From: Candidatus Manganitrophaceae bacterium
GTDB taxonomy: Bacteria; Nitrospirota; Nitrospiria; SBBL01; Manganitrophaceae
Length of the DNA: 64,000 bases
NCBI GenBank assembly: GCA_016200325.1
Contig: JACQEZ010000001.1
Coordinates: forward strand, 310,001 to 374,000
Reading direction: 5' to 3'
In this document: piece after piece, positions 1 to 64,000 of the stretch
How the letters are laid out: every line of letters starts with the position of its first letter
Numbering within the stretch: the stretch's first letter is position 1
The notes under the pieces: generated by a model
Databases searched by the model: none
The model's input: only the letters and a program-made list of their open reading frames with translations
What the model was told of the DNA's origin: nothing
Program-made: the position numbers and the translations under genes

Positions 1-482
1 GCGAGTTGAATCCCCCGCGGCGCGTAGTGCTCAGCCAGCGCAGCCTGCTCCTTCTTGTCGGTCGCCAAGAAGTCGACCTTGATGATGTCGGTCAGGTCGA
101 CCAACGGTTTAAGATGGGGGTGGTTGACGAAATCATCGAGCGCGATCAGATATCCCGCCTGTTTGAGCTTTCGGACGGCGGCGAGAACGGCCGGATCGGG
201 CTGAACCACTTCTAAGATCTCGACCACGGTCAATTCTCTCGGGAGAAGGGCGACATACCCGTTGACCAGCATCTCGCGGCCGATGTTGACGAAGGCTTTC
301 TTCCCCCCCGTAATCGTATCGATCCCCAGGGTAAAGAAGCTGTCGAGCGCGACCTTGCTCGAAGCCTGGTCAAGGTCGGGGTGGCTGAAGAAATTTTCGA
401 GGCTGGAGCGGAAGAGGAGCTCGTAGGCGAACACCTCCTGATTCCGGTCGAAGATCGGCTGGCGGGCGATGAAGATGTCCAA
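1..482 (-). CDS. EAL/HDOD (YuxH-like) signalling protein, 3' part cut by window edge
   Basis: The minus frame reads DIFIARQPIFDRN, then FAYELLFR, and later IALDDF followed by IIKVDF. This order is typical of the degenerate EAL half of YuxH-type EAL-HDOD proteins. The C-terminal HDOD half would lie beyond base 1. I chose the TTG at 482-480 because GGAGAG lies 5 nt upstream and family members begin just before ARQPIF; an ATG at about 516 is an alternative with no clear ribosome site. Such proteins usually do not hydrolyse c-di-GMP but act as signalling scaffolds (family knowledge). It follows a GGDEF-EAL gene and a small regulator on the same strand, which suggests one c-di-GMP-linked cluster. 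Confidence 0.85.
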   Translation of the reverse strand, partial: MDIFIARQPIFDRNQEVFAYELLFRSSLENFFSHPDLDQASSKVALDSFFTLGIDTITGGKKAFVNIGREMLVNGYVALLPRELTVVEILEVVQPDPAVLAAVRKLKQAGYLIALDDFVNHPHLKPLVDLTDIIKVDFLATDKKEQAALAEHYAPRGIQL

Positions 483-581
483 GGGCGCTCTCCAAAACTC
501 CTCAACGGATATCATGGATCTCGGGAAGGGTCAAGAACGGATTCACATTGCGACGGGATTGGAAAAATTCGGATTCAAAGT

Positions 582-902
582 CTAGCGCGGTACGATTCGG
601 AAGGCGGGAGGGGAGATTCCCTCGTGGTGACAGCGGGGACAGCGGCTCGGGATGGAGAATTTCCGGCGATCGTCGAAGGTAAATCCGCATTTGTTGCAAA
701 GGGAGGGTTCCACGACGAGACGTTTCGGCGGGTGGAGGCTCTTTCCCACGTGCGCCAGGTGGGCGAGGACCTCTTTTTCTGAAATCCGAAGCTGCTTCGA
801 GAGATCGCGCGCGGTCATCGTCTGATCGTCGAGCGCGGAGAGGATCCGCCGCCGGACGGTCTCCGATGCAGGTTTGCTTTCCGAAGGACGCCGGTCATTC
901 AT
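582..902 (-). CDS. small HTH protein with C-terminal zinc ribbon (COG3357-like)
   Basis: A 106-residue protein. Residues 15-55 read as a winged-helix/ArsR-like HTH (RRRILSALDDQTMTARDLSK). The C-terminal half carries a zinc ribbon with C69-x2-C72 and C88-x2-C91. This matches the predicted transcriptional regulators with an HTH fused to a Zn ribbon. It starts 18 bp after the upstream GGDEF-EAL gene and is followed by the EAL-HDOD gene, so co-transcription is likely. Two adjacent ATGs (902 and 898) make the exact start uncertain because neither has a strong ribosome site. The target genes are unknown. Confidence 0.8.
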   Translation of the reverse strand: MNDRRPSESKPASETVRRRILSALDDQTMTARDLSKQLRISEKEVLAHLAHVGKSLHPPKRLVVEPSLCNKCGFTFDDRRKFSIPSRCPRCHHEGISPPAFRIVPR

Positions 903-920
903 CGAAATCTACCGCGAGAG

Positions 921-2864
921 CTACTGATGGAAGGAGGAAGAGTGTCTTGTTTGATGGAGTTTCTCCGGTTTTCCGAGGAGAAAACCTTGTGCGAGGGAGA
1001 TCTCCATCTCGCGGACGACCTGCAGCTCTTCCTCTGTTTCGATTCCCTCGGCGATAATTCCGGACGCTTCGAAATTTCTCAGCGTCCCGACCAGCTCTTT
1101 CATGAATTTCCGAAAGGGGGTGGATGCGACCGCTTGCAAGAGGGCCGACCGATCTATCTTAATATATTCCGGGACCAATTGCGAGATGAAGGGGAAGGAG
1201 ACGAAGCCGGCGCCGAAGTCGTCGATGGCGAACCGAAATCCCTCTCCTCTCCACCGGCGGGCGATCTCAAGATATCGGTCAATCCCCAGGAGCGCCTCCG
1301 ATTCCGAGATCTCCAGGATGACATCGAGATCGGGCGGTTTAGAAAGGAGGGGGAGTTGGTCGAGAAGATGGAAATCGACATTGATGAAGACCCGCTTTAA
1401 TTGAAGCGCCTGCGCCTCCTTCAATTGAGCGAGAAAGCAGATTCGCTTCAACTCGCTGAGCTGTCCGATCGCCTGATATTTTTTAAAGAGATCTTGAATG
1501 CTCAGCCGAAGAGACGGATCGCGGCTCAGCGCTTCGTATCCGATGATGTCGCGCGAGGGGAGCGACACGACCGGCTGAAAGACGATCTGCACCGCAGCTT
1601 CATCCAAAACATATTCCATATCGCCGATGTGAATCTTGTCCCCTCCCTTTTTAGCGATATAAAGGGAGCGGTCGGCCATGTTGATCAACGCGTCAATCGT
1701 GCGGCCATGCTCGGGGTAGAGGGCGGCGCCGATGCTCAGATCAAGCGGGATGTCGAGCTCTTTTCCGATTTTCAGGATTCCCTCTCGGATCCGGGTCGCG
1801 GCGGTGAGAACCCCCTCCCGGGTCGTTTTAGAGAGGAGCACCACGATTTCATCGCCGCCCCATCGGAAAATCAGATCGATCCCCCGGGTGGAATCGAGGA
1901 TGCTCATCGCCACCGCCTTCAAGACCCGATCTCCCACCTGATGCCCGAGGGTGTCATTTAACACTTTGAAAGAATCCAGATCGCACATCAAGATGGCCAA
2001 CGGCTGGTTTTCCCGGTCGGCGCGGACGATTTCATCTTCCGTCCGTTGGTCGAAGTAGCGGCGATTATACAGCCCGGTCAGCGAATCTCGAATCGCCTGC
2101 TCCTGAAGCGCCTGCTCGTTTCGCCGCGATTCGGTGACATCCCGAAAGGTCCAAACCCGTCCCACACCGACGTTTTCGATTTTCTGAGGTTTGGAGTAGC
2201 GCTCGAAGAGCCGTCCATCTTTGAATTCGAGGAGATCAAAGCTTTCGGTATCGGGCTCGGCATAGAGCGCTCGGACCTGGGCGAGGAAGCGCTCCGGCTC
2301 CTTCAGCTGTTCAAGAACGTAGGCGAGTGCCTGGTTGTCGTCCCGGGAAGCGACGATTTCGGAAGGAATCCGCCACATCTCAACAAACTTTTTATTGTGA
2401 CCGGTCATCTTCCCCTCTCGGTTGACCATCAAGAGCCCGTCCGTGGTCGATTCGAGCGCGGAATGGGTCAGAGAGAGCGCCGCGTTGAGCTCCTCCTCAA
2501 CGTGATTTTGATCGACGAGTTTTTTCTCCAGTTTGAGTTTTTTTATTTTCAACGCCTCCTCGCTGCGTCGGGCCGACCCCCATCTCGCGCCGAGAAGGGT
2601 GGCCAAAATTCCTCCAAGAAGGAGCGGGCCGATGCCGAGGGAGGCTTCGGAGCCTCGAAGAGAGCCGATCAGCGGGAAAAAGAAAGAGACGAGAAGGCCG
2701 GGTCCGATGCCGCCGGCCCGTCCGCAGATGGCAGCGGCGGCAAACAAAAGAAGAGACCCGCTCCCCGTAGCGACAGGAAGGCCCGGGATCGTTCTTAATA
2801 AAAAGAGAAGGGCGACGACTGCGAGCGCAAGACAATATCGTTGAAGGGGGGTCGAAATTTTCAT
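921..2864 (-). CDS. membrane PAS-GGDEF-EAL c-di-GMP turnover protein
   Basis: Starting at the ATG at 2864, the protein has several hydrophobic helices (residues 10-95), a coiled linker, a PAS-like domain, a GGDEF domain (signature WGGDEI, last position Ile instead of Phe) and an EAL domain. The EAL half keeps YEALSR, the ISESEAL stretch, IDDFGAG, KID and EGIETEEE, so phosphodiesterase activity is plausible. The GGDE core is intact, so cyclase activity is possible too. The reading frame extends to an ATG at 3044, but those 60 residues have no domain and that ATG has no ribosome site, so I prefer 2864, just before the first membrane helix. It heads a three-gene signalling cluster. Confidence 0.9.
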   Translation of the reverse strand: MKISTPLQRYCLALAVVALLFLLRTIPGLPVATGSGSLLLFAAAAICGRAGGIGPGLLVSFFFPLIGSLRGSEASLGIGPLLLGGILATLLGARWGSARRSEEALKIKKLKLEKKLVDQNHVEEELNAALSLTHSALESTTDGLLMVNREGKMTGHNKKFVEMWRIPSEIVASRDDNQALAYVLEQLKEPERFLAQVRALYAEPDTESFDLLEFKDGRLFERYSKPQKIENVGVGRVWTFRDVTESRRNEQALQEQAIRDSLTGLYNRRYFDQRTEDEIVRADRENQPLAILMCDLDSFKVLNDTLGHQVGDRVLKAVAMSILDSTRGIDLIFRWGGDEIVVLLSKTTREGVLTAATRIREGILKIGKELDIPLDLSIGAALYPEHGRTIDALINMADRSLYIAKKGGDKIHIGDMEYVLDEAAVQIVFQPVVSLPSRDIIGYEALSRDPSLRLSIQDLFKKYQAIGQLSELKRICFLAQLKEAQALQLKRVFINVDFHLLDQLPLLSKPPDLDVILEISESEALLGIDRYLEIARRWRGEGFRFAIDDFGAGFVSFPFISQLVPEYIKIDRSALLQAVASTPFRKFMKELVGTLRNFEASGIIAEGIETEEELQVVREMEISLAQGFLLGKPEKLHQTRHSSSFHQ

Positions 2865-3064
2865 TCTCTTATAGATCAGTGGAAGTGCGGATTGCCTCCC
2901 CAGTATATCGGCTAACCCTGTTTCGTCAAGGGAAAGAGCGAGGTATCGGTCTTTTTCAGCGAGGGGAGAAAAAACTTTTCGCCTTTTTTCAAAGGGGCGG
3001 GGACGTTCCGGAAGCGTCCTTGGTGAGAAATACGCTTTTTCCATTGAATCGTTTGAAACATTAT

Positions 3065-3094
3065 TCTATAGTGTTGCCTGACTGTCTCACGGAA
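3065..3094 (-). promoter_or_regulatory. possible sigma70 promoter of the c-di-GMP cluster
   Basis: On the minus strand TTCCGT and TATAGA are separated by 18 bp. The -10 is good and the -35 is weak. Transcription from it would begin near 3058, about 190 nt before the preferred start at 2864 but only about 14 nt before the alternative ATG at 3044. The rest of 2865-3141 shows no gene. Confidence 0.35.
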
Positions 3095-3141
3095 AGAGGA
3101 CGACTCAAACGTAAAGATGCTTAAGGTCGGTTGGAAGGGGT

Positions 3142-3178
3142 AAAAATAAAAAAGGTTAGCCTCAAGAGCTAACCTTCT
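3142..3178 (-). terminator. Rho-independent terminator after tRNA-fMet
   Basis: A perfect 9-bp stem (AAGGTTAGC/GCTAACCTT, 3152-3160 with 3168-3176) is followed on the minus strand by TTTTTATTTTT. It lies about 60 bp beyond the tRNA. Confidence 0.85.
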
Positions 3179-3236
3179 TCGACGGCCTGCGGTAAATTTG
3201 AATTCTCGAATGCAGGCGATTTAATCTGGGGTAACT

Positions 3237-3313
<77 letters not shown>

Positions 3314-3368
3314 ACTGCATCCTAACAAACGGGGATACGGAAGTCAAGTTGATGATTGAGGAGGAAGC

Positions 3369-4772
3369 ATGAAGCGCGTTCCAGCCCTGACATTCGATTT
3401 CAGAAATATGATGTCCGACCAGATCGGGCCGGTTAATGGCATGAGTGAGGAAGAGTGTTCGCGTGCGTTTCCCTTGCTGGAGGAGATCGACCGCTCCTTT
3501 CGAGAAGACCGACACAAAGGATTGATGCGTTTTCTAGACCTGCCGTCCCAGTCGACGGAGAAGGTGACTGCGATCGCCAAGAAAATCCGGGGCCGTTTTG
3601 AGAACTTCGTCCTCCTGGGGATCGGCGGGTCGGCGTTGGGGCCGATCGCAATCCAGCAGGCGCTTCATTCTCCCTACTACAACCTTCTCTCTAAGACGGA
3701 GCGGAACGGACCGCGGATGTTCTTTCTCGACAATGTCGATCCGACGGAGGTGGCGCCGCTGCTCGACCTGCTCGATCCGGCGAAGACGGTCGTCAATGTC
3801 GTGACCAAGTCCGGCGGGACGATTGAGACCCTGGCGCAGTTTCTTTTATTCCAAAAATGGATCTATAAGAAAGTCGGCAAGGAGAAGGGGACGGGCCATT
3901 TCATTGTGACGACCGATCCGAAAAAGGGAGCGTTGCGGGAGATCGCGCTGAAAGAAGGATATGAGATCTTGGAAATCCCGGAGCAGATCGGGGGGCGCTA
4001 CTCGGTCTTGACGCCGGTCGGTCTTCTCCCGGCGGCTGTTTCCGGAGTCGACATCCAGTCGATGTTGCAGGGGGCGGCCGATCTCGACGAAGAGTTCCGA
4101 AAATGTGCTTCCCATGAAAACGGCGCGATCTGGGCCGCGTTCATTCACTATTGGTCTTTTTTAATCAAAAAGCGGAACATCCTCGTCACGATGCCCTACT
4201 CGGAGCAGCTGGTTGGGGTGGCGCAGTGGTTTGCCCAGCTCTGGGCGGAGAGCCTTGGAAAAGAGAAGGTATTGGGCGGCGGAAAGACCCCGGTCGGCCA
4301 GACGCCGGTGGTCGCCGTGGGGGCGACCGATCAGCACTCGCAGCTGCAACTTTATATGGAGGGGCCGCTCGATAAGACGATTCAGTTCCTGGTGGTGGAA
4401 ACGTTGGAGAGAGACCTCTCCTTTCCGACCGTCCGGGCCGACAACCCGTTGGCCCTGTTGGCCGGCCACACGCTCGGCGGCCTTCTGAAGATTGAGCAAC
4501 GCGGGATCGAAGCCTCTTTAACCGAGGCGGCCCGCCCGAGCTGCAAATTGATTGTGCCGGCGGTCGACGCGTATCACCTCGGAGCGCTTTTTTATTTCTT
4601 TGAGTATCAGACGGTCTTTGCCGGAAAGCTTTATGGGATCAATCCTTTTGACCAGCCGGGGGTCGAGGCGGGAAAGCGGATCATTCAAAAGCTGCTGAAA
4701 GAGGAAGGGCGGGAGCGGATGTTGGAGCTGGCCACCAAAACAAGAAAGAGACGATCGACCCGTTCGGCCTAA
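3369..4772 (+). CDS. pgi: glucose-6-phosphate isomerase
   Basis: Interconverts glucose-6-phosphate and fructose-6-phosphate in cytosolic glycolysis and gluconeogenesis. The 467-residue length fits the shorter bacterial form. Visible family motifs are the sugar-phosphate loop GIGGSALGP, the signature TKSGGTIETL, a basic glutamate region around GGRYSVLTPVG, and DQHSQLQLYMEG. The ATG has a strong GAGGAGG site 5 nt upstream. It stands alone between the minus-strand tRNA and a minus-strand secreted protein; a hairpin follows the stop. Confidence 0.96.
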   Translation: MKRVPALTFDFRNMMSDQIGPVNGMSEEECSRAFPLLEEIDRSFREDRHKGLMRFLDLPSQSTEKVTAIAKKIRGRFENFVLLGIGGSALGPIAIQQALHSPYYNLLSKTERNGPRMFFLDNVDPTEVAPLLDLLDPAKTVVNVVTKSGGTIETLAQFLLFQKWIYKKVGKEKGTGHFIVTTDPKKGALREIALKEGYEILEIPEQIGGRYSVLTPVGLLPAAVSGVDIQSMLQGAADLDEEFRKCASHENGAIWAAFIHYWSFLIKKRNILVTMPYSEQLVGVAQWFAQLWAESLGKEKVLGGGKTPVGQTPVVAVGATDQHSQLQLYMEGPLDKTIQFLVVETLERDLSFPTVRADNPLALLAGHTLGGLLKIEQRGIEASLTEAARPSCKLIVPAVDAYHLGALFYFFEYQTVFAGKLYGINPFDQPGVEAGKRIIQKLLKEEGRERMLELATKTRKRRSTRSA

Positions 4773-4801
4773 GGAGCCCCCGTGTAGACGGAGGCTCCTT
4801 G
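4771..4801. terminator. hairpin between convergent pgi and secreted protein gene
   Basis: AAGGAGCC pairs with GGCTCCTT and an inner CCGT/ACGG stem continues it, with one C/A mismatch. Neither strand has a strong T tract, so this is a weak or Rho-assisted terminator. Confidence 0.4.
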
Positions 4802-4835
4802 ACGAAAGCGGACTGTTTTACTGCTCGACCGATCA

Positions 4836-5435
4836 TTATTTCATTTTCTTCGGGTCTTGATAGATCATCATGTGAGCATACGGGGTGCCGTCCCACATAA
4901 CATAGCTGCCGAGTTTGCTCGGCATCGAGGGGATGCCGCTCGTCTTTGAATCGAACGGCCAGAAGACCATCCAGTGGGGCGGCTCCTGCATTGTTTTTGC
5001 CCCCGCTTCGTTTTTCATCAAGATCTTTCCATCTTTTTCGAAATGCCAGCCGCCCCGCGCCATGTAGGCGATGCCGGGGGCAGTATTGGTCGGTTTGGGT
5101 GCCCCGCTCATGAGATCATTCACCCACTTGCCTGACTCCGCGTCAAAGCAGATCGGATCGGGAACCGACATTCCATCCACATCCGGGATGCAGGTAAATC
5201 CATTGCTCCCCTTCTTCGCCTCGACCAGTTTGCCGTCCGGACCCGGCACCATGATCGTCGCATCTTTTGAGATGTGCTCAGGCGCGGCACTCATCGCCAA
5301 CTTGACCAACTCTTCCTGAGACATGTTTTTGATCCCGGTTTTTCCCTTTTTGGTTTCTTTCTCCGCAGCCTGGAGCGGAATCACGAGGCTGAGTGAAAGC
5401 GCCATCACACCGATCGCACCGAGAAGATGTTTCAT
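4836..5435 (-). CDS. secreted protein of unknown function
   Basis: A 199-residue protein starting MKHLLGAIGVMALSLSLVIPLQAAE, a clear signal peptide with cleavage after QAA. The ATG at 5435 is preceded by GGAGG at good spacing; an upstream in-frame ATG (5507) would bury the signal peptide. The mature part is lysine-rich at first and then contains PGPDGK, PDPICFD, MARGGWHF, HWMVFWPFD and YAHMMIYQDP. It has two cysteines, no CxxCH and no obvious enzymatic motif. The many Met, Trp and His residues could bind a metal or ligand, but I do not recognise the family and assign no function. It is transcribed convergently with pgi. Confidence 0.85.
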   Translation of the reverse strand: MKHLLGAIGVMALSLSLVIPLQAAEKETKKGKTGIKNMSQEELVKLAMSAAPEHISKDATIMVPGPDGKLVEAKKGSNGFTCIPDVDGMSVPDPICFDAESGKWVNDLMSGAPKPTNTAPGIAYMARGGWHFEKDGKILMKNEAGAKTMQEPPHWMVFWPFDSKTSGIPSMPSKLGSYVMWDGTPYAHMMIYQDPKKMK

Positions 5436-5782
5436 CTTTTCCTCCGTTCGTATCGTAAGTATCAGTTTTTTGTTTTTGAAGCGATAGAATCGGATTGCCT
5501 GAACCACAGTCGATATTAATATGTAGTCTAAAAATTTGCAACCAAATAAAATGGCCTGGTGGTGAACCGCTGATGAGGGCCACGGGCAGAGCGGGAATAA
5601 CGGACTGAAAATGTGCTTCCGAGCTCAGCATGGAAGGAGAAAAGGGAACCGAAGTCCGTTCGCCCTGAGCTTGTCGAAGGGAAACGGTTGAAGGACAATA
5701 TAGTAAGGTGAGCACCATCGATTCAATCTTCGCAACAATGGATCTCAACCTGGACTCTGACTTAAGGCTGCCGAGAAAGAGC
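5436..5782. other. intergenic, no gene
   Basis: Upstream of both the secreted-protein gene (minus) and def (plus). The only recognisable element is the palindromic repeat at 5656-5687. Short reading frames here have no coding character. Confidence 0.6.
5656..5687. repeat. imperfect palindromic intergenic repeat (GCCCTGAGCTTGTCGAAGGG type)
   Basis: CCGTT and CCCT at the left arm pair with AGGG and AACGG at the right arm around AGCTTGTCGA. From general experience the core CCCTGAGCTTGTCGAAGGG occurs between genes in many unrelated bacteria. Only this copy was noticed in the window. Confidence 0.6.
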
Positions 5783-5811
5783 TTGATTAAGGTAGGACCG
5801 GTCGGTATAAT
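5783..5811 (+). promoter_or_regulatory. sigma70 promoter of the def operon
   Basis: TTGATT and a perfect TATAAT are separated by 17 bp, 38 bp upstream of the def start. It probably drives def-fmt-htpX and possibly the genes up to pheT. Confidence 0.8.
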
Positions 5812-5848
5812 TTTTTATTTAAGCATTGAGATGGGTTAAGGAGTTCGC

Positions 5849-6376
5849 ATGGCTGTTTTAGAAATCGTAAAATATCCGACGCCGGTTTTGCTGAATCGGG
5901 CGGAGGAGGTCCGAGAGATCGACGGCACGCTCCAGGCGCGGATTAATGATATGATCGAGACCCTCTATGCTGCGCCCGGGCTTGGCCTGGCGGCGCCTCA
6001 GGTCGGCGACCCCCATCGGTTCTTCGTTTATGACCTCTCCGTGCAGGAAGAGGAGCCCACGGCGCGCAAAGGCCCCCTGGTGATCATTAACCCTGAGATC
6101 ATTGAGATGGAAGGGGAGGAGATCGCAGACGAAGGGTGTCTCTCGATTCCCGGATATCATGAGAAGGTGAAGCGGGCCTATCGGGTCCTGCTCAGAGGGG
6201 TCGACCGTGAGGGGAAAGAGATCCGGTTAGAAGGGGAGGGATTGCTCGCCCGCCTCTTTCAACATGAGATCGACCATATCAACGGGGTCTTAATGGTCGA
6301 CCGCTTCAGCAGCCTCAAAAAAGACATCTTCTTTCGCAAATTCAAAAAAATGTTAAAGCAAGGGGAAAGCTTTTGA
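5849..6376 (+). CDS. def: peptide deformylase
   Basis: Removes the formyl group from the N-terminal methionine of nascent proteins. All three metal-site motifs are present: GLGLAAPQ (residues 44-51), EGCLSIPG with metal ligand C97, and QHEIDH with H139 and H143 as ligands and E140 as catalytic base. The length of 175 is normal. AGGAG lies upstream of the ATG. fmt begins one base after the stop, so the enzymes that add and remove the formyl group are translationally linked. Confidence 0.97.
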   Translation: MAVLEIVKYPTPVLLNRAEEVREIDGTLQARINDMIETLYAAPGLGLAAPQVGDPHRFFVYDLSVQEEEPTARKGPLVIINPEIIEMEGEEIADEGCLSIPGYHEKVKRAYRVLLRGVDREGKEIRLEGEGLLARLFQHEIDHINGVLMVDRFSSLKKDIFFRKFKKMLKQGESF

Positions 6377-6377
6377 A

Positions 6378-7337
6378 ATGCCGCCTCCGCTCTCGAAACG
6401 ACTCCGCGCCATCTTCATGGGAACACCCGCCTTTGCCCTCCCCTCGTTCCAAGCGCTCGCCGATTCCGAAGAGGTCATCGCGGTCGTCACCCAGCCCGAC
6501 CGCCCCAAGGGGCGGGGAGAGGTCTTAACGCCGCCGCCGATTAAGGTGGCCGCCGCGCAGCGTTCGATTCCAGTTTTTCAGCCGGAGCGGATCAGAAAGG
6601 ACCCCGGGTTTATCCAGACGCTCGCCCAACTCTCGCCCGACTTGATCGTCGTCGTCGCCTTCGGTCAGATCCTTCCCGAATCGGTCTTGAAAATCCCCCC
6701 CTTTGGCTGCATCAATGTCCATGGGTCGCTCCTTCCCAAATACCGGGGGGCCGCCCCGATTCAGTGGGCCCTCATTCGGGGAGAGCGCGAGAGCGGGATC
6801 ACGACGATGCAGATGGATGCCGGAATGGACACCGGGGCGATGCTTCTCCGGCGGGCCGTTCCGATCGACCCGGAGGAAACGGCGGAGACCTTGGCGCCGC
6901 GTCTGTCCGAGGCGGGGGCCGCCCTCTTGATGGAGACGCTCGGCCGCTTAAAAGCGGGGACGCTGACGCCGATGGCTCAAGACGACTCCCAGGCAACCCT
7001 TGCGCCATTATTGAAGAAAGAAGACGGCCTCATCCGCTGGGAGGAGAGCGCCGAGGCGATTTTCAATCGGGCCCGCGGCGTCGCCCCCTGGCCGGGAAGT
7101 GCAACCTTCTATGAGAAAGAGCGGTGGAAAATCATTCGTCTTCGGATCGGCAGCCGGGATGGAACCTGGGGAACGCCGGGGGAGATCCTCCGCCTCTCCG
7201 ATAAAGGACTTGAAGTGGCGGCAGGGATGGGTTATATCTTAATAGACCAATTGCAGCCGGAAGGGGGTCGAAAGATGACGGTCCACGAATATGCGGCCGG
7301 GCACCCGATCCAGGAACGGTCTGTTCTGCATCGATAA
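6378..7337 (+). CDS. fmt: methionyl-tRNA formyltransferase
   Basis: Formylates Met-tRNAfMet using 10-formyl-tetrahydrofolate. The catalytic triad is visible as N113 and H115 in INVHGSLLPKYRG and D151 in MDAGMDTG. The N-terminal Rossmann half and C-terminal OB-like half are both present, and 319 residues is normal. It is packed between def and htpX. The initiator tRNA gene lies about 3 kb upstream. Confidence 0.97.
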   Translation: MPPPLSKRLRAIFMGTPAFALPSFQALADSEEVIAVVTQPDRPKGRGEVLTPPPIKVAAAQRSIPVFQPERIRKDPGFIQTLAQLSPDLIVVVAFGQILPESVLKIPPFGCINVHGSLLPKYRGAAPIQWALIRGERESGITTMQMDAGMDTGAMLLRRAVPIDPEETAETLAPRLSEAGAALLMETLGRLKAGTLTPMAQDDSQATLAPLLKKEDGLIRWEESAEAIFNRARGVAPWPGSATFYEKERWKIIRLRIGSRDGTWGTPGEILRLSDKGLEVAAGMGYILIDQLQPEGGRKMTVHEYAAGHPIQERSVLHR

Positions 7338-7349
7338 GGAGGTCTCTCC

Positions 7350-8210
7350 GTGAATGCACTGAAAACAACCTTTTTTCTGACCCTCTTGACCGTCCTGCTG
7401 GTGTTTGCCGGGAAGGCGCTGGGCGGAAATCAGGGGATGGTCTTGGCGTTTGGTTTTGCCCTGGTGATGAATGGGGTGAGCTACTGGTTTTCGGACAAGA
7501 TCGTTTTAAAGATGTATGGGGCCCAGCAGGTGACCGAGGCCGAAGCGCCGCAACTCTATAGCATTGTGGCCGATCTGGCGATGCGGGCGCAGATGCCGAT
7601 GCCGAAGGTCTACATGATCGACAATCCGACCCCAAACGCCTTCGCGACCGGCCGCAACCCGAACCATGCCGCCGTCGCGGTGACCAGCGGAATCATGCGG
7701 ATTCTCAACCGCGAAGAGCTGACCGGGGTCTTGGCGCATGAGCTCTCGCACGTCCGGCATCGCGATATCCTCATCTCCACCGTCGCCGCCACCGTGGCCG
7801 GCGCCATCTCGATGCTCGCCAACATGGCCCAATGGGCGATGATCTTCGGCGGCTTTGGCGGGCGATCGGATGATCGCGAGGGGGGCGCCAGCGGACTCGG
7901 TGCGATCGTGATGATCATACTCGCGCCGATTGCCGCCATGCTGATCCAGATGGCGGTCTCTCGCTCCCGTGAGTTTGAGGCCGATGCCGGCGGGGCGAAG
8001 CTCTGCGGCAACCCGCTCTGGCTCGCCGAGGCGCTTCGAAAACTGGAAGCCGGGGTTCAGCGAATCCCGATGGATGCCAACCCGGCGACCGCCCACCTCT
8101 TCATCGTCAGCCCCCTTCGAGGCGGCGGGGTGATGTCGCTCTTCTCGACCCATCCGCCGATGGAAGAGCGGATTGCGCGACTGGAAGGAATGGTCTACGG
8201 CCGCAGATAA
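7350..8210 (+). CDS. htpX: membrane zinc metalloprotease HtpX (M48B)
   Basis: An inner-membrane protease for misfolded membrane proteins. The zinc motif HELSH (H130, E131, H134) lies in [12 protein letters not shown], with the third ligand in [10 protein letters not shown]. Two N-terminal and two central hydrophobic segments match the family. The start is GTG at 7350, with AAGGAGG ending 7 nt upstream; no nearby ATG fits. It follows fmt by 12 bp and its end overlaps the longest rsmB frame by 38 bp. Confidence 0.95.
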
Positions 8211-9630
8211 GGTAACGAAGGCAGATAAGGTAACGACGATAGATAAGAGAGAAAAAAGTAAGCCCATCTCCAAACAGAAGCTGATTCGTTCCAAGAACAA
8301 GCCCCCGGCCGCCCGGTCGGGGGCTTTGTTTCTTCTGGGAGAGTCGGAGGCGAGTCGGGACGACTTAAGCGTCCTGATCGATCGTTATCTGACCGCCCAC
8401 GATTTAATAGACCGGCGCGACCGGGCGCTTCTCACCGAGCTCGTCTATGGGATTTTCCGCCAGCGCGGCTATCTCGACTGGCAGATTGATCAATTCTCCC
8501 GAGTTTCCCTCCAGCCGGCGATCCGGAATATCTTGCGCCTCGGACTCTATCAACTTCTCTTCCTCACCAAGATCCCCCCCTCCGCTGCGGTGAACACCTC
8601 GGTCGAATTGGCAAAAGCGGCGCAGGGGATCGCCGCCGGACGGCTGGTGAACGGCCTTCTTCGGAACGTCCTTCGACAGAAAAATGCCCTCCCGACCCCT
8701 GATCTGAAACGCGATCCGGCCGCCTATCTCGCCGTCACCACCTCTCATCCCGAATGGATGGTCCGACGATGGCTCGACCGCTGGGGCTTTGAAAAAACGG
8801 AGGTGCTCTGCCGGTTGAACAATGAGATCCCGCCGACGACCCTTCGGGCGAACCGGCTAAAGATCGACCGCGATGCGCTCGCCCGCCGGCTTCAAGAGGA
8901 AGGGGCGACCGTCTCGTCCGCGGCCCTTTTGTCGGACGCCCTCTTCCTCAAGGGGGTCTCCGTCTCCTCCCTTCGAGCGTATCGGGAGGGGCTTTTTTAC
9001 GTTCAGGATGAAGGGGCCCAGCTCATTTCCTATCTGGTCGATCCGCAGCCGGGGGAAGAAATCCTCGATTACTGCGCCGCGCCCGGTGGGAAGACGAGCC
9101 ACCTTGCCGAGCTCTCCGGAGGGAAGGGCCGGATCACCGCCACCGACCTCGATCGAGGCCGAATTGCATTGACCCGGGAGAATCTCGGACGGCTTCAGAC
9201 GCCGGGGGTCTCGGTGGAGCCGCTCGATCAAGCCACCGCTGCCAATCGGCGTTACGATCGGATCCTCATCGATGCCCCCTGCTCCTCCCTCGGGATTTTG
9301 CGGCGGATTCCGGAGGGGAAGTGGCGAAAAAAACCGACGATTATCAGCGACGATGTGCAGGAGCAGCGAACGATTTTAGAGGGGGCGCTTCCGCATCTGA
9401 AGGTCGGCGGCCGATTGATCTATGCGACCTGCTCTACCGAGCCGGAGGAGAATGAAGCGCAGGCGGCGGCGTTTGAAGCGGCCCATCCGGAGCTGACGCG
9501 GGAAGATCCGAGGGAAAGTCTGCCGGCGCCGGCCCGAAGATATGTCGACGCACAGAATCAATTTACAACGCGCTTTAATTCGGATAAGATGGACCAGTTT
9601 TTTGCCGTCCGTTGGGTGAAGGTCCGGTAG
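8173..9630 (+). CDS. rsmB: 16S rRNA (cytosine-967-C5) methyltransferase; start uncertain
   Basis: SAM-dependent m5C methylation of 16S rRNA. The N-terminal NusB-like RNA-binding domain ([13 protein letters not shown], then [24 protein letters not shown]) is followed by the Rossmann domain with [15 protein letters not shown], the DAPCSSLG cysteine motif and the catalytic TCST motif. The frame opens at TTG 8173 inside htpX; the only other start-like codon before the conserved region is TTG 8326. Alignment with E. coli RsmB suggests that residues just before 8326 belong to the first helix, so I keep 8173. Residues 10-45 are lysine-rich and include a short duplicated stretch (DKVT twice). A terminator-like hairpin lies inside this 5' part. 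Confidence 0.9.
8299..8333 (+). terminator. terminator-like hairpin inside the rsmB 5' coding region
   Basis: AAGCCCCCGGCC and GGTCGGGGGCTT form a GC-rich stem with a 4-nt loop, followed by TTTGTTTCTT. It looks like a Rho-independent terminator about 90 bp after the htpX stop, yet the rsmB frame passes through it. It may be a real partial terminator or a coincidence of a Pro/Gly-rich coding stretch. Confidence 0.45.
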
Positions 9631-9639
9631 GAGGAAGAA

Positions 9640-10314
9640 ATGGCAGCCGCAGGCAAGAAAGATAAAAAAATCGCGCCGTCGATTTTGTCGGCCGACTTCT
9701 CCCGTCTCGGAGAGGAGATTAAAGCGGTCGACGCCGCGGGCGCCGACTGGATTCATATCGACGTGATGGACGGGCGGTTCGTCCCGAACCTCACCGTCGG
9801 ACCGTTGATCGTCGAGGCGGCGAAGAAGGTGACCGCCCTTCCGCTCGATGTTCATCTGATGATCGTCGAGCCCGATCATCTGATCCCCGAATTTATCAAA
9901 GAGGGGGCGACCTCGGTGACGGTCCATGTGGAGGCCTGCACGCACCTCCATCGAACGGTTCAATTGATCAAACAAGAAGGGGCCCGCGCCGGGGTCTCAC
10001 TCAACCCGGGGACGCCGCTCTTCCTGATTGAAGAGATTTTGGGCGACATCGATCTTCTTTTATTGATGTCGGTCAATCCAGGCTTCGGCGGGCAGAAATT
10101 TATTCCGAAGGTCCTCGATAAGATCCGGGCCGCGCGGCAGATGATCGACACGCGGCGATTGGCGGTCGACCTTGAAGTCGACGGCGGCATCAAAACGAGC
10201 AATGCCCAGCGGCTCGCCGAGGCGGGGGTCGATGTTTTCGTGGCCGGCTCGGCGATCTTTGAAAGTCCCGACTACGGGAAGACGATCCACCAATTTCGAG
10301 AGGCCATCTCCTAA
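9640..10314 (+). CDS. rpe: ribulose-phosphate 3-epimerase
   Basis: Interconverts ribulose-5-phosphate and xylulose-5-phosphate in the pentose phosphate and Calvin pathways. A TIM barrel with the family motifs APSILSADF, HIDVMDGRFVPN (catalytic Asp and metal His region), DVHLMI, MSVNPGFGGQKF and VDGGI, then AGSAIF for phosphate binding. The length of 224 is standard. The ATG has an AGGAGGAAGA site and lies 10 bp after rsmB. Confidence 0.97.
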   Translation: MAAAGKKDKKIAPSILSADFSRLGEEIKAVDAAGADWIHIDVMDGRFVPNLTVGPLIVEAAKKVTALPLDVHLMIVEPDHLIPEFIKEGATSVTVHVEACTHLHRTVQLIKQEGARAGVSLNPGTPLFLIEEILGDIDLLLLMSVNPGFGGQKFIPKVLDKIRAARQMIDTRRLAVDLEVDGGIKTSNAQRLAEAGVDVFVAGSAIFESPDYGKTIHQFREAIS

Positions 10315-10354
10315 CTCTATCGCGGAATTCGGATTGCGGAATGAAACAGAGAAT

Positions 10355-11929
10355 ATGATGGACGAAAATGAAATTCAAAAATTAGCCGAGAGCCTTCATC
10401 CGCTCGAGCGAAAAGTCCTTCCCCTCTTTCAGGGCGAAGCGGCGGTGAGCGAGGAGGATCTCCTCCGGCGCGATCCGTCGATTCAGCCCTCTCAGCTCTC
10501 GATGGCGCTCGGCTGGCTCCTAACCAAAGAGGTATTAAAGGTGGTCGAAGAGCGGCGGCAGGAATTCGTCCTCCTCACCGAGGTCGGCCGGTCGTACGCC
10601 GCGCAGAAAAATCCGGTGCTGCGGCTCGCCGAGGAGATCCGGCAGCGCGGGCAGGTTCCGATCCGGGAGCTGCAGCAGCGGACCGACCTGGAGGCGGAGG
10701 AGAAGAGCGCCGCAATCGGCGCGTTGAAGGAGACGGCCGCCGTCAGAGTGATCCCTGGAGGATTGCTTGAGTTGGCCGATCCGTCGAAGCTCGCCGAGTT
10801 CGAGCAACTTCAAGCGACGATCGAGCGGCTGAATGAACACACAGAGGAGACCGAGATCGCTGCCCTCTCTTCCGAAGATCAGGCGACCATTGCCGCGTAT
10901 CATCGAAAGCGGAGCAAGTCGAAAGGGGTCTTCCGGGTCAGCGAGCGGGTCAGCCGGAGCTATGCGCCGACCGAGCGTTTTGGACCGCTCTCTCAGCAGG
11001 CGCAATCGTCCGGCGGCGCGGAAGAGATCGGGACGCTGACCCCCGAGATGCTCAAAGAGGGGAGCTGGCGGGGAAAGCGGTTTCGGAAGTACAATATCCA
11101 ACTGCCTCCCCCCCGGATCGTCGGCGGAAGAAAACATCCCTATCGAAGCTTTCTCGACCAGGTGAAAGAAAAATTCGTCTCGATGGGGTTCGAGGAGATG
11201 CGCGGCCCCTTGGTCGAAAATGAATTCTGGGACATGGACGCGCTCTACATGCCGCAATTCCATCCGGCCCGGGAGATCCATGACGTTTACTTCGTCGACG
11301 GGGTCGACCGGTCGATTCCGGACGACGTGATCGGACGGGTCGCCGCGGCGCACCAGAACGGCGGAGAGACCGGCTCGCGCGGCTGGCGCTATCCCTTCGA
11401 CGTTCAGCGGACCCGCCGGCTCATTCTTCGAAGCCAGGGGACGGCGGTTTCCGCCCGGACGCTTGGCGCCGGGGCCAAGGTGCCGGGAAAATATTTCTCG
11501 ATCGCACGCTGTTTTCGATATGACCAGGTCGATGCCACGCACGCGCCCGACTTCTTTCAGGTCGAGGGGATCGTCCTCGGCGAAGAGATCCACTTCCGGA
11601 CTTTATTAGGCCTGTTGACCCTTTTCGCGAAAGAGATCGCCCGGGCGGAGGAGATCAAATTCCTCCCGGCCTACTTCCCCTTTACCGAGCCGTCGGTGGA
11701 GATGCATGTCCGCCACCCGAAGCTTGGATGGATGGAGCTTGGCGGGGCCGGCCTCTTCCGGCCGGAGCTGCGGAGCCCGCTTGGGGTTGATGTCCCGGTG
11801 ATCGCCTGGGGGTTGGGGCTCGACCGAATGGCGATGGTGGCGCTTGGGATTTCCGACATCCGGGATCTCTTCTCGCCCGATTTAGGATTCATCCGCGAAA
11901 AGCGAATTGTGCAAGAAGGGGTTGGATAA
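10355..11929 (+). CDS. pheS: phenylalanyl-tRNA synthetase alpha subunit, archaeal/eukaryotic type
   Basis: Charges tRNA-Phe together with PheT. The 524-residue protein is much longer than bacterial PheS (about 340). It carries an N-terminal winged-helix region (residues 1-100) and linker before the class II core, as in archaeal and cytosolic eukaryotic alpha subunits. Class II motifs are visible at HPYRSFLDQVKE (motif 1), RLILRSQGTAVSARTL (motif 2) and AWGLGLDRMAM (motif 3); WDMDALYMPQFHPAR is typical of this clade. The start is the first of two ATGs at 10355, 40 bp after rpe. The longer upstream frame runs inside rpe and is not coding. Confidence 0.93.
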   Translation: MMDENEIQKLAESLHPLERKVLPLFQGEAAVSEEDLLRRDPSIQPSQLSMALGWLLTKEVLKVVEERRQEFVLLTEVGRSYAAQKNPVLRLAEEIRQRGQVPIRELQQRTDLEAEEKSAAIGALKETAAVRVIPGGLLELADPSKLAEFEQLQATIERLNEHTEETEIAALSSEDQATIAAYHRKRSKSKGVFRVSERVSRSYAPTERFGPLSQQAQSSGGAEEIGTLTPEMLKEGSWRGKRFRKYNIQLPPPRIVGGRKHPYRSFLDQVKEKFVSMGFEEMRGPLVENEFWDMDALYMPQFHPAREIHDVYFVDGVDRSIPDDVIGRVAAAHQNGGETGSRGWRYPFDVQRTRRLILRSQGTAVSARTLGAGAKVPGKYFSIARCFRYDQVDATHAPDFFQVEGIVLGEEIHFRTLLGLLTLFAKEIARAEEIKFLPAYFPFTEPSVEMHVRHPKLGWMELGGAGLFRPELRSPLGVDVPVIAWGLGLDRMAMVALGISDIRDLFSPDLGFIREKRIVQEGVG

Positions 11930-12006
11930 AGAGAATGCGGATTTTGGACAGGTGGCCGCTCCTTTTCCTAGGCCATTGCGGAATGCGGAGTTAAAAACGG
12001 AAAGAT

Positions 12007-13704
12007 ATGCCGACGATTGAGATCAAGATTAGCGACTTTGAATCGCTCCTCGGAAAAAAAATCAGCGAGGCTGCACTGGAAACCCTGCTGGAACGGGTCA
12101 AGGGAGAGGTTAAAGACTTTCTTCCTAAAGAGGACACGGCCAAGATCGAGCTCAATGACAGCAACCGGCCCGACCTCTGGAGCCCGGAAGGGATTGCGCG
12201 ACAGATCCTGCTCATGGAATCGAAGGGAAAGGACTATCCTTTCTTCTCCCCTCAAAAGAGGTCGGCGGACCGGAAGGTCACGGTCGCCCAGGAGTTAAAG
12301 ACGATCCGTCCTTATCTGGCCGCCTGTGTATCGCGAGGGATGACGGTCACCGAGCCGATCTTGCTCCAGCTGATCCAGACGCAGGAGAAGCTCGCCGATA
12401 TCTTCGGGCGGAAGCGCCAGACCGTCTCGATCGGGCTGTACCGTCTTCCGAAAATAGTCTTCCCGGTCCGATATGAGACCGCCGATCCGGCGCAGACCCG
12501 CTTTACGCCGCTCGGATTCGACCAGCCGATGACCCTCGCGGAAATCGTGACGCGCCATCCGAAAGGGATTGCCTATGTCCCTACGTTAAAGGGGGCGACC
12601 CGTTATCCGATTCTGATCGATTCCAAAGATCAGATCCTCTCCTTTCCGCCGATCATCAACAGCCGGGAGATCGGCGAGGTCCAGGTCGGCGACGCGGACC
12701 TTTTTGTCGAGGTGACCGGCACCGACCTCCGGATGGTTGTCCTTGCGCTGAATATCTTCGCCTGCAACCTCGCCGACCGGGGGGCGACGATCGAGCCGGT
12801 GGCGGTTCAATTTCCCGAGGAGACCGAGCTCGGCCGCGAGGTCGTCATGCCGTTTGATCTCTCGTCGCCGCTGGAGGTGACGCTCGAAGAGATCAATCAG
12901 GTTTTGGGGGAGAAGATGACCGATGCAGAAGCCGTCTCGCTTCTCTCCCGTTATGGGTATACCGTCGCCGGCGGGAAAGAGCGCCTTCGTGTGACGGCGC
13001 CGCCGTACCGCGACGATACGATGCACCCGATCGATGTGATCGAAGATGTCGTCATCAGTCGGGGGATTGCGTCGTTTACGCCGGAGATGCCGTCGACCTT
13101 TACCGTCGGTTCGCTCTCGCCGCTGGAGCGGCGCGCCGATCGGCTTCGTGAGGAGATGGTGGGGCTCGGTTTTCAGGAGGTCTTCTCGAACGTCCTCGGC
13201 GCGCGGCAGGAGTTCGTCGAGCGGATGCGCATCGAGGGGGTCGGAAAAGGGCGGCCCGAGGCGCGATTGATCGAGATCAAGAATCCGATGACCGAGCGCT
13301 TCTCGGTCCTTCGCCCCTGGCTCCTCCCGTCGTTGATGCGGGTGGAGGGGGCGAGCTCCAAGGCGTATTATCCGCATCGGATCTTTGAGGTCGGGGAGGT
13401 GGCGCGGTGGACGGCATCGGGCCAAGAGACGGAGACGCGGGTGCTTCTGGCAGGATTGATCGCCCATCCGACCGCCAACTTCTCGGAGCTTCAGGCCGTC
13501 TTGGAGGCGCTTTTCTACAATCTCTCGCTTCGGTATCGGCTCGAAGCGCTCTCCCATCCGACGTTCATCGATGGGCGGGCCGGGGCGATCTTCATCGGGG
13601 AACGGGAAGTCGGCTTGATCGGGGAGATCGATCCGGACGTTCTGACCCGATGGCAGATCGGGATGCCGACCGTCACCTTTGAGATCAACCTCGAGTCACT
13701 TTAA
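12007..13704 (+). CDS. pheT: phenylalanyl-tRNA synthetase beta subunit, archaeal/eukaryotic type
   Basis: Partner of PheS. At 565 residues it lacks the roughly 200 extra residues of bacterial PheT: there is no N-terminal EMAP/tRNA-binding OB domain and no C-terminal anticodon-binding ferredoxin fold. It begins PTIEIKISDFESLLGK, as in archaeal beta subunits. It carries the B3/B4 editing region (RGATIEPVAVQF), the B5 domain (GYTVAGGKERLRVTAPPYR) and a catalytic-like core ending FIGEREVGLIGEIDPDVL. It lies 77 bp after pheS and is closed by a bidirectional terminator. Confidence 0.93.
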   Translation: MPTIEIKISDFESLLGKKISEAALETLLERVKGEVKDFLPKEDTAKIELNDSNRPDLWSPEGIARQILLMESKGKDYPFFSPQKRSADRKVTVAQELKTIRPYLAACVSRGMTVTEPILLQLIQTQEKLADIFGRKRQTVSIGLYRLPKIVFPVRYETADPAQTRFTPLGFDQPMTLAEIVTRHPKGIAYVPTLKGATRYPILIDSKDQILSFPPIINSREIGEVQVGDADLFVEVTGTDLRMVVLALNIFACNLADRGATIEPVAVQFPEETELGREVVMPFDLSSPLEVTLEEINQVLGEKMTDAEAVSLLSRYGYTVAGGKERLRVTAPPYRDDTMHPIDVIEDVVISRGIASFTPEMPSTFTVGSLSPLERRADRLREEMVGLGFQEVFSNVLGARQEFVERMRIEGVGKGRPEARLIEIKNPMTERFSVLRPWLLPSLMRVEGASSKAYYPHRIFEVGEVARWTASGQETETRVLLAGLIAHPTANFSELQAVLEALFYNLSLRYRLEALSHPTFIDGRAGAIFIGEREVGLIGEIDPDVLTRWQIGMPTVTFEINLESL

Positions 13705-13714
13705 GTCAAAAAAT

Positions 13715-13752
13715 AAAAAGGGCGCTGGATTTTTCGATCCACCGCCCTTTCC
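13715..13752. terminator. bidirectional terminator between pheT and rplT
   Basis: AAAGGGCG plus TGGAT pairs with ATCCA plus CGCCCTTT with a single mismatch. An A-rich tract on the pheT side serves the minus strand; on the plus strand the T run is short. It separates the convergent pheT and rplT genes. Confidence 0.75.
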
Positions 13753-13824
13753 GAATCAAATCGGTTCTCTGATCGATTCTTTCTGATCCAAGCGAATCTT
13801 TACCAATCCGCCTTATTTATTCTT

Positions 13825-14184
13825 TCAGGCTTTCAGCTGTGCCTGGGCTGCTGAAACGATCTGGCCGAATCCGTTGGCATCATGGGCCGCCATCTCGGCG
13901 AGGATTTTTCGATTCAGCAAGATTCCCGCTTTTCTTAACCCTTCCATGAACCGGCTGTAGGTCATTCCATGGCTACGGACCGCCGCATTGATTCGGGCAA
14001 TCCAGAGGCCTCTGAAGTCGCGCTTCTTTTGCCGCCGGTCACGGTAGGCGTAGAGAAGCGACTTATCGACCGCCTCGGTGGCGCTTCGATAGAGCCGGCT
14101 TTTGCCGCCATAGTACCCCTTCGCCATCTTCAGGCGATCTTTCCGCCGTTCTCGGGTCTTGGGACCCCCTTTTGCTCTAGGCAT
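13825..14184 (-). CDS. rplT: 50S ribosomal protein bL20
   Basis: A large-subunit assembly protein and, in many bacteria, translational repressor of its own operon. The 119-residue sequence begins [20 protein letters not shown] with the lysine/arginine-rich N-terminal arm and contains [15 protein letters not shown], diagnostic for L20. The ATG at 14184 is preceded by AAGGAG; the longer upstream frame overlaps rpmI and is rejected. Last gene of thrS-infC-rpmI-rplT. Confidence 0.97.
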
Positions 14185-14218
14185 TTTCCAACTCCTTTGT
14201 TCTTTAAATAGGGAGCGA

Positions 14219-14422
14219 CTACCTCTTGTATGGGAGGAGCCGTTCCATGATACGCGCATCGCCGCTATGGACTGGGACGGCTTTTCCAAGCGCCCGTTTC
14301 CGTTTCGCCGACTTGCTCGTGAGCAGGTGCCGCTTTCCGGCACGCCGCTGCATGACTTTGCCGGTGGCGGTCACCTTAAACCGTTTCGCGGCCCCCCGAT
14401 GCGTCTTCAGTTTTGCTTTCAT
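14219..14422 (-). CDS. rpmI: 50S ribosomal protein bL35
   Basis: A 67-residue basic protein, [21 protein letters not shown] at the N-terminus and [12 protein letters not shown] in the middle, typical of L35. The start codon overlaps the infC stop (ATGA), so the two are translationally coupled; AGGAGAG lies just upstream. Confidence 0.97.
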
Positions 14423-14943
14423 TTACTCTCCTTTACCGATTTTGGAACCATGATCATGGTCATGCTGTTTCCCTCCATCTTCGGAGGATATTCCGGCTGT
14501 CCCGATTCTAGCAGCGCCTGTTGAATCTTGCCCATAATCTCCCGTCCCTTCGGCTGGTAGGCCATCTCCCTGCCTCGGAACATCAGCGTGATCTTTACCT
14601 TATAGCCCTCTGCAAGAAATTCCTCTGCATGACGTATTTTGAAATCCTGATCGTGCTCTCCAGTGAAGAGCCGGAATTTCACCTCTTTGACATGCGTTCC
14701 CTTTTGATTCTGTTTGGCGGCATGGTCTTTCTTGCTCTGCTCATATTTGTACTTGCCGAAATCCATGATTCGGCAGACCGGAGGCGCCGACGTCGGAGCG
14801 ACCTCGACCAGGTCGAGCCCGTATTCTTCCGCTTTTTTGGTTGCATCCCGGGCCGACATGATGCCCAACTGTTCTCCCTCGGGTCCGATGACCCGAACCT
14901 CTCTTGCCCGGATTTCCAGATTGATTCTTAATTTTGCAGCGAT
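14419..14943 (-). CDS. infC: translation initiation factor IF-3, probable ATC start
   Basis: Prevents premature subunit joining and proofreads initiator tRNA and start codons. The first in-frame ATG (14868) would remove the conserved N-terminal stretch RINLEIRAREVRVIGPEGE. The frame continues upstream to an ATC at 14943-14941, placed 6 nt after AGGGAGG, giving 174 residues, the normal length. No ATG, GTG or TTG exists in the right place. Non-AUG starts (AUU, AUC, AUA) on infC are known and allow IF-3 to autoregulate. C-terminal landmarks include KEVKFR and the LMFRGREMAY region. It overlaps rpmI by 4 nt. Confidence 0.93.
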   Translation of the reverse strand: MAAKLRINLEIRAREVRVIGPEGEQLGIMSARDATKKAEEYGLDLVEVAPTSAPPVCRIMDFGKYKYEQSKKDHAAKQNQKGTHVKEVKFRLFTGEHDQDFKIRHAEEFLAEGYKVKITLMFRGREMAYQPKGREIMGKIQQALLESGQPEYPPKMEGNSMTMIMVPKSVKESK

Positions 14944-14997
14944 ATAAAACCTCCCTGGTTAAATTCTAAGCGGAGACGCATGGCCCGTCTCATCGCA

Positions 14998-16905
14998 TTA
15001 AATGGCGCGTGTTGCAATCTCTTCCAAAATTTTTTTCTCGAAGGCGTCGAGCGTCATCCCACTGCTCTCCCCCGCCCGGTTTCGGACGGCCAGGGTCTGA
15101 TCGGCCGCTTCCCGATCGCCGACGACCAACATATAAGGGACTTTCATCAATTGGGCCTCTCGGATCTTCAGGCCGATCTTCTCATTCCGATCGTCAATGG
15201 CCGATCGAATCCCGGCCTCTCGAAGCCGCTGGTGGATCTGTCCTGCGTACTCCCGCTGGCGCTCGGTGATCGGGAGGATCTTCGCCTGAAGCGGCGCCAA
15301 CCAGACCGGAAAGGCCCCTGCATAGTGTTCGATGAGGACGCCGAAGAAGCGCTCAATCGAGCCCATCAGCGCGCGGTGAATCATGATCGGCTGGTGCTCT
15401 TTCCCATCCTCGCCGCGGTAGGTGATCCCGAAGCGTTCCGGAAGATTGAAGTCGATCTGAATCGTGGTGCACTGCCACGACCGTCCCAACGTATCTTTGA
15501 TCTTCATGTCGATCTTGGGGCCGTAGAAGACCCCCTCTCCCGGATCGATCTGATAGGCAAGCCCCTTCTGCTTCAGCGCCCCTTCCAGGGCCGAGGTCGC
15601 CTGCTCCCACCGCTCGGGACTCCCGACGAACTTTTCGGGACGGGTCGAGAGGTAAATGTCATAGCTCTCGAAGCCGAAGGTCTTTAAGACAAAGGTGGTA
15701 AAATCGAGAACCTTCAAGATCTCCGACTCGATCTGGTCGGGACGGCAGAAAAGATGGGCGTCATCTTGGGTGAACCCCCGGACCCGCAAGAGACCATGCA
15801 ACACCCCGGAGCGTTCATACCGGTAGACTGTTCCCAACTCGGCCCAGCGAAACGGGAGGTCCCGGTAGCTGCGAAGATGCGACTTGTAGATCATGATATG
15901 AAAAGGGCAGTTCATCGGCTTGAGCTCGAACGGCATCCCGTCGATGTCCATCGGCGCATACATGTTCTCTTTGTAGAACTCCAGATGGCCGCTCTGCTTC
16001 CAGAGGTCGAGTCGGGCGATGTGCGGGGAGAAGACCAACTCATACCCCGACTTCACGTGGGCTTCGCGCCAGAAGTCTTCGAGGGTCTTCCGGATAATCG
16101 CGCCGTTCGGGTGCCAGAGGACCAATCCGGGGCCGATCTCGTCGGAGAAGGAGAAGAGGTCGAGCTCTTTCCCGAGCTTTCGGTGGTCTCGCTTTTTAAT
16201 CTCTTCCAGCTTCTTTAGATGGGCATCGAGCTCGTCTTTCTTGGCAAAAGAGGTTCCGTAGATCCGCTGGAGCATCTTGTTCTTCTCGCTGCCGCGCCAA
16301 TAGGCGCCGGCGCTCGAGAGGAGCTTGAAGGCTTTGACCTTGCCGGTGGAGGGGAGATGCGGCCCCATGCAGAGGTCGATGAAGTCTCCTTGCCGATAGG
16401 CCGAGATCGGCGGTTCAATCTCTTCGATCAACTCGACTTTGTATGGCTCTCCACGCTCCTGAAAGAGCCGAATCGCTTCTTCTTTCGAAAGCTCCATCCG
16501 GAAAATTCGGAGATCGCGCTTGGTGATCTCCACCATCTTTGCTTCGACCTTCTCGAGGTCTTCGGGGGTAAAGGGGCGTTCGAAATCGAAATCGTAGTAG
16601 AAGCCTTCTTCAATGGCCGGGCCGATCGTCATTTTCGCGGTTGGAAAAACCTCTTTCACCGCCTGGGCCATGAGGTGGGCGGAGCTGTGGCGGTAGACCT
16701 CTTTCCCTTCCGGAGAGTCGAAAGTGAGGAAGGCGATCTCCGCATCTCCTTCGACCGCTGTCGAGAGGTCTCTCGGCTGACCGTTCACACGGACCGCGAT
16801 GACCTCTTTGAGTTTTCCGAGCGATTTGACCAGATCAAAAAAGGTGGTTCCGAGAGGAACTTTCTTCTCGGTCTGATTGTCTAATCGAAGTGTTGCCTCA
16901 GGCAT
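14998..16905 (-). CDS. thrS: threonyl-tRNA synthetase
   Basis: A class II synthetase of 635 residues: N-terminal TGS domain (LRLDNQTEKKVPLGTT), the editing N2 domain with HSSAHLMAQAV, the catalytic core with zinc cysteine in KPMNCPFHIM and motif 2 GLLRVRGFTQDDAH, and a C-terminal anticodon-binding domain (QAKILPITERQREYA). First gene of the thrS-infC-rpmI-rplT cluster, 54 bp upstream of infC. No strong ribosome site precedes the ATG, but the N-terminus fits the family. Confidence 0.97.
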   Translation of the reverse strand: MPEATLRLDNQTEKKVPLGTTFFDLVKSLGKLKEVIAVRVNGQPRDLSTAVEGDAEIAFLTFDSPEGKEVYRHSSAHLMAQAVKEVFPTAKMTIGPAIEEGFYYDFDFERPFTPEDLEKVEAKMVEITKRDLRIFRMELSKEEAIRLFQERGEPYKVELIEEIEPPISAYRQGDFIDLCMGPHLPSTGKVKAFKLLSSAGAYWRGSEKNKMLQRIYGTSFAKKDELDAHLKKLEEIKKRDHRKLGKELDLFSFSDEIGPGLVLWHPNGAIIRKTLEDFWREAHVKSGYELVFSPHIARLDLWKQSGHLEFYKENMYAPMDIDGMPFELKPMNCPFHIMIYKSHLRSYRDLPFRWAELGTVYRYERSGVLHGLLRVRGFTQDDAHLFCRPDQIESEILKVLDFTTFVLKTFGFESYDIYLSTRPEKFVGSPERWEQATSALEGALKQKGLAYQIDPGEGVFYGPKIDMKIKDTLGRSWQCTTIQIDFNLPERFGITYRGEDGKEHQPIMIHRALMGSIERFFGVLIEHYAGAFPVWLAPLQAKILPITERQREYAGQIHQRLREAGIRSAIDDRNEKIGLKIREAQLMKVPYMLVVGDREAADQTLAVRNRAGESSGMTLDAFEKKILEEIATRAI

Positions 16906-16921
16906 CTAAACAGATCTCTAA

Positions 16922-16970
16922 AATAAAAAACAAATAAAAGGCATCCGCGTTGCAATGATGCCTTTTATTT
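16922..16970 (-). terminator. Rho-independent terminator after tRNA-Val
   Basis: A long stem built on AAATAAAAGGCATC/GATGCCTTTTATTT, followed on the minus strand by a T-rich tract. It lies between tRNA-Val and thrS and should separate their transcripts. Confidence 0.85.
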
Positions 16971-17023
16971 GCAGGAAGTCGGCTCTTTCGAATGGAGGCA
17001 ATGAATCATCGAAAGGCCTAAGG

Positions 17024-17098
17024 TGGTAGGCACGGGCGGTTTTGAACCGCCGACCTCTTGCGTGTCAAGCAAGCGCTCTCCCCCTGAGCTACGCGCCT
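17024..17098 (-). tRNA. tRNA-Val (GAC), CCA encoded
   Basis: A 75-nt cloverleaf with acceptor AGGCGCG/CGTGCCT, anticodon stem CTTGC/GCAAG around loop TTGACAC (anticodon GAC, valine), TTCAAAA T-loop and encoded CCA. Confidence 0.93.
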
Positions 17099-17213
17099 AT
17101 CTGAGAGAAATTTATCCTATCCTATAAAAATGAGTGGAGATTGTCAAGTGAAAAGGGGTATTTCGGAGGGCGACGCCTCCGAGATCGGGTCTCAAACGGG
17201 TTTGCTGAACCGG

Positions 17214-17798
17214 CTACTTCTTTTTCTTCTCCACGGTGATTTTCAGCTCCTTGATCTTTTTCCGAAGTGTATTGCGGTTCATCCCTAGAAGCTGGGCCGC
17301 CTGGATCTGGTTCCCTTCGGTTTCCTTTAAAGCCAAATTAATCAGTGGTTTTTCAAACTCCTGAATTAAAAGGCCGTAGAGATTCTTCATCTCGCAATTT
17401 TTTACTTTTTTGACGAAGACGGCGAGCTTCTTTTCAACCAGCTCGGCCAGATTCGGCTCGTGACCGTTCGCCTTCTCCAGGGCACCTTCTTTGGACTGGG
17501 CCGCTTTGGCATGGAGCACCGAAGCCGTGTCGCGGATCTGCTTGATCGTCTTCTTCAGCAACGGGGCCGGGGCGAGGATCGTATAGAATTCCTGGCCTTC
17601 TTCTTGAAGCTTCTGAACCTGTTTGATCTCCCGATCCCACTCTCCCTCTGTGTTGATAATGACGAGGTGATGGCCGTTCTTGGCTTGCGTCTTCGTCAGC
17701 TGAGAGAAGGACGTCGTGTTTCCGGTTTTTCCAATCTCTTTTTCAAAAAGATTAGAGAGCTCCGCGTCTCTGCGGGCAAGGATAATATCTGGGACCAT
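17214..17798 (-). CDS. Fis-type DNA-binding protein with degenerate receiver-like N-terminus
   Basis: A 194-residue protein. The C-terminal 45 residues form a Fis/NtrC-type HTH (LALKETEGNQIQAAQLLGMN followed by RNTLRKKIKEL). The N-terminal 110 residues have receiver-like spacing (PDIILARRDAELSNLFEKE, HHLVIINTEG), but the phospho-acceptor aspartate at the end of the third strand is replaced (IINTEG). There is no AAA+ sigma54 domain between the halves, so it is not an NtrC activator. It ends in a lysine run. It lies 74 bp downstream of clpB on the same strand. The target is unknown. Confidence 0.85.
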   Translation of the reverse strand: MVPDIILARRDAELSNLFEKEIGKTGNTTSFSQLTKTQAKNGHHLVIINTEGEWDREIKQVQKLQEEGQEFYTILAPAPLLKKTIKQIRDTASVLHAKAAQSKEGALEKANGHEPNLAELVEKKLAVFVKKVKNCEMKNLYGLLIQEFEKPLINLALKETEGNQIQAAQLLGMNRNTLRKKIKELKITVEKKKK

Positions 17799-17872
17799 GG
17801 GGGTACTCCACGTGGGAGTTGGAGGACAACTCGGATGGAAGAAAAAATGATCCCCCTGTCTATCACGGGCCC

Positions 17873-20488
17873 TTATTGCTTGTCAATAGTTTTATGAGAC
17901 TCGGATAGGGTATGGAATGTAATTCGATTGTCTTCGATATCGACCTCGATTCGGTCTCCTTCTTTGAAGGCCCCTTCCAGCAGCTTCGCCGAGAGGGGAT
18001 TCAGAATATCCCGCTCGATCACCCGTTTGAGCGGCCGTGCGCCGAAGACGGGATCATACCCCTCCCGGGCGAGGTATTTCTTCGCCTCAGGGGTGAGAAT
18101 CAGCTCAATCCGCTTATGCATCAGTCGCTCCTTCAGGCGTTTCATCTGGATATCTATAATCTGCTCCAATTGCTCTATCTGGAGCGGGTGGAAGATGATG
18201 ATGTCGTCGATCCGGTTGAGAAATTCAGGCCGGAAGGCGGTCCGCAGTAGACGGAGTACCTCGTTCTTCATCTCCCGTTCGTTGCCGCTCAATTCTTGGA
18301 TCTGCTGGCTGCCGATATTCGATGTCATGATCAAGATGGAGTTTTTGAAATCGACCGTTCGACCTTTGCCGTCGGTCAGCCGTCCGTCGTCCAAGACCTG
18401 GAGCAAAATGCTGAAGACATCGGGGTGCGCTTTCTCGATTTCGTCAAAGAGAATGACCGAGTAGGGACGCCGCCGGACCGCTTCGGTCAGCTGGCCTCCC
18501 TCTTCGTATCCGACATAGCCCGGAGGGGCGCCGATCAGCCGGGCGACGGCATGTTTCTCCATATACTCCGACATGTCGATCCGGATGAGCGCCTGCTCGT
18601 CGTCAAAGAGAAATTCAGCCAGCGCGCGCGCCAGCTCCGTTTTGCCGACGCCGGTCGGACCGAGAAAGATAAAGGAGCCGAGGGGACGGTTCGGGTCGGA
18701 GATGCCGGCCCGGGCGCGGCGGATCGCGTTGGAGACGGCGGTGATCGCCTCCGCCTGATCGACGACCCGCTCATGCAGACGCTCTTCCATATGAATCAGC
18801 TTTTGAACCTCCCCCTCGAGCAGCCGGGTCACCGGAATGCCACTCCATTTGGCGATGATCTCGGCGATGTCTTCCTCATCGACCTCTTCTTTCAACATCT
18901 TCTGCTCGGCCTGCAGCTCCTGGAGGCGGCGATTCTCCTCGGTGAGCTGTTTTTCAAGGCTGATCAGCTTGCCGTAGCGGAGCTCCGCCGCTTTCCCGAG
19001 ATCGCCGGCCCGCTCGGCCTGCTCGGCTTCGATCCGGGTCTGCTCGATCTGCTCTTTCAGGCTCCGGATCTTTTGAATCTCCTCTTTCTCCAGCTTCCAG
19101 TGGGCCGAGAGGCGATTCGCCTCTTCTTTCAGATCGGCGAGCTCTTTTTCTATTTTCTGCAATCGTTCTTTGGAGGCTGAATCTTTTTCCTTCTTGACCG
19201 CTTCCATTTCGATTTCGAGCTGGCGGATTCTTCTCTGGATTTCATCGAGCTCGGTCGGCATTGAGTCGATCTCCATCCGGAGGCGAGAGGCCGACTCATC
19301 GATCAGATCGATCGCCTTGTCCGGAAGAAAACGATCGGCGAGATACCGGTGCGATAAAACGGCGGCGGCGACCAACGCGGCATCCTTGATCCGAACGCCG
19401 TGGTGGACCTCGTACTTTTCTTTCAGACCGCGCAAGATCGAGATCGTCTGCTCCACGGTCGGCTCCTGGACGAGAACCGGCTGGAACCGCCGCTCCAGGG
19501 CGGGATCTTTCTCGATGTGTTTTCGGAATTCATCGATCGTCGTGGCGCCGACGCACCGCAGCTCTCCGCGGGCGAGCGGCGGCTTCAACATGTTGGAGGC
19601 ATCCATCGCCCCTTCGGCCGCGCCTGCGCCGACCAGCGTGTGGAGCTCGTCGATGAAGAGGATGACCGCCCCTTGGGCATCGACCACCTCTTTGATTACC
19701 GCCTTCAGCCGTTCCTCGAATTCTCCTCGAAATTTCGCGCCGGCGATCAATGCGCCCATATCGAGGGCATGGACTTTTTTATTTTTTAGGCTTTCCGGGA
19801 CATCGCCCGAGACGATTCGCTGCGCCAGCCCTTCGACGATGGCGGTTTTACCGACCCCCGGCTCGCCGATCAAGACCGGGTTATTTTTGGTCCGCCGGGA
19901 GAGGACCTGGATGACGCGGCGGATCTCGTCGTCTCGGCCGACGACCGGATCGAGCTTCCCCCGCCGGGCAAGGTCGGTCAAATCGCGCGAGTATCGGGCG
20001 AGCGCCTGATATTTCTCCTCGGGATTCTGATCGGTGACGCGATGCGAGCCGCGGATCTCGGCGAGGACGGAAAGGACCTTGTCCCGCTGAATCCCGAACG
20101 AGGAGAGGATGGAGCTGACCGTACTCTTGTTATCGAGCAAGGCTAAAAAAAGATGTTCGGTGCTGACATATTCATCTTTCAATTGCTCAGCCTCTTTCTC
20201 GGCGCGATCGAGAAGGGCGGCCAAGTTGGGGGTGATGTAGACCGAGCCGACCGCCCCCGGTCCCTGGACTTCAGGGATGCCCTTTAGCCGCTCATTGAGC
20301 TTGGCCCGGAGCGCGTCGAGCGGAACGCCTATTTTTTTAAGGAGATTAGGGACAATCCCTTCCTTTTGATCGATGAGGGCGAGTGCTAAATGAACCTCGT
20401 CGATCTGCTGGTGGTGAGATGCCTCCGCCTTTTTTTGGGCCTCTTGAAAGGCCTCTTGTGCCTTGAGTGTCAGTCGGTCTAAGCGCAT
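17873..20488 (-). CDS. clpB: ATP-dependent disaggregase ClpB
   Basis: A hexameric AAA+ disaggregase that works with DnaK. 871 residues: N domain ([14 protein letters not shown]), first AAA+ module with GEPGVGKT and the FIDELHT Walker B, the long coiled-coil M domain (about 410-530) that distinguishes ClpB from ClpA/C, and a second AAA+ module with [14 protein letters not shown] and LFDEIEKAH. The pore loops are [11 protein letters not shown] and [13 protein letters not shown]. No ClpP-binding IGF/L loop was noticed. AGGGAGG precedes the ATG. The promoter looks like sigma70; no sigma32 or CIRCE element was seen. Confidence 0.97.
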
Positions 20489-20535
20489 CGAATCCTCCCT
20501 GGAAATTTTAAAAAGAGCGAGCCTTTATTATCTTC

Positions 20536-20564
20536 AATATAACTTTCCCACCCTCTCAATTCAA
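20536..20564 (-). promoter_or_regulatory. sigma70-type promoter of clpB
   Basis: TTGAAT and TATATT are separated by 17 bp on the minus strand, 48 bp before the clpB start. No sigma32 CCCCAT-type -10 accompanies it. Confidence 0.5.
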
Positions 20565-20639
20565 GGTGAAGCTCGAATTGACAGACGCGGAATCAAATGT
20601 TACCCTTTTCGGAAGCAATCGGAGGTCAAGCTGAACCAT

Positions 20640-21314
20640 ATGTGGTCGATTTTTTTACTCTTTTTACTCTTCATCCCCACGGAGGTCTTCTCCATGGAGG
20701 TCTTCCAATATACCGATGAGTCGGGGACAGTCCATTTTACGAACGTTCCGACTGACCCCCGGTATCGGCGCCTTCAGGGGATGCAGAATAAGTCGTTGTA
20801 CACGGGGAAAGATCATCGCCAGAAGCTCTATCGATACATCGAAAAAGAGGCGACCGATCAGGGGATGGAGCCGGCCTTAATCAAAGCGGTCGTCCGTGCG
20901 GAATCGGATTTTAATTCCTATGCGGTCTCATCCGTAGGGGCCTTGGGATTGATGCAGCTGATGCCGGCGACCGCCGCCGATCTACGTCTGACCGACCCGT
21001 TCGATCCGGAGGAAAATATCCGGGGAGGGATTCGCTACCTTCGCTATCTGCTCGGTACATTTGAAAATGATCTGGTGCTCGCTTTGGCCGCCTATCACGC
21101 CGGGCTCGGAAATGTTCAGAAGTATGGGCGGATCCCGCCGATTGAAGAGACGCAGAACTATGTCGACCGGGTCTTACGTTTTTATCAGTTCTACCTCAGT
21201 AAAGCCCCCCGCAGCAGCTCCGTTTTTAAAGGAGATCGTTCCCCCGGAGAGAGGGTCTACACGAACCGACCGAAACAGTATCCGACCCTTTCCCTTTCTG
21301 AATTCAAAGAATAA
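20640..21314 (+). CDS. secreted lytic transglycosylase with DUF4124 N-terminus
   Basis: Cleaves peptidoglycan glycan strands in the periplasm. The signal peptide is at residues 1-18 (IFLLFLLFIPTEVFS). A short DUF4124-like beta segment follows (VFQYTDESGTVHFTNVP), then an SLT domain with catalytic E88 (VVRAESDFNS), ALGLMQLMPAT, NIRGGIRYLRYLL and ALAAYHAGLGNV. I use the ATG at 20640 because it opens the signal peptide; GGAGG lies about 20 nt upstream, farther than usual. It is divergent from clpB. Confidence 0.9.
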   Translation: MWSIFLLFLLFIPTEVFSMEVFQYTDESGTVHFTNVPTDPRYRRLQGMQNKSLYTGKDHRQKLYRYIEKEATDQGMEPALIKAVVRAESDFNSYAVSSVGALGLMQLMPATAADLRLTDPFDPEENIRGGIRYLRYLLGTFENDLVLALAAYHAGLGNVQKYGRIPPIEETQNYVDRVLRFYQFYLSKAPRSSSVFKGDRSPGERVYTNRPKQYPTLSLSEFKE

Positions 21315-21384
21315 AATCTGCCGGATGTTGATGAACCGCGACTGGCGCGATGAGCGCGATGAGGATGAAGCGCGGTGAGCGCAT

Positions 21385-23007
21385 TCAGATTAACCCGAAA
21401 TGTTTTGTCAGAGCGGTCCGGGTCAGGCTGATATGCTCCGAAGGGAGGTCGTTCGGCGGAAGGGGAAAGTCTTCCCGGTAATGGGCGCCGATGCTTTCTC
21501 TTCTTTTTAGCGCGGCCTCGATCATGGCGGCAGAGACCAGAAGCAGGTTCCTCGTTTCCAATGCCAATCTCGATCGCGCCGGTTTTTTCAGGACCCAGGC
21601 CCAGCGCTCCCACCGTTTCATCGCCTCCTTCAGCGAGAGCTCGCTCCGAAGAATACCGACGTGGCTCCACATCGTTTCACGGAGCTCTTTTTGAACGAGG
21701 AGGTATTTCCCGTCGGCGGCCGGTCTTGAGAGTTTCGGCGGTTCGGTCTCTTCCTCTAACAAAATCGACGTGGGGATCGGCGCCTGGCCGACCGCTTGGC
21801 CGACCCGCATACCGAAGACCAAACCTTCCAACAGGGAGTTGCTGGCGAGCCGGTTTGCGCCATGCACCCCGGTGCAGGCGACCTCGCCGACGGCCCAAAG
21901 GCCTTGCAGCGACGTTTCACCCGATAATCCGGTTTTCACCCCCCCCATCAGATAATGCGCGCTCGGCGCCACCGGGATCTGCTCCTGCGTGATGTCGATG
22001 CCGTATTGAAGACAGGTTGCGTAAATTTTTGGAAAACGCTCGCGGACAAAAGTCGGTTTGAGGTGGGTCAGATCGAGGAAGACATTCTGGCGGCGTCCTT
22101 GCTGCATTTCTTCCCAGATGGCCCGGGTGACGACATCCCGCGGGGCGAGCTCGGCATCGGGATGATAGCGGTCCATGAACCGCTTTCCCTCCGCATCCCG
22201 CAGGAGCGCACCCTCGCCCCGCATCGCCTCGGAGAGAAGAAAAGAGGGGGCGGAGGGGAGCGAGAGCGACGTCGGGTGAAACTGGAAGAACTCCATATCT
22301 TCCAGCATCACCCCCGCGCGAAGCGCCATGGCGATCCCGTCGCCGGTCGCCACCGGCGGGTTCGTCGTTCGACGGTAGATCTGGCCCGCGCCCCCCGTTG
22401 CCAGAATGACCGCCCGCGCGGTAAAAAGAACCAGCCGTTCTTCCCGCTCATCCCACACCCACGCGCCGCGACAGCGTCGCCCGCGCGCGCCACCCGCGCT
22501 GCTAAAGAAAAGATCAACGGTGAAATGACCGTTTCGAACGGAGATGTTTCCCCTTTTTTGGACCTCCTCTTTCAGCGCCCGGACGAGCTCGTTGCCGGTG
22601 GCGTCTCCCTTTGCGCGGAGGATGCGGCTGTGGCTGTGGGCCGCCTCGCGCGCGAGGAGAAAACGGTCTCCGATCTTATCAAACTCCGCCCCCCAGGCGA
22701 TCAGCTCGTGAATTTGGCGGGGTCCTTCTTCCACCAACACCCGAACCGCCTCCGGGCGGCAGAGTCCCTTGCCGGCGTCGATCGTGTCTTGAAAATGGGA
22801 TTCAATCGCCTCGTCCTCCTCGTTGAGGGCGGCGGCAATGCCTCCTTGCGCAAAAGCGGAGTTCGATTCGTTTGCCCACCCTTTGTTCAGGACGAGAACG
22901 TCGCCATGCCGGCTCGCCTCAATCGCGGCGCGAAGGCCGGCCACACCGCTTCCGATGATCAGAAAATCGGTGGTGACGATCGGGCTCGGTCGGGGGCGTG
23001 GCGCCAT
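21385..23007 (-). CDS. nadB: L-aspartate oxidase
   Basis: An FAD enzyme that oxidises L-aspartate to iminoaspartate, the first step of de novo NAD synthesis. 540 residues with N-terminal FAD motif IIGSGVAGLRAA, the SNSAFAQGGIAA flavin loop, REAAHSHSRILRAKGDATG, MEFFQFHPTSL and HYLMGGVKT followed by GLWAVGEVACTGVHGANRLASNS. The ATG directly follows the stop of the upstream lipoprotein (TAAATG), with GGAGGG inside that gene's end, so the pair is translationally coupled. nadA and nadC are not in the window. Confidence 0.95.
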   Translation of the reverse strand: MAPRPRPSPIVTTDFLIIGSGVAGLRAAIEASRHGDVLVLNKGWANESNSAFAQGGIAAALNEEDEAIESHFQDTIDAGKGLCRPEAVRVLVEEGPRQIHELIAWGAEFDKIGDRFLLAREAAHSHSRILRAKGDATGNELVRALKEEVQKRGNISVRNGHFTVDLFFSSAGGARGRRCRGAWVWDEREERLVLFTARAVILATGGAGQIYRRTTNPPVATGDGIAMALRAGVMLEDMEFFQFHPTSLSLPSAPSFLLSEAMRGEGALLRDAEGKRFMDRYHPDAELAPRDVVTRAIWEEMQQGRRQNVFLDLTHLKPTFVRERFPKIYATCLQYGIDITQEQIPVAPSAHYLMGGVKTGLSGETSLQGLWAVGEVACTGVHGANRLASNSLLEGLVFGMRVGQAVGQAPIPTSILLEEETEPPKLSRPAADGKYLLVQKELRETMWSHVGILRSELSLKEAMKRWERWAWVLKKPARSRLALETRNLLLVSAAMIEAALKRRESIGAHYREDFPLPPNDLPSEHISLTRTALTKHFGLI

Positions 23008-23493
23008 TTAGATCCCTCCCGCGGAGATCCCAAAGGGCGCATCGCCCCGAATTTCGAGCAATCGTGGAGGCTCGGCCGTGGTCCAGATGAACAACGCGTG
23101 TCCCTTCTTTTCCACGGGAGGGGTGGCGGCGGTTTTCCAGACTCCGTCCCAGTGGACCGCCGTCGTAATCGACCCCTCCTGAATTTCGACCCGATCGACC
23201 TTGATGTCGACATTTAGATCGGAAAAGGTCTTCCAGTCTTTTGAGACCTGCTCCTTCAGCGAAGAAGGGGATTGAAGGGAGGGATCGATTGCAGAGAAAA
23301 AGCCGGTTTCGTCTTTTTTCTGATAAGAGGCGGTCATCTCCGCCAAGGTCTGCCGGACATGATCGACCTGGATGGCGATGGGAGACGGTTTGTAAGGGGT
23401 GGTTGCACACCCCTGGAACCATCCGATGAGCAGAAGAAAGAGTGCCCCGACCGCGGCGGGGGAGGCGATACAGGGGGGAGGGACACCTGTCAT
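23008..23493 (-). CDS. putative lipoprotein coupled to nadB
   Basis: A protein of about 161 residues from the ATG at 23493: hydrophobic stretch AAVGALFLLLIG then FQGC, a weak lipobox. The mature part (VDHVRQTLAEMTASYQKKDE, then LKEQVSKDWKTFSDLNVDIK) resembles an NTF2-like cone-fold domain, a weak inference. An ATG pair at 23589/23586 would place the start almost at the predicted transcription start and before an unsuitable basic N-terminus, so I prefer 23493, although no ribosome site is clear. Function unknown; immediately upstream of nadB. Confidence 0.7.
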   Translation of the reverse strand: MTGVPPPCIASPAAVGALFLLLIGWFQGCATTPYKPSPIAIQVDHVRQTLAEMTASYQKKDETGFFSAIDPSLQSPSSLKEQVSKDWKTFSDLNVDIKVDRVEIQEGSITTAVHWDGVWKTAATPPVEKKGHALFIWTTAEPPRLLEIRGDAPFGISAGGI

Positions 23494-23596
23494 AAATCGG
23501 TTTTTCAGAACGGTCTGAACGATCGAAAGGGATCGGCCGCGGACGACGCGGTCGGTCCCGAATGGGGGCGAACTTCGGGTTTTCATCATGAGAAGG

Positions 23597-23625
23597 ATTA
23601 TAATGTGCGCTGTCGGGGGGGTCAA
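23597..23625 (-). promoter_or_regulatory. near-consensus sigma70 promoter for lipoprotein-nadB
   Basis: TTGACC, 17 bp, perfect TATAAT on the minus strand. Transcription should start near 23590, about 95 nt before the preferred lipoprotein start. Its -35 lies 14 bp from the -35 of a divergent plus-strand promoter. Confidence 0.8.
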
Positions 23626-23639
23626 GCTCTCTTTATCAA

Positions 23640-23668
23640 TTGACTTTTCCACTCAATCTTGTTACAAA
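23640..23668 (+). promoter_or_regulatory. possible promoter for the DASS transporter gene
   Basis: TTGACT, 17 bp, TACAAA on the plus strand, 40 bp before the ATG at 23709. Arranged back to back with the lipoprotein-nadB promoter. Confidence 0.5.
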
Positions 23669-23708
23669 AAAAGTTTTACAGTTGCGCGCTTTGCGTTTGG
23701 TCGTCTGA

Positions 23709-25112
23709 ATGACATTCGTTTCGGTCCTCCTTCGGCGGAAGTGGATCTTCATCGGGTTCTTGATCGGTGCTGTGATTTTAATGATCCCGATTCCGGAAGG
23801 CCTCACGCCGACCGGGATGAGGGCGCTGGCGCTGGTCGCCGTCGCCTTCATCTTTTTCATCACGGAGCCGGTGCCGCTCCCCGGGGTCGCCCTCTTCATC
23901 GCCGTCTTCGAGGTTTTACTGGGCCTCAAGAAACCGACCGGGGTGGCGCAGTCGTTCATGAGCGATTCCGTCTTCTTCATCATGGGGTCGCTGATGATCG
24001 CGGCGGCGATCGTGAAGCAGAACCTCGACAAACGAATTGCATTGGCGATTCTGCGATTGACCGGGCCGCGCGTCGAGCGGATCGTCTTCGGTTTGACCGC
24101 GGTCTCCGCGGCAATCGCTTCATTGATCGGGGAGCATACCGTGTCGGCGATGATGTTGCCGGTCGGGGTCGCCTTGATCAAATTCACCGCGGACGACCGG
24201 AGGAAGACCAAAAATCTCTCGGTCTTGATCATGCTCTCGATCGCCTACGGCGCGATGGTCGCCGCGGTCGGAACCCCTTCCGGGGGGGCTCGCAATGCCA
24301 TCATGCTGGCGTATTGGAAGGAACTTTACGGATTGAATTTCACCTATTTTCAGTGGGTGACGATCGCTTATCCGATCATCTTGTTGGAGGTTCCGCTGGT
24401 GGCGTTTGTGCTCTATCGCTCCTTTTCTCCGGAGGTGAAGGATCTCTCCCCGGCGATCGCCGCGCTTCAGACGCGGGTGGCGGAGGAGGGGAAACTCACC
24501 TCACGCGATTGGGTTACCATCACCATTTTCGGTTTTACCGTATTGATGTGGATGACGATATCGTCCCGGATCGGCCTCGGCATCACGGCGTTGATCGGAG
24601 TGCTCCTTTTTTTGGTGGCCGACGTGGTCCGGTGGGAAGATCTAAACAACAGCGTGAACTGGGGGACGATCCTCGTTTACGGCGGGGCGATCTCGCTCGG
24701 TATCGTCATGAAGGAATCGGGGGTGGCCGAGTGGATTGCGGCCTCTTTTCTGAAATGGGTTGAGCCGATCGGAATTCACCGGGGGATCCCATTGCTGGCG
24801 GCGATGGGGGTGATGACGACCCTGCTCGCCTCTTTCATGAGCAGCGGGGCGACCGTCGGGATGCTCGGTCCGATCAACCTTCAGATCGCGAGCCTCTCGG
24901 GGACGTCGATTCTGGAGGCCGGTTTTATCACGGTCATCTCGACCTCTTTTGTCTATCTTACTTCCATCGCCTCGCCCGCCTGCAACATTATCTATGGGAG
25001 CGGCTATCTGAATCGGACCGACTTTCTGAAGGCGGGATGGAAATTGGTGTTGATCTCTTTGCTCCTCCTGCTTCTGATCAGCGCCGGTTATTGGAGCGTG
25101 CTGGGGATTTAG
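23709..25112 (+). CDS. DASS/SLC13-type anion (dicarboxylate/sulfate) transporter
   Basis: A polytopic inner-membrane protein of 467 residues with about 11-12 hydrophobic helices. Family-like signatures: TEPVPLPGVAL, a first hairpin region GEHTVSAMMLPVGVAL (SNT-type motif variant), and a second GVMTTLLASFMSSGATVGMLGPI near the C-terminus. Transport of C4-dicarboxylates or inorganic anions, probably Na+-driven, is known for the family; the substrate cannot be read from sequence. An in-frame TGA directly precedes the ATG, fixing the start. A tandem universal stress protein follows after 8 bp, so co-expression is likely. Confidence 0.85.
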   Translation: MTFVSVLLRRKWIFIGFLIGAVILMIPIPEGLTPTGMRALALVAVAFIFFITEPVPLPGVALFIAVFEVLLGLKKPTGVAQSFMSDSVFFIMGSLMIAAAIVKQNLDKRIALAILRLTGPRVERIVFGLTAVSAAIASLIGEHTVSAMMLPVGVALIKFTADDRRKTKNLSVLIMLSIAYGAMVAAVGTPSGGARNAIMLAYWKELYGLNFTYFQWVTIAYPIILLEVPLVAFVLYRSFSPEVKDLSPAIAALQTRVAEEGKLTSRDWVTITIFGFTVLMWMTISSRIGLGITALIGVLLFLVADVVRWEDLNNSVNWGTILVYGGAISLGIVMKESGVAEWIAASFLKWVEPIGIHRGIPLLAAMGVMTTLLASFMSSGATVGMLGPINLQIASLSGTSILEAGFITVISTSFVYLTSIASPACNIIYGSGYLNRTDFLKAGWKLVLISLLLLLLISAGYWSVLGI

Positions 25113-25120
25113 ACCGTATC

Positions 25121-26083
25121 ATGAAATTTCTCATCTGTACCGATGGCGAGGAGTATGCCGAGGCGGCAATCCGGTTCGGGGGGAGGCTCGCCAAAGAGAT
25201 GAATGCGGATGTCGGCGTCTTGCATGTCCGCCGGCCGATTTCCTCGTCGGAGCGGGTGCAGCTGACCACCACGCGAAAAAAGCTCACCGCCTGGGACCTC
25301 GATATCCCGGGGGTGGAATATTTAACCCGCGCCCGCGAATTATTGGATGAGGTCGGGTTCACCGAGGCCCCTCCCGCCAAAGAAAAGGTCAGCCTTGCTT
25401 TTCGCGAAGGGATCGGCGGCGCCACCGAGATCCATCTGGTCGGCGCGCCCGGGGAGCAGGTTCATCTCCGGCTTCGGGAGGGAGATCCGGTCGAGCAGAT
25501 CTTGGAGGAGGCCCGTACCGGCGATTATGACATGATCATTCTCGGCTCTCACGGGCAGCCTCAGGGGGTCTCGGGTTATTTCATCGGGAGCACCGCCCTG
25601 CGTGTGGCCGATCTGGCGGCCTGCAGCGTCTTAATCGCCAAGAACATCCGACGCGATCATGATTTTCTCCTCTGTACGGACGGCTCTCTCTTGGCGGAGA
25701 AGGCGGAGATTGCCGGGGCGGAGATGGCGAGGGTCATCGGGGCCCGGGTGACGATCCTTTCGGTGGCCGAGGAGGAAGTGGACCGGGAGGAAGCGTTGCA
25801 GAGGGCACGGCGTGCGGAGATGATCTTGGCCCAGATGGGGATTGAGGCAACGTCGAAAGTCCGTGTCGGCCGACCTTCCCAGGAAATCATTGCTGAAGCG
25901 ATGGATCATGACATTGTGGTCTTGGGCGCAAGCGGAAGGTCGGCTGTAAAAAAGTTCTTTTTGGGGAGTGTTCCCCTCAAAGTGATGGAATATGGAGAGT
26001 GTCCGGTCGTGATCGTCCGGGAGAAGCGCGGAAAAATTCCGCTCCATGTGGAAGCGACAGAAGGTCCATCGGTCACAAAATAA
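25121..26083 (+). CDS. tandem universal stress protein (two UspA domains)
   Basis: 320 residues with two UspA folds. The first begins KFLICTDGEEYAEAAI and ends in IILGSHGQPQGVSGYFIGSTA; the second begins FLLCTDGSLLAEKAEI and ends in VVLGASGRSAVKKFFLGSV. Both keep the G-x2-G-x9-G-S/T nucleotide-binding pattern, so ATP binding is plausible. The longer upstream frame overlaps the transporter and is rejected in favour of ATG 25121, which opens the first beta strand. The 8-bp gap suggests a regulatory or stress partner of the transporter (inference). Confidence 0.9.
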   Translation: MKFLICTDGEEYAEAAIRFGGRLAKEMNADVGVLHVRRPISSSERVQLTTTRKKLTAWDLDIPGVEYLTRARELLDEVGFTEAPPAKEKVSLAFREGIGGATEIHLVGAPGEQVHLRLREGDPVEQILEEARTGDYDMIILGSHGQPQGVSGYFIGSTALRVADLAACSVLIAKNIRRDHDFLLCTDGSLLAEKAEIAGAEMARVIGARVTILSVAEEEVDREEALQRARRAEMILAQMGIEATSKVRVGRPSQEIIAEAMDHDIVVLGASGRSAVKKFFLGSVPLKVMEYGECPVVIVREKRGKIPLHVEATEGPSVTK

Positions 26084-26135
26084 CAGCTCATGAAAGAGCT
26101 CGATTTAAGACTAACCGAATAAGGAGAATAACAGG

Positions 26136-26225
26136 ATGTCGCGTGTCGTCAAGAAAAGAAGAAAGAAGATGCGGAAGCACAAATATCGGAAGCTGCGGAA
26201 GCGGACGAGGCACTCACGGCGGTAA
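26136..26225 (+). CDS. tiny basic ribosomal protein, bS22-like (AURKAIP1/COX24 domain)
   Basis: A 29-residue ORF, too short for usual gene finders: MSRVVKKRRKKMRKHKYRKL then RKRTRHSRR. More than half the residues are Lys or Arg. The KKRRKKMRKHKYRKLRKRTR pattern is that of the AURKAIP1/COX24 family, which includes the small-subunit protein bS22 of mycobacteria and mitochondrial mS38. AAGGAG lies 9 nt before the ATG. It stands between the stress protein gene and mrp, downstream of a short hairpin. Confidence 0.85.
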   Translation: MSRVVKKRRKKMRKHKYRKLRKRTRHSRR

Positions 26226-26362
26226 GTGGCACCGCGTCAGCCGACCCTCGCGAACCTGCTGATTAAAAGAAAAAAGTCCTTTCAAACCACGCGCCCGCAC
26301 GAAAAGAACCCGGGCTTTGTATGGGGAGGGGTTCGTCTTGTCATAACAGGCCGGATCTCCTC

Positions 26363-26393
26363 TTTACAAACCTTCCTTGGGGTATGTTATACT
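26363..26393 (+). promoter_or_regulatory. sigma70 promoter of mrp
   Basis: TTTACA, 18 bp, TTATAC (overlapping TATACT), about 40 bp before the mrp start. The preceding stretch 26226-26362 shows no gene. Confidence 0.6.
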
Positions 26394-26434
26394 GGCGAAA
26401 ATCGGATTCAGCGGGCTGTGGGAGGAGATGAAAT

Positions 26435-27511
26435 ATGGCAAACATAACGGAAGAGAGGGTTCTCAAGGCGCTCGGTCAGGTAATCGAGCCGGAGCTCTTT
26501 AAGGATATTGTGACCCTGAACATGGTCAAAGATATCCAGGTCAGCGGGAATGATGTCGCCTTTACCGTGGTGCTGACCACCCCGGCCTGTCCTCTCAAAG
26601 ATGAGATCACGCAGCGCGCCGAGAAGGCGCTCCATCTAGAGATTCCGGAGGTTGGAAAGATCAACGTCAACTACACCGCCAACGTCACCTCGGGAAAAAG
26701 CCAGGTGAAGGAAAACTTCATCCCCGGCGTGAAAAATACAATCGCCGTCAGCAGCGGCAAGGGGGGGGTCGGCAAGACAACCGTCAGCGTTAATTTGGCG
26801 GTGGCCTTAGCACAGACCGGCGCGCGGGTCGGATTGATGGATGCCGATATCTATGGGCCGAATGTGCCGTTGATGATGGGGGTTCAGTCTCCTCCGAAAC
26901 CGGAGGGGGAGAAGCTGGTCCCGGCCGAGAGCCACGGTGTGAAGCTGATGTCGATGGCCTTCTTCGTGCCGGACGACAGCCCGATGATCTGGCGCGGCCC
27001 GATGATCCACGGCGCCATCATGCAGTTTTTGAGGGATGTCCTCTGGGGGGACCTCGACTATCTCGTCGTCGATCTTCCTCCCGGCACCGGCGATGCGCAG
27101 CTGTCGATCGCGCAGATGGTCCCGCTGACCGGCGCCGTGATCGTCACCACCCAGCAGGATGTGGCGCTGCTTGATTCCAAAAAGGGATTGGCGATGTTCA
27201 AGAAGGTTCATGTGCCGGTGCTTGGGATCGTCGAGAACATGAGCTACTTTGAATGTCCCCATTGCCATGAGAAGACGGAGATCTTCAGCCGCGGCGGCGG
27301 AAAGCTGGCGGCGGAGAAGTTAGGCGTTCCTTTTCTGGGAGAGGTCCCGATCGACCCGGCCATCCGGGAAGGGGGCGACAACGGCATGCCGATCGTGATC
27401 GCCGATCCGACCTCGCCGCAAGCGGAATCTTTCGTCCGGATCGCAAAGAGCCTGGCCGGACAGATCTCGGTGAAAAACGCCGGTGAAATCAAGCTGACGA
27501 TTATTCAGTAA
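26435..27511 (+). CDS. mrp: Mrp/ApbC iron-sulfur cluster carrier ATPase
   Basis: A P-loop scaffold that carries Fe-S clusters to apoproteins. Residues 1-90 form a DUF59/MIP18 domain (EERVLKALGQVIEPELFKDI, with C52). Then comes the deviant Walker A GKGGVGKTT (108-116), MDADIYGPNVP, VVDLPPGTGD, and the cluster-binding pair C274-x2-C277 in YFECPHCHEK. 358 residues is normal for the MIP18-fused form. GGGAGGAG precedes the ATG. Single-gene unit with its own promoter and a strong terminator. Confidence 0.96.
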   Translation: MANITEERVLKALGQVIEPELFKDIVTLNMVKDIQVSGNDVAFTVVLTTPACPLKDEITQRAEKALHLEIPEVGKINVNYTANVTSGKSQVKENFIPGVKNTIAVSSGKGGVGKTTVSVNLAVALAQTGARVGLMDADIYGPNVPLMMGVQSPPKPEGEKLVPAESHGVKLMSMAFFVPDDSPMIWRGPMIHGAIMQFLRDVLWGDLDYLVVDLPPGTGDAQLSIAQMVPLTGAVIVTTQQDVALLDSKKGLAMFKKVHVPVLGIVENMSYFECPHCHEKTEIFSRGGGKLAAEKLGVPFLGEVPIDPAIREGGDNGMPIVIADPTSPQAESFVRIAKSLAGQISVKNAGEIKLTIIQ

Positions 27512-27533
27512 ACGCGCCGTAGATAAATCGAAT

Positions 27534-27578
27534 AAAACGGGGCAGGAGATCTCAGATCTCCTGCCCCGTTTGTTTTTC
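27534..27578 (+). terminator. Rho-independent terminator after mrp
   Basis: A perfect stem based on CGGGGCAGGAGATCT with its complement and a tiny loop, followed by TTTGTTTTT. The A-rich 5' side may let it act on the minus strand too, after mprF. Confidence 0.9.
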
Positions 27579-27743
27579 ATGAACATTCGGTGTTCGGGTA
27601 TCGGCAAAAGCGGGAGGCTGATGTTCAGTCTAATCATTTCTGCAGAGGATCATCTCTTCGCTATGCCGCATTCTTCAGGCAACGGGTCTGATTACCGCGC
27701 CGGGATCTGCCCATGAATCGAATCTCGCGAATCTCGCGTCTTC

Positions 27744-30299
27744 TCATTTGGACACCACCCCTTTCCATCCGCCGGCAATCAAGGTTGCGATGTCGGTAAG
27801 AATGTGCGGAAGCGATAGTCCCCCCGGTGAGGCAAGATATTTCGGCTGCCATTCGGGGTCGAACTTCTCTTTATATTCCCGCAGCCCTTGAAAGTGGTAG
27901 AAGTGCTCGCCGTGTCGCGAGATCAAGATGCCGATCCGCTCCCACATCGGGGCGAGCGCGCGGTCCTGCAGGCCGGAGAGGGGGGCCATCCCGAGGTTGA
28001 ACCACCGGTATCGTTGCTCTTTTCCCCAGAGCATCGTCTGGACGAGCAAAAAGTCCATCACCCCGGCGGGGGCGCCGGGAGGATAACGCATCAGGTCGAC
28101 CGAGAGCTCCTCTTTTCCCGCCCCCAGCAAGAGATTGGCAAAAGCGATCAGCTCCCCTTTCTGTCGAACCATGGCCGTCGGAAAGCGCTTGAGATAGCGC
28201 TCATTAAAAAAGCCGAGGGAGAACCGCTTCTCCCGCGTCTCCTTTCCGGCGAGCCAGGCGTCGGAGAGCCGCTTCATCTCGGGAAGAAAGGGGCTCAGGT
28301 TTTCCTGCGGGATGATTTCAAAGGTGCATCCTTCCTTTTCCAGGTGGTGGAGGGTGTGGCGAAATCCTCTGCGGGAGCCCCCTTCCAGGGAGAAAGCGCC
28401 GAGCGGTACACGGGCTTCCTCCCCCAATTTCAGCAGCGTTAAACCGAGATCGAGATAAAGGGGAAGATATTCCTGGCCGACCTGATAAAAGATCGTCCAG
28501 CCCCCATGCAGATCGCTGAGCTCCCGGAACCGCCAGGCAATTTCGACCCCTTCTTTCTGCGGGCCGACCGGATCGCCCAGGGCCACCCAACTCCGTCCCC
28601 TTACCCCATACATGAGGAACGCCGTCTCTGTGTCGTTGAAGAGAAGCTCCTTATCGCCGGTGAGCGCCAGGTAGGAAGCGGTCCGGGGAGAGCCTGTGAT
28701 GATCGCGCCGGCCTTCTCTAATTCCGCTGGAGAGGGGAGGGTCGGCTCCGGCGGCGCCGGCCGGAAGAGGCGGAGGACCGCGAACAAAACGCCGGCAGCG
28801 ATCGCCCCGACCGTCGCCCGAAGGGCGCGGGAGGCCTCTCCGGAGAGAAGCAGCTGCCACCACGGCTCGCCGGAGAATTCGAGGTGCTTGTGCGAAAAGA
28901 AGGCAAGCCACACGGAGCCGAGGAGAATGAGGGTAATGGCGGAGATCCACCGGGGGGAGAATCGCTCCGAGATCAGAGCGCTTTTTCGGTAAAAATAGGC
29001 TCGGCAGGGGAGAATCGCGCCGAGCAAAATCGCCAGAATGACCGCCTCTTCATAATCGAGTCCCTTGAGGAGGGAGAAGACGATGCCGTTGACCAACAGG
29101 GCGGCGGTGGCGAGATAGGCGGCATCCAGCCGGCGTTGCAGCCCGCGGGCGACCAGAAGCAACCCGACGCCGACCAAGCTTCCGATAAAATGAGAGAGCT
29201 CCAGGAGCGGCGGCGGGAGGGTCTGCCTGAGGAATGCGATCCGTCCATCGACCGGCGGGGTGGCGCCGGAGAAGAGAAGGAGGGTGCCGGCGACGAAGAC
29301 GGTGAAGGCGAAAACCTGCGGGACCATGCCCGGGATCCACTCTCCGAAGGCCCGCGAGAGGCGGACGACATCTTCTTTCCGTTGGGTGATCTCATGCACG
29401 CCGAGCAGAATCGCCGCCAGTCCGAGCGGCAGAAGGTAATAAATCCCGCGGTAGAGAAGGAGGGCGCCGATGATGGAGGCGGCCGGCACCTTTGGGGAAA
29501 GAAGGAGAAGGATCACGGTCTCGACAATTCCAAGCCCGCCCGGAACCTGGCTGATCAACCCCGCCATTTGGGCCAAGAGAAAGATGCCGAGGAAGCTAAA
29601 GTAGGTCAGTCCCGGGGTCGAGGGAAGGAGGACATAGAGGACCGCGCCGGCCACCACCCAGTCGGCGCAGGCGACCGCAATTTGTGAAATCGAAAGGGCC
29701 GGCGGGGGGAGCGAGAATTCCCATCCGCCGATCTTCACCCGCTTATGAAAGCGGATCGACATGACGAGATATCCGGAGACAAACGTCAAGAGGATCCATC
29801 CGAGGGGGCGCGTCGATGCAAAGGGGAGGTGGAGCAGGTCGGGGAGGGCCATCGGCTCGAGGATAAAGACGAGTCCTCCCATGGTGAAGAGTCCCAGCCA
29901 GAAGGTCACCGTACAAAAGGCGATGACCTTCGCGACATCGACCGCCGACAGCCCCCACGCCGAGTAGAGCCGGTAGCGGATGGTGCTCCCCGCAATCATG
30001 GAGAAGCCGATATTGTTGCTGAAGGTGTAACCGATGAATGAGGCGCGGGCGATCTTCCAATAACCGAGCGGCTGCTGGATATAGCGGAAGGCGAACGCGT
30101 CATAACCGGTAAGGACCAGATAGCTGAGGACGGTTCCAAAAATCGAGAGCAGCAGGTGGGAGGTCGGAATCGCCTTCAGTTGGGCGGCGATATCTTCGTA
30201 TCGATACCCGGCCAATGCCTGATGAATCGCCCAGAGGGCGGTGGCGAAGAGGATCAAGCCTAAAAGGGGACCGAACCGTTGAAGGAACGATTTTTTCAT
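27744..30299 (-). CDS. mprF: MprF-type bifunctional lipid flippase / aminoacyl-phosphatidylglycerol synthase
   Basis: 851 residues. The N-terminal half (1-540) is polytopic with the lysylphosphatidylglycerol flippase pattern (SFIGYTFSNNIGFSMIAGSTIRYRL written in part: GYTFSNNIG, GSTIRYR; later QVPGGLGIVE). The C-terminal third is a cytosolic DUF2156 double-GNAT fold (YLALTGDKELLFN, GRSWVALGDPVG, FYQVG, FSLGFFNERYL, FNLGMAPLSGL). MprF transfers Lys or Ala from tRNA to phosphatidylglycerol and flips it, lowering surface charge; the amino acid used here cannot be told. No ribosome site is evident before the ATG. Confidence 0.92.
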   Translation of the reverse strand: MKKSFLQRFGPLLGLILFATALWAIHQALAGYRYEDIAAQLKAIPTSHLLLSIFGTVLSYLVLTGYDAFAFRYIQQPLGYWKIARASFIGYTFSNNIGFSMIAGSTIRYRLYSAWGLSAVDVAKVIAFCTVTFWLGLFTMGGLVFILEPMALPDLLHLPFASTRPLGWILLTFVSGYLVMSIRFHKRVKIGGWEFSLPPPALSISQIAVACADWVVAGAVLYVLLPSTPGLTYFSFLGIFLLAQMAGLISQVPGGLGIVETVILLLLSPKVPAASIIGALLLYRGIYYLLPLGLAAILLGVHEITQRKEDVVRLSRAFGEWIPGMVPQVFAFTVFVAGTLLLFSGATPPVDGRIAFLRQTLPPPLLELSHFIGSLVGVGLLLVARGLQRRLDAAYLATAALLVNGIVFSLLKGLDYEEAVILAILLGAILPCRAYFYRKSALISERFSPRWISAITLILLGSVWLAFFSHKHLEFSGEPWWQLLLSGEASRALRATVGAIAAGVLFAVLRLFRPAPPEPTLPSPAELEKAGAIITGSPRTASYLALTGDKELLFNDTETAFLMYGVRGRSWVALGDPVGPQKEGVEIAWRFRELSDLHGGWTIFYQVGQEYLPLYLDLGLTLLKLGEEARVPLGAFSLEGGSRRGFRHTLHHLEKEGCTFEIIPQENLSPFLPEMKRLSDAWLAGKETREKRFSLGFFNERYLKRFPTAMVRQKGELIAFANLLLGAGKEELSVDLMRYPPGAPAGVMDFLLVQTMLWGKEQRYRWFNLGMAPLSGLQDRALAPMWERIGILISRHGEHFYHFQGLREYKEKFDPEWQPKYLASPGGLSLPHILTDIATLIAGGWKGVVSK

Positions 30300-30341
30300 G
30301 AACCGATACGTCGGGTGGAGGATAAAAGCGCTGTCACCTGC

Positions 30342-30369
30342 ATTCTAGCGTAAAAGACGCTCCTTCAAA
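30342..30369 (-). promoter_or_regulatory. possible promoter of mprF
   Basis: TTTGAA, 16 bp, TAGAAT on the minus strand, about 43 bp before the mprF start. Confidence 0.5.
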
Positions 30370-30548
30370 AGTCGACCTCGATCTCCGCGGCCTGCCGGTC
30401 TCTCTCCGGCGCGGGCCTTCCCCTGTCATGACCCCTCTCGGTTTGTCCAATACTACTTTCGAGCGGATCGAGGCGAATTGCCAACCCTGAAAGATACCTT
30501 ACTTCCCAACCGCGACGCAAGTTCCCATTTTTCCCCTTCACTTATCCC
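30370..30548. other. intergenic between divergent mprF and OsmC genes
   Basis: No gene, RNA or repeat was recognised. The 5' leader of the OsmC gene (30579-30719) is also without a recognisable element. Confidence 0.5.
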
Positions 30549-30578
30549 TTGACATCGCATAGAGCGCCGTAACATAGT
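30549..30578 (+). promoter_or_regulatory. probable promoter of the OsmC gene
   Basis: A perfect TTGACA -35, 18 bp, CATAGT as a weak -10, implying an approximately 135-nt leader before the ATG at 30720. Confidence 0.5.
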
Positions 30579-30719
30579 AAGGCTGTTGTTCAAATGGCCC
30601 CGATGGGGATCCGAACAGATCTATTTCATAGATATTGTCCCATATTTTTTCCGCAACACCATTTTCCACATGAGATCCGATCAGGGTCTCAAACAACCAA
30701 CGTTAGAGGAGGATCTTCT

Positions 30720-31145
30720 ATGCCAGTACGTAGCTCGGAAGCAACCTGGGAAGGAAATTTAAAGGACGGCAAAGGAAGCATGAAAGTCGGCAACGGGGCC
30801 TATCAGGGGGCCTATTCGTTCGCATCCCGCTTCGAGTCGGGGAACGGAACCAATCCGGAGGAGCTGATCGCCGCCGCCCATGCCGGCTGTTATTCGATGG
30901 CGCTCTCCGCCGGTCTCGGAAAGAACGGCTTTAACCCGAAGCGGGTCAAAACCGTTGCCAAAGCCCATCTTGAAAAAGTCGGAGACGGCTTTAAGATCAC
31001 CCGGATCGAGCTGAACTCCGAGGCCGAAGTGCCCGGGATCGACAAGCAGAAATTCGATGAGATCGCCGAGGCGACCAAAAAGGGCTGCCCGGTCTCTCAG
31101 GCGCTCGCCGGCACCGAGATCGTCCTCAGCGCCAAGCTTCTGTAA
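30720..31145 (+). CDS. OsmC-family peroxiredoxin (organic hydroperoxide reductase)
   Basis: Thiol-dependent reduction of organic hydroperoxides. 141 residues with the two redox cysteines C57 (AAAHAGCYSMAL) and C123 (KKGCPVSQAL), and the N-terminal ATWEGNLKDGKGSMK typical of the OsmC subgroup rather than Ohr. The start at 30720 is set by AGAGGAGG upstream; the longer frame has no ribosome site. A strong terminator follows. Confidence 0.95.
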   Translation: MPVRSSEATWEGNLKDGKGSMKVGNGAYQGAYSFASRFESGNGTNPEELIAAAHAGCYSMALSAGLGKNGFNPKRVKTVAKAHLEKVGDGFKITRIELNSEAEVPGIDKQKFDEIAEATKKGCPVSQALAGTEIVLSAKLL

Positions 31146-31178
31146 TTTAGTTGGTTTGCTTTTGCTTTTGTTTGATAG

Positions 31179-31211
31179 AAGGGCGCCCCGCTCGGGGCGC
31201 CCCTTTTTTTT
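31179..31211 (+). terminator. Rho-independent terminator after the OsmC gene
   Basis: A GGGCGCCCCG/CGGGGCGCCC stem with minimal loop, followed by eight T. Confidence 0.92.
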
Positions 31212-31413
31212 GGGTCACTGAGACGCAGGAGCCGAACCGCGTCGGCCGCCGGAACTCACCGTCTCTGAATCGTCTACCTAAAAAGTAGTTGACTTTGCCT
31301 TCTCGGAAAGATAACCCTTAATTGATATCCTTCGGTCAAACTCCGTCTATCATCGCCGAGCCAAAAAACCGTTGCGGGCAGCGCCGTCTGCCGGTGCAGA
31401 TCAGGGAGGGAAG

Positions 31414-32376
31414 ATGTTTCCATCAGAAGCAGGGATGAGTCGCGTTATTCCGGTCGACGATTTTACGGGAAGAGAAAAGGCAACGGCCGAGATCGATCGT
31501 GAACCGCCGGGAGAAAACTATTGCCGGCAGCTGGAAGAGGGGAACATCCTCTTCTTCGAAGAGAGTCCATTCAAGCTGCCCGATGAAGATGTTTCTTTCT
31601 TACTCTATCGACGTCAAACCGATTGGGGATTTCATAAAAACATCGCCTACCGCCCGAAACAAGACCGGTTGACCGGTTTTGATGAAAGCGATGCCGAAGA
31701 CAGGGAGCGATTGCATGTGATCATGAAGCGCTACTCGGAGCGGGTGACGCAGTTTCTCTCCGAGCTGCTTCCCCCTTACGCCGGAGGCTGGCGGCTCGAT
31801 TTCGCCAGTTTCCGACCGCTCGAAGAGTGCGGTCGGAAACTTCGACTCAAAGCCCGCAATGACCTCCTCCACGTCGATGCCTTCCCGACCCGCCCGACCG
31901 GAGGGGACCGGATCCTTCGCCTCTTTACGAATATCAATCCAACGGAGCCGCGCGTCTGGATTACTTCAGAAAGCTACCCGGTGCTGGCGCGTCGGTTTGC
32001 CGGAGCGCCGGGACTGCCGCTCCCGAGGGGGACCGCCTCTCTCGGACATCAGCTGCAGCGGGAGTTGATCCAGTTCGGACGGCAGATCGGTCTTCCGCTG
32101 GTCGATCGCTCTCCGTATGATCAATTTATGCTTCGCTTTCACCACTATTTAAAGCAAAACCAAGTATTCCAGCAGAGCTGTCCGAAGGAACAATGGGTGT
32201 TCCCCCCCCACTCGACCTGGCTCCTCTTCACCGATGTGGTCAGCCATGCCGTCCTCTCCGGACAGTTCGCGCTCGAGCAGACCGTTATTGTCTCCCGAAA
32301 GACGTTGTTGTCGGAAGAGAAGGCGCCGATCCGGGTTCTCGAATCGCTCTGCGGCGAGCGGCTGATCGCCGCCTGA
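31414..32376 (+). CDS. kdoO: Kdo hydroxylase (Fe(II)/2-oxoglutarate type)
   Basis: Converts Kdo of lipid A inner core to Ko in organisms such as Burkholderia and Yersinia (family knowledge). 320 residues; the iron-binding facial pair H153 and D155 lies in LLHVDAFPTRPT, with a distal histidine in FPPHSTW. Other recognisable parts are GWRLDFASFRP, NINPTEPRVW and DQFMLRFHHYLK. GGGAGG lies just before the ATG at 31414; a longer upstream frame has no such site. Its presence implies a Kdo-containing outer membrane. Confidence 0.85.
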   Translation: MFPSEAGMSRVIPVDDFTGREKATAEIDREPPGENYCRQLEEGNILFFEESPFKLPDEDVSFLLYRRQTDWGFHKNIAYRPKQDRLTGFDESDAEDRERLHVIMKRYSERVTQFLSELLPPYAGGWRLDFASFRPLEECGRKLRLKARNDLLHVDAFPTRPTGGDRILRLFTNINPTEPRVWITSESYPVLARRFAGAPGLPLPRGTASLGHQLQRELIQFGRQIGLPLVDRSPYDQFMLRFHHYLKQNQVFQQSCPKEQWVFPPHSTWLLFTDVVSHAVLSGQFALEQTVIVSRKTLLSEEKAPIRVLESLCGERLIAA

Positions 32377-32421
32377 TCCGTTCAGAAGGAAGGGTTGGCG
32401 CTTTTTTACCGACCGATTTTC

Positions 32422-34200
32422 TCACCCCCGGTTTGGGGGAGGGCCGAGCTTCTCAATCTTTCCCTCTTGGAGAAAAAGACGGTCGAAGATAAAGAGATGG
32501 ATCGCTATAAAAAGACCGCCGATCGCCGGGAGAAGTCCCCGGGCAATAAAGCGGACGATAAAGCTGGTGGGACCGCTGAGGAACCGGAACGCCTTGAAGA
32601 GCCGGCTTAACACCGGGATAAAACCGAGCGCAAAGATGGCGAGGGTCAGGAGCAGGCCGCCGAGGGTGAACTGGCGGGCGAGCTGCGCCTGAATCCACGG
32701 CTGGGTGAGTTGCCAGAGTCCAAAGAGGATCGGAATCAGGACCACCGCCGTCACCGCCGTGACCTTCCGACTCAATCTGAACACTTTCATGACCGTTTGG
32801 CGGCCGACCTGAAGCTGTTTGATCAACAGCGGAGTCGGCTGCGCCATCCAGGGGGCGATCTGCAGGAAGCGCCACCGGACCGCGGGAGCGCCGGCCGCCG
32901 TTGAGATCAGGTCTTTGATCCCGCGGGTGTTCTGCAGCTCCGCCTCGCTCATCTGATAGCCGTCATACATCAGCGCATAGGCCTCGATGTCGCTGAAAGA
33001 ATCGAGATCGGTCCGCAGCTGGGAGAGGAGATCTTGGACCTCGCAGGAGACGCCGAAGCTTTCGGAGGAGCGGAGTGGTCCCCGCTCCCGCTTCGGCGGT
33101 TCGACCGGTTTTCCGTCCGGTCCGATCCAAGAGACGGCGTTTCCCGTCAACCCTTCGAGGAGGTGCATGAAGGCGACCGGCGAGTTCTCCCGCCGGATCA
33201 GGCGAAAGAGTCCCTCCTCCCGCACACGGTCCATCAGGACGGAGTTGGCCCGTCCCAGGACGGCCGGGATGGTAGTGGGGGGTTGAATTTCATCCCGCAT
33301 CTGTCCGCAGGCATCGCTGACGACGAACCGGGTGCACCCCAGATCGACCAATCCGGCAATCCCTTGATTGTCATGCACCCCGCCGTCGACCAGCTGGACC
33401 CGTATGTCGTTGGGATAAAGATCGCTGATCGCCAGCGGCGGAAAGAGCCCCGGCACACAGGCTGAGGCGGCAACCGCCGATCCGAGCTCAATATTTTGCT
33501 GCTTTGGAATCACCGCCTCATAAGAGGGGGGGCGGCGCAGGCGAAGATTTTTGTCGATCTCTTGGGCGACCGTTCCTTCGCGCGGCGGCTCCCCCATCCG
33601 GATCGCCTCGAATCGCCAGTTATGCCCGGTATTCAAACAGGTGGCATTGAGGAGGAGGATCGGCACCTTCGCCTGTCGCCTATGGTTGTGCGCTTGCGGG
33701 TTGAACTGGGGGTGATCATCCTTCGGATGAATCTTCAGCTCCCGCATTTCGATTGGTGTGGCGCGGTTCGGATCGAGCACCGGGCGGTAGAAGTATTCGT
33801 CGTAGAGCTCGGCGATTCGGTCGCTTCGGGAGTAGTTGGCGAACATCATCCGGAGGCTCTTCAGCGGATTGAGGAAGGTCCGCATCCGGATGTTCTGCTG
33901 GACGCCGTCGAGGAAATCTTGCTCGATCCGCTCGACGATCGCCACATAGTCTGCATCGACAATCTGGTCGTCCGGTTTCTCTTCGAGCAGCCGCTTTACA
34001 TGAATGTAGTAGAGCGCGCCGATAATTGAGCCGCCCGAGACGGTCGAGATCCCCTCGACATGGCGGAGAAGGCCGAGCCGCGCCATCTGCGCCAGGACAC
34101 CGACGTGGAAAAAAGAGGCGCGGAAACCGCCTCCCGACAATGCCAATCCAAGGCGCCCCTCCTTTTTGGGAACGCTTTCTTCAACGGCCTCTTTTTCCAT
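32422..34200 (-). CDS. patatin-like phospholipase with C-terminal membrane segments
   Basis: 592 residues. The N-terminal patatin domain has the oxyanion loop LALSGGGFRASFFHVGVL, the nucleophile region STVSGGSIIGAL (Ser55 likely) and the catalytic Asp motif DGGVHDNQG. Residues about 470-590 contain three or four hydrophobic helices (VVLIPILFGLW, LLLTLAIFALGFIPVL, LLPAIGGLFIAIHLFIF), so the enzyme is membrane-anchored. Lipid acyl hydrolase activity is expected; the substrate is unknown. AGGAGGGAGAG precedes the ATG. It is convergent with the Kdo hydroxylase gene. Confidence 0.88.
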   Translation of the reverse strand: MEKEAVEESVPKKEGRLGLALSGGGFRASFFHVGVLAQMARLGLLRHVEGISTVSGGSIIGALYYIHVKRLLEEKPDDQIVDADYVAIVERIEQDFLDGVQQNIRMRTFLNPLKSLRMMFANYSRSDRIAELYDEYFYRPVLDPNRATPIEMRELKIHPKDDHPQFNPQAHNHRRQAKVPILLLNATCLNTGHNWRFEAIRMGEPPREGTVAQEIDKNLRLRRPPSYEAVIPKQQNIELGSAVAASACVPGLFPPLAISDLYPNDIRVQLVDGGVHDNQGIAGLVDLGCTRFVVSDACGQMRDEIQPPTTIPAVLGRANSVLMDRVREEGLFRLIRRENSPVAFMHLLEGLTGNAVSWIGPDGKPVEPPKRERGPLRSSESFGVSCEVQDLLSQLRTDLDSFSDIEAYALMYDGYQMSEAELQNTRGIKDLISTAAGAPAVRWRFLQIAPWMAQPTPLLIKQLQVGRQTVMKVFRLSRKVTAVTAVVLIPILFGLWQLTQPWIQAQLARQFTLGGLLLTLAIFALGFIPVLSRLFKAFRFLSGPTSFIVRFIARGLLPAIGGLFIAIHLFIFDRLFLQEGKIEKLGPPPNRG

Positions 34201-34297
34201 CTCTCCCTCCTGGAAAACGCTTCACCCTCTGAATTTGAACGACCAGTGGCCCGACTATATCAAAACGTCATGCAAACTGCCAGCGGTTCGAGAGAGG

Positions 34298-34978
34298 CTA
34301 CCTGAACTGCCGGATCTCCGGAACCGGAATGATCCGAATCCCCTCCGGGGGATGCTCCACCGCCGAGACGAGCGCCCCGATCATCTGATCCAAGGTCACC
34401 AATCCGAGCCGCTCCGCCGTCTCCCGGGTCGAGGGAAATTGTCCGAGCAGGCGATAAACGGGAAGCAGCGCCATCGGCCAGCGGTGGCCCGGGCCGAGAA
34501 TATACCAGGGGCGAATGATCGTCGCGGAGAGCCCCGCGGCGCGGATCAACCTCTCCCCCTCGGCGCGGACGGCGATATACTCTTTCATCACCGAGGCCGG
34601 CCGCGCGACGCTGACATAAATGAAATGGCCAATTCGGGCGTCGACCGCCGCGTTCACCGCCGCGCGGATGGAAACCAGGTCGATCGCGCGAAATTGGGCC
34701 CCTTTCCAGGGGGCCGGTTTGGGAACGCCGACCAGGTGAATAAAGGTGTCGGCAGGGGCGATCCGATCGCGATAGCTTTTCTCATCGAGCGGATTCCCGA
34801 CGAGGGTGGCGGCGCCGGGGAAGCGTTTCGACTCCGAGCCGGGACGGATGAGAAGCGAGACGGCCTGTCCGCGCCCGAGCAGGGCGGGGACCAATCGACC
34901 CCCAAGGTAGCCGGTGCCGCCGGTGATGAAGATCCGATGAAGGGTCCGCTCCGTCATGCCGATCCCGATCTGTTTCAA
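34298..34978 (-). CDS. atypical SDR (NAD(P)-binding, NDUFA9-like) protein
   Basis: 226 residues with the extended/atypical SDR nucleotide motif FITGGTGYLGGRLVPALL, then FIHLVGVPKP, FIYVSVARPASVMKEYIAVR (active-site Tyr-x-x-x-Lys not in classical form) and RPWYILGPGHRWP. Members act as NAD(P)H-binding chaperones or reductases; no specific reaction is assigned. The start could be 34978 or 34954 (MTERTL); the second is closer to the first beta strand. Divergent from the DUF5916 gene. Confidence 0.8.
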   Translation of the reverse strand: MKQIGIGMTERTLHRIFITGGTGYLGGRLVPALLGRGQAVSLLIRPGSESKRFPGAATLVGNPLDEKSYRDRIAPADTFIHLVGVPKPAPWKGAQFRAIDLVSIRAAVNAAVDARIGHFIYVSVARPASVMKEYIAVRAEGERLIRAAGLSATIIRPWYILGPGHRWPMALLPVYRLLGQFPSTRETAERLGLVTLDQMIGALVSAVEHPPEGIRIIPVPEIRQFR

Positions 34979-35041
34979 CGCCCCTTCCTTCTATCACACA
35001 CGGCGGCCCCGGTTCCAGATCTTTTTGCCTGAAGATTCGGT

Positions 35042-35070
35042 TTGACAATTCTCCCTCCGCCGAATATCTT
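35042..35070 (+). promoter_or_regulatory. strong sigma70-type promoter abutting the DUF5916 gene
   Basis: A perfect TTGACA, 17 bp, TATCTT. The -10 ends only 9 nt before the ATG at 35080, so transcription would begin about 1-3 nt before or at the start codon. Confidence 0.65.
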
Positions 35071-35079
35071 TCTCGGATC

Positions 35080-37260
35080 ATGACCGATCGGATTGGGAAA
35101 AGGGTTTCCTTCAGAGCGCGGCTCCAGCCGCTCGGCCCTATTTTTATTTTAGCCCTTCTCTTTTTTCAGGGAAGGGGCGCAGCCGAAGGTCAGGAACTTC
35201 CGAAGCCGGCACTCAAAGCGATTCCCCTCGAGGGGGCGACGATCACGATCGACGGTCTCCTCGACGAGCCGATCTGGAAGTCGGCGGAGGTGGTGACCGG
35301 CTTTCTCGAAATGGTGCCGCTCGACCGCGCCCCCGCGCTGGCGCCGTCATTCGTTCGCGTCGCGTATGACCAGAACAACCTCTACATCGCCGCCGATTTG
35401 GAAGATCCCGAGCCGGCGCTGGTCTACGGAGATGAGCGCCAGCGCGACGCCGCGTTTGACCGGAGCGATTCGTTCGGGGTGCTGATCGACACCTATCACG
35501 ACCATCAGACCGGCTTTTTCTTCGAGACCAATCCCCTCTCGGCCCTCTCCGATGCGTTGATCAGCCAGGACGGGGGGACGGTCGAGCAGAACTGGGACGG
35601 CTTATGGGAGGTGGCGGCGCGGCGGACCGAGCGCGGCTGGGCCGTCGAATTTCGCATCCCCTTCTCCACCCTCCGGTTTCAAGCGGGCGCTTCCCAAATC
35701 TGGGGGATTCAATTTCGGCGCCGGGTCCCGCATTTGAAGGAGGTCTCTTTCTGGAGCCCGGTGGCGCGCGATCAGAACCCCTATCAGCTCTCGCTGGCGG
35801 GACATCTGATCGAGATGGAGGCAAGTCATCAGGATCGCCGCTTCTCGATCAAACCGTATGGAAAGGGGTCGTATCAGCTCAATCGGACCGACCTGCGCGA
35901 TGCCTGGGATGTCGACTACGATGTCGGCGGAGACCTCCGGTATAAATTCCGGACCAACCTCACGCTCGATTTGACCTACAACACCGATTTTGCCGAAACG
36001 GAGGCCGACCTCTTTCAGATCAACCTCACCCGCTTCCCCCTCTTCTTTCCGGAGAAGCGGGAGTTTTTCTTGGAAGGGAGCAACTTTTTCGACTTCGGTC
36101 TCCCGGGACGGCTCCAGCCGTTTTTCAGCCGGCGGATCGGGCTGGCGCGGGGAGAGGCGATCCCGATTCTCGGCGGCGGCAAGCTGACCGGGAAGGTCGG
36201 CCCCTATGGGATCGGCGCCCTGTTGATGGAGACCGATGCCGAGACGACGTTGGGTCTCCCGCGGGAGCGGTTCGGCGTGGTTCGGCTGCGGCGCGATCTC
36301 GGGGTTCGCTCCAACATCGGCCTGATCGCCACCGATCAGGCGCCGCAGGGATCGTTGGGGAGCCAGACGATCGGGTTTGACACGACCCTGGCGCCGAATG
36401 CGCATTTCACCGCCGACGGCTTTTGGGCCCGCTCCGGTGGGGAGACGGAGGCCGCGCCGGGCCAAGCGCACTATGAAGAGCTCAAATGGAGCGATCCGGT
36501 CTGGCGGATCAATCTCCATCACCTTCGGGTCGACGAGCAGTTCGATCCGAAGGTCGGGTTTGTTCAGCAGACCGACCTCGACGAGAGCTACGGCTACATC
36601 GACTTTCGTCCGCAGCCGGCGACCGGTCCGGTCCGGGAGTATGGTTTCAAGACCGAGATGACCTACCAGATGGAGACCGACAGCGCCTTTCTCTATCGAA
36701 GCAACTATCAGCGGGCGCAGGTCTCTTTTCGGTCGGGCGATTTTATTCTCTTCAGTCTCGATCCGCAGCGGGAGCGGCTGCCGGTGAATTTCGAGATCCA
36801 TCCCGGCGTCATCGTCCCGGCCGGAACGTATCACTTCACGCAATATAATCTTTACTTTAACACCGATGTCCGCCGCCCCTATTCCGGAGTTGCTTCGGTG
36901 GCCTGGGGAGGGCTCTATGGCGGGGATAAGCTGACGCTCAATCTGAATTTAACGGCGGCCCCCTCCGAGGGATTCAATGTCGGGGTCGGCTTGGAAAGAG
37001 ACTGGGTCAACCTGCCGGTCGGAGAATTTACCGCGCAGGTCCTCAACGGCGATGTCGCCTGGTCGGTGACGAATCAGCTCTTTTTCCGCGGATTGGTTCA
37101 GTGGGATAAAGATGCGCACATCGTGGCGGCGAATCTTCGTCTCTGGTGGGAATACCGCGAGGGGAGCCGGCTCTATTTCATCGTCAACCCGTCGCATCAG
37201 GGGGATGAGAATACGGTCTTGATTTTAACCAAGCTGACCTGGCTCTGGCAGCCGTTTTGA
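35080..37260 (+). CDS. DUF5916 outer-membrane-barrel protein with CBM9-like N-domain
   Basis: 726 residues. A signal peptide (IFILALLFFQGRGAA) is followed by a carbohydrate-binding family 9-like domain (residues 45-235; ITIDGLLDEPIWKSAE, SFGVLIDTYHDHQTGFFFETN, WAVEFRIPFSTLRF). Next is the DUF5916 part with FPLFFPEKREFFLEGSNFF and many alternating beta strands up to a terminal aromatic (WLWQPF), suggesting a beta-barrel in the outer membrane. Function is unknown for the family. No other start codon lies in frame before the signal peptide core, which makes the promoter-proximal ATG the likely start and the mRNA probably leaderless. Confidence 0.85.
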   Translation: MTDRIGKRVSFRARLQPLGPIFILALLFFQGRGAAEGQELPKPALKAIPLEGATITIDGLLDEPIWKSAEVVTGFLEMVPLDRAPALAPSFVRVAYDQNNLYIAADLEDPEPALVYGDERQRDAAFDRSDSFGVLIDTYHDHQTGFFFETNPLSALSDALISQDGGTVEQNWDGLWEVAARRTERGWAVEFRIPFSTLRFQAGASQIWGIQFRRRVPHLKEVSFWSPVARDQNPYQLSLAGHLIEMEASHQDRRFSIKPYGKGSYQLNRTDLRDAWDVDYDVGGDLRYKFRTNLTLDLTYNTDFAETEADLFQINLTRFPLFFPEKREFFLEGSNFFDFGLPGRLQPFFSRRIGLARGEAIPILGGGKLTGKVGPYGIGALLMETDAETTLGLPRERFGVVRLRRDLGVRSNIGLIATDQAPQGSLGSQTIGFDTTLAPNAHFTADGFWARSGGETEAAPGQAHYEELKWSDPVWRINLHHLRVDEQFDPKVGFVQQTDLDESYGYIDFRPQPATGPVREYGFKTEMTYQMETDSAFLYRSNYQRAQVSFRSGDFILFSLDPQRERLPVNFEIHPGVIVPAGTYHFTQYNLYFNTDVRRPYSGVASVAWGGLYGGDKLTLNLNLTAAPSEGFNVGVGLERDWVNLPVGEFTAQVLNGDVAWSVTNQLFFRGLVQWDKDAHIVAANLRLWWEYREGSRLYFIVNPSHQGDENTVLILTKLTWLWQPF

Positions 37261-37282
37261 ATTTTGATGTATTCTGCTGAAG

Positions 37283-37334
37283 AAAAGGCGGACCCGATCG
37301 ATCAGAAGATCTGATCGGGTCCGCCTTTTTTAGA
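37283..37334. terminator. bidirectional terminator between DUF5916 and di-heme genes
   Basis: AAAAGGCGGACCCGATC pairs with GATCGGGTCCGCCTTTT. T tracts exist on both strands, serving the two convergent genes. Confidence 0.92.
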
Positions 37335-37338
37335 TCCC

Positions 37339-38910
37339 TTACTCCTGTTTAAAGAGCACCAGGTTATTTAGGAATGCAATCAGTCCCTGTTGTTCCAGGA
37401 CAGAGAGTCCGACAAACGCATCCCTCGATGCCTGCGCTTCGCCTCCATGCTCAAGAATCGCTTCGGTCAGGGTCGTCGCCCGTCCGTCGTGCAGGTAGGG
37501 GGCTGTGGAGCCGACCCCCCAGAGGTTCTTCGTCAAAAAGACCGAGGCGCCGGTGCCGGCTTCGTCAATCCTCTCAGCGAGCCCCGTTCCCAGGTCGTGG
37601 CGTTTTAGATCTCCGAAGAGCCGGACAATCGCGCCGCCGCTCCCTCCACGCCGGCTGAACTCCCGTTCAAAAGAGCCGAGGCGAGCGATCAGCCGGCCCG
37701 AAGCATCCCGGATCTGATTTTGAGGCTGATCGTGTGTGAGATCAAAAGAGATCGGAAAGTGAGGATCGACCCCGCGGGAGACCGGGTCTTGGCCGCCGGG
37801 GAAGACCGCATCGCGATAATTCGGATTGCGGCTCGGCTCCCGGAAGACCGGATCGTTGACCGTGAGCCTCGGGGTGTGACAAGCGTCGCATCCCGCTTTC
37901 TGAAAAGCGGCGCCTCCTTGCCGAATCGCGTCGAGCTCGGCTTGAGTCAGCGCCGGGATCAGCTTTAAGGAGGCGAGCTCCATCCGGGTGGTCGGCCTCG
38001 GCTGCGCCGCGTTGTAGAGGGTCAGCGCCGTGATGTCGCCGACGCTCAGCTCATCGAACACCCCGTCCCCATCGGCATCGACCCCATCGCCGACGAGCTC
38101 GACCGCCTGCATGCCGATCTCGTTGTGACCGGCGCCGCGATCAAACGACCGAATCGTCGCCTCCGTCCCTTTCCACTGAAAGGGCCGGACGATCAGGTCG
38201 GCATCGACCCCTTTCACCCCGGCGGTATCGAAGGCGCCGTTGCTGTGCGCAGTGATGACGCCGAAATCGATCCCCTTGGCTGAGAGCTTCAGCGTGGCAT
38301 CCCTGCCTTGGGATCGGGCCTGGGTCGCGGCGGCATTGCGAATACCATGCAGCGCTTCGGTCATCTCCTCGGCCAGTCGTTGTATTGCTCCCATTCCGAA
38401 GAGGTGTGGGGTGTTTCGATGAATAAAGGAGTCCAATCGGCCGCTGTGCAGCGGATCGCGGATCACGTTTGCCATCGCGGCTCCCGAGCCATCTTCAGCC
38501 GCCTGGCTGTGGCATTCGGTGCACGCTTGCGCATTCGGGCCGGTCGTCCGGGCGGGGGTGTGCGCCGCCCATTGACCCGAGCCGGTCAAGTCGGCGCGCG
38601 GGACCCGTGTAAAGCGCTGGCCGTCTCCGACATTTGCACCCCCACCGTCGAGTGCGTTAAAAGAGGTGGCAAAGAGGGCGTCGCCTAATTCAAAGGCTTC
38701 ATTGAACGCTTTGTCCGGTTGACCCCGCTGAACGGAGGTGACGAGATCAATCTGATCGGCATGTTTCGCCTGTGGCTGATGGCTGTTCTGAACGACGCCC
38801 CGCTCCGTGACGATCGCCCAACCTGTAATACTGTTTCCAAATATCAAAATAGAAATAAGAACGAATGATCTAACCCAATTCCGGGATGATATAAGAGTTG
38901 TTTCTTTCAT
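37339..38910 (-). CDS. secreted di-heme oxidoreductase-like protein (DUF1111)
   Basis: 523 residues from ATG 38910, which has AAGGAG 6 nt upstream; an earlier ATG (38976) has none. A signal peptide (FVLISILIFGNSITGWA) is followed by two c-type heme sites, CTECH and CDACH. The C-terminus LWGVGSTAPYLHDGRATTLTEAI, given here as GSTAPYLHDGRA, is the pattern seen in MauG/BCCP-like di-heme enzymes and in the DUF1111 thiol-oxidoreductase-like family. The protein is periplasmic or secreted. The electron donor and substrate are not evident. Terminator shared with DUF5916. Confidence 0.88.
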   Translation of the reverse strand: MKETTLISSRNWVRSFVLISILIFGNSITGWAIVTERGVVQNSHQPQAKHADQIDLVTSVQRGQPDKAFNEAFELGDALFATSFNALDGGGANVGDGQRFTRVPRADLTGSGQWAAHTPARTTGPNAQACTECHSQAAEDGSGAAMANVIRDPLHSGRLDSFIHRNTPHLFGMGAIQRLAEEMTEALHGIRNAAATQARSQGRDATLKLSAKGIDFGVITAHSNGAFDTAGVKGVDADLIVRPFQWKGTEATIRSFDRGAGHNEIGMQAVELVGDGVDADGDGVFDELSVGDITALTLYNAAQPRPTTRMELASLKLIPALTQAELDAIRQGGAAFQKAGCDACHTPRLTVNDPVFREPSRNPNYRDAVFPGGQDPVSRGVDPHFPISFDLTHDQPQNQIRDASGRLIARLGSFEREFSRRGGSGGAIVRLFGDLKRHDLGTGLAERIDEAGTGASVFLTKNLWGVGSTAPYLHDGRATTLTEAILEHGGEAQASRDAFVGLSVLEQQGLIAFLNNLVLFKQE

Positions 38911-38989
38911 CTGGTTCTCCTTACTCGGATCGCCTCCATCCGCGTTAACGTTTGCACATCCGTTTGCCCATACCAATGGGGACGTCGGC

Positions 38990-39019
38990 AGGATAATTCA
39001 CCAGAGAATATTCGGTCAA
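38990..39019 (-). promoter_or_regulatory. possible promoter of the di-heme protein gene
   Basis: TTGACC, 18 bp, TATCCT on the minus strand, about 80 bp before the ATG at 38910. Confidence 0.35.
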
Positions 39020-39078
39020 GACAAGTAGGTATAAAAAGCTCAAGAACTAGGGAAAAAACCAAAGCGGGATTCTATAAA

Positions 39079-39094
39079 TGTGATTGACGTCACA
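39079..39094. promoter_or_regulatory. CRP-like palindrome TGTGA-N6-TCACA
   Basis: TGTGATTGACGTCACA carries both perfect half-sites of the CRP/FNR superfamily consensus with 6-bp spacing. It lies between the divergent di-heme gene and the dehydrogenase gene. No crp gene is in the window, so the regulator is inferred only. Confidence 0.45.
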
Positions 39095-39184
39095 AAAGAA
39101 ACGAAGGTCTAGAAGGGATAATGCGAATCGATTATAATAATCCAGTTTCAGCGACCTTCCGGGAGAGGAGCGAAGTGGGGCAAA

Positions 39185-40099
39185 ATGGAGAAGTCAAAGA
39201 TGGAGAAGCACGCATTTCAGATTGGGATCGTCGGCGTGGGACGGATGGGGGCCAACATGGCGCGCCGGCTGAAAGACCAAGGATATCTCTTGACGGCGGT
39301 GTATGACATCGACCGGCCGAGGTCGGCGGCGTTGGCAAAAGAGCTCGGATGTGCGGCTGCGCCGACGCCGGCGGAGGTGGCGAAGGGAGCGAACACCATC
39401 CTCACGGTGGTGACCGATGATGGGGCGATGCGTCGGGTTTTTTCGGCGTCCGACCCGGAGAGCCTTCTCGCGTTCGGAGCGGGGAAGCTCTTTATCAACT
39501 GCGCGACCCTCTCCCCCGCGATTCATATTGAGATCGAACAGCTCGCCCGGAAGCGGGGGGCGGAGACGCTGGAGGCCTGCATGGCGAGCAGCATCCCGCA
39601 GGCGCGCGAGGGGACGCTGTATTTGATGTGCGGGGGCGCCCGCGCGGTCTTCGAGCGGGCGAAGCCGCTGCTCGAATCGCTGGGCCGATCGATCCGCTAC
39701 GTCGGCGGCGCGGGGGAGGCGGCCAAGGTGAAAGCGCTGGTGAACATGGTGATGAACATCAACACCGCCGCCTTGGCGGAGGGAATGGGGCTCGGCGCGG
39801 CGCTCGGGCTCGACCTCTCCCTGCTGCGCGAGGTCTTCTCCGAGACCGGCGCCGCTTCCCGCGTGCTGGAGACCGACGGCGCCGACATGCAGCAGCGGGA
39901 GCATGACTGTTACTTCTCCGCGGAACATGCCGCCAAAGATTCGGGAATCGCTTTGACGCTGGCGGAGGAGCAAGGGTTGACCCTTCCACTGGCAAAGGCG
40001 ACCTATGCACAATACCGGCGCCTGATGGAGATCGGAAAGGGGGGATTGGACAAGTCGGCGATCGCGGAGCTGACCTTTCCCGGCCGAAGCGATAAATAG
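39185..40099 (+). CDS. beta-hydroxyacid dehydrogenase (3-hydroxyisobutyrate dehydrogenase family)
   Basis: 304 residues: N-terminal NAD(P) Rossmann motif GIVGVGRMGANMARRL, the substrate loop ACMASSIPQAREGTLYLMCGG, in which the usual DAPVSGG is altered to EACMASSIPQA, the catalytic lysine region AAKVKALVNMVMN, and the C-terminal KDSGIALTLAEEQGLTLPL. The reaction is NAD(P)-dependent oxidation of a beta-hydroxyacid or reduction of a semialdehyde (glyoxylate reductase-like members exist). The altered substrate loop prevents naming the substrate. Two in-frame ATGs (39185, 39200); the first is used. Confidence 0.88.
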   Translation: MEKSKMEKHAFQIGIVGVGRMGANMARRLKDQGYLLTAVYDIDRPRSAALAKELGCAAAPTPAEVAKGANTILTVVTDDGAMRRVFSASDPESLLAFGAGKLFINCATLSPAIHIEIEQLARKRGAETLEACMASSIPQAREGTLYLMCGGARAVFERAKPLLESLGRSIRYVGGAGEAAKVKALVNMVMNINTAALAEGMGLGAALGLDLSLLREVFSETGAASRVLETDGADMQQREHDCYFSAEHAAKDSGIALTLAEEQGLTLPLAKATYAQYRRLMEIGKGGLDKSAIAELTFPGRSDK

Positions 40100-40317
40100 A
40101 GGAACCCTTCATTTCCATGATCGGTCATTCCCGGCCGGCTGATATCGTCATGTGCCTGAACCGACTTACCCGCCGGATATTCCAATCGCTTATTGATTGG
40201 AATCGAGGATGCTTGATTTATCATCCGGGCTCCCGCCTCCAGGGAAAGAAGGTAGGGGGATGTCTCCGAACCGGCATCTGCCCGTCATTGAGAACACCCC
40301 TTCCCGTCACTTTCATG
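40100..40317. other. intergenic, no gene seen
   Basis: AT-rich compared with its neighbours. It contains CGATAAATAGAGG after the dehydrogenase stop and a short palindrome (CCAATCGCTTATTGATTGG near 40181-40199), but no gene or strong terminator was recognised. Confidence 0.4.
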
Positions 40318-40346
40318 TTGACACCCGATAGGCAGAAAGATAAACT
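40318..40346 (+). promoter_or_regulatory. sigma70 promoter of the repeat lipoprotein
   Basis: A perfect TTGACA, 17 bp, TAAACT. It predicts a transcript starting near 40353 that includes the small ORF at 40389. Confidence 0.6.
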
Positions 40347-40388
40347 CTCAAATTACCAATTTTAACCCGTATGTGTTATTAGGAGGTT

Positions 40389-40490
40389 ATGCGAAATCGA
40401 GCCATCCCCTTCTGTGGGATTTTCTCCGGTCTGCTTTCTCTTCCGTTCTATGTCTCCGCGCTCCCTTTGCAGCCAGCACCGAGATCGTGA
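40389..40490 (+). CDS. possible 33-residue leader ORF upstream of the repeat lipoprotein
   Basis: An ORF reading MRNRAIPFCGIFSGLLSL then PFYVSALPLQPAPRS, hydrophobic and signal-peptide-like. AGGAGG ends only 2 nt before its ATG, tighter than optimal. Its TGA overlaps an in-frame GTG (40487) of the following gene, giving a GTGA arrangement typical of translational coupling. It could be a leader peptide or a remnant signal sequence. Low confidence. Confidence 0.35.
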   Translation: MRNRAIPFCGIFSGLLSLPFYVSALPLQPAPRS

Positions 40491-40495
40491 TCGCC

Positions 40496-43400
40496 ATGCT
40501 TTCCCGATTTTTTAACCACCGTCTGTTTTCCCGACTCTTCGCCTCGGCTCTGTTGGTCTGGCTCTTCGCCGGTTGCGGCAGCGGCGGGCAGGGGTCAAAG
40601 GGACCTTCCGCGCCGGAGGGTCCGAAGCCGGCGCTCTCCCTGCCGCTTCCCAAAGGGCTGGCGCCGCAAGCCCCCGGTTCCGATCTGGTGCTGACGGCCA
40701 AGGCGGTGATCGATCCCGGCACCCCCGGCGCCCGAACGGTCGATCTCGCCGTCGACCTGGCGGCGGGCCATGTCACCGGGGTCATCGAGGGTGTTTCTTC
40801 GGGGCCGCATACCGTCGAGATCCGATATTTTATGAACCAGGTTCAGGTGGCGACCGCCACCCTCAATGTCGATGTCGTCCCCGGCCAGAACAACCCCGCC
40901 GGCGGCGCGCCGTCGGCGATTCATTATACCGAGACGGTGGCGGACGCCCTCTTCGTCGCCGACGGCACGAATCAAGCCATTCAGATTTTTGATCACTATT
41001 CGACCTTGCCGGGGGGAACCATTGCCCCGGCGACCCCAACCCGAACGCTCGCGGGGCTCCACACCGGCATCTCCGGCCCGTCGGCCGGGAGCCTCTTTGT
41101 CGATTCGATCGCCGGGACCCTCTCTCTCACCAATGCGCCGGCGAACGCGGTGACCTTCTGGGATCATGCCGCCACGGTGAACGGCGACGTCGCCCCCGAC
41201 CGGACGCTGGCAGGTCCGGCGACCCGGCTGAATCAGCCGACCGGGATCGCGGTCGATCCTTTCCGCAACCGTCTTTACATCGTCAACCGAACCGGAGAGA
41301 TCCTCATCTGGAATGACGCCGCCACCCTCACCGGCGAGGTTCCCCCCGCCGCCTCCGTCACCGGGGTGCTGACCCCCCTTGCCGCGGGCGATTATTCGCT
41401 CTCGCTCGATCCGAAGCGCGACCTTCTCTATGTCGCCAACGGGGTCGAGATTCTGGTTTTTGAGAAACTCGGGACGTTGACGGGAGATCACGCCGATGTC
41501 GCACCGGCGCGGTCGATCCGGATGGCCGGGGCCGGCCTCTCGCAGGCCGCGTCGGCGATCGATCCCGCCGTCGACCGGCTCTACCTCTCTTCCCAAGATT
41601 CAAACGGGACGATCTATGCCGTGACCCCTGCTTCATCCGCTTCGGGGGACACCCCGCCGGCGGCTGTTCTGAGCGGTCCGGAGACCCGGTTGAACGAGGC
41701 GTCGACCTTAACGGTCGCCGGCAATGTCGTGATGGCGGTGAACCAAGGGGGAAGCGCGATCGAAGTGTGGAATCAGGCCGACCAGAAAAACGGCGCCGCG
41801 TCGCCGACGCAGACGTTGGAATTGGCGGCTCCGGCGGTGCCGACCGCCCTCTTTTATGTCGCGACACAAAACGGACCGCGCGATCAGGCGCAACGGACCC
41901 TCACCGTCGAAAAAGGAGGAAGCGGGCATGGGACGGTCACGAGCGATCTTCCTGGAATCAATTGCGGGACCAGCTGCGCGGCGCTCTTCCCTGCCGGAAG
42001 CAGCGTGACGCTGACGGCGGCCCCCCAGGACGATTCGACCTTTGATGGCTGGAGCGGAGGGGTTTGCAGCGGGAGCGGCCCCTGCGTGGTGACCGTCGAC
42101 GCTGCGAAGACAGTCACCCCTACCTTCACCTTGAAGCCGTTCTCTCTTTCGGTGACCAAAGTCGGGAGCGGCAGCGGCAGCGTGACCAGCGCTCCCGCCG
42201 GAATCGATTGCGGGTCGGACTGCGGTGCGACCTACAATGCGGGAACCGTCGTGACCTTAACCGCGAGAGCGTCCGAAAACTCGGACTTCACCGGTTGGAG
42301 CGGCGCCTGCTCGGGAACGGGCGATTGTGTGGTCACCATCAACGATCGGAAGTCGGTGACGGCGACGTTTACCTTAAAGCGATTCTCGCTCTCCGCGACA
42401 AAATCGGGGAATGGCAGCGGAACGGTGGGGAGCACGCCGGCCGGCATCAGTTGCGGCGCGATCTGCTCCGCGACATTTGATTTCGGGGCCTCCGTCACAT
42501 TGGAGGCGACCCCCTCCGCCGAGTCCGACTTTGCCGGCTGGTCCGGGGCAGGCTGCAGTGGAACAGGCGGATGCAATGTGACGGTTGATGCCGCGAAGTC
42601 GGTGACCGCAACGTTCACCCTGAAGCCATTGGCGCTTTCTGTAATTAAAGCGGGAACCGGAAACGGCGGCGTCACCAGCGCTCCTGCCGGGATCGCCTGC
42701 GGCGGTATCTGCAGCGGACCGTTTGCGGTCGGAACGACGGTCACCCTTACGGCGACGCCGGCGGACGACTCGACCTTCACCGGCTGGAGCGGGGTCTGCA
42801 GCGGGACGGGGAGCTGCGTGGTGACGATGAATGCGGCGAAGTCGGTGACCGCCACATTTACGTTGAAGACTTTTGTGCTGACGGTAAACAAAACCGGAAA
42901 TGGAACCGTGACCAGCGCGCCCGCAGGAATCAACTGCGGGTCGACCTGTTCGGCGACCTACGACATCAACAGCGCGGTGACCCTAACCGCCACGCCAGAG
43001 CCAGATCTCAACTTTACCGGCTGGAGCGGCTGCGACAGCGCCTCGGGCACGTCGTGTACCGTCACCGTGAATGCGACAAAAACCGTTGGAGCGACGTTTA
43101 CTCTCAAGACGGTTACCCTCTCCGTCACACAACCTGGAAACGGCAGTGGAACGGTCACGGTGAATGGAAGTGCTTGCGCGACCCCCTGCTCGCCGACGTT
43201 CAACGTTCATGCTCCGGTGACGCTGGTCGCATCACCTTCTACAGAGATCGCTACCGTTTCTTTCTTTACCGGATGGGGCGGGGCCTGTACCGGGAGCGGC
43301 TTGACCTGCAACATCACGATGGATACCGACAAGGCCGTGACCGCTACTTTTACCTTGAAACCGGTTCTGAGTCTGACCGTGACGGGAAATGGAAAGGTGA

Positions 43401-44635
43401 ATATTAATCCTCCCGACGCGAACTGCAGGAGTAATGGGACTAATTGTACTCAGACGTATCAAAACTTTACTACCGTAGTCACTCTTTTCGCTGCAGCTGA
43501 GGCGGATTATGAATTAACCCAATGGACCGGCTGTGATAGTGTCGCGGTCACGGGAACCTCCTGTACCGTCCTGATGAATGGACGAAAGCAAGTGAGCGCC
43601 GAATTTAAACTGAAACCGCTTCTGATCGTAACGAAATCGGGTGCGGGGAGCGGAACGGTTGGTATTTCCGGGTCCGCTCCGACGATCACTTGTGATTTCA
43701 GCACGTCTTGTAGAAACCGGTTCAACTCTGGAAGCCTTGTGACGCTGGCCGCGACCCCCGCCGGCGGATCGGTATTCACCGGATGGTCGGGGGCAGGAAT
43801 CAATTGTCCCGGTACCGGAAATTGTGAGATCACGATGGATCCCGCTAAAACCGTTACGGCGACCTTTACCGCGCAAACCGCCTTAACCGTAACGAAGAGC
43901 GGAAATGGCTCCGTGACGAGCAGCCCCGCCGGGATCAATTGCGATCCGACCTGCCAGGCCGGTTTTAATCCCGGCACGACCGTCACGTTAACGGCCACTC
44001 CCAACCCGGACGCGCTCTTTAGCGGTTGGAGCGGCGCCTGCACCGGGACCGGCAGCTGTGTGGTGACGATGGATGCTGCAAAAGCGGTGACGGCGACGTT
44101 TACTTCGCAAACGTTCAACCTGCTTGTTGCCAAGTCGGGCACAGGTGCCGGCCGGGTGACCAGCGATGTCGGCGGGATCGACTGCGGATCGACCTGCTCG
44201 GCGACCTATAATATTCACACGACGGTGACCCTGACGGCCGCCCCCGAAACAGGTTCTGTTTTTGCGGGTTGGACCGGCGCGTGCACCAATGCATCCGGGA
44301 ATTGTGTGGTGACGATGGAGACGGCTCAATCGGTGACGGCGATGTTCACGCCGACATTTCCCCTGACGGTTTCACTTGATTCGGCAGGGACCGGCGGCGG
44401 TGCGGTAACGAGTGACTCAGGGGGGATCAATTGCGGGACAGGCTCGGGCCAGAGCCAATGCCAAGCGACCTATCCGGCCGGCACTTCGGTCACCCTGACG
44501 GCGGCAGCCGACCCCCTGTCTCATTTCTCCGGTTGGAGCGGAGGAGGTTGCAGCGGGACCGGCAGCTGTGTCGTGACAATCGATGCCGCTAAATCGGTCC
44601 AAGCCCGCTTCGATCTGCTCGTCCTCGGTCCGTAG
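40496..44635 (+). CDS. giant surface lipoprotein: NHL-like propeller plus eleven InlB-like repeats
   Basis: About 1379 residues. A lipoprotein signal ends in LVWLFAGC (lipobox LFAGC). Residues 35-130 form a Pro/Gly-rich start and an Ig-like segment. Residues 135-460 contain propeller-like repeats with IAVDPFRNRLYIVNR and LSLDPKRDLLYVANG. From about residue 469 to the end there are eleven tandem repeats of about 80 residues of the divergent InlB B-repeat type (TVTSxPxGIxCG, FxGWSGxCxGTGxCVVTM, VTATF). No enzyme motif was seen; surface adhesion or spacing is plausible. The start is ATG 40496 or GTG 40487, the latter overlapping a leader ORF stop. Confidence 0.88.
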   Translation: MLSRFFNHRLFSRLFASALLVWLFAGCGSGGQGSKGPSAPEGPKPALSLPLPKGLAPQAPGSDLVLTAKAVIDPGTPGARTVDLAVDLAAGHVTGVIEGVSSGPHTVEIRYFMNQVQVATATLNVDVVPGQNNPAGGAPSAIHYTETVADALFVADGTNQAIQIFDHYSTLPGGTIAPATPTRTLAGLHTGISGPSAGSLFVDSIAGTLSLTNAPANAVTFWDHAATVNGDVAPDRTLAGPATRLNQPTGIAVDPFRNRLYIVNRTGEILIWNDAATLTGEVPPAASVTGVLTPLAAGDYSLSLDPKRDLLYVANGVEILVFEKLGTLTGDHADVAPARSIRMAGAGLSQAASAIDPAVDRLYLSSQDSNGTIYAVTPASSASGDTPPAAVLSGPETRLNEASTLTVAGNVVMAVNQGGSAIEVWNQADQKNGAASPTQTLELAAPAVPTALFYVATQNGPRDQAQRTLTVEKGGSGHGTVTSDLPGINCGTSCAALFPAGSSVTLTAAPQDDSTFDGWSGGVCSGSGPCVVTVDAAKTVTPTFTLKPFSLSVTKVGSGSGSVTSAPAGIDCGSDCGATYNAGTVVTLTARASENSDFTGWSGACSGTGDCVVTINDRKSVTATFTLKRFSLSATKSGNGSGTVGSTPAGISCGAICSATFDFGASVTLEATPSAESDFAGWSGAGCSGTGGCNVTVDAAKSVTATFTLKPLALSVIKAGTGNGGVTSAPAGIACGGICSGPFAVGTTVTLTATPADDSTFTGWSGVCSGTGSCVVTMNAAKSVTATFTLKTFVLTVNKTGNGTVTSAPAGINCGSTCSATYDINSAVTLTATPEPDLNFTGWSGCDSASGTSCTVTVNATKTVGATFTLKTVTLSVTQPGNGSGTVTVNGSACATPCSPTFNVHAPVTLVASPSTEIATVSFFTGWGGACTGSGLTCNITMDTDKAVTATFTLKPVLSLTVTGNGKVNINPPDANCRSNGTNCTQTYQNFTTVVTLFAAAEADYELTQWTGCDSVAVTGTSCTVLMNGRKQVSAEFKLKPLLIVTKSGAGSGTVGISGSAPTITCDFSTSCRNRFNSGSLVTLAATPAGGSVFTGWSGAGINCPGTGNCEITMDPAKTVTATFTAQTALTVTKSGNGSVTSSPAGINCDPTCQAGFNPGTTVTLTATPNPDALFSGWSGACTGTGSCVVTMDAAKAVTATFTSQTFNLLVAKSGTGAGRVTSDVGGIDCGSTCSATYNIHTTVTLTAAPETGSVFAGWTGACTNASGNCVVTMETAQSVTAMFTPTFPLTVSLDSAGTGGGAVTSDSGGINCGTGSGQSQCQATYPAGTSVTLTAAADPLSHFSGWSGGGCSGTGSCVVTIDAAKSVQARFDLLVLGP
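41900..44614 (+). repeat. eleven in-frame coding repeats of about 250 bp
   Basis: Each unit encodes a beta-rich domain with a fixed cysteine pattern: one pair near GIxCGxxC and a second pair flanking GTGSC. Units 5 and 7 are most divergent; unit 6 has an insertion (ATVSFF). The DNA identity between units is moderate, so this is an old expansion with some drift rather than a recent tandem array. Confidence 0.88.
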
Positions 44636-44791
44636 AAGCACAGAAGAGCTCCTCCCTCGACGCTTTTTTATAAATCATTTTAAAGTGAATGAGGCGTCTG
44701 GCTGTGTGGGGCGTCTGAATTCGTTCCGGTCTATTCAGATAGAACGCGACCGCTTTCCGGTAAGAGATCCCAACGGCCCGGATCGGGCCGA

Positions 44792-45012
44792 TCAGGATCT
44801 CTCTCCCTTTTCTCCGGGGGTCACCCTTGCCGGATCGGGATCTCCAGGGCCGCTTGCCTCTTTCGTCTTTTCCCAGCGATACGGCAAGAAGACGGTAAAG
44901 GTGTTTCCCTCCCCGACGGTGCTTTTCACCTCGATCCAGCCGTTTAACAGCGCGACCCACTCTTTGACGATCGTCAGGCCGAGCCCCGTCCCTCCGAACT
45001 CGCGGTTTGAAG
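44792..45012 (-). pseudogene. histidine kinase C-terminal remnant
   Basis: About 70 residues encode the last part of a HATPase_c domain: REFGGTGLGLTIVKEW, then GWIEVKSTVGEGNTF and TVFLPYRW, a complete G2 box and C-terminal strands with a normal stop. Upstream in the same frame the sequence has no kinase character (no DxGxG box, no H box), and neither alternative frame restores it. This looks like a decayed gene whose front was lost. The surrounding 44636-44791 and 45013-45229 hold no other gene. Confidence 0.65.
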
Positions 45013-45229
45013 CGGGGGAGATGGGTGTCCGGGCTGAGCCTGTTGGAGCGATGCAGCAGCAGATCGGAGAGCGGCTCCGGGCCATCGAAAACGTCGAAGT
45101 CGACCCTTGGATCGCTCTCGGCGCTGAAGATGGAGAAGAGGAGCAACCAAGAGACCGAGGCGCGGGGGAAGTGATTTGCTGGTTGAATCGATGTTGTTTA
45201 CAGATCCTATGGAAGAGGAGAAAGAGGGG

Positions 45230-45238
45230 TGCTATACT
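45230..45238 (+). promoter_or_regulatory. extended -10 promoter for the antiporter gene
   Basis: TGCTATACT (TGn plus TATACT) lies 53 bp before the ATG at 45291. No good -35 is present, as expected for an extended -10 promoter. Confidence 0.5.
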
Positions 45239-45290
45239 GAACCTTTCTGCTTGAAAAGTGATCCGAGCGTGAGCGGAGTAAGGAGAGGCG

Positions 45291-46901
45291 ATGGAGAGTT
45301 TCAGCGGGATGACCTTTACGGCGATGATGGCCTTGATCGGCGCAGTGATTATCATCGCCGCCCTTTTGTCCGGCTTGATCGAGCGGAGCGGGCTTCCGCA
45401 GGTCGCCGCTTTTCTCGCCTTGGGCGCCATCTTGGGACCGACCGGCCTGAATCTCTTCGATGTGCGGCTCAACTCCTTCCTGCTTCAGGTGGTGGCGACC
45501 CTCAGCTTGGTCCTCGTCCTCTTTACCGATGCGGTCTCGCTCAACCTCAAAGAGGTCCGGCGACACCTCAGCTTGGCGTTGCTGGTGCTCGGCCCCGGGA
45601 CGCTCCTCTCCGCCTTCTTGACGGGGCTGACCGCCTGGTGGCTGCTGGGGCTCTCCCCCGCCGCTTCGGCGATTCTCGGCGCGGCGCTCGCTTCGACCGA
45701 TCCGGTGCTGCTCCGGGGGGTGATCAAAGGAGAGCGCCTTCCGATTTCGGTCCGCCAGGCGCTTCGGCTCGAGAGCGGACTCAACGATGTGGTCCTCTTG
45801 CCGATCGTCCTGATCGGGATGATGTTTCTTGGGAACGAATCGCTCGGCCCGTCGGGGTGGAGTCATTTCGGGCTCTCTCTCTTGGTGCTCGGTCCCGGCG
45901 TCGGGGCGGCGGTCGGACTCCTCGCGGTCAGCGCGTTGGTCATGATGCGGGGCCGGTTCGGCGTCCGGCGCGACTATGAATCGTTCTACTCGCTGGGGGT
46001 TGTCTTTGCCGCCTATGCGGGGGCGGAGGCGGTCCATGGGAGCGGGTTTCTCGCCGGGTTCGCGGCGGTGATGACGATCGCGGCGCTCGATGTCGAGCTC
46101 TGCGACTGCTTTCTGGAGTATGGGGAGACGACCGCCGAGATGACCCTCCTCTTTACCTTCATCCTCTTCGGCACGTCGTTGATCTGGACCGGGCTGACGA
46201 TCCTCAACGCGCGCACCCTCGCCTTTGCCGTCATCGTCCTTCTGATCCGCCCGGTCGCCTTCCTCACCTCGCTCTCCGGCATCCGCTTGGATCGGAAGGG
46301 CCGCTTTCTCATCGCCTGGCTCGGGCCGCGCGGCTTGAGCTCGCTTCTTTTGATTCTCCTTCCGGTCTTTGCCGGTCTCCCCGGGAGCGAGCAGCTCTTC
46401 TCCCTTACCTGCACGGTGGTCCTCCTGTCGATTGTTCTGCATGGCGGGTCGTTGATGTGGATCGGGAAAAAAGGACGGAACTCGGAAGGGTCGAAGACCG
46501 CCGTCGAACCGGCGGCGCCACAGCCGGCGCTCTCCATCGGTGCTGAAGCGGCAAAAGGATCGGACGGATTGGTTTCGATCGACGCGATGCGGCAGCTTCA
46601 GGAGCGGGGCGCGCCGGTGGTCGTCCTCGATGCCCGGACCGATCGGTCGTATGAGGGGAGCCATGAGAATGCGGAGGGGGCGATCCGATTTCTCCCGAAT
46701 CAGGATGCGGGACGGCAGGCGGCGGCGCTCGGACTGCCGCGCGATGCCTGGCTGATTCCCTTCTGCGCCTGCCCGCATGATGAGACGGCGGTCCGCGTGG
46801 CGCAGGAGTTGCGTGATGCCGGATGGACGCGCGCCCGCGCGCTGGAAGGGGGATGGGATGCCTGGATGAAGACCGGGCTTCCGGTCCTGGAACGGAAGTA
46901 A
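45291..46901 (+). CDS. CPA1-type Na+(K+)/H+ antiporter fused to a C-terminal rhodanese domain
   Basis: 536 residues. Residues 1-395 form about 12 hydrophobic helices of the cation/proton antiporter 1 family, with LASTDPVLLRGV and RLESGLNDVVLLP, the conserved acidic ion-binding region (ESGLND). A flexible linker leads to a rhodanese domain (about 425-535; VVVLDARTDRSYEGSHENAEGA in part, ending GGWDAWMKTGLPV). Its active loop reads FCACPHDETA with C492 and C494, unlike the usual C-x-x-G-x-R loop. Cation extrusion coupled to H+ is expected; the rhodanese may sense or carry persulfide (inference). AAGGAG precedes the ATG. Confidence 0.88.
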   Translation: MESFSGMTFTAMMALIGAVIIIAALLSGLIERSGLPQVAAFLALGAILGPTGLNLFDVRLNSFLLQVVATLSLVLVLFTDAVSLNLKEVRRHLSLALLVLGPGTLLSAFLTGLTAWWLLGLSPAASAILGAALASTDPVLLRGVIKGERLPISVRQALRLESGLNDVVLLPIVLIGMMFLGNESLGPSGWSHFGLSLLVLGPGVGAAVGLLAVSALVMMRGRFGVRRDYESFYSLGVVFAAYAGAEAVHGSGFLAGFAAVMTIAALDVELCDCFLEYGETTAEMTLLFTFILFGTSLIWTGLTILNARTLAFAVIVLLIRPVAFLTSLSGIRLDRKGRFLIAWLGPRGLSSLLLILLPVFAGLPGSEQLFSLTCTVVLLSIVLHGGSLMWIGKKGRNSEGSKTAVEPAAPQPALSIGAEAAKGSDGLVSIDAMRQLQERGAPVVVLDARTDRSYEGSHENAEGAIRFLPNQDAGRQAAALGLPRDAWLIPFCACPHDETAVRVAQELRDAGWTRARALEGGWDAWMKTGLPVLERK

Positions 46902-46973
46902 TTCTTTTAAGAGACGGGACGAAAGGGAACGTTCGTCTCGTCCGCGTCAAGACCGACCTGCCTTCTTATCTGC

Positions 46974-49382
46974 TCATTTGCCGATGACCACACGGTCGAA
47001 CACCGCGCCGGTTTCATCGATCGCCTTGACCGTGAGGGTATCGGCGGTCATCTCCGCCAAGAGGAAGTGGTGGCGCGAATCGGAATAGGCGGTGAAACTG
47101 CTTTTTCCCGCCTTGCTCAAGGTGGCCCCTCCCCCGCCGGTGACGAAATAGGTGATCCGATTGATTGGGACGGTCCGTTCATAGTCATGGGCGTGGCCGC
47201 TGAAGACGACATCGACCTGGTATTTTTCGAACGCGGGGAGAAAGTCGTGTAAAACGTTGGGATTGTTGCCGTAGAGACCGCTATTGTATGCCGGATGGTG
47301 AAAGTAAACGATCTTCCAGCGGGAGCGGCTCGCCGCCAGCGTTTGATCGAGCCAGGCCTGCTGCACCGGGTCGTTGGAGCGGTTGGAGTCGAGCGCGATG
47401 AAGTGGGTGTCGCCCCAGTGGAAGTCGTAATAAAGATTCCCCTGGGGATGAAAGAAGTTTTCTTTAAACGTCGCCCCCCGGTCGGCGACGATGTCGTGGT
47501 TTCCGACCACCGGAAAGAACGGAAGATGGGAGATCAGCTTTTTGTAAGGGGCGAAATAGTGCGGATCGAATTCCGATTCATAGCCGCCGGCATAGACGAT
47601 ATCCCCCGGCAGAATGCCAAACGAGATCGGAAGTTTCTCCATGAGAGCGGCGAGGGTCCGCTGAGAGGAAGCGCCTTCTTCGCCGCTGTCGGCAAAAACA
47701 ACGAAGCTGAACCGATTGCTCTCCGGTCCCGTCGCCGTCCGAAACGTTCCCGTTCCGAGGACTTCATCGTTCGTGCTCACCCGATAGGCATACGTCGTAT
47801 CCGGCGTTAAATTCGAGAGGGTCACAAAATGTTTGTTCCCCTTTTCCGCCGTGACTTCCCTTTGTTCGGTGAGGTTCGGCGCGACGCCCCATTCAACTTT
47901 TCCTGCCGGCGCGCACTCCCAGGCGACGGTGCTGCTGCTCGGCGTCATAAAAGCAATGTAGGGGGCGCGTCTTCGGTCGAGGCAAGCGGTTGATTCCGCC
48001 AGAGCATATTGGACCGGAATTTTTCTCGGAATGACTTGGGCCCCCGGTCCGGTGATCGTCACTGTCCCACGATGCAGACCGGCATCCAACTGGGTGGTGG
48101 TCGCCGTGGCGGTGAGGGTGGCCGAATCCGATCCCGATGTCGGGGTGAGGTTCAACCAGGGAAGGTCGCTCGTGAGCGACCATTGGATGTTGCTGCCGAA
48201 CCGTTCCGCGAGGGTCATCTGCAGCGGGGTCGGCGCGGGTCCGCCGGGGGTCGCCATGAAAGTTAAAATCGAGGGGGCGGTGGCGATCAGCGGCGACGGC
48301 TTCTCGGTGGTAAAACTCCATCTCTGCTCCGAAGCGAGCGGAACGCCGGCGGCATCCCGAATCCCGACCGCCAACACCGCTTGGTAATGGGTCGCGAGAG
48401 CGAGCGGGGAGCGCGGGATGAAATAGACCGAGTTTGTATTCCGATCATAGATCATCGACCCCGGGACCGACGACAAATCGTCGCTCTTTTGTAGAAAAAA
48501 GGTCTGTGCGGTGACGGTCGTTGGATCGATCGGATGGTCGAAAGTGGCGGCGATCGGTCCCGTTGCAAATCCGGTCGTGGCGTCGGCCGGCTGCGTGCTC
48601 AGCACCCGCGGTCCCGGATCAGCGGCCGTTCCGGTCTGAAAGGTCCAGGCGTCGTTTGCAGCGAGCGCATTCCCCGCGAGATCTTGGACTCCCGTTGTGA
48701 CGGTTGCCGTATAGGGGGTCTGCGGTTTTAGCGCGGACGACGGGGTCAGGCGCGCAGTTTTGCCGTCGACTTGGAGGGTCGCCGAAAGGGGCTGCCCCTC
48801 CGCTTGCAGGACGATCGTCTCAGCGGTGACCGTGGCCGGATTGATCTCTTTTGAAAAGGTCACGCTGACGATGCTGTTGAGTGGGACGTTCACGGCACCC
48901 GATGCCGGAGCGGTCTCTGAAACGGTCGGTCGTGTTGTGTCGGGGGGAGCGACCGTCTCGAATGTCCATGAGACCTCCGTCTGAAGGGGGGTTCCCTCCA
49001 GATCTTTCGCGCCGGTCAGAAGGGTGACATTATACGTGGCGCTCGCCCCCCACGGCGTGGCGGGGGTAAACGTCACCGTTTTCCCTTCGACCTGGATCGC
49101 GCCGGCAATCCGATTTCCGCCCGTTTGGACGACGAGGGTGTCGGCCGTCAGGGTGGCGGGGTTCATCTCTTCGGAGAAAGTCATCCGGAGCGGACTGTTT
49201 AACGGAACATTGGTTGTTTCGGGGAGAGGAGAGATCGAAACAACGGCCGGGGGCGAGGGATCGGAACTAGGAGGGGAGCTTCCGCCTGAGCCGCAGCCAC
49301 TGATGTTCAGAATCAGAAAAATGGCTATTAAAATACTGAGCCCCTTCTGATTCTGAATTTTTTTTATTCCTCTATCCGTCAT
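46974..49382 (-). CDS. lipoprotein with three Big_5 domains and a purple-acid-phosphatase-type domain
   Basis: About 802 residues from ATG 49382. A lipoprotein signal ends in ILNISGC. Three SbsA/Big_5 Ig-like domains follow (PLPETTNVPLNSPLRMTFSE, SGAVNVPLNSIVSVTFSK, DATTGFATGPIAATFDHP), then an Ig-like BACON-type segment and a fibronectin-like PAP N-domain (VEWGVAPNLTEQ). The metallophosphatase has FADSG, LPGDIVYAGGYESE, VVGNHDIVADR, FHHPAYNSG and FSGHAHDYERT, the dinuclear-metal motifs of purple acid phosphatases. Extracellular phosphomonoesterase activity is likely. A structured intergenic stretch precedes it. Convergent with the antiporter gene. Confidence 0.87.
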   Translation of the reverse strand: MTDRGIKKIQNQKGLSILIAIFLILNISGCGSGGSSPPSSDPSPPAVVSISPLPETTNVPLNSPLRMTFSEEMNPATLTADTLVVQTGGNRIAGAIQVEGKTVTFTPATPWGASATYNVTLLTGAKDLEGTPLQTEVSWTFETVAPPDTTRPTVSETAPASGAVNVPLNSIVSVTFSKEINPATVTAETIVLQAEGQPLSATLQVDGKTARLTPSSALKPQTPYTATVTTGVQDLAGNALAANDAWTFQTGTAADPGPRVLSTQPADATTGFATGPIAATFDHPIDPTTVTAQTFFLQKSDDLSSVPGSMIYDRNTNSVYFIPRSPLALATHYQAVLAVGIRDAAGVPLASEQRWSFTTEKPSPLIATAPSILTFMATPGGPAPTPLQMTLAERFGSNIQWSLTSDLPWLNLTPTSGSDSATLTATATTTQLDAGLHRGTVTITGPGAQVIPRKIPVQYALAESTACLDRRRAPYIAFMTPSSSTVAWECAPAGKVEWGVAPNLTEQREVTAEKGNKHFVTLSNLTPDTTYAYRVSTNDEVLGTGTFRTATGPESNRFSFVVFADSGEEGASSQRTLAALMEKLPISFGILPGDIVYAGGYESEFDPHYFAPYKKLISHLPFFPVVGNHDIVADRGATFKENFFHPQGNLYYDFHWGDTHFIALDSNRSNDPVQQAWLDQTLAASRSRWKIVYFHHPAYNSGLYGNNPNVLHDFLPAFEKYQVDVVFSGHAHDYERTVPINRITYFVTGGGGATLSKAGKSSFTAYSDSRHHFLLAEMTADTLTVKAIDETGAVFDRVVIGK

Positions 49383-49484
49383 ACCTGGAGATCCGTTAAT
49401 CTCGTTATTTACGCCGTCTGAGAAGCTGAGGTTGAGTGAAGCCTCACCATGTGGAAGCTCGCTTACGCTCGGATATAAAAGCAA

Positions 49485-49560
49485 AAAAAATGCCACCCGG
49501 TTGCGGCGGCAAACCGAATGGGTCTCAACCTTTCGACCGGCATTCGGGTGAGCATGCCTG
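49485..49560 (-). ncRNA. possible structured leader RNA ending in a T8 terminator
   Basis: On the minus strand GAATG pairs with CATTC around a smaller GGTC/GACC hairpin, followed by CGGTT/AACCG and AATGCC/GGCATT alternatives, then eight T. This resembles a leader with a terminator about 100 nt before the phosphatase lipoprotein. It matches no riboswitch class I can name. The same bases could also fold as a plus-strand RNA ending at the 49569-49615 hairpin. Confidence 0.35.
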
Positions 49561-49568
49561 AGAGTAAG

Positions 49569-49615
49569 ACCCTTCCGCCTTGGCTAACCGACCCGAGGCG
49601 GAAGGGTCGCTTTTT
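49569..49615. terminator. GC-rich terminator hairpin after the di-heme cytochrome gene
   Basis: GACCCTTCCGCC pairs with GGCGGAAGGGTC across a 19-nt loop. The T tract (GCTTTTT) is on the plus strand; on the minus strand, where the cytochrome gene ends, the tail is only TCTTACTC. It probably acts on both strands. Confidence 0.6.
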
Positions 49616-51136
49616 CTACAGCGCCCTCATAAATGCGACGAGGTCTTTCTTCTCCTCGGGATTCAGCTTCAGTTCCAACACCAGGTTAAAGAACTCGACG
49701 GTGTCCTCCAGCGTCAAGAGCCTTCCGTCATGAAAATAGGGGGGCGAGTCTTTGACGCCGCGGAGGGCGAAGGCTTTGATCGGTCCGTCGGCTTCGGCCC
49801 CGAACCGCTCTAACCTCAGATCGTGCATGTTGTGGTCGGTATAGGCGGGCGGCTGGTGGCACTCGACGCAGCGGCCTTTTCCGAAGAAGAGCGCTTCTCC
49901 CCGGACCTCTTGCTCGGTTGCTTTTCGCTTGTCGAGCCGTCCGACCGGATCGAGCTTCGGCGCGGGTGGGAAGTCGATCATGTTCTGCATCTGCGCCATG
50001 TGCGGGATGACAAACCGATCGAGGACGTTCGCCCCTTTTTTGACCGCCCGGATTTGATCGCCGTTGAAGTAGGCGGTCCGTTGCTCAAATTCGGTGAAAT
50101 CTTCAACCGATCGGAGGCTCCGCTTCGATCCATGGATCTGCTGGGCGAACATTCCGCGGAGGCTCACCGTATCGAGCCGCAGCCGGTCTTTTTGCGGCCG
50201 GGTGTCGGGGTTCAGATGAAATTGGGCGGTCGTGTGAAAGTTCACATGACAGTCGAGGCAGGCGATCCCGGGGCTCGGCCGGTCCGATTTCCGGTCGGCC
50301 GTCTGGTTAAATTCTTCCTGGGGGAACGGCGTGACCAGCAGCCGCAGCCCATCGAGCTGCACCGGGGTGACGAGGCCGCGGAAGAGCCGGTCAAAATTAT
50401 CGAGGCTCACCACCTCCCCTTGGGAGACATCTCCCAATTCCGGGTGGGTGGTCAGAAAGATCGCGGGGGGAAACTCCGGGAGGAAGCATTCGGGAAGATC
50501 AAAGTCGACGTCAAAGCGCTGCAGCCGGGGGAACTCGTCGATCTGGACCTGGGGGAAGACCTGGCCGCCGACCTCCTGCTTCACATGCGGCAGCCGATGA
50601 AAGCCGGCCGGGAACACCTTTTTTTCTTTGATCTCCTCCGGCGCCATCTGTCCAAGCTTCTCCCAAGTCATCCCCCCTGCCAAGCGGACCGTCGGGCCGA
50701 CCGGCTGCGGCTTTCCCTTCGACATGATGATTCCTGGGGCATTTTTACAATCCATCAGATACCGATCGTTCAGAAGTTTTTTCTGCCGGTCCATTACTTT
50801 CGGTTTGTCGGCGATGTCTTTCGCCTTCACCTTCTGTGAGATTTCCTGCGCGTCTTGGCCCGGCGGCGCGCCCAAGATGTCATAATAGAAATCGACCCCG
50901 TCCATCCCTTTTTTCTTCGTCTCCTCAATGGCGGGATTCACCGGCGGCGGCTCTTTTTTTCCCTTCGGTTTCTCTTTCTGCGTTAGCTCGTCTGCCGGTT
51001 TTACTTTGGAGGCTTTGTCTTCTTGCTTGGGCGGCTTGTCTTCCGCCACGCTTTTCAGAATCGGGGAGGCGGCCCAAACGCCGGCCGCGACTGCAAAAAC
51101 CGGAACCATCCAGAACAGAGACCTCTTTTTTTCCAT
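49616..51136 (-). CDS. secreted di-heme cytochrome c peroxidase-like protein
   Basis: 506 residues. Signal or anchor segment MVPVFAVAAGVWAASP, then a Lys/Pro-rich linker (residues 30-75). Two heme c sites occur in the C-terminal half: CLDCH (AGIACLDCHVNFHTT region) and CVECH (FFGKGRCVECHQPPAY). The end reads FALRGVKDSPPYFHDGRLLTLEDTV and FFNLVLELKL, the BCCP/MauG-like distal layout. Between them lie many Met and His residues (HMAQMQNMIDFPP). Peroxidase or extracellular electron-transfer roles are possible; neither is proven. GGAAGGTGG precedes the ATG. Confidence 0.88.
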   Translation of the reverse strand: MEKKRSLFWMVPVFAVAAGVWAASPILKSVAEDKPPKQEDKASKVKPADELTQKEKPKGKKEPPPVNPAIEETKKKGMDGVDFYYDILGAPPGQDAQEISQKVKAKDIADKPKVMDRQKKLLNDRYLMDCKNAPGIIMSKGKPQPVGPTVRLAGGMTWEKLGQMAPEEIKEKKVFPAGFHRLPHVKQEVGGQVFPQVQIDEFPRLQRFDVDFDLPECFLPEFPPAIFLTTHPELGDVSQGEVVSLDNFDRLFRGLVTPVQLDGLRLLVTPFPQEEFNQTADRKSDRPSPGIACLDCHVNFHTTAQFHLNPDTRPQKDRLRLDTVSLRGMFAQQIHGSKRSLRSVEDFTEFEQRTAYFNGDQIRAVKKGANVLDRFVIPHMAQMQNMIDFPPAPKLDPVGRLDKRKATEQEVRGEALFFGKGRCVECHQPPAYTDHNMHDLRLERFGAEADGPIKAFALRGVKDSPPYFHDGRLLTLEDTVEFFNLVLELKLNPEEKKDLVAFMRAL

Positions 51137-51391
51137 TATCCACCTTCCTCATCTGCGTTGGTATTGTTGTTTTAATGGAGAGAAAAACCAGGGGCCTGGT
51201 GATGAACAAGACTCGCGCCCTTTGAGAAGAGCTTCGAAATCGCCATTGCTCGACGGCCGCACCGGTTAAGATCATCAGGGATCGATTGGCTAAAAGCATT
51301 CTTCACAAGAATAGGGGCCAGCCGCAAGCTCTTCAGGCGTATTATCGCATTTAGGCCGAAGGGGGATCTGTTGGGACGCTGACAATAGAAT

Positions 51392-51880
51392 TCACTTAGG
51401 GGTATTGCGTTTCAATTTCTTCCAAAGAAGGCAGAACCAAGCGGTGCCTAAAAGGCTGATCAAAATGGGATCGAACGCTCCCTTCCGGTTCATGGCGCAT
51501 CCGCCACCCCCGTCATGGACCCCTTCGTCTCCACCGATCTGAGGGCTCCCTTCCGGTTGTTGGCGCTCCCATGATCGGCGGCAGCGTTCCCAAACGGATC
51601 AAACGCCACACCGGCATCAAAATTATCAAACCAAACCGTATGAAATGCCGAAGCGGCGGCGCGAATCCCTGCAAAATCGCCCGAACCCAGGGAGGCGTCG
51701 GAGGCGGTGAACGCCGGTGAAGTCTCATTGCCGAAGATGGCCGCCAGCGAGGTCCCTTTCACGATTAGGCGAAGTCGATAATAGGTGTCGAGCTGAATCG
51801 ACCGCCCGGCAATGCCGATCCGAGTAGTGGCGCCGTTGACCGTTTTGAAGAGGGCGATGTTCTGAGAAATGAATCGCGAT
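51392..51880 (-). pseudogene. truncated, frameshifted last module and orphan CTERM-type tail of the SBBP gene
   Basis: Immediately after the SBBP gene stop, the minus strand encodes the second half of a further copy of its C-terminal module (SQNIALFKTVNGATTRIGIAGR, split as SQNIALFK and TVNGATTRIG, through DFAGIRAAASAFHTVWFDNFD) but lacks the first half. That frame stops at 51490. A shifted frame then reads GGDEGVHDGGGGC, a few residues, AFDPILISLLGTAWFCLLW and KKLKRN before a stop at 51392. This glycine-cysteine plus helix plus basic end resembles JDVT/MYXO-type C-terminal sorting tails. A deletion plus frameshift best explains it. Confidence 0.7.
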
Positions 51881-51897
51881 TGTTTGTTAGGTCATCT

Positions 51898-54800
51898 TTA
51901 CTGTGCCACTGTTAGATCGAAATTATTAAAGAAGGTGGTATCTGCGGCCGAGGCGAACGCACGGATGCCTGCGAAGCTGCCGGAGGTTAGAGAGGAATCA
52001 GTCACAGAGATCGCTGCGGCACTCTCATTGCCGAAGAAAGCCATCAAGCGATTTCTTTTTTCGATCAGCCGCAATCGATAATAGGTATTAAACTTCAAGG
52101 GCCGGCTGACGAGACCCAGACGCGTGGTGGTGCCGTTGACCACTTTAAAGAGCGCGATATTCTGGGCGCCGGCATCGAGTCTGAGCAGATAGTAATTATT
52201 CGCATCCGACCAACGCCCCATCAGGCCACAGGCATTCCCAGCAGCCGTCACCTTGCAGTCGACAGCGATCTCTTGATCCGGTCCCACCGAGGTGAGATAG
52301 CGCGCTGCCTTCGGCTGTCCGCCGCCACTGACATTGCGTAGCTCCCCTTCGAAGACCTCCAGATCCGGCAGATATTCATTCCAACTCGCTCCCAAGCTCG
52401 TCGAGTTCGTACGATTGAAGGTATCGGCCAAAGGGGTGGTGACATCGAAGTTCTCAAAGACCGTGGCATAGACAGAGGAAGCGTACGAGCGGATGCCGGC
52501 AAGGTTGCCGGAGGGAAGCGAGGTGTCGCTGACTGAGATGGCCGGAGTGCTCTCGTTGGCGAAGTAGGCCGACACACTGGCCCCTCGGACGACGAGTCGA
52601 ATCCGATAGAAGGTGTTAAAGGCGAGGGGACGGGTCGAGATTCCCAGCCGGGTGGTCGTTCCATTCACCGTCTTATACAGTGCGATGTTCTGAGCACCGA
52701 CGTCGAGGCGGGCGCGATAGAAGTTGCTCTCGGAAGACCAACGGGCCATCACCCCGCAGGAACTGCCTGCTTCAGTGAGCTTGCAATCTGCAGAAACGGC
52801 CTGATCAGGACCGAAGACTCGTGCATAGACGGCCGCCTTGTTGGCCGCGGTCGTGTTTCGGACGGTATTATTAAAGATCTCCAAGTTACCCAGATACTCG
52901 TTCCAGTTGGAGCCGAGGGTGGTCGAGTTTGCGCGATTGAAGCCGTCGGAATAAGAGTGCGTGACGGCGATCTTGCTGACGAATGCGTCGGAGCCGTCTT
53001 GATAGGAAGGTTGAATAACGCCCGGCGTGGTTGGGAAGGTGTTCGAAGAAGTGCCTCCGGTCACATACATATTGCCGAAGGAATCGCCCGCGATGCCTTG
53101 TCCGTTCGTAAAGCCTGTCCGGCCGGTGAGATAAGTCGAATAAATGAGCGCACTTCCTGCCGGATTAAACGCAGTAACGAAGGCATTAAAAGTACAATCA
53201 TTGGAGTCTTGGCAGCCCCCTCCTGAGGCTTGAATCGGGAATGCGGTTGGGAAGTTCTCAGACCGGGTCAAGCCGGTAATATAGGCATGACCAGACGCGT
53301 CGACCGCGATTCCATGGCCCTCGTCCGACCGGATCCCACCCAGATAGGTAGAATAGATTAGCGCCGATCCGGCTGCATTGAGCTTCGTAACGAAGGCATC
53401 AGAACTGGAATCACTTCCCCCCTTTGTGGTCTGGAATGCTCCTGCAGTCACGGGGAAGTTGACCGAGGTGGTCTGGCCGGTCAGATAGGCCTGATTTGAG
53501 GAATCCAGGGCGATGCCACGGCCTTCTTCTAAAAGGGCTCCTCCTAAATAGGTGCTATAAACAAATGCACTCCCATTCATATTTAATTTTGTGATAAAAG
53601 CATCGGGACAGGGAGCCGGTATGAATTTTTCAGAGCTTCGGCTACAGGAGCCGCCACCCGAAGCGGGCTGTATCGCATTCGCGGTAGGGAAGTCTATAGA
53701 GTCGGTCCAGCCGGTGACATAAGCATTTCCGGAAGGGTCTACTGCAATGCCATTTCCGGATTCTCTTCCGGTGCCGCCTAAGAACGTCGAGTAGACCAGG
53801 GCGGATCCGGTGGAATTGATCTTTGCCACAAAGGCATCCCGACAGGGGTGATCGCCATCTGAGAGTTGTTCCGGACCGCAGTTCCCTCCTGCAAAAGAGC
53901 GCTGGATCGGATTGGCTGTCGGAAAATTACCTGACCGGGTTGTCCCTGCGATATAGGCACTGCCGCCGGCATCCACAGCAATGGCAGCGCCCTGATCATC
54001 GTCGGTACCACCGAGATAAGTCGAGTAGACGAGCTGATTACCGGGGGGGTTGATCTTAGTGATGAAAGCATCAAAACAGGGAGAGTGGACCCCATGCGCA
54101 CCGCAACCCCCGGTGGCCCACGCCGGCTGGATGGCGTTGGCCACCGGATAATTTCTAGAATTGGTTCGTCCTATGATATAAGCATTTCCTAATCCATCCA
54201 CCGCAATGCCAGATGCTTCGTCGTAACCATCCCCCTCATCCAGATTGGGATCCTCTATGGTCCCTCCCAGGTAAGTCGAATAAATGATTGCGGTCCCCGC
54301 AGGATTCAGTTTTGTCACAAATACGTTCGACGCATCGGAGGAAGGAGCGACGGTCTGAAAAGATCCTGCGGTGGTGGGAAAGTCCGATGAAATAGTTGTT
54401 CCTGTAATATACGCATTGCCCGATCTATCAACTGCAATCGCAGTTCCGCCATCAAAAGAACTTCCACCCAAATAGGTCGAATAGCCGAGGACCGGGTCGA
54501 TAATCAGCGGTCGGGTGCGGTCATATGCCGTGACCTGAAAGCCGACCTTCTCCTTTCCTTTCAGGAGATAGCCACCTGGGATGATTTGTCTCTTGCCGGC
54601 GTTGTCTTGATAGATAATTGGTTTTTGCAGTTGGGTCATCTTCCCTTGAACCGAGAGAACCAAATTACCTTGATCATCGATCTCTATCCGCTCTGCCCCC
54701 TTAAACTGAAGTTCAATCTTTCTTGGGTCGGCTTTGGGAGCGATGACAAAGTCATATTCCAATTGCCGCTGATTGCCGTAGTAGACCAGATCAATCCCCG

Positions 54801-55236
54801 GATAGACATTTTGGTATTTCACCTTTTGGTAGGTCGAAATATCAGTCTGCCACTTTTTCGGGTCATTCCCAATCAAGTAGTTCTGTTTTCCCGGAAGCGA
54901 TTCTTCTCCTAAAATGGCCGGTGCTCGATTGGCCCCGGAGAGTCCCATGGCCAACACCAAGGGGGGAAGGAGAGGGTTCTTTCCCGCTCGACTGTCGACC
55001 TTCCTCTGAATCGTCAGCACCGCTTCGGTAGCAGTCAAAAAGAGGGTGTACCCTTGTCCTCGGGAGAGAAATTTCACGTGGGCGTCGGTTTGTCCTTGGT
55101 TCTCTTCAAAGCTTAAAGGAAGCTGTCCGTAGGCCGTCTGAATCTTCTCGGTTTGACTTTGTGGTTCGGGTAGCGCGGCATAGAGGGGCATGGAGAGCCC
55201 CAGGAGCAGGGCAAGGACGATCAATTGCGATTTCAT
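51898..55236 (-). CDS. secreted SBBP beta-propeller protein with C-terminal lectin-like modules
   Basis: 1112 residues. Signal peptide LIVLALLLGLSMPLYA. The N-terminal domain (25-240) has LPLSFEENQGQTDAHVKFLSRGQGY in part and YPGIDLVYYGNQRQLEYDF, the usual partner of SBBP repeats. Seven SBBP repeats follow (YSTYLGG, then GIAVDxxGNAYITGxTxSxxFP), forming a seven-bladed propeller. Two concanavalin-like modules of about 160 residues end the protein (FNRANSTTLGSNWNEYLG; FNRTNSTSLGASWNEYLP). A third, half-deleted module lies after the stop, so the present C-terminus (NNFDLTVAQ) is probably secondary. Substrate or ligand unknown. Confidence 0.88.
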   Translation of the reverse strand: MKSQLIVLALLLGLSMPLYAALPEPQSQTEKIQTAYGQLPLSFEENQGQTDAHVKFLSRGQGYTLFLTATEAVLTIQRKVDSRAGKNPLLPPLVLAMGLSGANRAPAILGEESLPGKQNYLIGNDPKKWQTDISTYQKVKYQNVYPGIDLVYYGNQRQLEYDFVIAPKADPRKIELQFKGAERIEIDDQGNLVLSVQGKMTQLQKPIIYQDNAGKRQIIPGGYLLKGKEKVGFQVTAYDRTRPLIIDPVLGYSTYLGGSSFDGGTAIAVDRSGNAYITGTTISSDFPTTAGSFQTVAPSSDASNVFVTKLNPAGTAIIYSTYLGGTIEDPNLDEGDGYDEASGIAVDGLGNAYIIGRTNSRNYPVANAIQPAWATGGCGAHGVHSPCFDAFITKINPPGNQLVYSTYLGGTDDDQGAAIAVDAGGSAYIAGTTRSGNFPTANPIQRSFAGGNCGPEQLSDGDHPCRDAFVAKINSTGSALVYSTFLGGTGRESGNGIAVDPSGNAYVTGWTDSIDFPTANAIQPASGGGSCSRSSEKFIPAPCPDAFITKLNMNGSAFVYSTYLGGALLEEGRGIALDSSNQAYLTGQTTSVNFPVTAGAFQTTKGGSDSSSDAFVTKLNAAGSALIYSTYLGGIRSDEGHGIAVDASGHAYITGLTRSENFPTAFPIQASGGGCQDSNDCTFNAFVTAFNPAGSALIYSTYLTGRTGFTNGQGIAGDSFGNMYVTGGTSSNTFPTTPGVIQPSYQDGSDAFVSKIAVTHSYSDGFNRANSTTLGSNWNEYLGNLEIFNNTVRNTTAANKAAVYARVFGPDQAVSADCKLTEAGSSCGVMARWSSESNFYRARLDVGAQNIALYKTVNGTTTRLGISTRPLAFNTFYRIRLVVRGASVSAYFANESTPAISVSDTSLPSGNLAGIRSYASSVYATVFENFDVTTPLADTFNRTNSTSLGASWNEYLPDLEVFEGELRNVSGGGQPKAARYLTSVGPDQEIAVDCKVTAAGNACGLMGRWSDANNYYLLRLDAGAQNIALFKVVNGTTTRLGLVSRPLKFNTYYRLRLIEKRNRLMAFFGNESAAAISVTDSSLTSGSFAGIRAFASAADTTFFNNFDLTVAQ

Positions 55237-55634
55237 GGGGGGCTCCTATGTGGGGGTTCATAAAGGATGCTCGGAGGGGATAAATGGAATAGATAATAAT
55301 ACCCCTATGGTAGAGTCTTGGCTGAGAATGAGTCAATTCATCCAGGTGGATATTATCCTTAAGGCGTACAGCTCAGCTTGAGCCTGATTGAAAAAACTTG
55401 AATACGTCGGATCGTTATCAAACGCGTGTGCTGTCGTCCTCGAAGGAAAACTCATCCAGGCGGATTACTCCTTCCGTCTCAATATAGACAGCGCGAATCG
55501 AAACACGTTATTCTTAATTAAGAAAAAGTTTCTGAAATTCATTTGATTTTCCATTGTCTTCTATTGAGTTTGGGCGGAGATCGTTTTCAGAGTCTACTTG
55601 TGGTTGAGGTCGCTAACGGGCCTGAGGAGAGGGT
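55237..55634. other. intergenic with a diverged direct repeat
   Basis: No gene. CTCATCCAGGCGGATTACTC (near 55451) resembles TTCATCCAGGTGGATATTAT (near 55338), two copies about 112 bp apart, each containing the inverted core ATCC-N4-GGAT. They could be operators for the divergent SBBP and protease genes, but that is a guess. Confidence 0.4.
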
Positions 55635-56780
55635 ATGTTCGGCAGAAAATTGAAGTTGTTTCGGGTGTTCGGGTTTTCGGTTCATGTCGATGTGAGCTGG
55701 ATTGTGATTGCGCTGATGGTCACCTGGTCGTTGGCGGAGGGTTTCTTCCCGTTCGAATATCGGACCCTCTCCGCTCAAACCTATTGGATCATGGGGGTCG
55801 CCGGGGCGCTGGGACTCTTTGGATCGGTTGTCTTCCACGAGCTGAGCCACTCGTTGGTGGCGCGCCGGTATGGGCTTCAGATGCGGGGGATCACCCTCTT
55901 TATCTTCGGCGGGGTGGCCGAGATGGATGAAGAGCCGGCGAGCCCCAAGGTGGAGTTTCTGATGGCGCTCGCGGGGCCGCTCTCAAGCCTCCTCTTGTCG
56001 GGTCTCTTCTACGGTGTCTACGTCTTCGGCCAAAGAAGCGGGTGGGGAGCGCCGATCTATGGCGTCTTCGGCTACCTCGGTGTGATCAATGCCATCTTGG
56101 CGGGGTTCAACCTCGTCCCTGCGTTTCCGCTCGACGGCGGCCGGGTCCTTCGGTCGATCTTATGGGGATGGCGGAAAGACCTTCTCTGGGGCACCCGCAT
56201 CTCTGCGGCGATCGGCTCGGGATTCGGGATCTTTCTGGTGCTGTATGGGGTTGCCAGCATTTTGCAGGGAAATTTCATCGGTGGGGTCTGGCAATTCCTG
56301 ATTGGGATTTTTGTCCGGGATGCGGCGAAGTCGGCCTATCAGCAGCTCCTCACGCGCCAAGTGCTGGAAGGGGAGTCGGTCCGTCGGTTCATGCAGCCCA
56401 ACCCGGTGACGGTCAACCCGTCGGTGACGCTGTCTCAGCTGGTCGACGGATATATTTACCAGCACCAGCACAAGATGTTTCCGGTGGTGAACGGAAGCGA
56501 GCTGGTCGGCTGCGTGGAGTTGAATCAGGTGAAGGAGATTCCGCGGAACGAGTGGCCGAGGCGGACGGTGGGAGAGATTGCGAAGCCCTGCTCTTTCGAC
56601 CAGGCGATCTCGCCCGATGCCGACGCGGTGACGGCGCTGGCGAAGATGAATCAAAGCCACACCAGCCGGCTCCTGGTAATGGACCGGGGGCGGCTCATCG
56701 GCACCCTCTCGCTGCGGGATCTGGTTCGATTTCTCTCCCTGAAAGAAGAATTGGAAAAAGACGGCCGCGCCGCGGCGTAG
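55635..56780 (+). CDS. site-2-type membrane metalloprotease (M50) with two CBS domains
   Basis: 381 residues. The zinc motif HELSH (H68, E69, H72) and the distal ligand D167 in NLVPAFPLDGGRVLRS lie inside a six-helix membrane core, followed by two CBS domains (about 245-300 and 310-370; VRRFMQPNPVTVNPSVTLSQ, AVTALAKMNQSHTSRLLVMD). This is the CBS-containing bacterial/archaeal S2P subfamily. The CBS pair may sense adenine nucleotides. GAGGAGAGG precedes the ATG. The target, such as an anti-sigma factor, is not evident nearby. Confidence 0.93.
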   Translation: MFGRKLKLFRVFGFSVHVDVSWIVIALMVTWSLAEGFFPFEYRTLSAQTYWIMGVAGALGLFGSVVFHELSHSLVARRYGLQMRGITLFIFGGVAEMDEEPASPKVEFLMALAGPLSSLLLSGLFYGVYVFGQRSGWGAPIYGVFGYLGVINAILAGFNLVPAFPLDGGRVLRSILWGWRKDLLWGTRISAAIGSGFGIFLVLYGVASILQGNFIGGVWQFLIGIFVRDAAKSAYQQLLTRQVLEGESVRRFMQPNPVTVNPSVTLSQLVDGYIYQHQHKMFPVVNGSELVGCVELNQVKEIPRNEWPRRTVGEIAKPCSFDQAISPDADAVTALAKMNQSHTSRLLVMDRGRLIGTLSLRDLVRFLSLKEELEKDGRAAA

Positions 56781-56809
56781 GGATCACATCGAATCGTAGT
56801 CTGAAGGGG

Positions 56810-58558
56810 TTACGCTTCGGGGCTCGTCGCACGATAGGTCGACGGCGCGGGGGGCCGTCCTCTTCCTTCGTGCCGCTCGTCCCAAAGGCGGGTTTCGATC
56901 GCCGCCAAGAGCGATCCGAGGCTCTCCGGGTCGAGCGCCGAGATCGCGATCGCGTCGTACCGCTGAGAGAGATTGTGGACCATCTCCGGATCGACCCGGT
57001 CCCGCTTATTGAAGATCAGCAGTTGCGGGGTCTTCTCCAGCTCCAACTCATTCAAAATCTTATTGACTGTCTGGATGTGCTGCTCGAAATGGAGGTTGCT
57101 GACATCGACCACATGGAGCAACAGGTGGGCGTCGCGCAGCTCGTCGAGGGTCGATCGGAAGGCGCCGAGAAGGTCGGGGGGAAGTGACTGGATAAATCCG
57201 ACCGTGTCGGTGATGATCACCTCCCGCTCGCGCGGAAAGCGAAGCCGACGCGTCGAGGTGTCGAGAGTGGCGAAGAGAAGGTTTTCGGTCTGGACGTCAC
57301 TTTTCGTCAGCGCATTGAGCAAGGTCGACTTTCCCGCATTGGTATAGCCGACGATCGAGAGGATCGGGATCTGTTGGCTGACCCGCCGCACCCGCCGGCG
57401 CCCCCGCGCCTCGGCAAGCGATTCGAGCTCGCGCTCCAGCCGGCCGATCCGATCGCGCGTCCGGCGGCGGTCGACCTCCAACCGGGTTTCCCCCGGCCCC
57501 CTTCCGCCGATCCCTCCGGTCAGCCGCGACAGCGCGGTGCTCCGCTCGGCCAGCCGCGGCAGCCGATACCGAAGCTGCGCCAGCTCCACCTGCACTTTGG
57601 CCTCCCGGGTTTGCGCCCGCTGGGCGAAGATGTCGAGAATCAGCTGCGTCCGATCGAGCACCTTCATCTCGGTCATCTCGCCGATCGCCTTCACCTGAAG
57701 GGGGGTGAGGTTTTGATCAAAGATCAACAGGTCGGCCCGCTGCTGAAGCGCCCGCATCACGACCTCTTTTAATTTCCCTTGGCCCAACAGATATTTCGGA
57801 TGGAAGGTTTTCGGACGCTGATAAATCCGGTCGATCGGAACGAGCCGGGCCGAGCGGGCGAGCTCCGCCAGCTCATCCATTGAGGCCTCCTGATCGATCC
57901 GCGGCGTGGTCGAAACACTGACCAAAATCGCCTTCTCCTTCCGGCCGTCGACGGCGAGGGTCCGCTCCCCGGAGTCAAACTCCGCCTCCAGCGCGGCCAG
58001 GAATGATTTGAGCGGCAGGCTCAGCTGATGAATGGAGACGGGGGGGTGGATCTCATAGATTTTGCCGTCGGGGTTTTGCGGAAGGAGATGGGCGAGGTAG
58101 ACCGTTCCGGGGAGGCCTTCTTGAATCACTCCGACGGCGGCGACGAGATCGAGCCGCAGCAGCGCCAAGTCGGTCAGATCATCTTCGGTCAGCGCTTCAT
58201 TTTTCAGATGGGTGTGGACGAGCCGGATCCCGCGCAGCCCCCGTCGGCTGACGCGCAGCTCGGTGAGATCGGGGATGAGGATCTCCCGCTCATTCCCGAC
58301 GAGAACGGAGTAGATCTCTCCTTCCCGTCCGACCAGGATGCCGATTTGGCGTCCAATCTCAAATGAGAGGGTGGTCATCAACCGGGCGATTTCCGGTGTG
58401 ATGACCTGGTCTGATTTAATCTTGCGACGGCCGATCTGCTCCAGCCGTTTGATCTGCTGCGGTTTTAAACCGCTCGTGCTTCCATAAAGATTCGTCTTCT
58501 CTTCCTCCTGTCGGTTCGGCTCTGTTCGAGTGCCTCGGCCTTGCTTTAATATTAGCAT
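56810..58558 (-). CDS. hflX: ribosome-associated GTPase HflX, long form
   Basis: 582 residues from ATG 58558. It includes an extra N-terminal domain of about 180 residues (LYGSTSGLKPQQIKRLEQIG, VHTHLKNEALTEDDLTDLALL) before the classical HflX domain (AELARSARLVPI, GQGKLKEV). The glycine-rich GGIGGRGPGET helix, coiled coil and G domain with G1 GYTNAGKST, G3 DTVGF and G4 NKRD follow. HflX splits stalled 70S ribosomes. A longer in-frame extension to 58885 runs antisense to the FG-GAP gene and is rejected. Convergent with the M50 gene, 29 bp apart. Confidence 0.93.
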   Translation of the reverse strand: MLILKQGRGTRTEPNRQEEEKTNLYGSTSGLKPQQIKRLEQIGRRKIKSDQVITPEIARLMTTLSFEIGRQIGILVGREGEIYSVLVGNEREILIPDLTELRVSRRGLRGIRLVHTHLKNEALTEDDLTDLALLRLDLVAAVGVIQEGLPGTVYLAHLLPQNPDGKIYEIHPPVSIHQLSLPLKSFLAALEAEFDSGERTLAVDGRKEKAILVSVSTTPRIDQEASMDELAELARSARLVPIDRIYQRPKTFHPKYLLGQGKLKEVVMRALQQRADLLIFDQNLTPLQVKAIGEMTEMKVLDRTQLILDIFAQRAQTREAKVQVELAQLRYRLPRLAERSTALSRLTGGIGGRGPGETRLEVDRRRTRDRIGRLERELESLAEARGRRRVRRVSQQIPILSIVGYTNAGKSTLLNALTKSDVQTENLLFATLDTSTRRLRFPREREVIITDTVGFIQSLPPDLLGAFRSTLDELRDAHLLLHVVDVSNLHFEQHIQTVNKILNELELEKTPQLLIFNKRDRVDPEMVHNLSQRYDAIAISALDPESLGSLLAAIETRLWDERHEGRGRPPAPSTYRATSPEA

Positions 58559-58578
58559 TTTTCTTTTTTGAAAGCGAT

Positions 58579-58587
58579 TGGTATAAT
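58579..58587 (+). promoter_or_regulatory. extended -10 promoter of the FG-GAP lipoprotein
   Basis: TGGTATAAT (TGn plus perfect TATAAT) lies 30 bp before the GTG start, with AAGGAG between. No good -35. Confidence 0.65.
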
Positions 58588-58616
58588 GGCCCGTTTCAAT
58601 CCAAGGAGCGTGCGGT

Positions 58617-60074
58617 GTGACCCGGCCGAGCAAAAAAAGCAGAAAAATAAAAAGCAGAAAAATAATATTGATGAGAGGGGGTGTGGCGGCCTTTCTATTG
58701 GCCCTATTCTCGGCCCTCTCCGGCTGCAGTTTGGGGAAGACGGGCCCCGAGCCGCTTCCGCTCCCGCCGGTGGAGTTGATCTGGAGCACCACCGGGGAGA
58801 ATGCGGTCTTCTCCCACTTCGGCTCGGCGCTGGCGACCGGCGACGTCAATGGCGACGGCTTTCCCGATCTGTTGGTGGCCGCCAATGCCTATAATACCGG
58901 CCGGGCCGACGCCGGAAAGGTTTATCTCTACCTTGGAACCGCAAAAGGGCTCTCCGACACACCGGCGTGGAGCAGCAGCGGAGAGAACCTGGAGGGGGCT
59001 TATTTCGGCGCGTCGATCGCGCTGGTCGATCTCAACGGAGATCAATTCGCCGATGCGGTGATCGGCGCGAGCAACTATCGGGCAGGTGAGAAGGGGGCGT
59101 TCACCGGACGGGTCTATGTTTATCTGGGGGGGCCGGCCGGGCTGGCGAATCAGCCGGCTTGGACCTCCTCGGGCGACGGTCAGGGAGGGGCGTTTTTCGG
59201 CACCTCGGTGGCGGGGGCGGGGGATGTGAACGGGGACGGCTACAACGACCTCTTGATTGGGGCGAGCGGCTTCAACGAAAAGGAGCGATCGGTCGGAAAG
59301 GCCTACCTTTATATGGGGGGTCCGAAAGGACCGTCGGACAAGCCGGCCTGGACCTCGTTGGGAGACCATGCCGCCGGATCGGGCTATGGCCTGAAGGTCG
59401 CCTCGGCGGGGGACATGAATCAAGACGGCTATGCCGATATTCTGGTGGCGGCCCCCCGGCTGCTGGGAAAGGTCTTCCTCTATCTTGGCTCGTCGCGGGG
59501 GCCGTCCGAGTTTCCGGTCTGGATGTCGTCGGGAGAAAACCAAGGGGGAGCCGCCTTCGGCTTGACGATGACGACGCTCGATGCCAACGGCGATCGTTTC
59601 CGCGACCTGGCGGTCGGCGCTTATTTTCAAGACACCCCGGGTCATACCGATGCGGGAAAGGCCTTTCTCTTTCCGGGATCGGCCTTCGGCCTGTCGAAAA
59701 AGTTCAATTGGAGCGCTTCGGGAGAGGATTTGATCGACGCCAAATATGGCACCTCGGTGACGGCGCTCGGGGATATCAACCGGGACGGCTATGAAGATCT
59801 TCTCATCGGCTCCAAGCAGAAGGAGAATAATCGGGTCCAGTCGGGCAAAGTCTCCCTATACCTCGGCGGGCCGCGCGGGCTTGCAACGGCCCCCGCCTGG
59901 ACGAACGCCGGAGAAAACCAAGAGCGGGCGCTCTTCGGCGACGCAGCGGCTTCCCTTGTCTCGAAAACCTTCACCGGGTTTGTCGTTGCTGCCCCGACTT
60001 ACTCCGCCGGCGCGATGGAGCAGATCGGAAAGCTTTACCTTTACCGCGTCGGACCCTCCAAATCCGCTCGATAA
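58617..60074 (+). CDS. FG-GAP repeat (integrin-like propeller) lipoprotein
   Basis: 485 residues from GTG 58617, placed 8 nt after AAGGAG. A lysine-rich N-region leads to a lipoprotein signal ending in LFSALSGC. Seven FG-GAP units follow, e.g. FGSALATGDVNGDGFPDLLVAA in part (GDVNGDGFPDLL), DLNGDQFADAVIG, GDVNGDGYNDLLIG, GDMNQDGYADILV, DANGDRFRDLAVG, GDINRDGYEDLLIG and a degenerate seventh. The DxNxDGxxD loops bind calcium, as in integrin alpha propellers. Surface binding is likely; the ligand is unknown. Divergent from hflX. Confidence 0.9.
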   Translation: MTRPSKKSRKIKSRKIILMRGGVAAFLLALFSALSGCSLGKTGPEPLPLPPVELIWSTTGENAVFSHFGSALATGDVNGDGFPDLLVAANAYNTGRADAGKVYLYLGTAKGLSDTPAWSSSGENLEGAYFGASIALVDLNGDQFADAVIGASNYRAGEKGAFTGRVYVYLGGPAGLANQPAWTSSGDGQGGAFFGTSVAGAGDVNGDGYNDLLIGASGFNEKERSVGKAYLYMGGPKGPSDKPAWTSLGDHAAGSGYGLKVASAGDMNQDGYADILVAAPRLLGKVFLYLGSSRGPSEFPVWMSSGENQGGAAFGLTMTTLDANGDRFRDLAVGAYFQDTPGHTDAGKAFLFPGSAFGLSKKFNWSASGEDLIDAKYGTSVTALGDINRDGYEDLLIGSKQKENNRVQSGKVSLYLGGPRGLATAPAWTNAGENQERALFGDAAASLVSKTFTGFVVAAPTYSAGAMEQIGKLYLYRVGPSKSAR

Positions 60075-60310
60075 TATCCCTCTTTAATATCCCTCTTTTG
60101 TAAAGATTCCAAAAGAGTGAGTGGGCCCCATTACTGAACGGAATTGCATACTGTTGGCAATCTTTCACAAACAGGCAGAATAATTGCACATCTACGGCAC
60201 AGCCTCAGCTTCCTAAGACATTGAAAAATTTATATAAGGAACATTCGGTGGGGATCTTTATGGGCCCTTTGAAGTCGGGGTCCCCCTCTTGCATTCCTTA
60301 CCTGTCCGGA
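60075..60310. other. intergenic; short tandem duplication
   Basis: AATATCCCTCTTT occurs twice in tandem just after the FG-GAP stop (about 60073-60100). No strong terminator. A weak TTGGCA...GAATAA pair (60154-60183) could be a promoter for the next gene. Confidence 0.35.
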
Positions 60311-63300
60311 ATGGAGCGATATAACTTGGGGATAGGGAGAAGACTGTCAAAAGAGGGGATCCTTCTGTTTTTGATCCTCCTCTTTCCGGATCTGCTGTGG
60401 GCTGCGACCATTACCTCTCAGCAGTCGGGCCTCTGGTCCTCCGCCGCCACCTGGAGCGGCGGCGTTCTCCCGTCCGATGGGGACGACGTGGTGATTGCAA
60501 ACGGCCATACGGTGGAGATTGATCAGGACATCGGTGCTGCTTCGGGCCTCCGAATGCTTCGGGTCGGAACCCAAAACGGGTCGACGGCGCGCCTTCTCTT
60601 TACCGGGCAGAGCCGGCCGGTCGGGACGGCGACCACGATCCGGTTTGCCAGCAGCGGCAAGGCGCGGGGGAGCAGTGCGTTTGGGATCCATTTTTTCGGA
60701 AGCGTCGATCTCGAGGGAGCGGCCGACCATCCCTTTATCATCGAGCCGGTGGTGCAGGACGGCTCCGCGATGACCTTCATCGAAAAAGATCCGGGAAGCA
60801 GCCATGTCGATCTGATCCTTCGCGGGGTGACCCTCCGATGGGCCGGCGATGAGAACAGCGCGGCGGTCGATGTCACCGGCACCGGCACCGGCCCCAGCCG
60901 ATCGACGGAGCGGGCGGTCTTGGAAGGAAACCGATTCGAGCAGTCGGGGACGATTCAGCTGTTTAATGCCAATGGAAGCCAAGGGGCTGCCGTGATCTCC
61001 GTCAGCCGCAATACGGCCGTCGCCCATCGGGGCTCGTTCGTTCAGTTTCGGGCGGCGAGTAATCTGACGATCGATCGAAATCAGATCACGCTGGCGGCGT
61101 TCCCGAAGGGGTCGCCGGGGCAAGCGGCGATCGATAGCATCCTCGGACCCGGCTCCGGCATCCGGATTGAGGGAAATACGATTCTTACCTCGATCAGCGG
61201 AGATCCGACTCCGCCTCAGCGCGTTTTTGGGATTTGGCTGATGGGATTTTCAGATTCAGTTATCCAGGGGAATACTATTTCAGCAGAGTCGGTTGCCTAT
61301 GGTTTTGAGGAGGCGATTGCTGTCTTTGGAAACCCGGCAGAACCGGCGAAGACAAGCAATATTCTGGTAGCGGGGAATGTTATTTCAAAAACAATCCATG
61401 GTATTGCGGTGCACATGCCCAGCCCGGGCAGCCCTGGAATTGTGATTACGGGAAATCAAGTTTTCAACAATCGAAATGAGCATATTTTTATATCCGAAGG
61501 GAGCCAAATCCAGATTACCAACAACGTGCTATATGGAACGCTCAACGCAGGCCAGGCGGGGATCTTACTCTATGTGACCGATCAGGTCCAAATCATCAAT
61601 AACACCTTGGATGGTACTCCTGCAGTCTCCACCGCCGGGATTGCTATTGGGAATCCCCCGAGAACTTCCACCAATGTGGTCATCAAAAACAATATGATTA
61701 CCCGCTGGAGCAAGGGAATGCAGAATCGGGATAGCGGGAACACCTTTCAAGAGGTCGGCTACAACCTTTTTTTCCAGAATGTGACGAATATTGAAGATCT
61801 GGCGGCCAATCCCAACAACCGGATTCCGAGCACCCGGACGGGGGATGTCTTCAGCGATCCGAAATATGTGAATCTCGCTGCGAGCGATTATCACCTCCAG
61901 GCCGGCTCTGCAGCGATTGACAAAGGAACCGCTTCAGGCGCGCCGACCACCGATTTCGACGGGGCGCCGCGGCCGTCGGGGGCCGGTTTTGACATCGGCG
62001 CCGATGAATACAGCGGGGCTCCCGTCCCCGATCTCGCCGTGACGGTCGATGATGCGCCCGATCCGGCGAGCGTCGGCGCGCCGGTCGTTTATACCATCAA
62101 GGTGAAGAATCAGGGCGCCGGCGCGGCGAGCGGGGTGGCGCTTACCTTTATCTTCCCAGCCGAGATCAATGTCAGCAGTGTTTCCGGAACCCAGGGAACG
62201 TGCGACAAAAACACCGGCTGTCAGCTCGGCGCGCTTGCAAGCCTGGCGCAAGCCACCGTCACGGTCCAATGGACGGCGCAGAAGGTCGGGTCGATTCAAA
62301 GCACCGTTCAGGTCTCAGCGCAGGAAACCGATCCGATCGCTGCCAACAATCAGGCGGCCGTGACGACCCTGATTTCTCCCCGGAGGGCCGATCTTCAGGT
62401 CGCCGTTACGAAGGGGGCCGATCCGATCTTGGTCGGGACCGATGTCGTTTACACGGCATCGGTCACCAATCACGGCCCGGAGACCGCCGGCGGCGTCGTC
62501 TTTACAGATCAACCTCCGGCAGGCGCGACCTTCGTCAAGGTGACAGCGGCTCCGGGGAGCTGTCAATCGGCGTCGGGAATTTCTTGTGACCTGGGAGATC
62601 TGGCCAGCGGGGCGACGGCGACGGTTTCGATCACCCTTCAATATCCAAAGGCCGGCACCTTTGCGAACACCGTCTCGGTGACCGGAGCGGTGGACGACTC
62701 CGATTTAACCAACAACAGCGCCACCGATCAAACGACCGTGACGGTGCCGGGAGATCCCGGCCCCGGCGTGAACCCCGGCCCGGCCGGGGGTCCCGGACCG
62801 GATGGCGGAACACCCTCCTCGGGCTCGTCCCATTCCGGGTTCGGTTGCGGACAAGTGGAGAACACCTCCGAAAAACGGAAATTCAATCAATCGCATCTCG
62901 GCGATCTTCTCCTGCTCTTCTGGCCCCTTTTCTATTTCCTCTTCAGGAGAGGTCGGCGGATTTCTTTTACGGCGGCGACCGCCCTCCTGGTCCTTGCCTT
63001 TATCGCAACGGAGTCGGGCGCGGCCACGATCACCTCTGGCAGCTCCGGTCCTTGGTCCTCTCCTTCAACCTGGATCGGTGGGAAAGTGCCGGGGGATGGC
63101 GATGAGGTGACGATTGATGAGGGGCACAATGTCTTGATCGATCAAGACATCGGCACCCCCGGCCGGGGATTGCTGATGCTCCATGTCGGCAAGCAGGACG
63201 GATCGACCGCGATTTTAAGATATGATGGAAGCGTCGCCCCGCGGGGTTATCAGATCCTTTTTGCCAGCACCGGTAAGACGGAAGGGGTCGATGCCTTCGG

Positions 63301-64000
63301 AATCCGGTTCTGGGGGAAGGTCGATCTTCAGGGGGCCGATTCAAAGCCGCTGACGCTGCTGCCGCAGGTGCAAAATGGCCAGGCATTTACCTTTATCCGA
63401 AGAGAAGGGTCGAACAACCATGTCGATCTCACCCTCCGTCGGCTGACCCTCCGCTTTTTGGGAGATGGCGACAATGCCGGAATTGATGTGTCCGATACGA
63501 ACAGCAGCGGGGAACGGATCGTCATCAGCGACAATCGATTTGAAAACTCGGGGTATATCCAACTGGCAAGAACGGATGGAACCGCGGCGACGATCTCCCT
63601 TTCCCGAAATGTGGCGGTCGCTCACAAAGGGCCGTTTGTCATGTTCGGTGCGGCCCGACAGATTGTGATCAGTCAGAATCAGGTGACGCTTGCCTCCTTT
63701 GGAACCACCGGCGAAGCGGTCATCGACGGCGTCGGATACAAAGACACGCCGGTCGGATCGGGAATTCGGGTTGAGGGAAATATTCTGGTGACCCCGATCA
63801 GTGGAGATCCGACCCCTCCTAAGCGCATCTTTGGCATTTGGCTCGACCGGTTTACGAATTCAGCGGTTCGGGGAAATAAAATTTCGGCCCAGACGGTCCC
63901 TTATGGCTTTGAGGAGGGGATCGCGGTCAATGGCGGCCCGGGTGAGGCGACCGGTGTTCAGATAGAGGGGAACGTTATCTCCAATACCATCCATGGGATT
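60311..64000 (+). CDS. giant secreted protein: two paralogous beta-helix proteins fused in frame (3' cut by window)
   Basis: An open frame from ATG 60311 to the window end (1230 codons, no stop). Unit 1: signal peptide (GILLFLILLFPDLLWA), G8-like domain (LWSSAATWSGGVLPSDGDDV in part), right-handed parallel beta-helix with NN-rich turns, two DUF11/CARDB-like domains (DLAVTVDDAPDPASVGAPVVY in part; DLQVAVTKGADPI), a Gly/Pro linker, then GFGCGQV, helix LLLLFWPLFYFLF and RRGRR. Unit 2 begins directly with a second hydrophobic signal-like segment (ATALLVLAFIATESGAATIT) and repeats the G8 and helix sequence (WSSPSTWIGGKVPGDGDEV). No start codon separates the units. Carbohydrate binding or lyase-like folds are typical, but no catalytic residues were identified. 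Confidence 0.82.
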   Translation, partial: MERYNLGIGRRLSKEGILLFLILLFPDLLWAATITSQQSGLWSSAATWSGGVLPSDGDDVVIANGHTVEIDQDIGAASGLRMLRVGTQNGSTARLLFTGQSRPVGTATTIRFASSGKARGSSAFGIHFFGSVDLEGAADHPFIIEPVVQDGSAMTFIEKDPGSSHVDLILRGVTLRWAGDENSAAVDVTGTGTGPSRSTERAVLEGNRFEQSGTIQLFNANGSQGAAVISVSRNTAVAHRGSFVQFRAASNLTIDRNQITLAAFPKGSPGQAAIDSILGPGSGIRIEGNTILTSISGDPTPPQRVFGIWLMGFSDSVIQGNTISAESVAYGFEEAIAVFGNPAEPAKTSNILVAGNVISKTIHGIAVHMPSPGSPGIVITGNQVFNNRNEHIFISEGSQIQITNNVLYGTLNAGQAGILLYVTDQVQIINNTLDGTPAVSTAGIAIGNPPRTSTNVVIKNNMITRWSKGMQNRDSGNTFQEVGYNLFFQNVTNIEDLAANPNNRIPSTRTGDVFSDPKYVNLAASDYHLQAGSAAIDKGTASGAPTTDFDGAPRPSGAGFDIGADEYSGAPVPDLAVTVDDAPDPASVGAPVVYTIKVKNQGAGAASGVALTFIFPAEINVSSVSGTQGTCDKNTGCQLGALASLAQATVTVQWTAQKVGSIQSTVQVSAQETDPIAANNQAAVTTLISPRRADLQVAVTKGADPILVGTDVVYTASVTNHGPETAGGVVFTDQPPAGATFVKVTAAPGSCQSASGISCDLGDLASGATATVSITLQYPKAGTFANTVSVTGAVDDSDLTNNSATDQTTVTVPGDPGPGVNPGPAGGPGPDGGTPSSGSSHSGFGCGQVENTSEKRKFNQSHLGDLLLLFWPLFYFLFRRGRRISFTAATALLVLAFIATESGAATITSGSSGPWSSPSTWIGGKVPGDGDEVTIDEGHNVLIDQDIGTPGRGLLMLHVGKQDGSTAILRYDGSVAPRGYQILFASTGKTEGVDAFGIRFWGKVDLQGADSKPLTLLPQVQNGQAFTFIRREGSNNHVDLTLRRLTLRFLGDGDNAGIDVSDTNSSGERIVISDNRFENSGYIQLARTDGTAATISLSRNVAVAHKGPFVMFGAARQIVISQNQVTLASFGTTGEAVIDGVGYKDTPVGSGIRVEGNILVTPISGDPTPPKRIFGIWLDRFTNSAVRGNKISAQTVPYGFEEGIAVNGGPGEATGVQIEGNVISNTIHGI

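Follow-up and report, generated by a model that had tools for sequence, protein, structure and literature searches.

A 64,000-nt stretch of DNA from a Candidatus Manganitrophaceae bacterium (here, the window) carries a phenylalanyl-tRNA synthetase (PheRS) of the archaeal/eukaryotic type, which is the only PheRS in the genome. Very probably, the pair was gained long ago inside the phylum Nitrospirota and has been inherited mostly vertically since, and nucleotide U20 of its tRNA-Phe later became free to vary within the class Nitrospiria. The features of the locus are as follows.

9640..10314, plus strand: rpe, encoding ribulose-phosphate 3-epimerase, the gene immediately before pheS (TIGR01163)
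10355..11929, plus strand: pheS, archaeal/eukaryotic-type PheRS alpha subunit, 524 aa (NF003210, PF01409, trees)
10355..11014, plus strand: PheS N-terminus (roughly residues 1-220), an extension predicted to form winged-helix-like units that resemble DNA-binding domains (AlphaFold2 model)
12007..13704, plus strand: pheT, archaeal-type beta subunit, 565 aa, with B1, B3/B4, B5 and CLM and without B2 and B8 (TIGR00471, Pfam, structure match)
12640..12717, plus strand: editing-site segment of PheT, residues 212-237, with S212, N218, E235 and T237 (alignment to P. horikoshii)
13717..13750, strand not assigned: stem-loop in the gap that separates convergent pheT and rplT (sequence; -20 kcal/mol, z = -5.5)
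13825..14184, minus strand: rplT, ribosomal protein L20, tail to tail with pheT (TIGR01032 match at residues 54-166 in the longer ORF 13825-14343)
14419..14868, minus strand: infC, IF-3, listed ORF whose native start is perhaps upstream (TIGR00168)
14998..16905, minus strand: thrS, threonyl-tRNA synthetase (TIGR00418)

Type and copy number of the enzyme

The pair is confirmed as an archaeal/eukaryotic-type PheRS. In particular, PheT matches the archaeal model TIGR00471 (pheT_arch) over its whole length with 483 bits (cut-off 283), versus 132 bits for the bacterial model TIGR00472 (pheT_bact), which is below the cut-off of 403. PheS, with a catalytic core at about residues 245-515, matches NF003210 (PRK04172) with 545 bits over residues 13-518 and PF01409 with 279 bits; at such scores, a chance match is not an issue. 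Pfam identifies the B1 (weak), B5 and CLM domains in PheT and, at E <= 0.001, neither the EMAP-like B2 domain (PF01588) nor the FDX-ACB domain B8 (PF03147); PF01588 is found in E. coli PheT, the positive control. A beta subunit without the C-terminal anticodon-binding B8 is part of the definition of archaeal/eukaryotic PheRS (PMC3275996, in part). Moreover, PheT matches 2cxi_A in structure comparison (Z = 42.8, 342 residues, rmsd 1.8) and is 38.8% identical to P. horikoshii PheT over 345 residues, with 24.0% identity to E. coli PheT. The absence of B2 is not exclusive to the archaeal type, as one bacterial-type relative is also without it.

In trees of both subunits, the window's proteins group with the archaeal/eukaryotic-type rows, the PDB references being a half-length P. 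horikoshii fragment and the human protein for PheT and the human protein for PheS. A branch with support 100 separates the bacterial-type rows (13 for PheT, 12 for PheS) from all others, and neither subunit falls inside the bacterial clade.

The editing site is also of the archaeal type. Residues S212, N218, E235 and T237 of PheT align with P. horikoshii S211, N217, D234 and T236, of which we take S211, D234 and T236 to be editing-site positions, and all four are invariant in alignments of 14 and of 18 sequences. P. horikoshii Asn217 occupies the place of bacterial His261 in the editing site (available text of PMC3275996), and N218 is its equivalent in the window.

The AlphaFold2 model of PheS is poor in the core (pLDDT < 50 over long stretches), and the N-terminal part alone was used. 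In its first 220 residues, most blocks have a pLDDT of 71-93, and the predicted model contains the three N-terminal DNA-binding-like folds of archaeal/eukaryotic alpha subunits. In structure comparison, the extension aligns with human FARSA 3-188 at Z = 10.3 (rmsd 3.9 over 180 residues), while its single units match other winged-helix proteins at equally high scores; no Pfam model exceeds the threshold there, the winged-helix match PF10771 being sub-threshold (E = 0.027). If the human enzyme is a guide, the extension may hold the tRNA in place of B8.

The genome, which is 99.4% complete, contains one PheS domain (PF01409), one B5 domain and no FDX-ACB domain, and the pair is therefore its only PheRS; these counts also reject a hidden second bacterial pheST. 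As the sole copy, the pair is implied to charge tRNA-Phe with phenylalanine and to edit Tyr-tRNA-Phe. Overall, these results bear out the sequence-only reading, which had proposed an archaeal/eukaryotic-type PheRS in a bacterial chromosome from a long PheS with an N-terminal winged-helix region and a 565-residue PheT without EMAP and anticodon-binding domains, and had noted that displacement of the bacterial form seemed to be complete. The two checks that it suggested, trees of both subunits and a search for a bacterial-type pheT elsewhere in the genome, both agreed with it.

Gene order and distribution in Nitrospirota

The pair lies among normal bacterial housekeeping genes, as had also been noted from the sequence: def, fmt, htpX and rsmB precede rpe on one side, and rplT, infC and thrS follow on the other. 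The G+C content of pheST (58-63% in windows) is close to the 57-62% of the preceding plus-strand genes and thus does not point to a recent arrival. The stem-loop between pheT and rplT is A-rich on its left, which would place a U-rich stretch past the stem on the minus strand, and it is accordingly read as a putative terminator of the rplT operon.

Across 148 sampled Nitrospirota genomes, archaeal-type PheT occurs in all 40 genomes of the window's class and in families f7, f8, f11, f14 and f15, f15 being much more diverged (43% to the window). With families assigned by type, 95 of the 148 genomes and 11 of the 27 sampled families are archaeal-type, and 16 families are bacterial-type. FDX-ACB follows the same division, as it is found in 50 genomes, comprising 50 of the 53 in bacterial-type families and none of the 95 archaeal-type ones. 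The Nitrospira loci found are archaeal-type.

The two types also differ in gene order. Among 80 named archaeal-type loci, rpe is directly upstream of pheS in 73 and rplT is downstream and convergent in 65, the other 15 having no rplT in the stretch. Bacterial-type relatives have the order rplT-pheS-pheT in 14 of 20 stretches (rplT lies outside the stretch in the other 6), and the same order is found in E. coli.

Origin of the pair

The proposed history begins with an ancient ancestor within Nitrospirota that would have acquired pheST from a donor on the archaeal side and passed it on mostly vertically. The active site would have come with PheS, along with its winged-helix extension at the N-terminus, and a Tyr-tRNA(Phe) editing domain, but no B8, with PheT. 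The bacterial pheST, which follows rplT in bacterial-type relatives, would have been lost, and the incoming pair would have settled between rpe and a convergent rplT.

Several separate transfers into different Nitrospirota classes, from archaea or between bacterial phyla, are an unlikely though substantial alternative to one old acquisition. As found, the RpoBC tree (a quick LG+G4 tree with long outgroup branches, in which the deep order and root of the phylum are uncertain) needs three changes of PheRS type and places f11 among bacterial-type families; moreover, f11 has neither the rplT nor the rpe junction in the four stretches read, and the strong divergence of f15 points the same way. Unless the tree is wrong there, the three changes together with the position and junctions of f11 imply multiple events or a transfer within the phylum. 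However, a branch with support 99 sets all sampled archaeal-type rows of Nitrospirota apart in the tree of each subunit (11 rows each, few references), and separate transfers would not yield the shared rplT convergence of f8, f14 and f15 or the rpe junction of f7 and f14. On the same RpoBC tree, a single clade of archaeal-type families without f11 is not rejected (AU p = 0.42), nor is a single clade of all of them (AU p = 0.111).

Quite improbable is an archaeal type ancestral to the whole phylum, gained at its base and then reversed in the bacterial-type families, which would have regained both a bacterial pheST and its place after rplT. The outgroup-rooted RpoBC tree does put the archaeal-type families at the base, but that rooting depends on the long outgroup branches, and the E. 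coli-like gene order kept by bacterial-type families makes a regain unlikely because the exact place after rplT would need restoring. An archaeal contig in a bacterial bin was also considered and rejected, having next to no probability: the assembly does consist of 20 contigs, but pheST lies inside a 492 kb contig between bacterial neighbors, and the same locus is present in Ca. Manganitrophus GAC4 and Nitrospira moscoviensis, whose chromosomes are complete.

The tRNA partner and related systems

The window organism's tRNA-Phe is bacterial in kind, with U20, G44, U45 and U59, and does not carry the G20 that is the rule for archaeal tRNA-Phe (PMC9976931, in part). No tRNA-Phe with G20 or A20 was matched in the 148 genomes, 17 of which matched no pattern, U20 and C20 included; searching these 17 with the window's tRNA gave 4 partial matches and no readable tRNA-Phe. 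Of the 80 archaeal-type genomes that could be read, 14, all Nitrospiria, have C20 and the other 66 have U20. For a position count, 104 tRNAs were read from 109 loci, 5 of which yielded none, and the count excluded 14 tRNAs whose length differed; the loci are fewer than the 131 pattern-matched genomes, and some archaeal-type U20 genomes are not among them. In this count, G44, U45, U59, U60 and A73 are bacterial in all 52 archaeal-type tRNAs of 76 nt; no joint exchange of tRNA and enzyme is seen.

Cross-reaction between archaeal and bacterial PheRS/tRNA-Phe pairs reportedly does not occur (PMC3275996, in part). Under the proposed history, the host would have kept its bacterial tRNA-Phe, which implies that the incoming enzyme was able, or adapted, to charge it, and the old bacterial determinant U20 would then have been free to vary within Nitrospiria. 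That the enzyme took over a reportedly non-cross-reacting bacterial tRNA, with U20 losing its role and U20 and C20 switching several times in Nitrospiria, is a tentative and somewhat doubtful extension; if true, enzyme replacement rewrote a tRNA identity rule across much of a phylum and left a natural record of the change. Simple drift with no link to the enzyme is a credible explanation of the C20 tRNAs that falls a little short of even chances. It fits with C20 being confined to Nitrospiria while f7, f8, f11, f14 and f15 keep U20 with the same enzyme type, and with bacterial-type genomes varying at a different determinant, as 3 of 38 have C59 in place of U59. Against it, none of 51 readable bacterial-type genomes has C20, compared with the 14 of 80 archaeal-type ones (Fisher p = 0.0008, uncorrected for kinship), and well-supported branches of the RpoB tree force at least four changes between U20 and C20. 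The 66 archaeal-type genomes that kept U20 indicate that it may still matter.

A precedent in spirochaetes, mentioned in the sequence-only reading, is indeed published. Andam and Gogarten (2011, PMC3191353, in part) described archaeal-type PheRS in Spirochaeta, Treponema and Borrelia (alpha 513-528 aa, beta 514-573 aa). As in Nitrospirota, both archaeal-type subunits occur together and have taken the place of the bacterial ones across part of the phylum, which is a different one. The nearest archaea to the spirochaete PheRS were Thermococcales. The available text of that paper contains none of the terms Nitrospira, Nitrospirae, Leptospirillum, tRNAPhe and identity element. Further, no description of archaeal-type PheRS in Nitrospirota was found in the open-licence literature on PheRS transfer or Nitrospirota, as available in part, which is weak evidence of absence (including PMC3191353, PMC4427996, PMC5370408, PMC3636077, PMC8762117, PMC11580382, PMC9976931 and PMC3275996). 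A tblastn search of plasmid and phage records for archaeal or spirochaete PheRS gave bacterial hits only, among the matches listed, and neither of two scans of viral contigs, which used alignments of PheT and PheS, yielded a confirmed one.

The window pair shares its domain layout, profile, tree position and editing residues with archaeal/eukaryotic PheRS (PheRS-A of AARS Online, PMC11580382, in part; 2cxi, 3l4g), but works with a tRNA-Phe of bacterial U20, or C20, instead of G20. With the bacterial PheRS (PheRS-B) of other Nitrospirota families, it shares the task, phylum and tRNA type, whereas those enzymes have FDX-ACB, follow rplT and, in two relatives, have a PheT 25.5-28.7% identical to the window's. 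CPR bacteria likewise have archaeal-type synthetases (TyrRS and TrpRS), but with archaeal tRNA identity (PMC5370408, in part), whereas the tRNA-Phe of Nitrospirota stayed bacterial.

Nitrospirota is therefore a second, old and wide case of the PheRS swap known from spirochaetes and is not new in kind. It extends the replacement to a large part of another phylum, Nitrospira included, and provides a natural experiment on how a synthetase of different tRNA-binding design copes with another domain's tRNA. In addition, pheST gene order can serve as a marker of old relationships in Nitrospirota. Thermodesulfovibrio presumably belongs to one of the bacterial-type families; if so, with Nitrospira archaeal-type, pheS and pheT would mislead as Nitrospirota markers. 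A published tree with Ca. Nitrospira defluvii and Thermodesulfovibrio has pheS among its 24 marker genes (PMC3636077, in part).

The archaeal-type synthetase and its locus

The genes for the alpha (PheS) and beta (PheT) subunits of phenylalanyl-tRNA synthetase (PheRS) are arranged in the window as follows.

10355-11929, plus strand: pheS
12007-13704, plus strand: pheT
Ahead of pheS, plus strand: def, fmt, htpX, rsmB and rpe
Beyond pheT, minus strand: rplT, infC and thrS

The sequence-only reading had proposed an archaeal/eukaryotic-type PheRS whose PheT lacks the EMAP-like (B2) and FDX-ACB (B8, anticodon-binding) domains, and profile matches together with trees of both subunits bear this out. 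In particular, PheS scores well over cut-off against the archaeal-type model NF003210, as does PheT against TIGR00471 (pheT_arch), while the bacterial beta model stays below its own cut-off; PheT has neither domain, and the E. coli PheT control has both. Among named genomes, Candidatus Manganitrophus sp. GAC4 is nearest (83% PheT identity).

The PheT tree compared 11 Nitrospirota of archaeal type with 13 rows of bacterial type (E. coli, Fusobacterium and 11 Nitrospirota), alongside 2 references; the PheS tree had 12 bacterial-type rows (no match in genome G032) and 1 reference. Both set the subunits apart from the bacterial-type rows with support 100, and in both a branch with support 99 separates the archaeal-type Nitrospirota from all other rows. 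Because these are quick searches with SH-aLRT support alone and few references, they settle the type of PheRS, not its donor. Displacement of the bacterial form, suggested to be complete, is upheld genome-wide: a domain search of the whole window genome (4.21 Mb, completeness 99.42) found one B5 domain, one PheS core domain and no FDX-ACB domain.

Predicted structures are consistent with this type. The PheT model (18 sequences, mean pLDDT 81) aligned with 2cxi, a fragment of the P. horikoshii beta subunit (Z 42.8, 342 residues, rmsd 1.8), human FARSB (Z 38.1, 544 residues, rmsd 7.3) and the best bacterial chain (Z 22.3, 502 residues, rmsd 8.6). N218 of the window PheT aligns with P. horikoshii Asn217, which, according to an excerpt of PMC3275996, replaces bacterial His261 in the editing site. 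The PheS model (mean pLDDT 62 overall) is poor in the catalytic core and good across residues 1-220, which are predicted to form winged-helix-like units. This N-terminus matches human FARSA 3-188 (Z 10.3, 180 residues, rmsd 3.9), but unrelated winged-helix proteins reach equal scores across shorter stretches, so the match shows fold, not kinship.

Between the convergent pheT and rplT lies a strong stem-loop (13717-13750, -20 kcal/mol), followed on the minus strand by a U-rich tail. Further on, 17214-17798 (minus) encodes a 194-aa protein with a Fis-like DNA-binding part at its C-terminus, under the Fis cut-off; it adjoins a large ORF (17873-20488) that we read as clpB.

Distribution and probable acquisition in Nitrospirota

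Across a phylum-wide sample of 148 genomes in 27 families (f1-f27), PheT exceeded the pheT_arch cut-off in 91 and the pheT_bact cut-off in 49, and no family mixed the two types. Genomes with fragmentary or no PheT (e.g. G016, G034, G035, G066, G084, G101 and G122) were typed by family, giving 95 archaeal-type genomes (f1-f8, f11, f14 and f15, the last presumably Leptospirillum-like) and 53 bacterial-type genomes (f9, f10, f12, f13 and f16-f27, where we take f21 to be probably Thermodesulfovibrio-like). The window's class (f1-f6) is archaeal-type in 40/40 genomes. FDX-ACB occurs in 50/148 genomes, every one in bacterial-type families, and in 0/95 archaeal-type genomes. Profile searches of G122 (f24, completeness given as 100) found neither PheT type nor FDX-ACB, probably owing to an assembly gap.

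The bacterial-type PheT of genome G079 (locus L128:1492-3570, minus) has FDX-ACB and lacks the EMAP-like B2 (PF01588). Most bacterial-type families have a PheT of about 690-730 aa, like L128 by length, and PheT in f9 and f12 reaches about 800 aa, the full form; domain content was checked on L128 and L112 only, the other families being judged by length. With a B2-less bacterial-type PheT besides the full form and the archaeal-type enzyme, the phylum holds three PheRS layouts. An excerpt of PMC5370408 reports B2 loss in CPR bacteria.

On an RpoB+RpoC species tree (40 Nitrospirota and 5 outgroup rows), PheRS type requires 3 changes, and f11 groups with bacterial-type f9 and f13. A single clade of archaeal-type families is not rejected, either without f11 (AU p 0.42) or with it (AU p 0.111). 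Read most simply, pheST was acquired once, long ago, and later passed into f11 inside the phylum; the PheT and PheS trees leave the source of the f11 genes unplaced. In f15 (L279, L280, L281), RpoB (about 1,725 aa) and RpoC (about 1,590 aa) exceed their counterparts in other families (about 1,320 and 1,390) by some 200-400 residues each, and the insertion interrupts the RpoB model match.

Gene order around pheST

A convergent rplT follows pheT in 65 of 80 named archaeal-type loci; it is outside the stretch in 15, of which 10 stretches stop <6 kb from pheT, and it was not found in L004, L006, L025, L056 and L069 despite 10 kb being present. Immediately upstream of pheS, rpe occurs in 73 loci and is outside the stretch in 7. 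The 20 archaeal-type stretches outside the window's class include 10 with rplT convergence (f8, f14, f15) and 6 with rpe adjoining pheS (f7, f14); both features are absent from all four f11 stretches, three of which extend at least 7.9 kb downstream. Of 20 bacterial-type stretches, 14 carry rplT ahead of pheST in the same orientation, 6 do not include it, and none has it convergent; the E. coli order is thrS-infC-rpmI-rplT-pheM-pheS-pheT. Compared in this way, the gene orders indicate that the incoming pheST lies beside rplT, at the expected place of the bacterial pair, but in reversed direction. In bacterial-type genome G128 (L155), def-fmt-rpe adjoins the thrS-to-pheT operon, a neighbourhood from which an exchange of pheST at that spot is conceivable, as a conjecture.

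A bacterial tRNA-Phe with a foreign enzyme

Judged from sequence, the window PheRS appears to have an ordinary activity and belongs to a known type; its host is what is unusual. Among bacteria, an archaeal-type PheRS has already been published for spirochaetes (excerpt of PMC3191353), and no description of one in Nitrospirota was found in the open-licence papers searched. The aspect worth pursuing is the mismatch between enzyme and tRNA. The tRNA-Phe of the window genome carries U20, G44, U45, U59, U60 and A73 (our numbering); in table 1 of PMC9976931, bacterial determinants include U20, U45, U59 and A26:G44, and archaea and eukaryotes have G20. The host tRNA has thus been retained despite the foreign enzyme.

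The U20 pattern occurs in 117/148 genomes, and replacing U20 in it by A, C or G gives matches in 14, all of them C20 and all Nitrospiria. C20 is confined to archaeal-type genomes (U20 66, C20 14, unread 15; n=95) and absent from bacterial-type genomes (U20 51, C20 0, unread 2; n=53), and position 20 changes at least 6 times on a 60-row RpoB tree, 4 of these forced by starred branches. An enzyme-linked change to C20 is nevertheless argued against by three observations: most archaeal-type genomes are still U20, C20 is limited to one class, and bacterial-type genomes vary too (C59 in 3/38). Anticodon-stem pair flips (C27-G43, C30-G40) occur in 20/52 archaeal-type tRNAs. The tRNA-Phe of f14 (L213-L219) has A57 and an acceptor stem of GGGCTCT, where the remaining archaeal-type tRNAs that were read have GCCGAG(A/G).

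Follow-up and report, generated by a model that had tools for sequence, protein, structure and literature searches.

Internal sorting tags have so far been isolated cases, an archaeal fusion that was tested and a myxobacterial one that was predicted. HVO_0405 of Haloferax volcanii arose by gene fusion and is cleaved at its central site by the archaeosortase ArtA (PMC7157517), and MXAN_5598 of Myxococcus xanthus carries an internal MYXO-CTERM for which processing has been predicted (PMC11980579). The locus described here lies in the window, the whole stretch of 64,000 nucleotides that was analysed. Like HVO_0405, it joins two formerly separate genes in one frame and one chain with a tripartite sorting tag at its centre, although cleavage was demonstrated for HVO_0405 and is predicted here. 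HVO_0405 is archaeal, bears a PGF-type tag, is exported by Tat and is described as strain-specific; its second half is not described as a paralogous precursor with a tag of its own. Our locus is bacterial and genus-wide, and its two halves are paralogs that each carry a signal and a tag. MXAN_5598 shares with our locus its bacterial origin and a Cys-containing internal tag, and is attributed to gene fusion with predicted processing, but its tag is a recognised MYXO-CTERM, and in place of a second tagged precursor it continues into an outer-membrane beta-barrel with an OmpA domain.

The tag itself, which we call GFGCG after its motif, resembles that of the JDVT-CTERM/MrtJ system (NF033191, NF033192) in its Gly-rich motif, invariant Cys, membrane helix and basic end, and the query genome also encodes MrtJ; unlike JDVT-CTERM, however, the GFGCG tag is not matched by NF033191, has a longer spacer from Cys to helix and has one of its copies in an internal position. 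In domain content each unit corresponds to the choice-of-anchor Q or NosD-like right-handed beta-helix surface proteins (NF041518, PF13229), which usually have one unit per gene with a variable sorting tag at the end, whereas two units share a frame here. The tandem arrangement is old and selected across a genus, occurs in two unrelated families and joins halves that are both whole precursors. Manganitrophus lives by manganese oxidation and its cell surface is poorly known.

Architecture of the two-unit frame

The ATG at 60311, which we infer to be the start codon, opens a frame that runs without a stop to the window end (64000) and, in the assembly beyond it, is closed by a TGA at 64922-64924 (C1:374922-374924), 924 bases past the window, giving a full product of 1537 aa. 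The first-pass annotation had reported a continuous frame through two whole precursors and advised looking for a stop past 64000; the extension bears this out, and unit 2 is complete with its own tag. An alternative in-frame start lies upstream (TTG at 60221), and neither it nor ATG 60311 has the Shine-Dalgarno sequence that was sought at both. Signal peptides were called by hydropathy and the -3/-1 rule.

60311..60403, + strand: signal peptide of unit 1 (residues 1-31, MERYNLGIGRRLSKEGILLFLILLFPDLLWA); hydropathy peak 2.47, residues 14-35
60404..62836, + strand: unit 1 body, with G8-like strand, right-handed beta-helix, choice-of-anchor Q, two CARDB/DUF11 Ig-like domains and Gly/Pro-rich linker (PF10162, PF13229, PF07705, PF01345, NF041518)
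62837..62959, + strand: internal sorting-type tag of unit 1, with GFGCG motif, ~17-residue spacer, membrane helix and basic cluster (family alignment, hydropathy, identity/dN)
62897-62944, + strand: membrane helix within the unit 1 tag (hydropathy)
62945-62959, + strand: RRGRR basic cluster of the unit 1 tag
62960..63022, + strand: internal signal-peptide-like helix of unit 2 (ISFTAATALLVLAFIATESGA); hydropathy 2.35, no in-frame ATG/GTG/TTG
63023..64000, continuing to 64735 outside the window, + strand: unit 2 body (beta-helix)
64736-64921, + strand: terminal tag of unit 2 (GGFGCGAVQ...DLGDLLFLGVPFFYHFLRRRGK...)
64922-64924, + strand: stop codon (TGA)

The two units are paralogous, as the annotation had held, with 57% identity over 573 aligned residues (E = 0) and, when the tails are aligned separately, 53% identity over 47 residues. 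Each follows the plan signal peptide, beta-helix, choice-of-anchor Q, Cys-containing tag, membrane helix and basic cluster, and the beta-helix and anchor assignments are well above curated cut-offs (NF041518, 68.0 bits against 25; PF13229, 86 bits against 25.9). The annotated second copy of the same domains is therefore correct for the beta-helix and anchor parts but not for the DUF11-like domains (two Ig-like, CARDB/DUF11), which are present in unit 1 and absent from unit 2. A sequence search of solved structures gave no match. An AlphaFold model of unit 1 built from two sequences (mean pLDDT 54.5) yielded Foldseek matches to integrin legs (TM-score about 0.15) that came from the Ig-like part, and this poor model was set aside. 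From the fold class, our guess is that the beta-helix proteins function in adhesion, or in polysaccharide binding or cutting.

Conservation in Candidatus Manganitrophus

The same continuous two-unit frame is found in G002 (1397 aa), G004 (Ca. Manganitrophus GAC4, CP114561.1; 1390 aa), G005 (1322 aa from the first conserved residues) and G003, where the contig is too short to include neighbours; these homologs are about 58% identical to the query. G002, G004 and G005 share the gene order of the query, namely M50 protease, HflX, FG-GAP lipoprotein, two-unit gene and OMP, and the G005 gene carries a frameshift between the first signal peptide and the remainder. Single-unit paralogs occur in G003 and G001. 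In the tree all first units cluster together (90/91), as do all second units (100/98), and the single-unit paralogs fall outside both clades, which points to one old duplication and fusion. Judged from these comparisons, the two-unit arrangement has been retained through the evolution of the genus, so that homologs are not always two separate genes, a possibility that the annotation had raised. Beyond the genus the homologs were just partial beta-helix, anchor-Q or DUF11 matches, and a plasmid search returned a single weak beta-helix match (31%).

The junction between the units

Both hydrophobic segments noticed at the junction are present, at residues 863-878 and 883-907, and the reported lack of a stop and of a start codon was confirmed: in G000, the query genome, there is no in-frame ATG, GTG or TTG from the GTG that encodes the V of GFGCGQV to the mature part of unit 2, and a usual in-frame start codon is likewise absent at the junction of G003. 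Translation in the other two forward frames meets 9 and 6 stops near the junction, so its openness is not trivial, and indels around it are whole codons across species. A single-sequence AlphaFold model of the region places an 18-residue and a 16-residue helix there, at low confidence (helix pLDDT about 70-79). The helix of the tag is short, with a Pro inside.

In an alignment of eight tails, G-F-G-C, G-D-L-L and P are invariant in the tag, and the GFGCG motif is invariant in internal, terminal and stand-alone-paralog copies. Between distant species the internal tag is 63-80% identical vs 57-70% for the body, its dN is low, and dN/dS is well below 1 for the bodies in all pairs and for the tag in distant pairs; by these measures the internal tag is under purifying selection. 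Signal peptides change freely in sequence while their hydrophobicity stays, and the substitution pattern indicates that helix 2 evolves in this way, with its sequence free and its hydrophobicity kept: identity between distant pairs is just 29-69%, yet the segment is hydrophobic in every species, and the small residues at -3/-1 behind it are kept despite the divergence, with a predicted signal peptidase site after SGA.

Tag family and candidate proteases

None of the NCBIfam sorting-signal models matches the GFGCG tag, and five GFGCG tails gave no match to NF033191. All eight aligned tails nevertheless have the JDVT-CTERM order of Gly-rich motif with invariant Cys, membrane helix and basic cluster (G-F-G-C, helix, R-rich end). 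JDVT-CTERM tags lie at the extreme C-terminus, as does that of unit 2, but that of unit 1 is internal, and the chain as a whole departs from this placement. The distance from Cys to helix core is about 20 residues in the GFGCG tag vs 10-12 in JDVT-CTERM, and the tail GGGGCSIAM...LLLLFAPF...RK in the query genome bridges the two spacings. The GFGCG tails lack the PEP motif that PEP-CTERM (exosortase) substrates carry directly upstream of the helix. The GFGCG tag extends the Cys-tag class beyond current models.

MrtJ is encoded in G000 (C12:13392-13679, 109.8 bits vs a cut-off of 75) and exceeds the curated cut-off in five of the six genomes, G000 included; in G003, an assembly in about 610 contigs, it was not detected above that cut-off. 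The exosortase profile PF09721 is above cut-off in 6/6. Genome-wide profile and pattern searches revealed no other GFGCG-tagged family. As the tag is confined to the family of the two-unit gene, there is no many-to-one pattern that would imply a dedicated enzyme. Four weak GFGCG-tag matches in the phylum were rejected as non-coding or chance frames.

The genus has a second, unrelated family of the same architecture whose tags are recognised JDVT-CTERM, one internal (near residue 1000) and one terminal, with a tail that matches NF033191 at 34.4 bits; behind its internal tag comes a helix resembling a signal peptide, with AxA-type sites (HA-NS, DA-SP, EA-SP). The tandem plan was found in none of 41 JDVT-CTERM frames from 29 other Nitrospirota genomes. 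Frameshifts occur in related tag genes of the genus, namely at the N-terminus of the G005 gene, in the second family of G004 and in an SBBP-type gene in the window.

Predicted processing and alternative explanations

Conservation of the tandem arrangement points to cleavage of the chain into two surface proteins. We consider it probable (roughly 0.6) that the locus encodes a polyprotein of two exported, surface-anchored beta-helix proteins, predicted to be cleaved both at the internal tag and by signal peptidase; this processing is predicted because of the topology, the conservation of the internal tag, the second independent family, the presence of MrtJ and the published precedents. Against it speak the missing match of the GFGCG tag to any NCBIfam sorting-signal model, its longer distance from Cys to helix and its restriction to one family, the G003 assembly without MrtJ above the cut-off, the short, Pro-containing tag helix and the G005 frameshift. 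Sec would export unit 1 by its N-terminal signal, and the tag helix would stop transfer and leave RRGRR in the cytoplasm, where it would double as the n-region of the second signal helix; that helix would restart export for unit 2, and the last tag helix would stop transfer once more. Such a stop, restart and stop topology would place both bodies on the outer side of the inner membrane. Unit 1 may then be cut at its GFGCG tag by MrtJ or another sorting protease, probably once the Cys is lipidated, signal peptidase may release the N-terminus of unit 2 after ESGA, and the terminal tag would be processed as in a normal precursor, yielding two related surface proteins in equimolar amounts.

To our knowledge, few bacterial polyproteins carry internal export and anchoring signals. 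At slightly less than even odds, we tentatively propose that Manganitrophus uses tandem-precursor polyproteins regularly, with at least two unrelated surface-protein families made as pairs, each member having its own export signal and Cys tag, a shared basic cluster serving as stop-transfer end and signal-peptide start, and the halves freed at 1:1 by a Cys-tag protease and signal peptidase. The loci offer a natural test case for two questions: whether an internal substrate is accepted by Cys-tag proteases and signal peptidase, and how one chain brings two exported domains back into the Sec channel.

The joined units might instead stay uncut, the two internal helices holding a two-headed protein in the inner membrane with both beta-helices periplasmic. 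This fits the topology equally well, a short basic loop joining two helices is normal in membranes, and a joined chain agrees with the data, cleavage being predicted. A hairpin, however, needs neither the invariant GFGCG motif nor a small-x-small site behind helix 2, and the signal-peptide-like evolution of that helix and the bona fide JDVT-CTERM motif in the internal position of the second family also speak against it, so that we regard it as rather unlikely. That unit 2 comes also, or mainly, from internal non-canonical initiation, the locus then acting as a pair of genes that lack a separating stop, seems improbable: AGGAGAGG does lie 7-10 bases upstream of ATT 62960 in G000 (duplex -8.0 kcal/mol, best 5% of background), and G002, G004 and G005 have an in-frame TTG at that point, but these three lack a Shine-Dalgarno sequence there (-2.8, weaker than the background median of -3.5), G003 has neither start nor signal, and initiation gives no reason why a stop codon never arises behind RRGRR. 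We know of almost no AUU starts except those of the infC type. The annotation had also considered a hidden stop or frameshift between the units. Although the frameshifted tag genes mentioned above show that such lesions exist, a sequencing error, frameshift or recent stop loss that fused neighbours, or a decaying gene, is extremely unlikely and was rejected, as the frame is common to at least four species differing by about 40% in protein sequence, its neighbourhood is the same wherever visible, and dN/dS is low in bodies and tag.

Within the polyprotein reading, the identity of the enzyme that cuts the GFGCG tag is a guess. The cut could come from an exosortase or a general periplasmic protease in place of MrtJ, which we hold to be unlikely but quite conceivable: PF09721 is present throughout and the tag escapes the JDVT-CTERM profile, yet the PEP motif is absent, the Gly-flanked invariant Cys fits the Cys-tag class of MrtJ/MrtX substrates (PMC11980579), and the GGGGCSIAM...LLLLFAPF...RK tail links the GFGCG spacing to the JDVT-like one.

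Two precursor units in one frame

The frame that opens with the ATG at 60311 was checked base by base and contains no stop up to the end of the window; it closes further along contig C1 of the 4.2 Mb genome (G000) with a TGA at window-equivalent 64922–64924. The resulting product of 1537 residues bears out the first-pass annotation of one continuous frame with two precursor units, laid out as follows.

Layout of the two-unit product in G000
Residues 1–31: signal peptide of unit 1
Residues 32–842: body of unit 1
Residues 843–883: internal tail of unit 1, GFGCGQVENTSEKRKFNQSHLGDLLLLFWPLFYFLFRRGRR
Residues 884–904: second hydrophobic, signal-like stretch, ISFTAATALLVLAFIATESGA
Residues 905–1475: body of unit 2
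Residues 1476–1537: tail of unit 2, GFGCGAVQ...DLGDLLFLGVPFFYHFLRRRGK...

Alignment of the two units revealed 57% identity across 573 residues, and their tails can also be aligned by themselves. Pfam and NCBIfam searches detected G8-like, right-handed beta-helix and choice-of-anchor Q domains in both units, and CARDB/DUF11 Ig-like domains, with no counterpart in unit 2, in unit 1 only. The GC content by codon position does not shift across the junction, where the remaining two forward frames are interrupted by 9 and 6 stops.

Conservation of the fusion within the genus

A sequencing error as the origin of the fusion was ruled out: a two-unit frame without a stop recurs in other genomes of Candidatus Manganitrophus, the genus of manganese-oxidising Nitrospirota to which the window belongs. 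A search of these genomes retrieved uninterrupted frames of 1397 aa (G002) and 1390 aa (G004, Candidatus Manganitrophus sp. GAC4, CP114561.1), a frame of 1322 aa in G005 and one of 1110 aa in G003, where a short contig stops within unit 2, all with ~58–59% identity to that of G000. In G005 the N-terminal signal peptide (G005:C1:2835574-2835750; L035 ~7575-7750) is out of frame with the remainder of the gene, reflecting either a frameshift or an assembly error. Single-unit versions exist as well, since G003 and G001 encode stand-alone relatives whose tails are of the same kind.

In G000, G002, G004 and G005, the genomes covered by the gene-order comparison (the G003 contig is too short to display neighbours), the two-unit gene follows genes for an M50 protease with CBS domains, HflX (both named from their sequences) and an FG-GAP lipoprotein, and precedes an outer-membrane barrel gene (both named from domain search) and further shared genes. 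In the tree, units 1 form one clade (90/91) and units 2 another (100/98), with the stand-alone paralogs outside (100/100). The most parsimonious scenario has a single tandem duplication and a single fusion, both before the sampled species diverged.

The junction is under selection. Identity of the internal tail is 63% (G000–G002), 66% (G000–G003) and 80% (G002–G003), the corresponding values for body 1 being 57%, 58% and 70%, and distant pairs gave a tail dN of 0.13–0.35 with dS of 0.6 or saturated. Because G002, G004 and G005 are ~95% alike, with too few tail changes among them for a ratio, the effective depth of this test is about three lineages. The signal-like stretch of unit 2 retains 29–69% identity among distant pairs, with indels of whole codons; in every species it keeps its hydrophobic character, and its last residues ahead of ATITS are small, as in the first signal peptide.

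The GFGCG tag and candidate enzymes

With its motif, helix and basic cluster, the tail shows the tripartite build of a prokaryotic sorting signal, and G-F-G-C, G-D-L-L and P are unchanged in all eight aligned copies. It matched no NCBIfam model; within the genus it is limited to the two-unit/single-unit beta-helix family, and in 395 other genomes of the phylum it was not found, save for four weak chance matches. The tag resembles the JDVT-CTERM and MYXO-CTERM tags, which have an invariant Cys in common, the residue on which myxosortase cleavage depends in M. xanthus (PMC11980579). Its spacer from Cys to helix core is longer, ~20 residues compared with 10–12 in JDVT-CTERM, and the two-unit protein lies outside formal JDVT-CTERM membership, since the curated model, when tested, did not recognize it. 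A protein at a contig end (G000:C19:469996-470539, minus strand; L185) carries the tail GGGGCSIAMSATKSPLSLTEGLSSLLLLFAPFGARLYRKIRSH, also missed by that model, an intermediate that bridges the JDVT-CTERM and GFGCG forms. Exosortases are encoded in all six genus genomes, and MrtJ, the protease of the JDVT-CTERM system, scored above its curated cut-off in five, including G000. We hypothesize that MrtJ is the enzyme for the GFGCG tag.

A second family of tandem precursors

An unrelated family, with BNR-type repeats, DUF11 and, in the second half, a CxxCH motif (names read from sequence), has the same arrangement. A JDVT-CTERM search identified two tags per frame in G002 (1663 aa) and G005 (1686 aa), one at about residue 1000 and the other terminal.

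Frames of the second family
G002, C1:54061-59031 (L184:2062-7032): two-tag frame
G005, C1:2440228-2445162: two-tag frame
G001, C162: same junction, on a truncated contig
G004, C1:1931936-1936822: junction present, frameshifts elsewhere in the gene

The internal tag exceeded the model cut-off of 27 bits in G002 and G004 and fell slightly below it, at 24.0 bits, in G005. After it come basic residues and then a helix resembling a signal peptide (in G002, GGGGCTMTVGSGFDPTLVGLLGIALIVLARRSVRRRALLGRFFLISLALFFAPSITHA-NS); this helix and the CxxCH motif stand at the start of the second half. Among the limited number of candidates scored per genome in 29 other Nitrospirota genomes, none of the 41 JDVT-CTERM frames above the cut-off had two tags; 29 of these frames were checked and end 34–75 residues past the first Gly-Cys match, which places the tag at the C-terminus. 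At G245:C48:59333-62641 and G048:C14:17417-21448, two JDVT-CTERM genes lie a few kilobases apart in separate frames, possibly as unfused counterparts of the tandem precursors.

Two further tags were seen in G000. An exported repeat protein at window 51394–55245 (minus strand, 1115-aa frame) has its JDVT-CTERM tail (GGGGCAMNRKGAFDPILISLLGTAWFCLLWKKLKRN) in a frame of its own, of 68 aa; since the G005 relative keeps body and tag within a single frame, the copy in G000 appears to carry a frameshift close to its 3' end. A DUF11 protein at G000:C19:285500-286500 (minus strand; L101) ends in GGGGGGCAIGFDREKMPPCRFFYLPLSFS and has no proper membrane helix; a hydrophobic stretch continues in a different frame, which suggests a broken tag.

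Proposed processing and its alternatives

The earlier suggestion that the chain is processed into two proteins is strengthened by the conserved two-unit fusion, the conservation of the tag and the signal-like second helix, cleavage itself being predicted. The observed basis comprises the frame, the paralogy of its halves, their conservation, two hydrophobic stretches on either side of a basic cluster, the second family, and the MrtJ and exosortase genes. Unit 1 would be exported until the helix of its tag halts transfer, leaving RRGRR inside, where it may double as the n-region for the second signal. Export of unit 2 would come next, with signal peptidase cutting after ESGA and a sorting protease acting on both tags, at GFGCG in unit 1 and at the terminal tag in unit 2. 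A different choice of cutting enzyme is a variant of this reading.

The main rival is that the two internal helices form an uncut hairpin and the units stay joined. Topology alone fits this as well as it fits cutting, but the Cys motif of the tag is conserved and helix 2 evolves in the manner of a signal peptide, and cutting is therefore favoured. Unit 2 might instead be translated from an internal start, given the TTG at the expected beginning of its signal in G002, G004 and G005 and, in G000, the AGGAGAGG that precedes an ATT codon (−8.0 kcal/mol). Yet no Shine-Dalgarno match accompanies these TTG codons, and no in-frame ATG, GTG or TTG occurs at this position in G000 or G003. With start codons and Shine-Dalgarno sequences differing among genomes, internal initiation is possible in some species and is not a feature common to all. 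A polyprotein with predicted cleavage into two proteins is plausible, and better supported than these rivals.

The two-unit gene would work like two proteins with an internal sorting tag described in the open-licence papers that the literature search covered, HVO_0405 of Haloferax volcanii and MXAN_5598 of Myxococcus xanthus. HVO_0405 is a gene fusion that ArtA cleaves at a site in its centre (PMC7157517); in MXAN_5598 the internal MYXO-CTERM was ascribed to gene fusion and processing was proposed (PMC11980579). Unlike in these proteins, in Manganitrophus each half is a complete paralogous precursor, and the arrangement is maintained across the genus and recurs in a second family.
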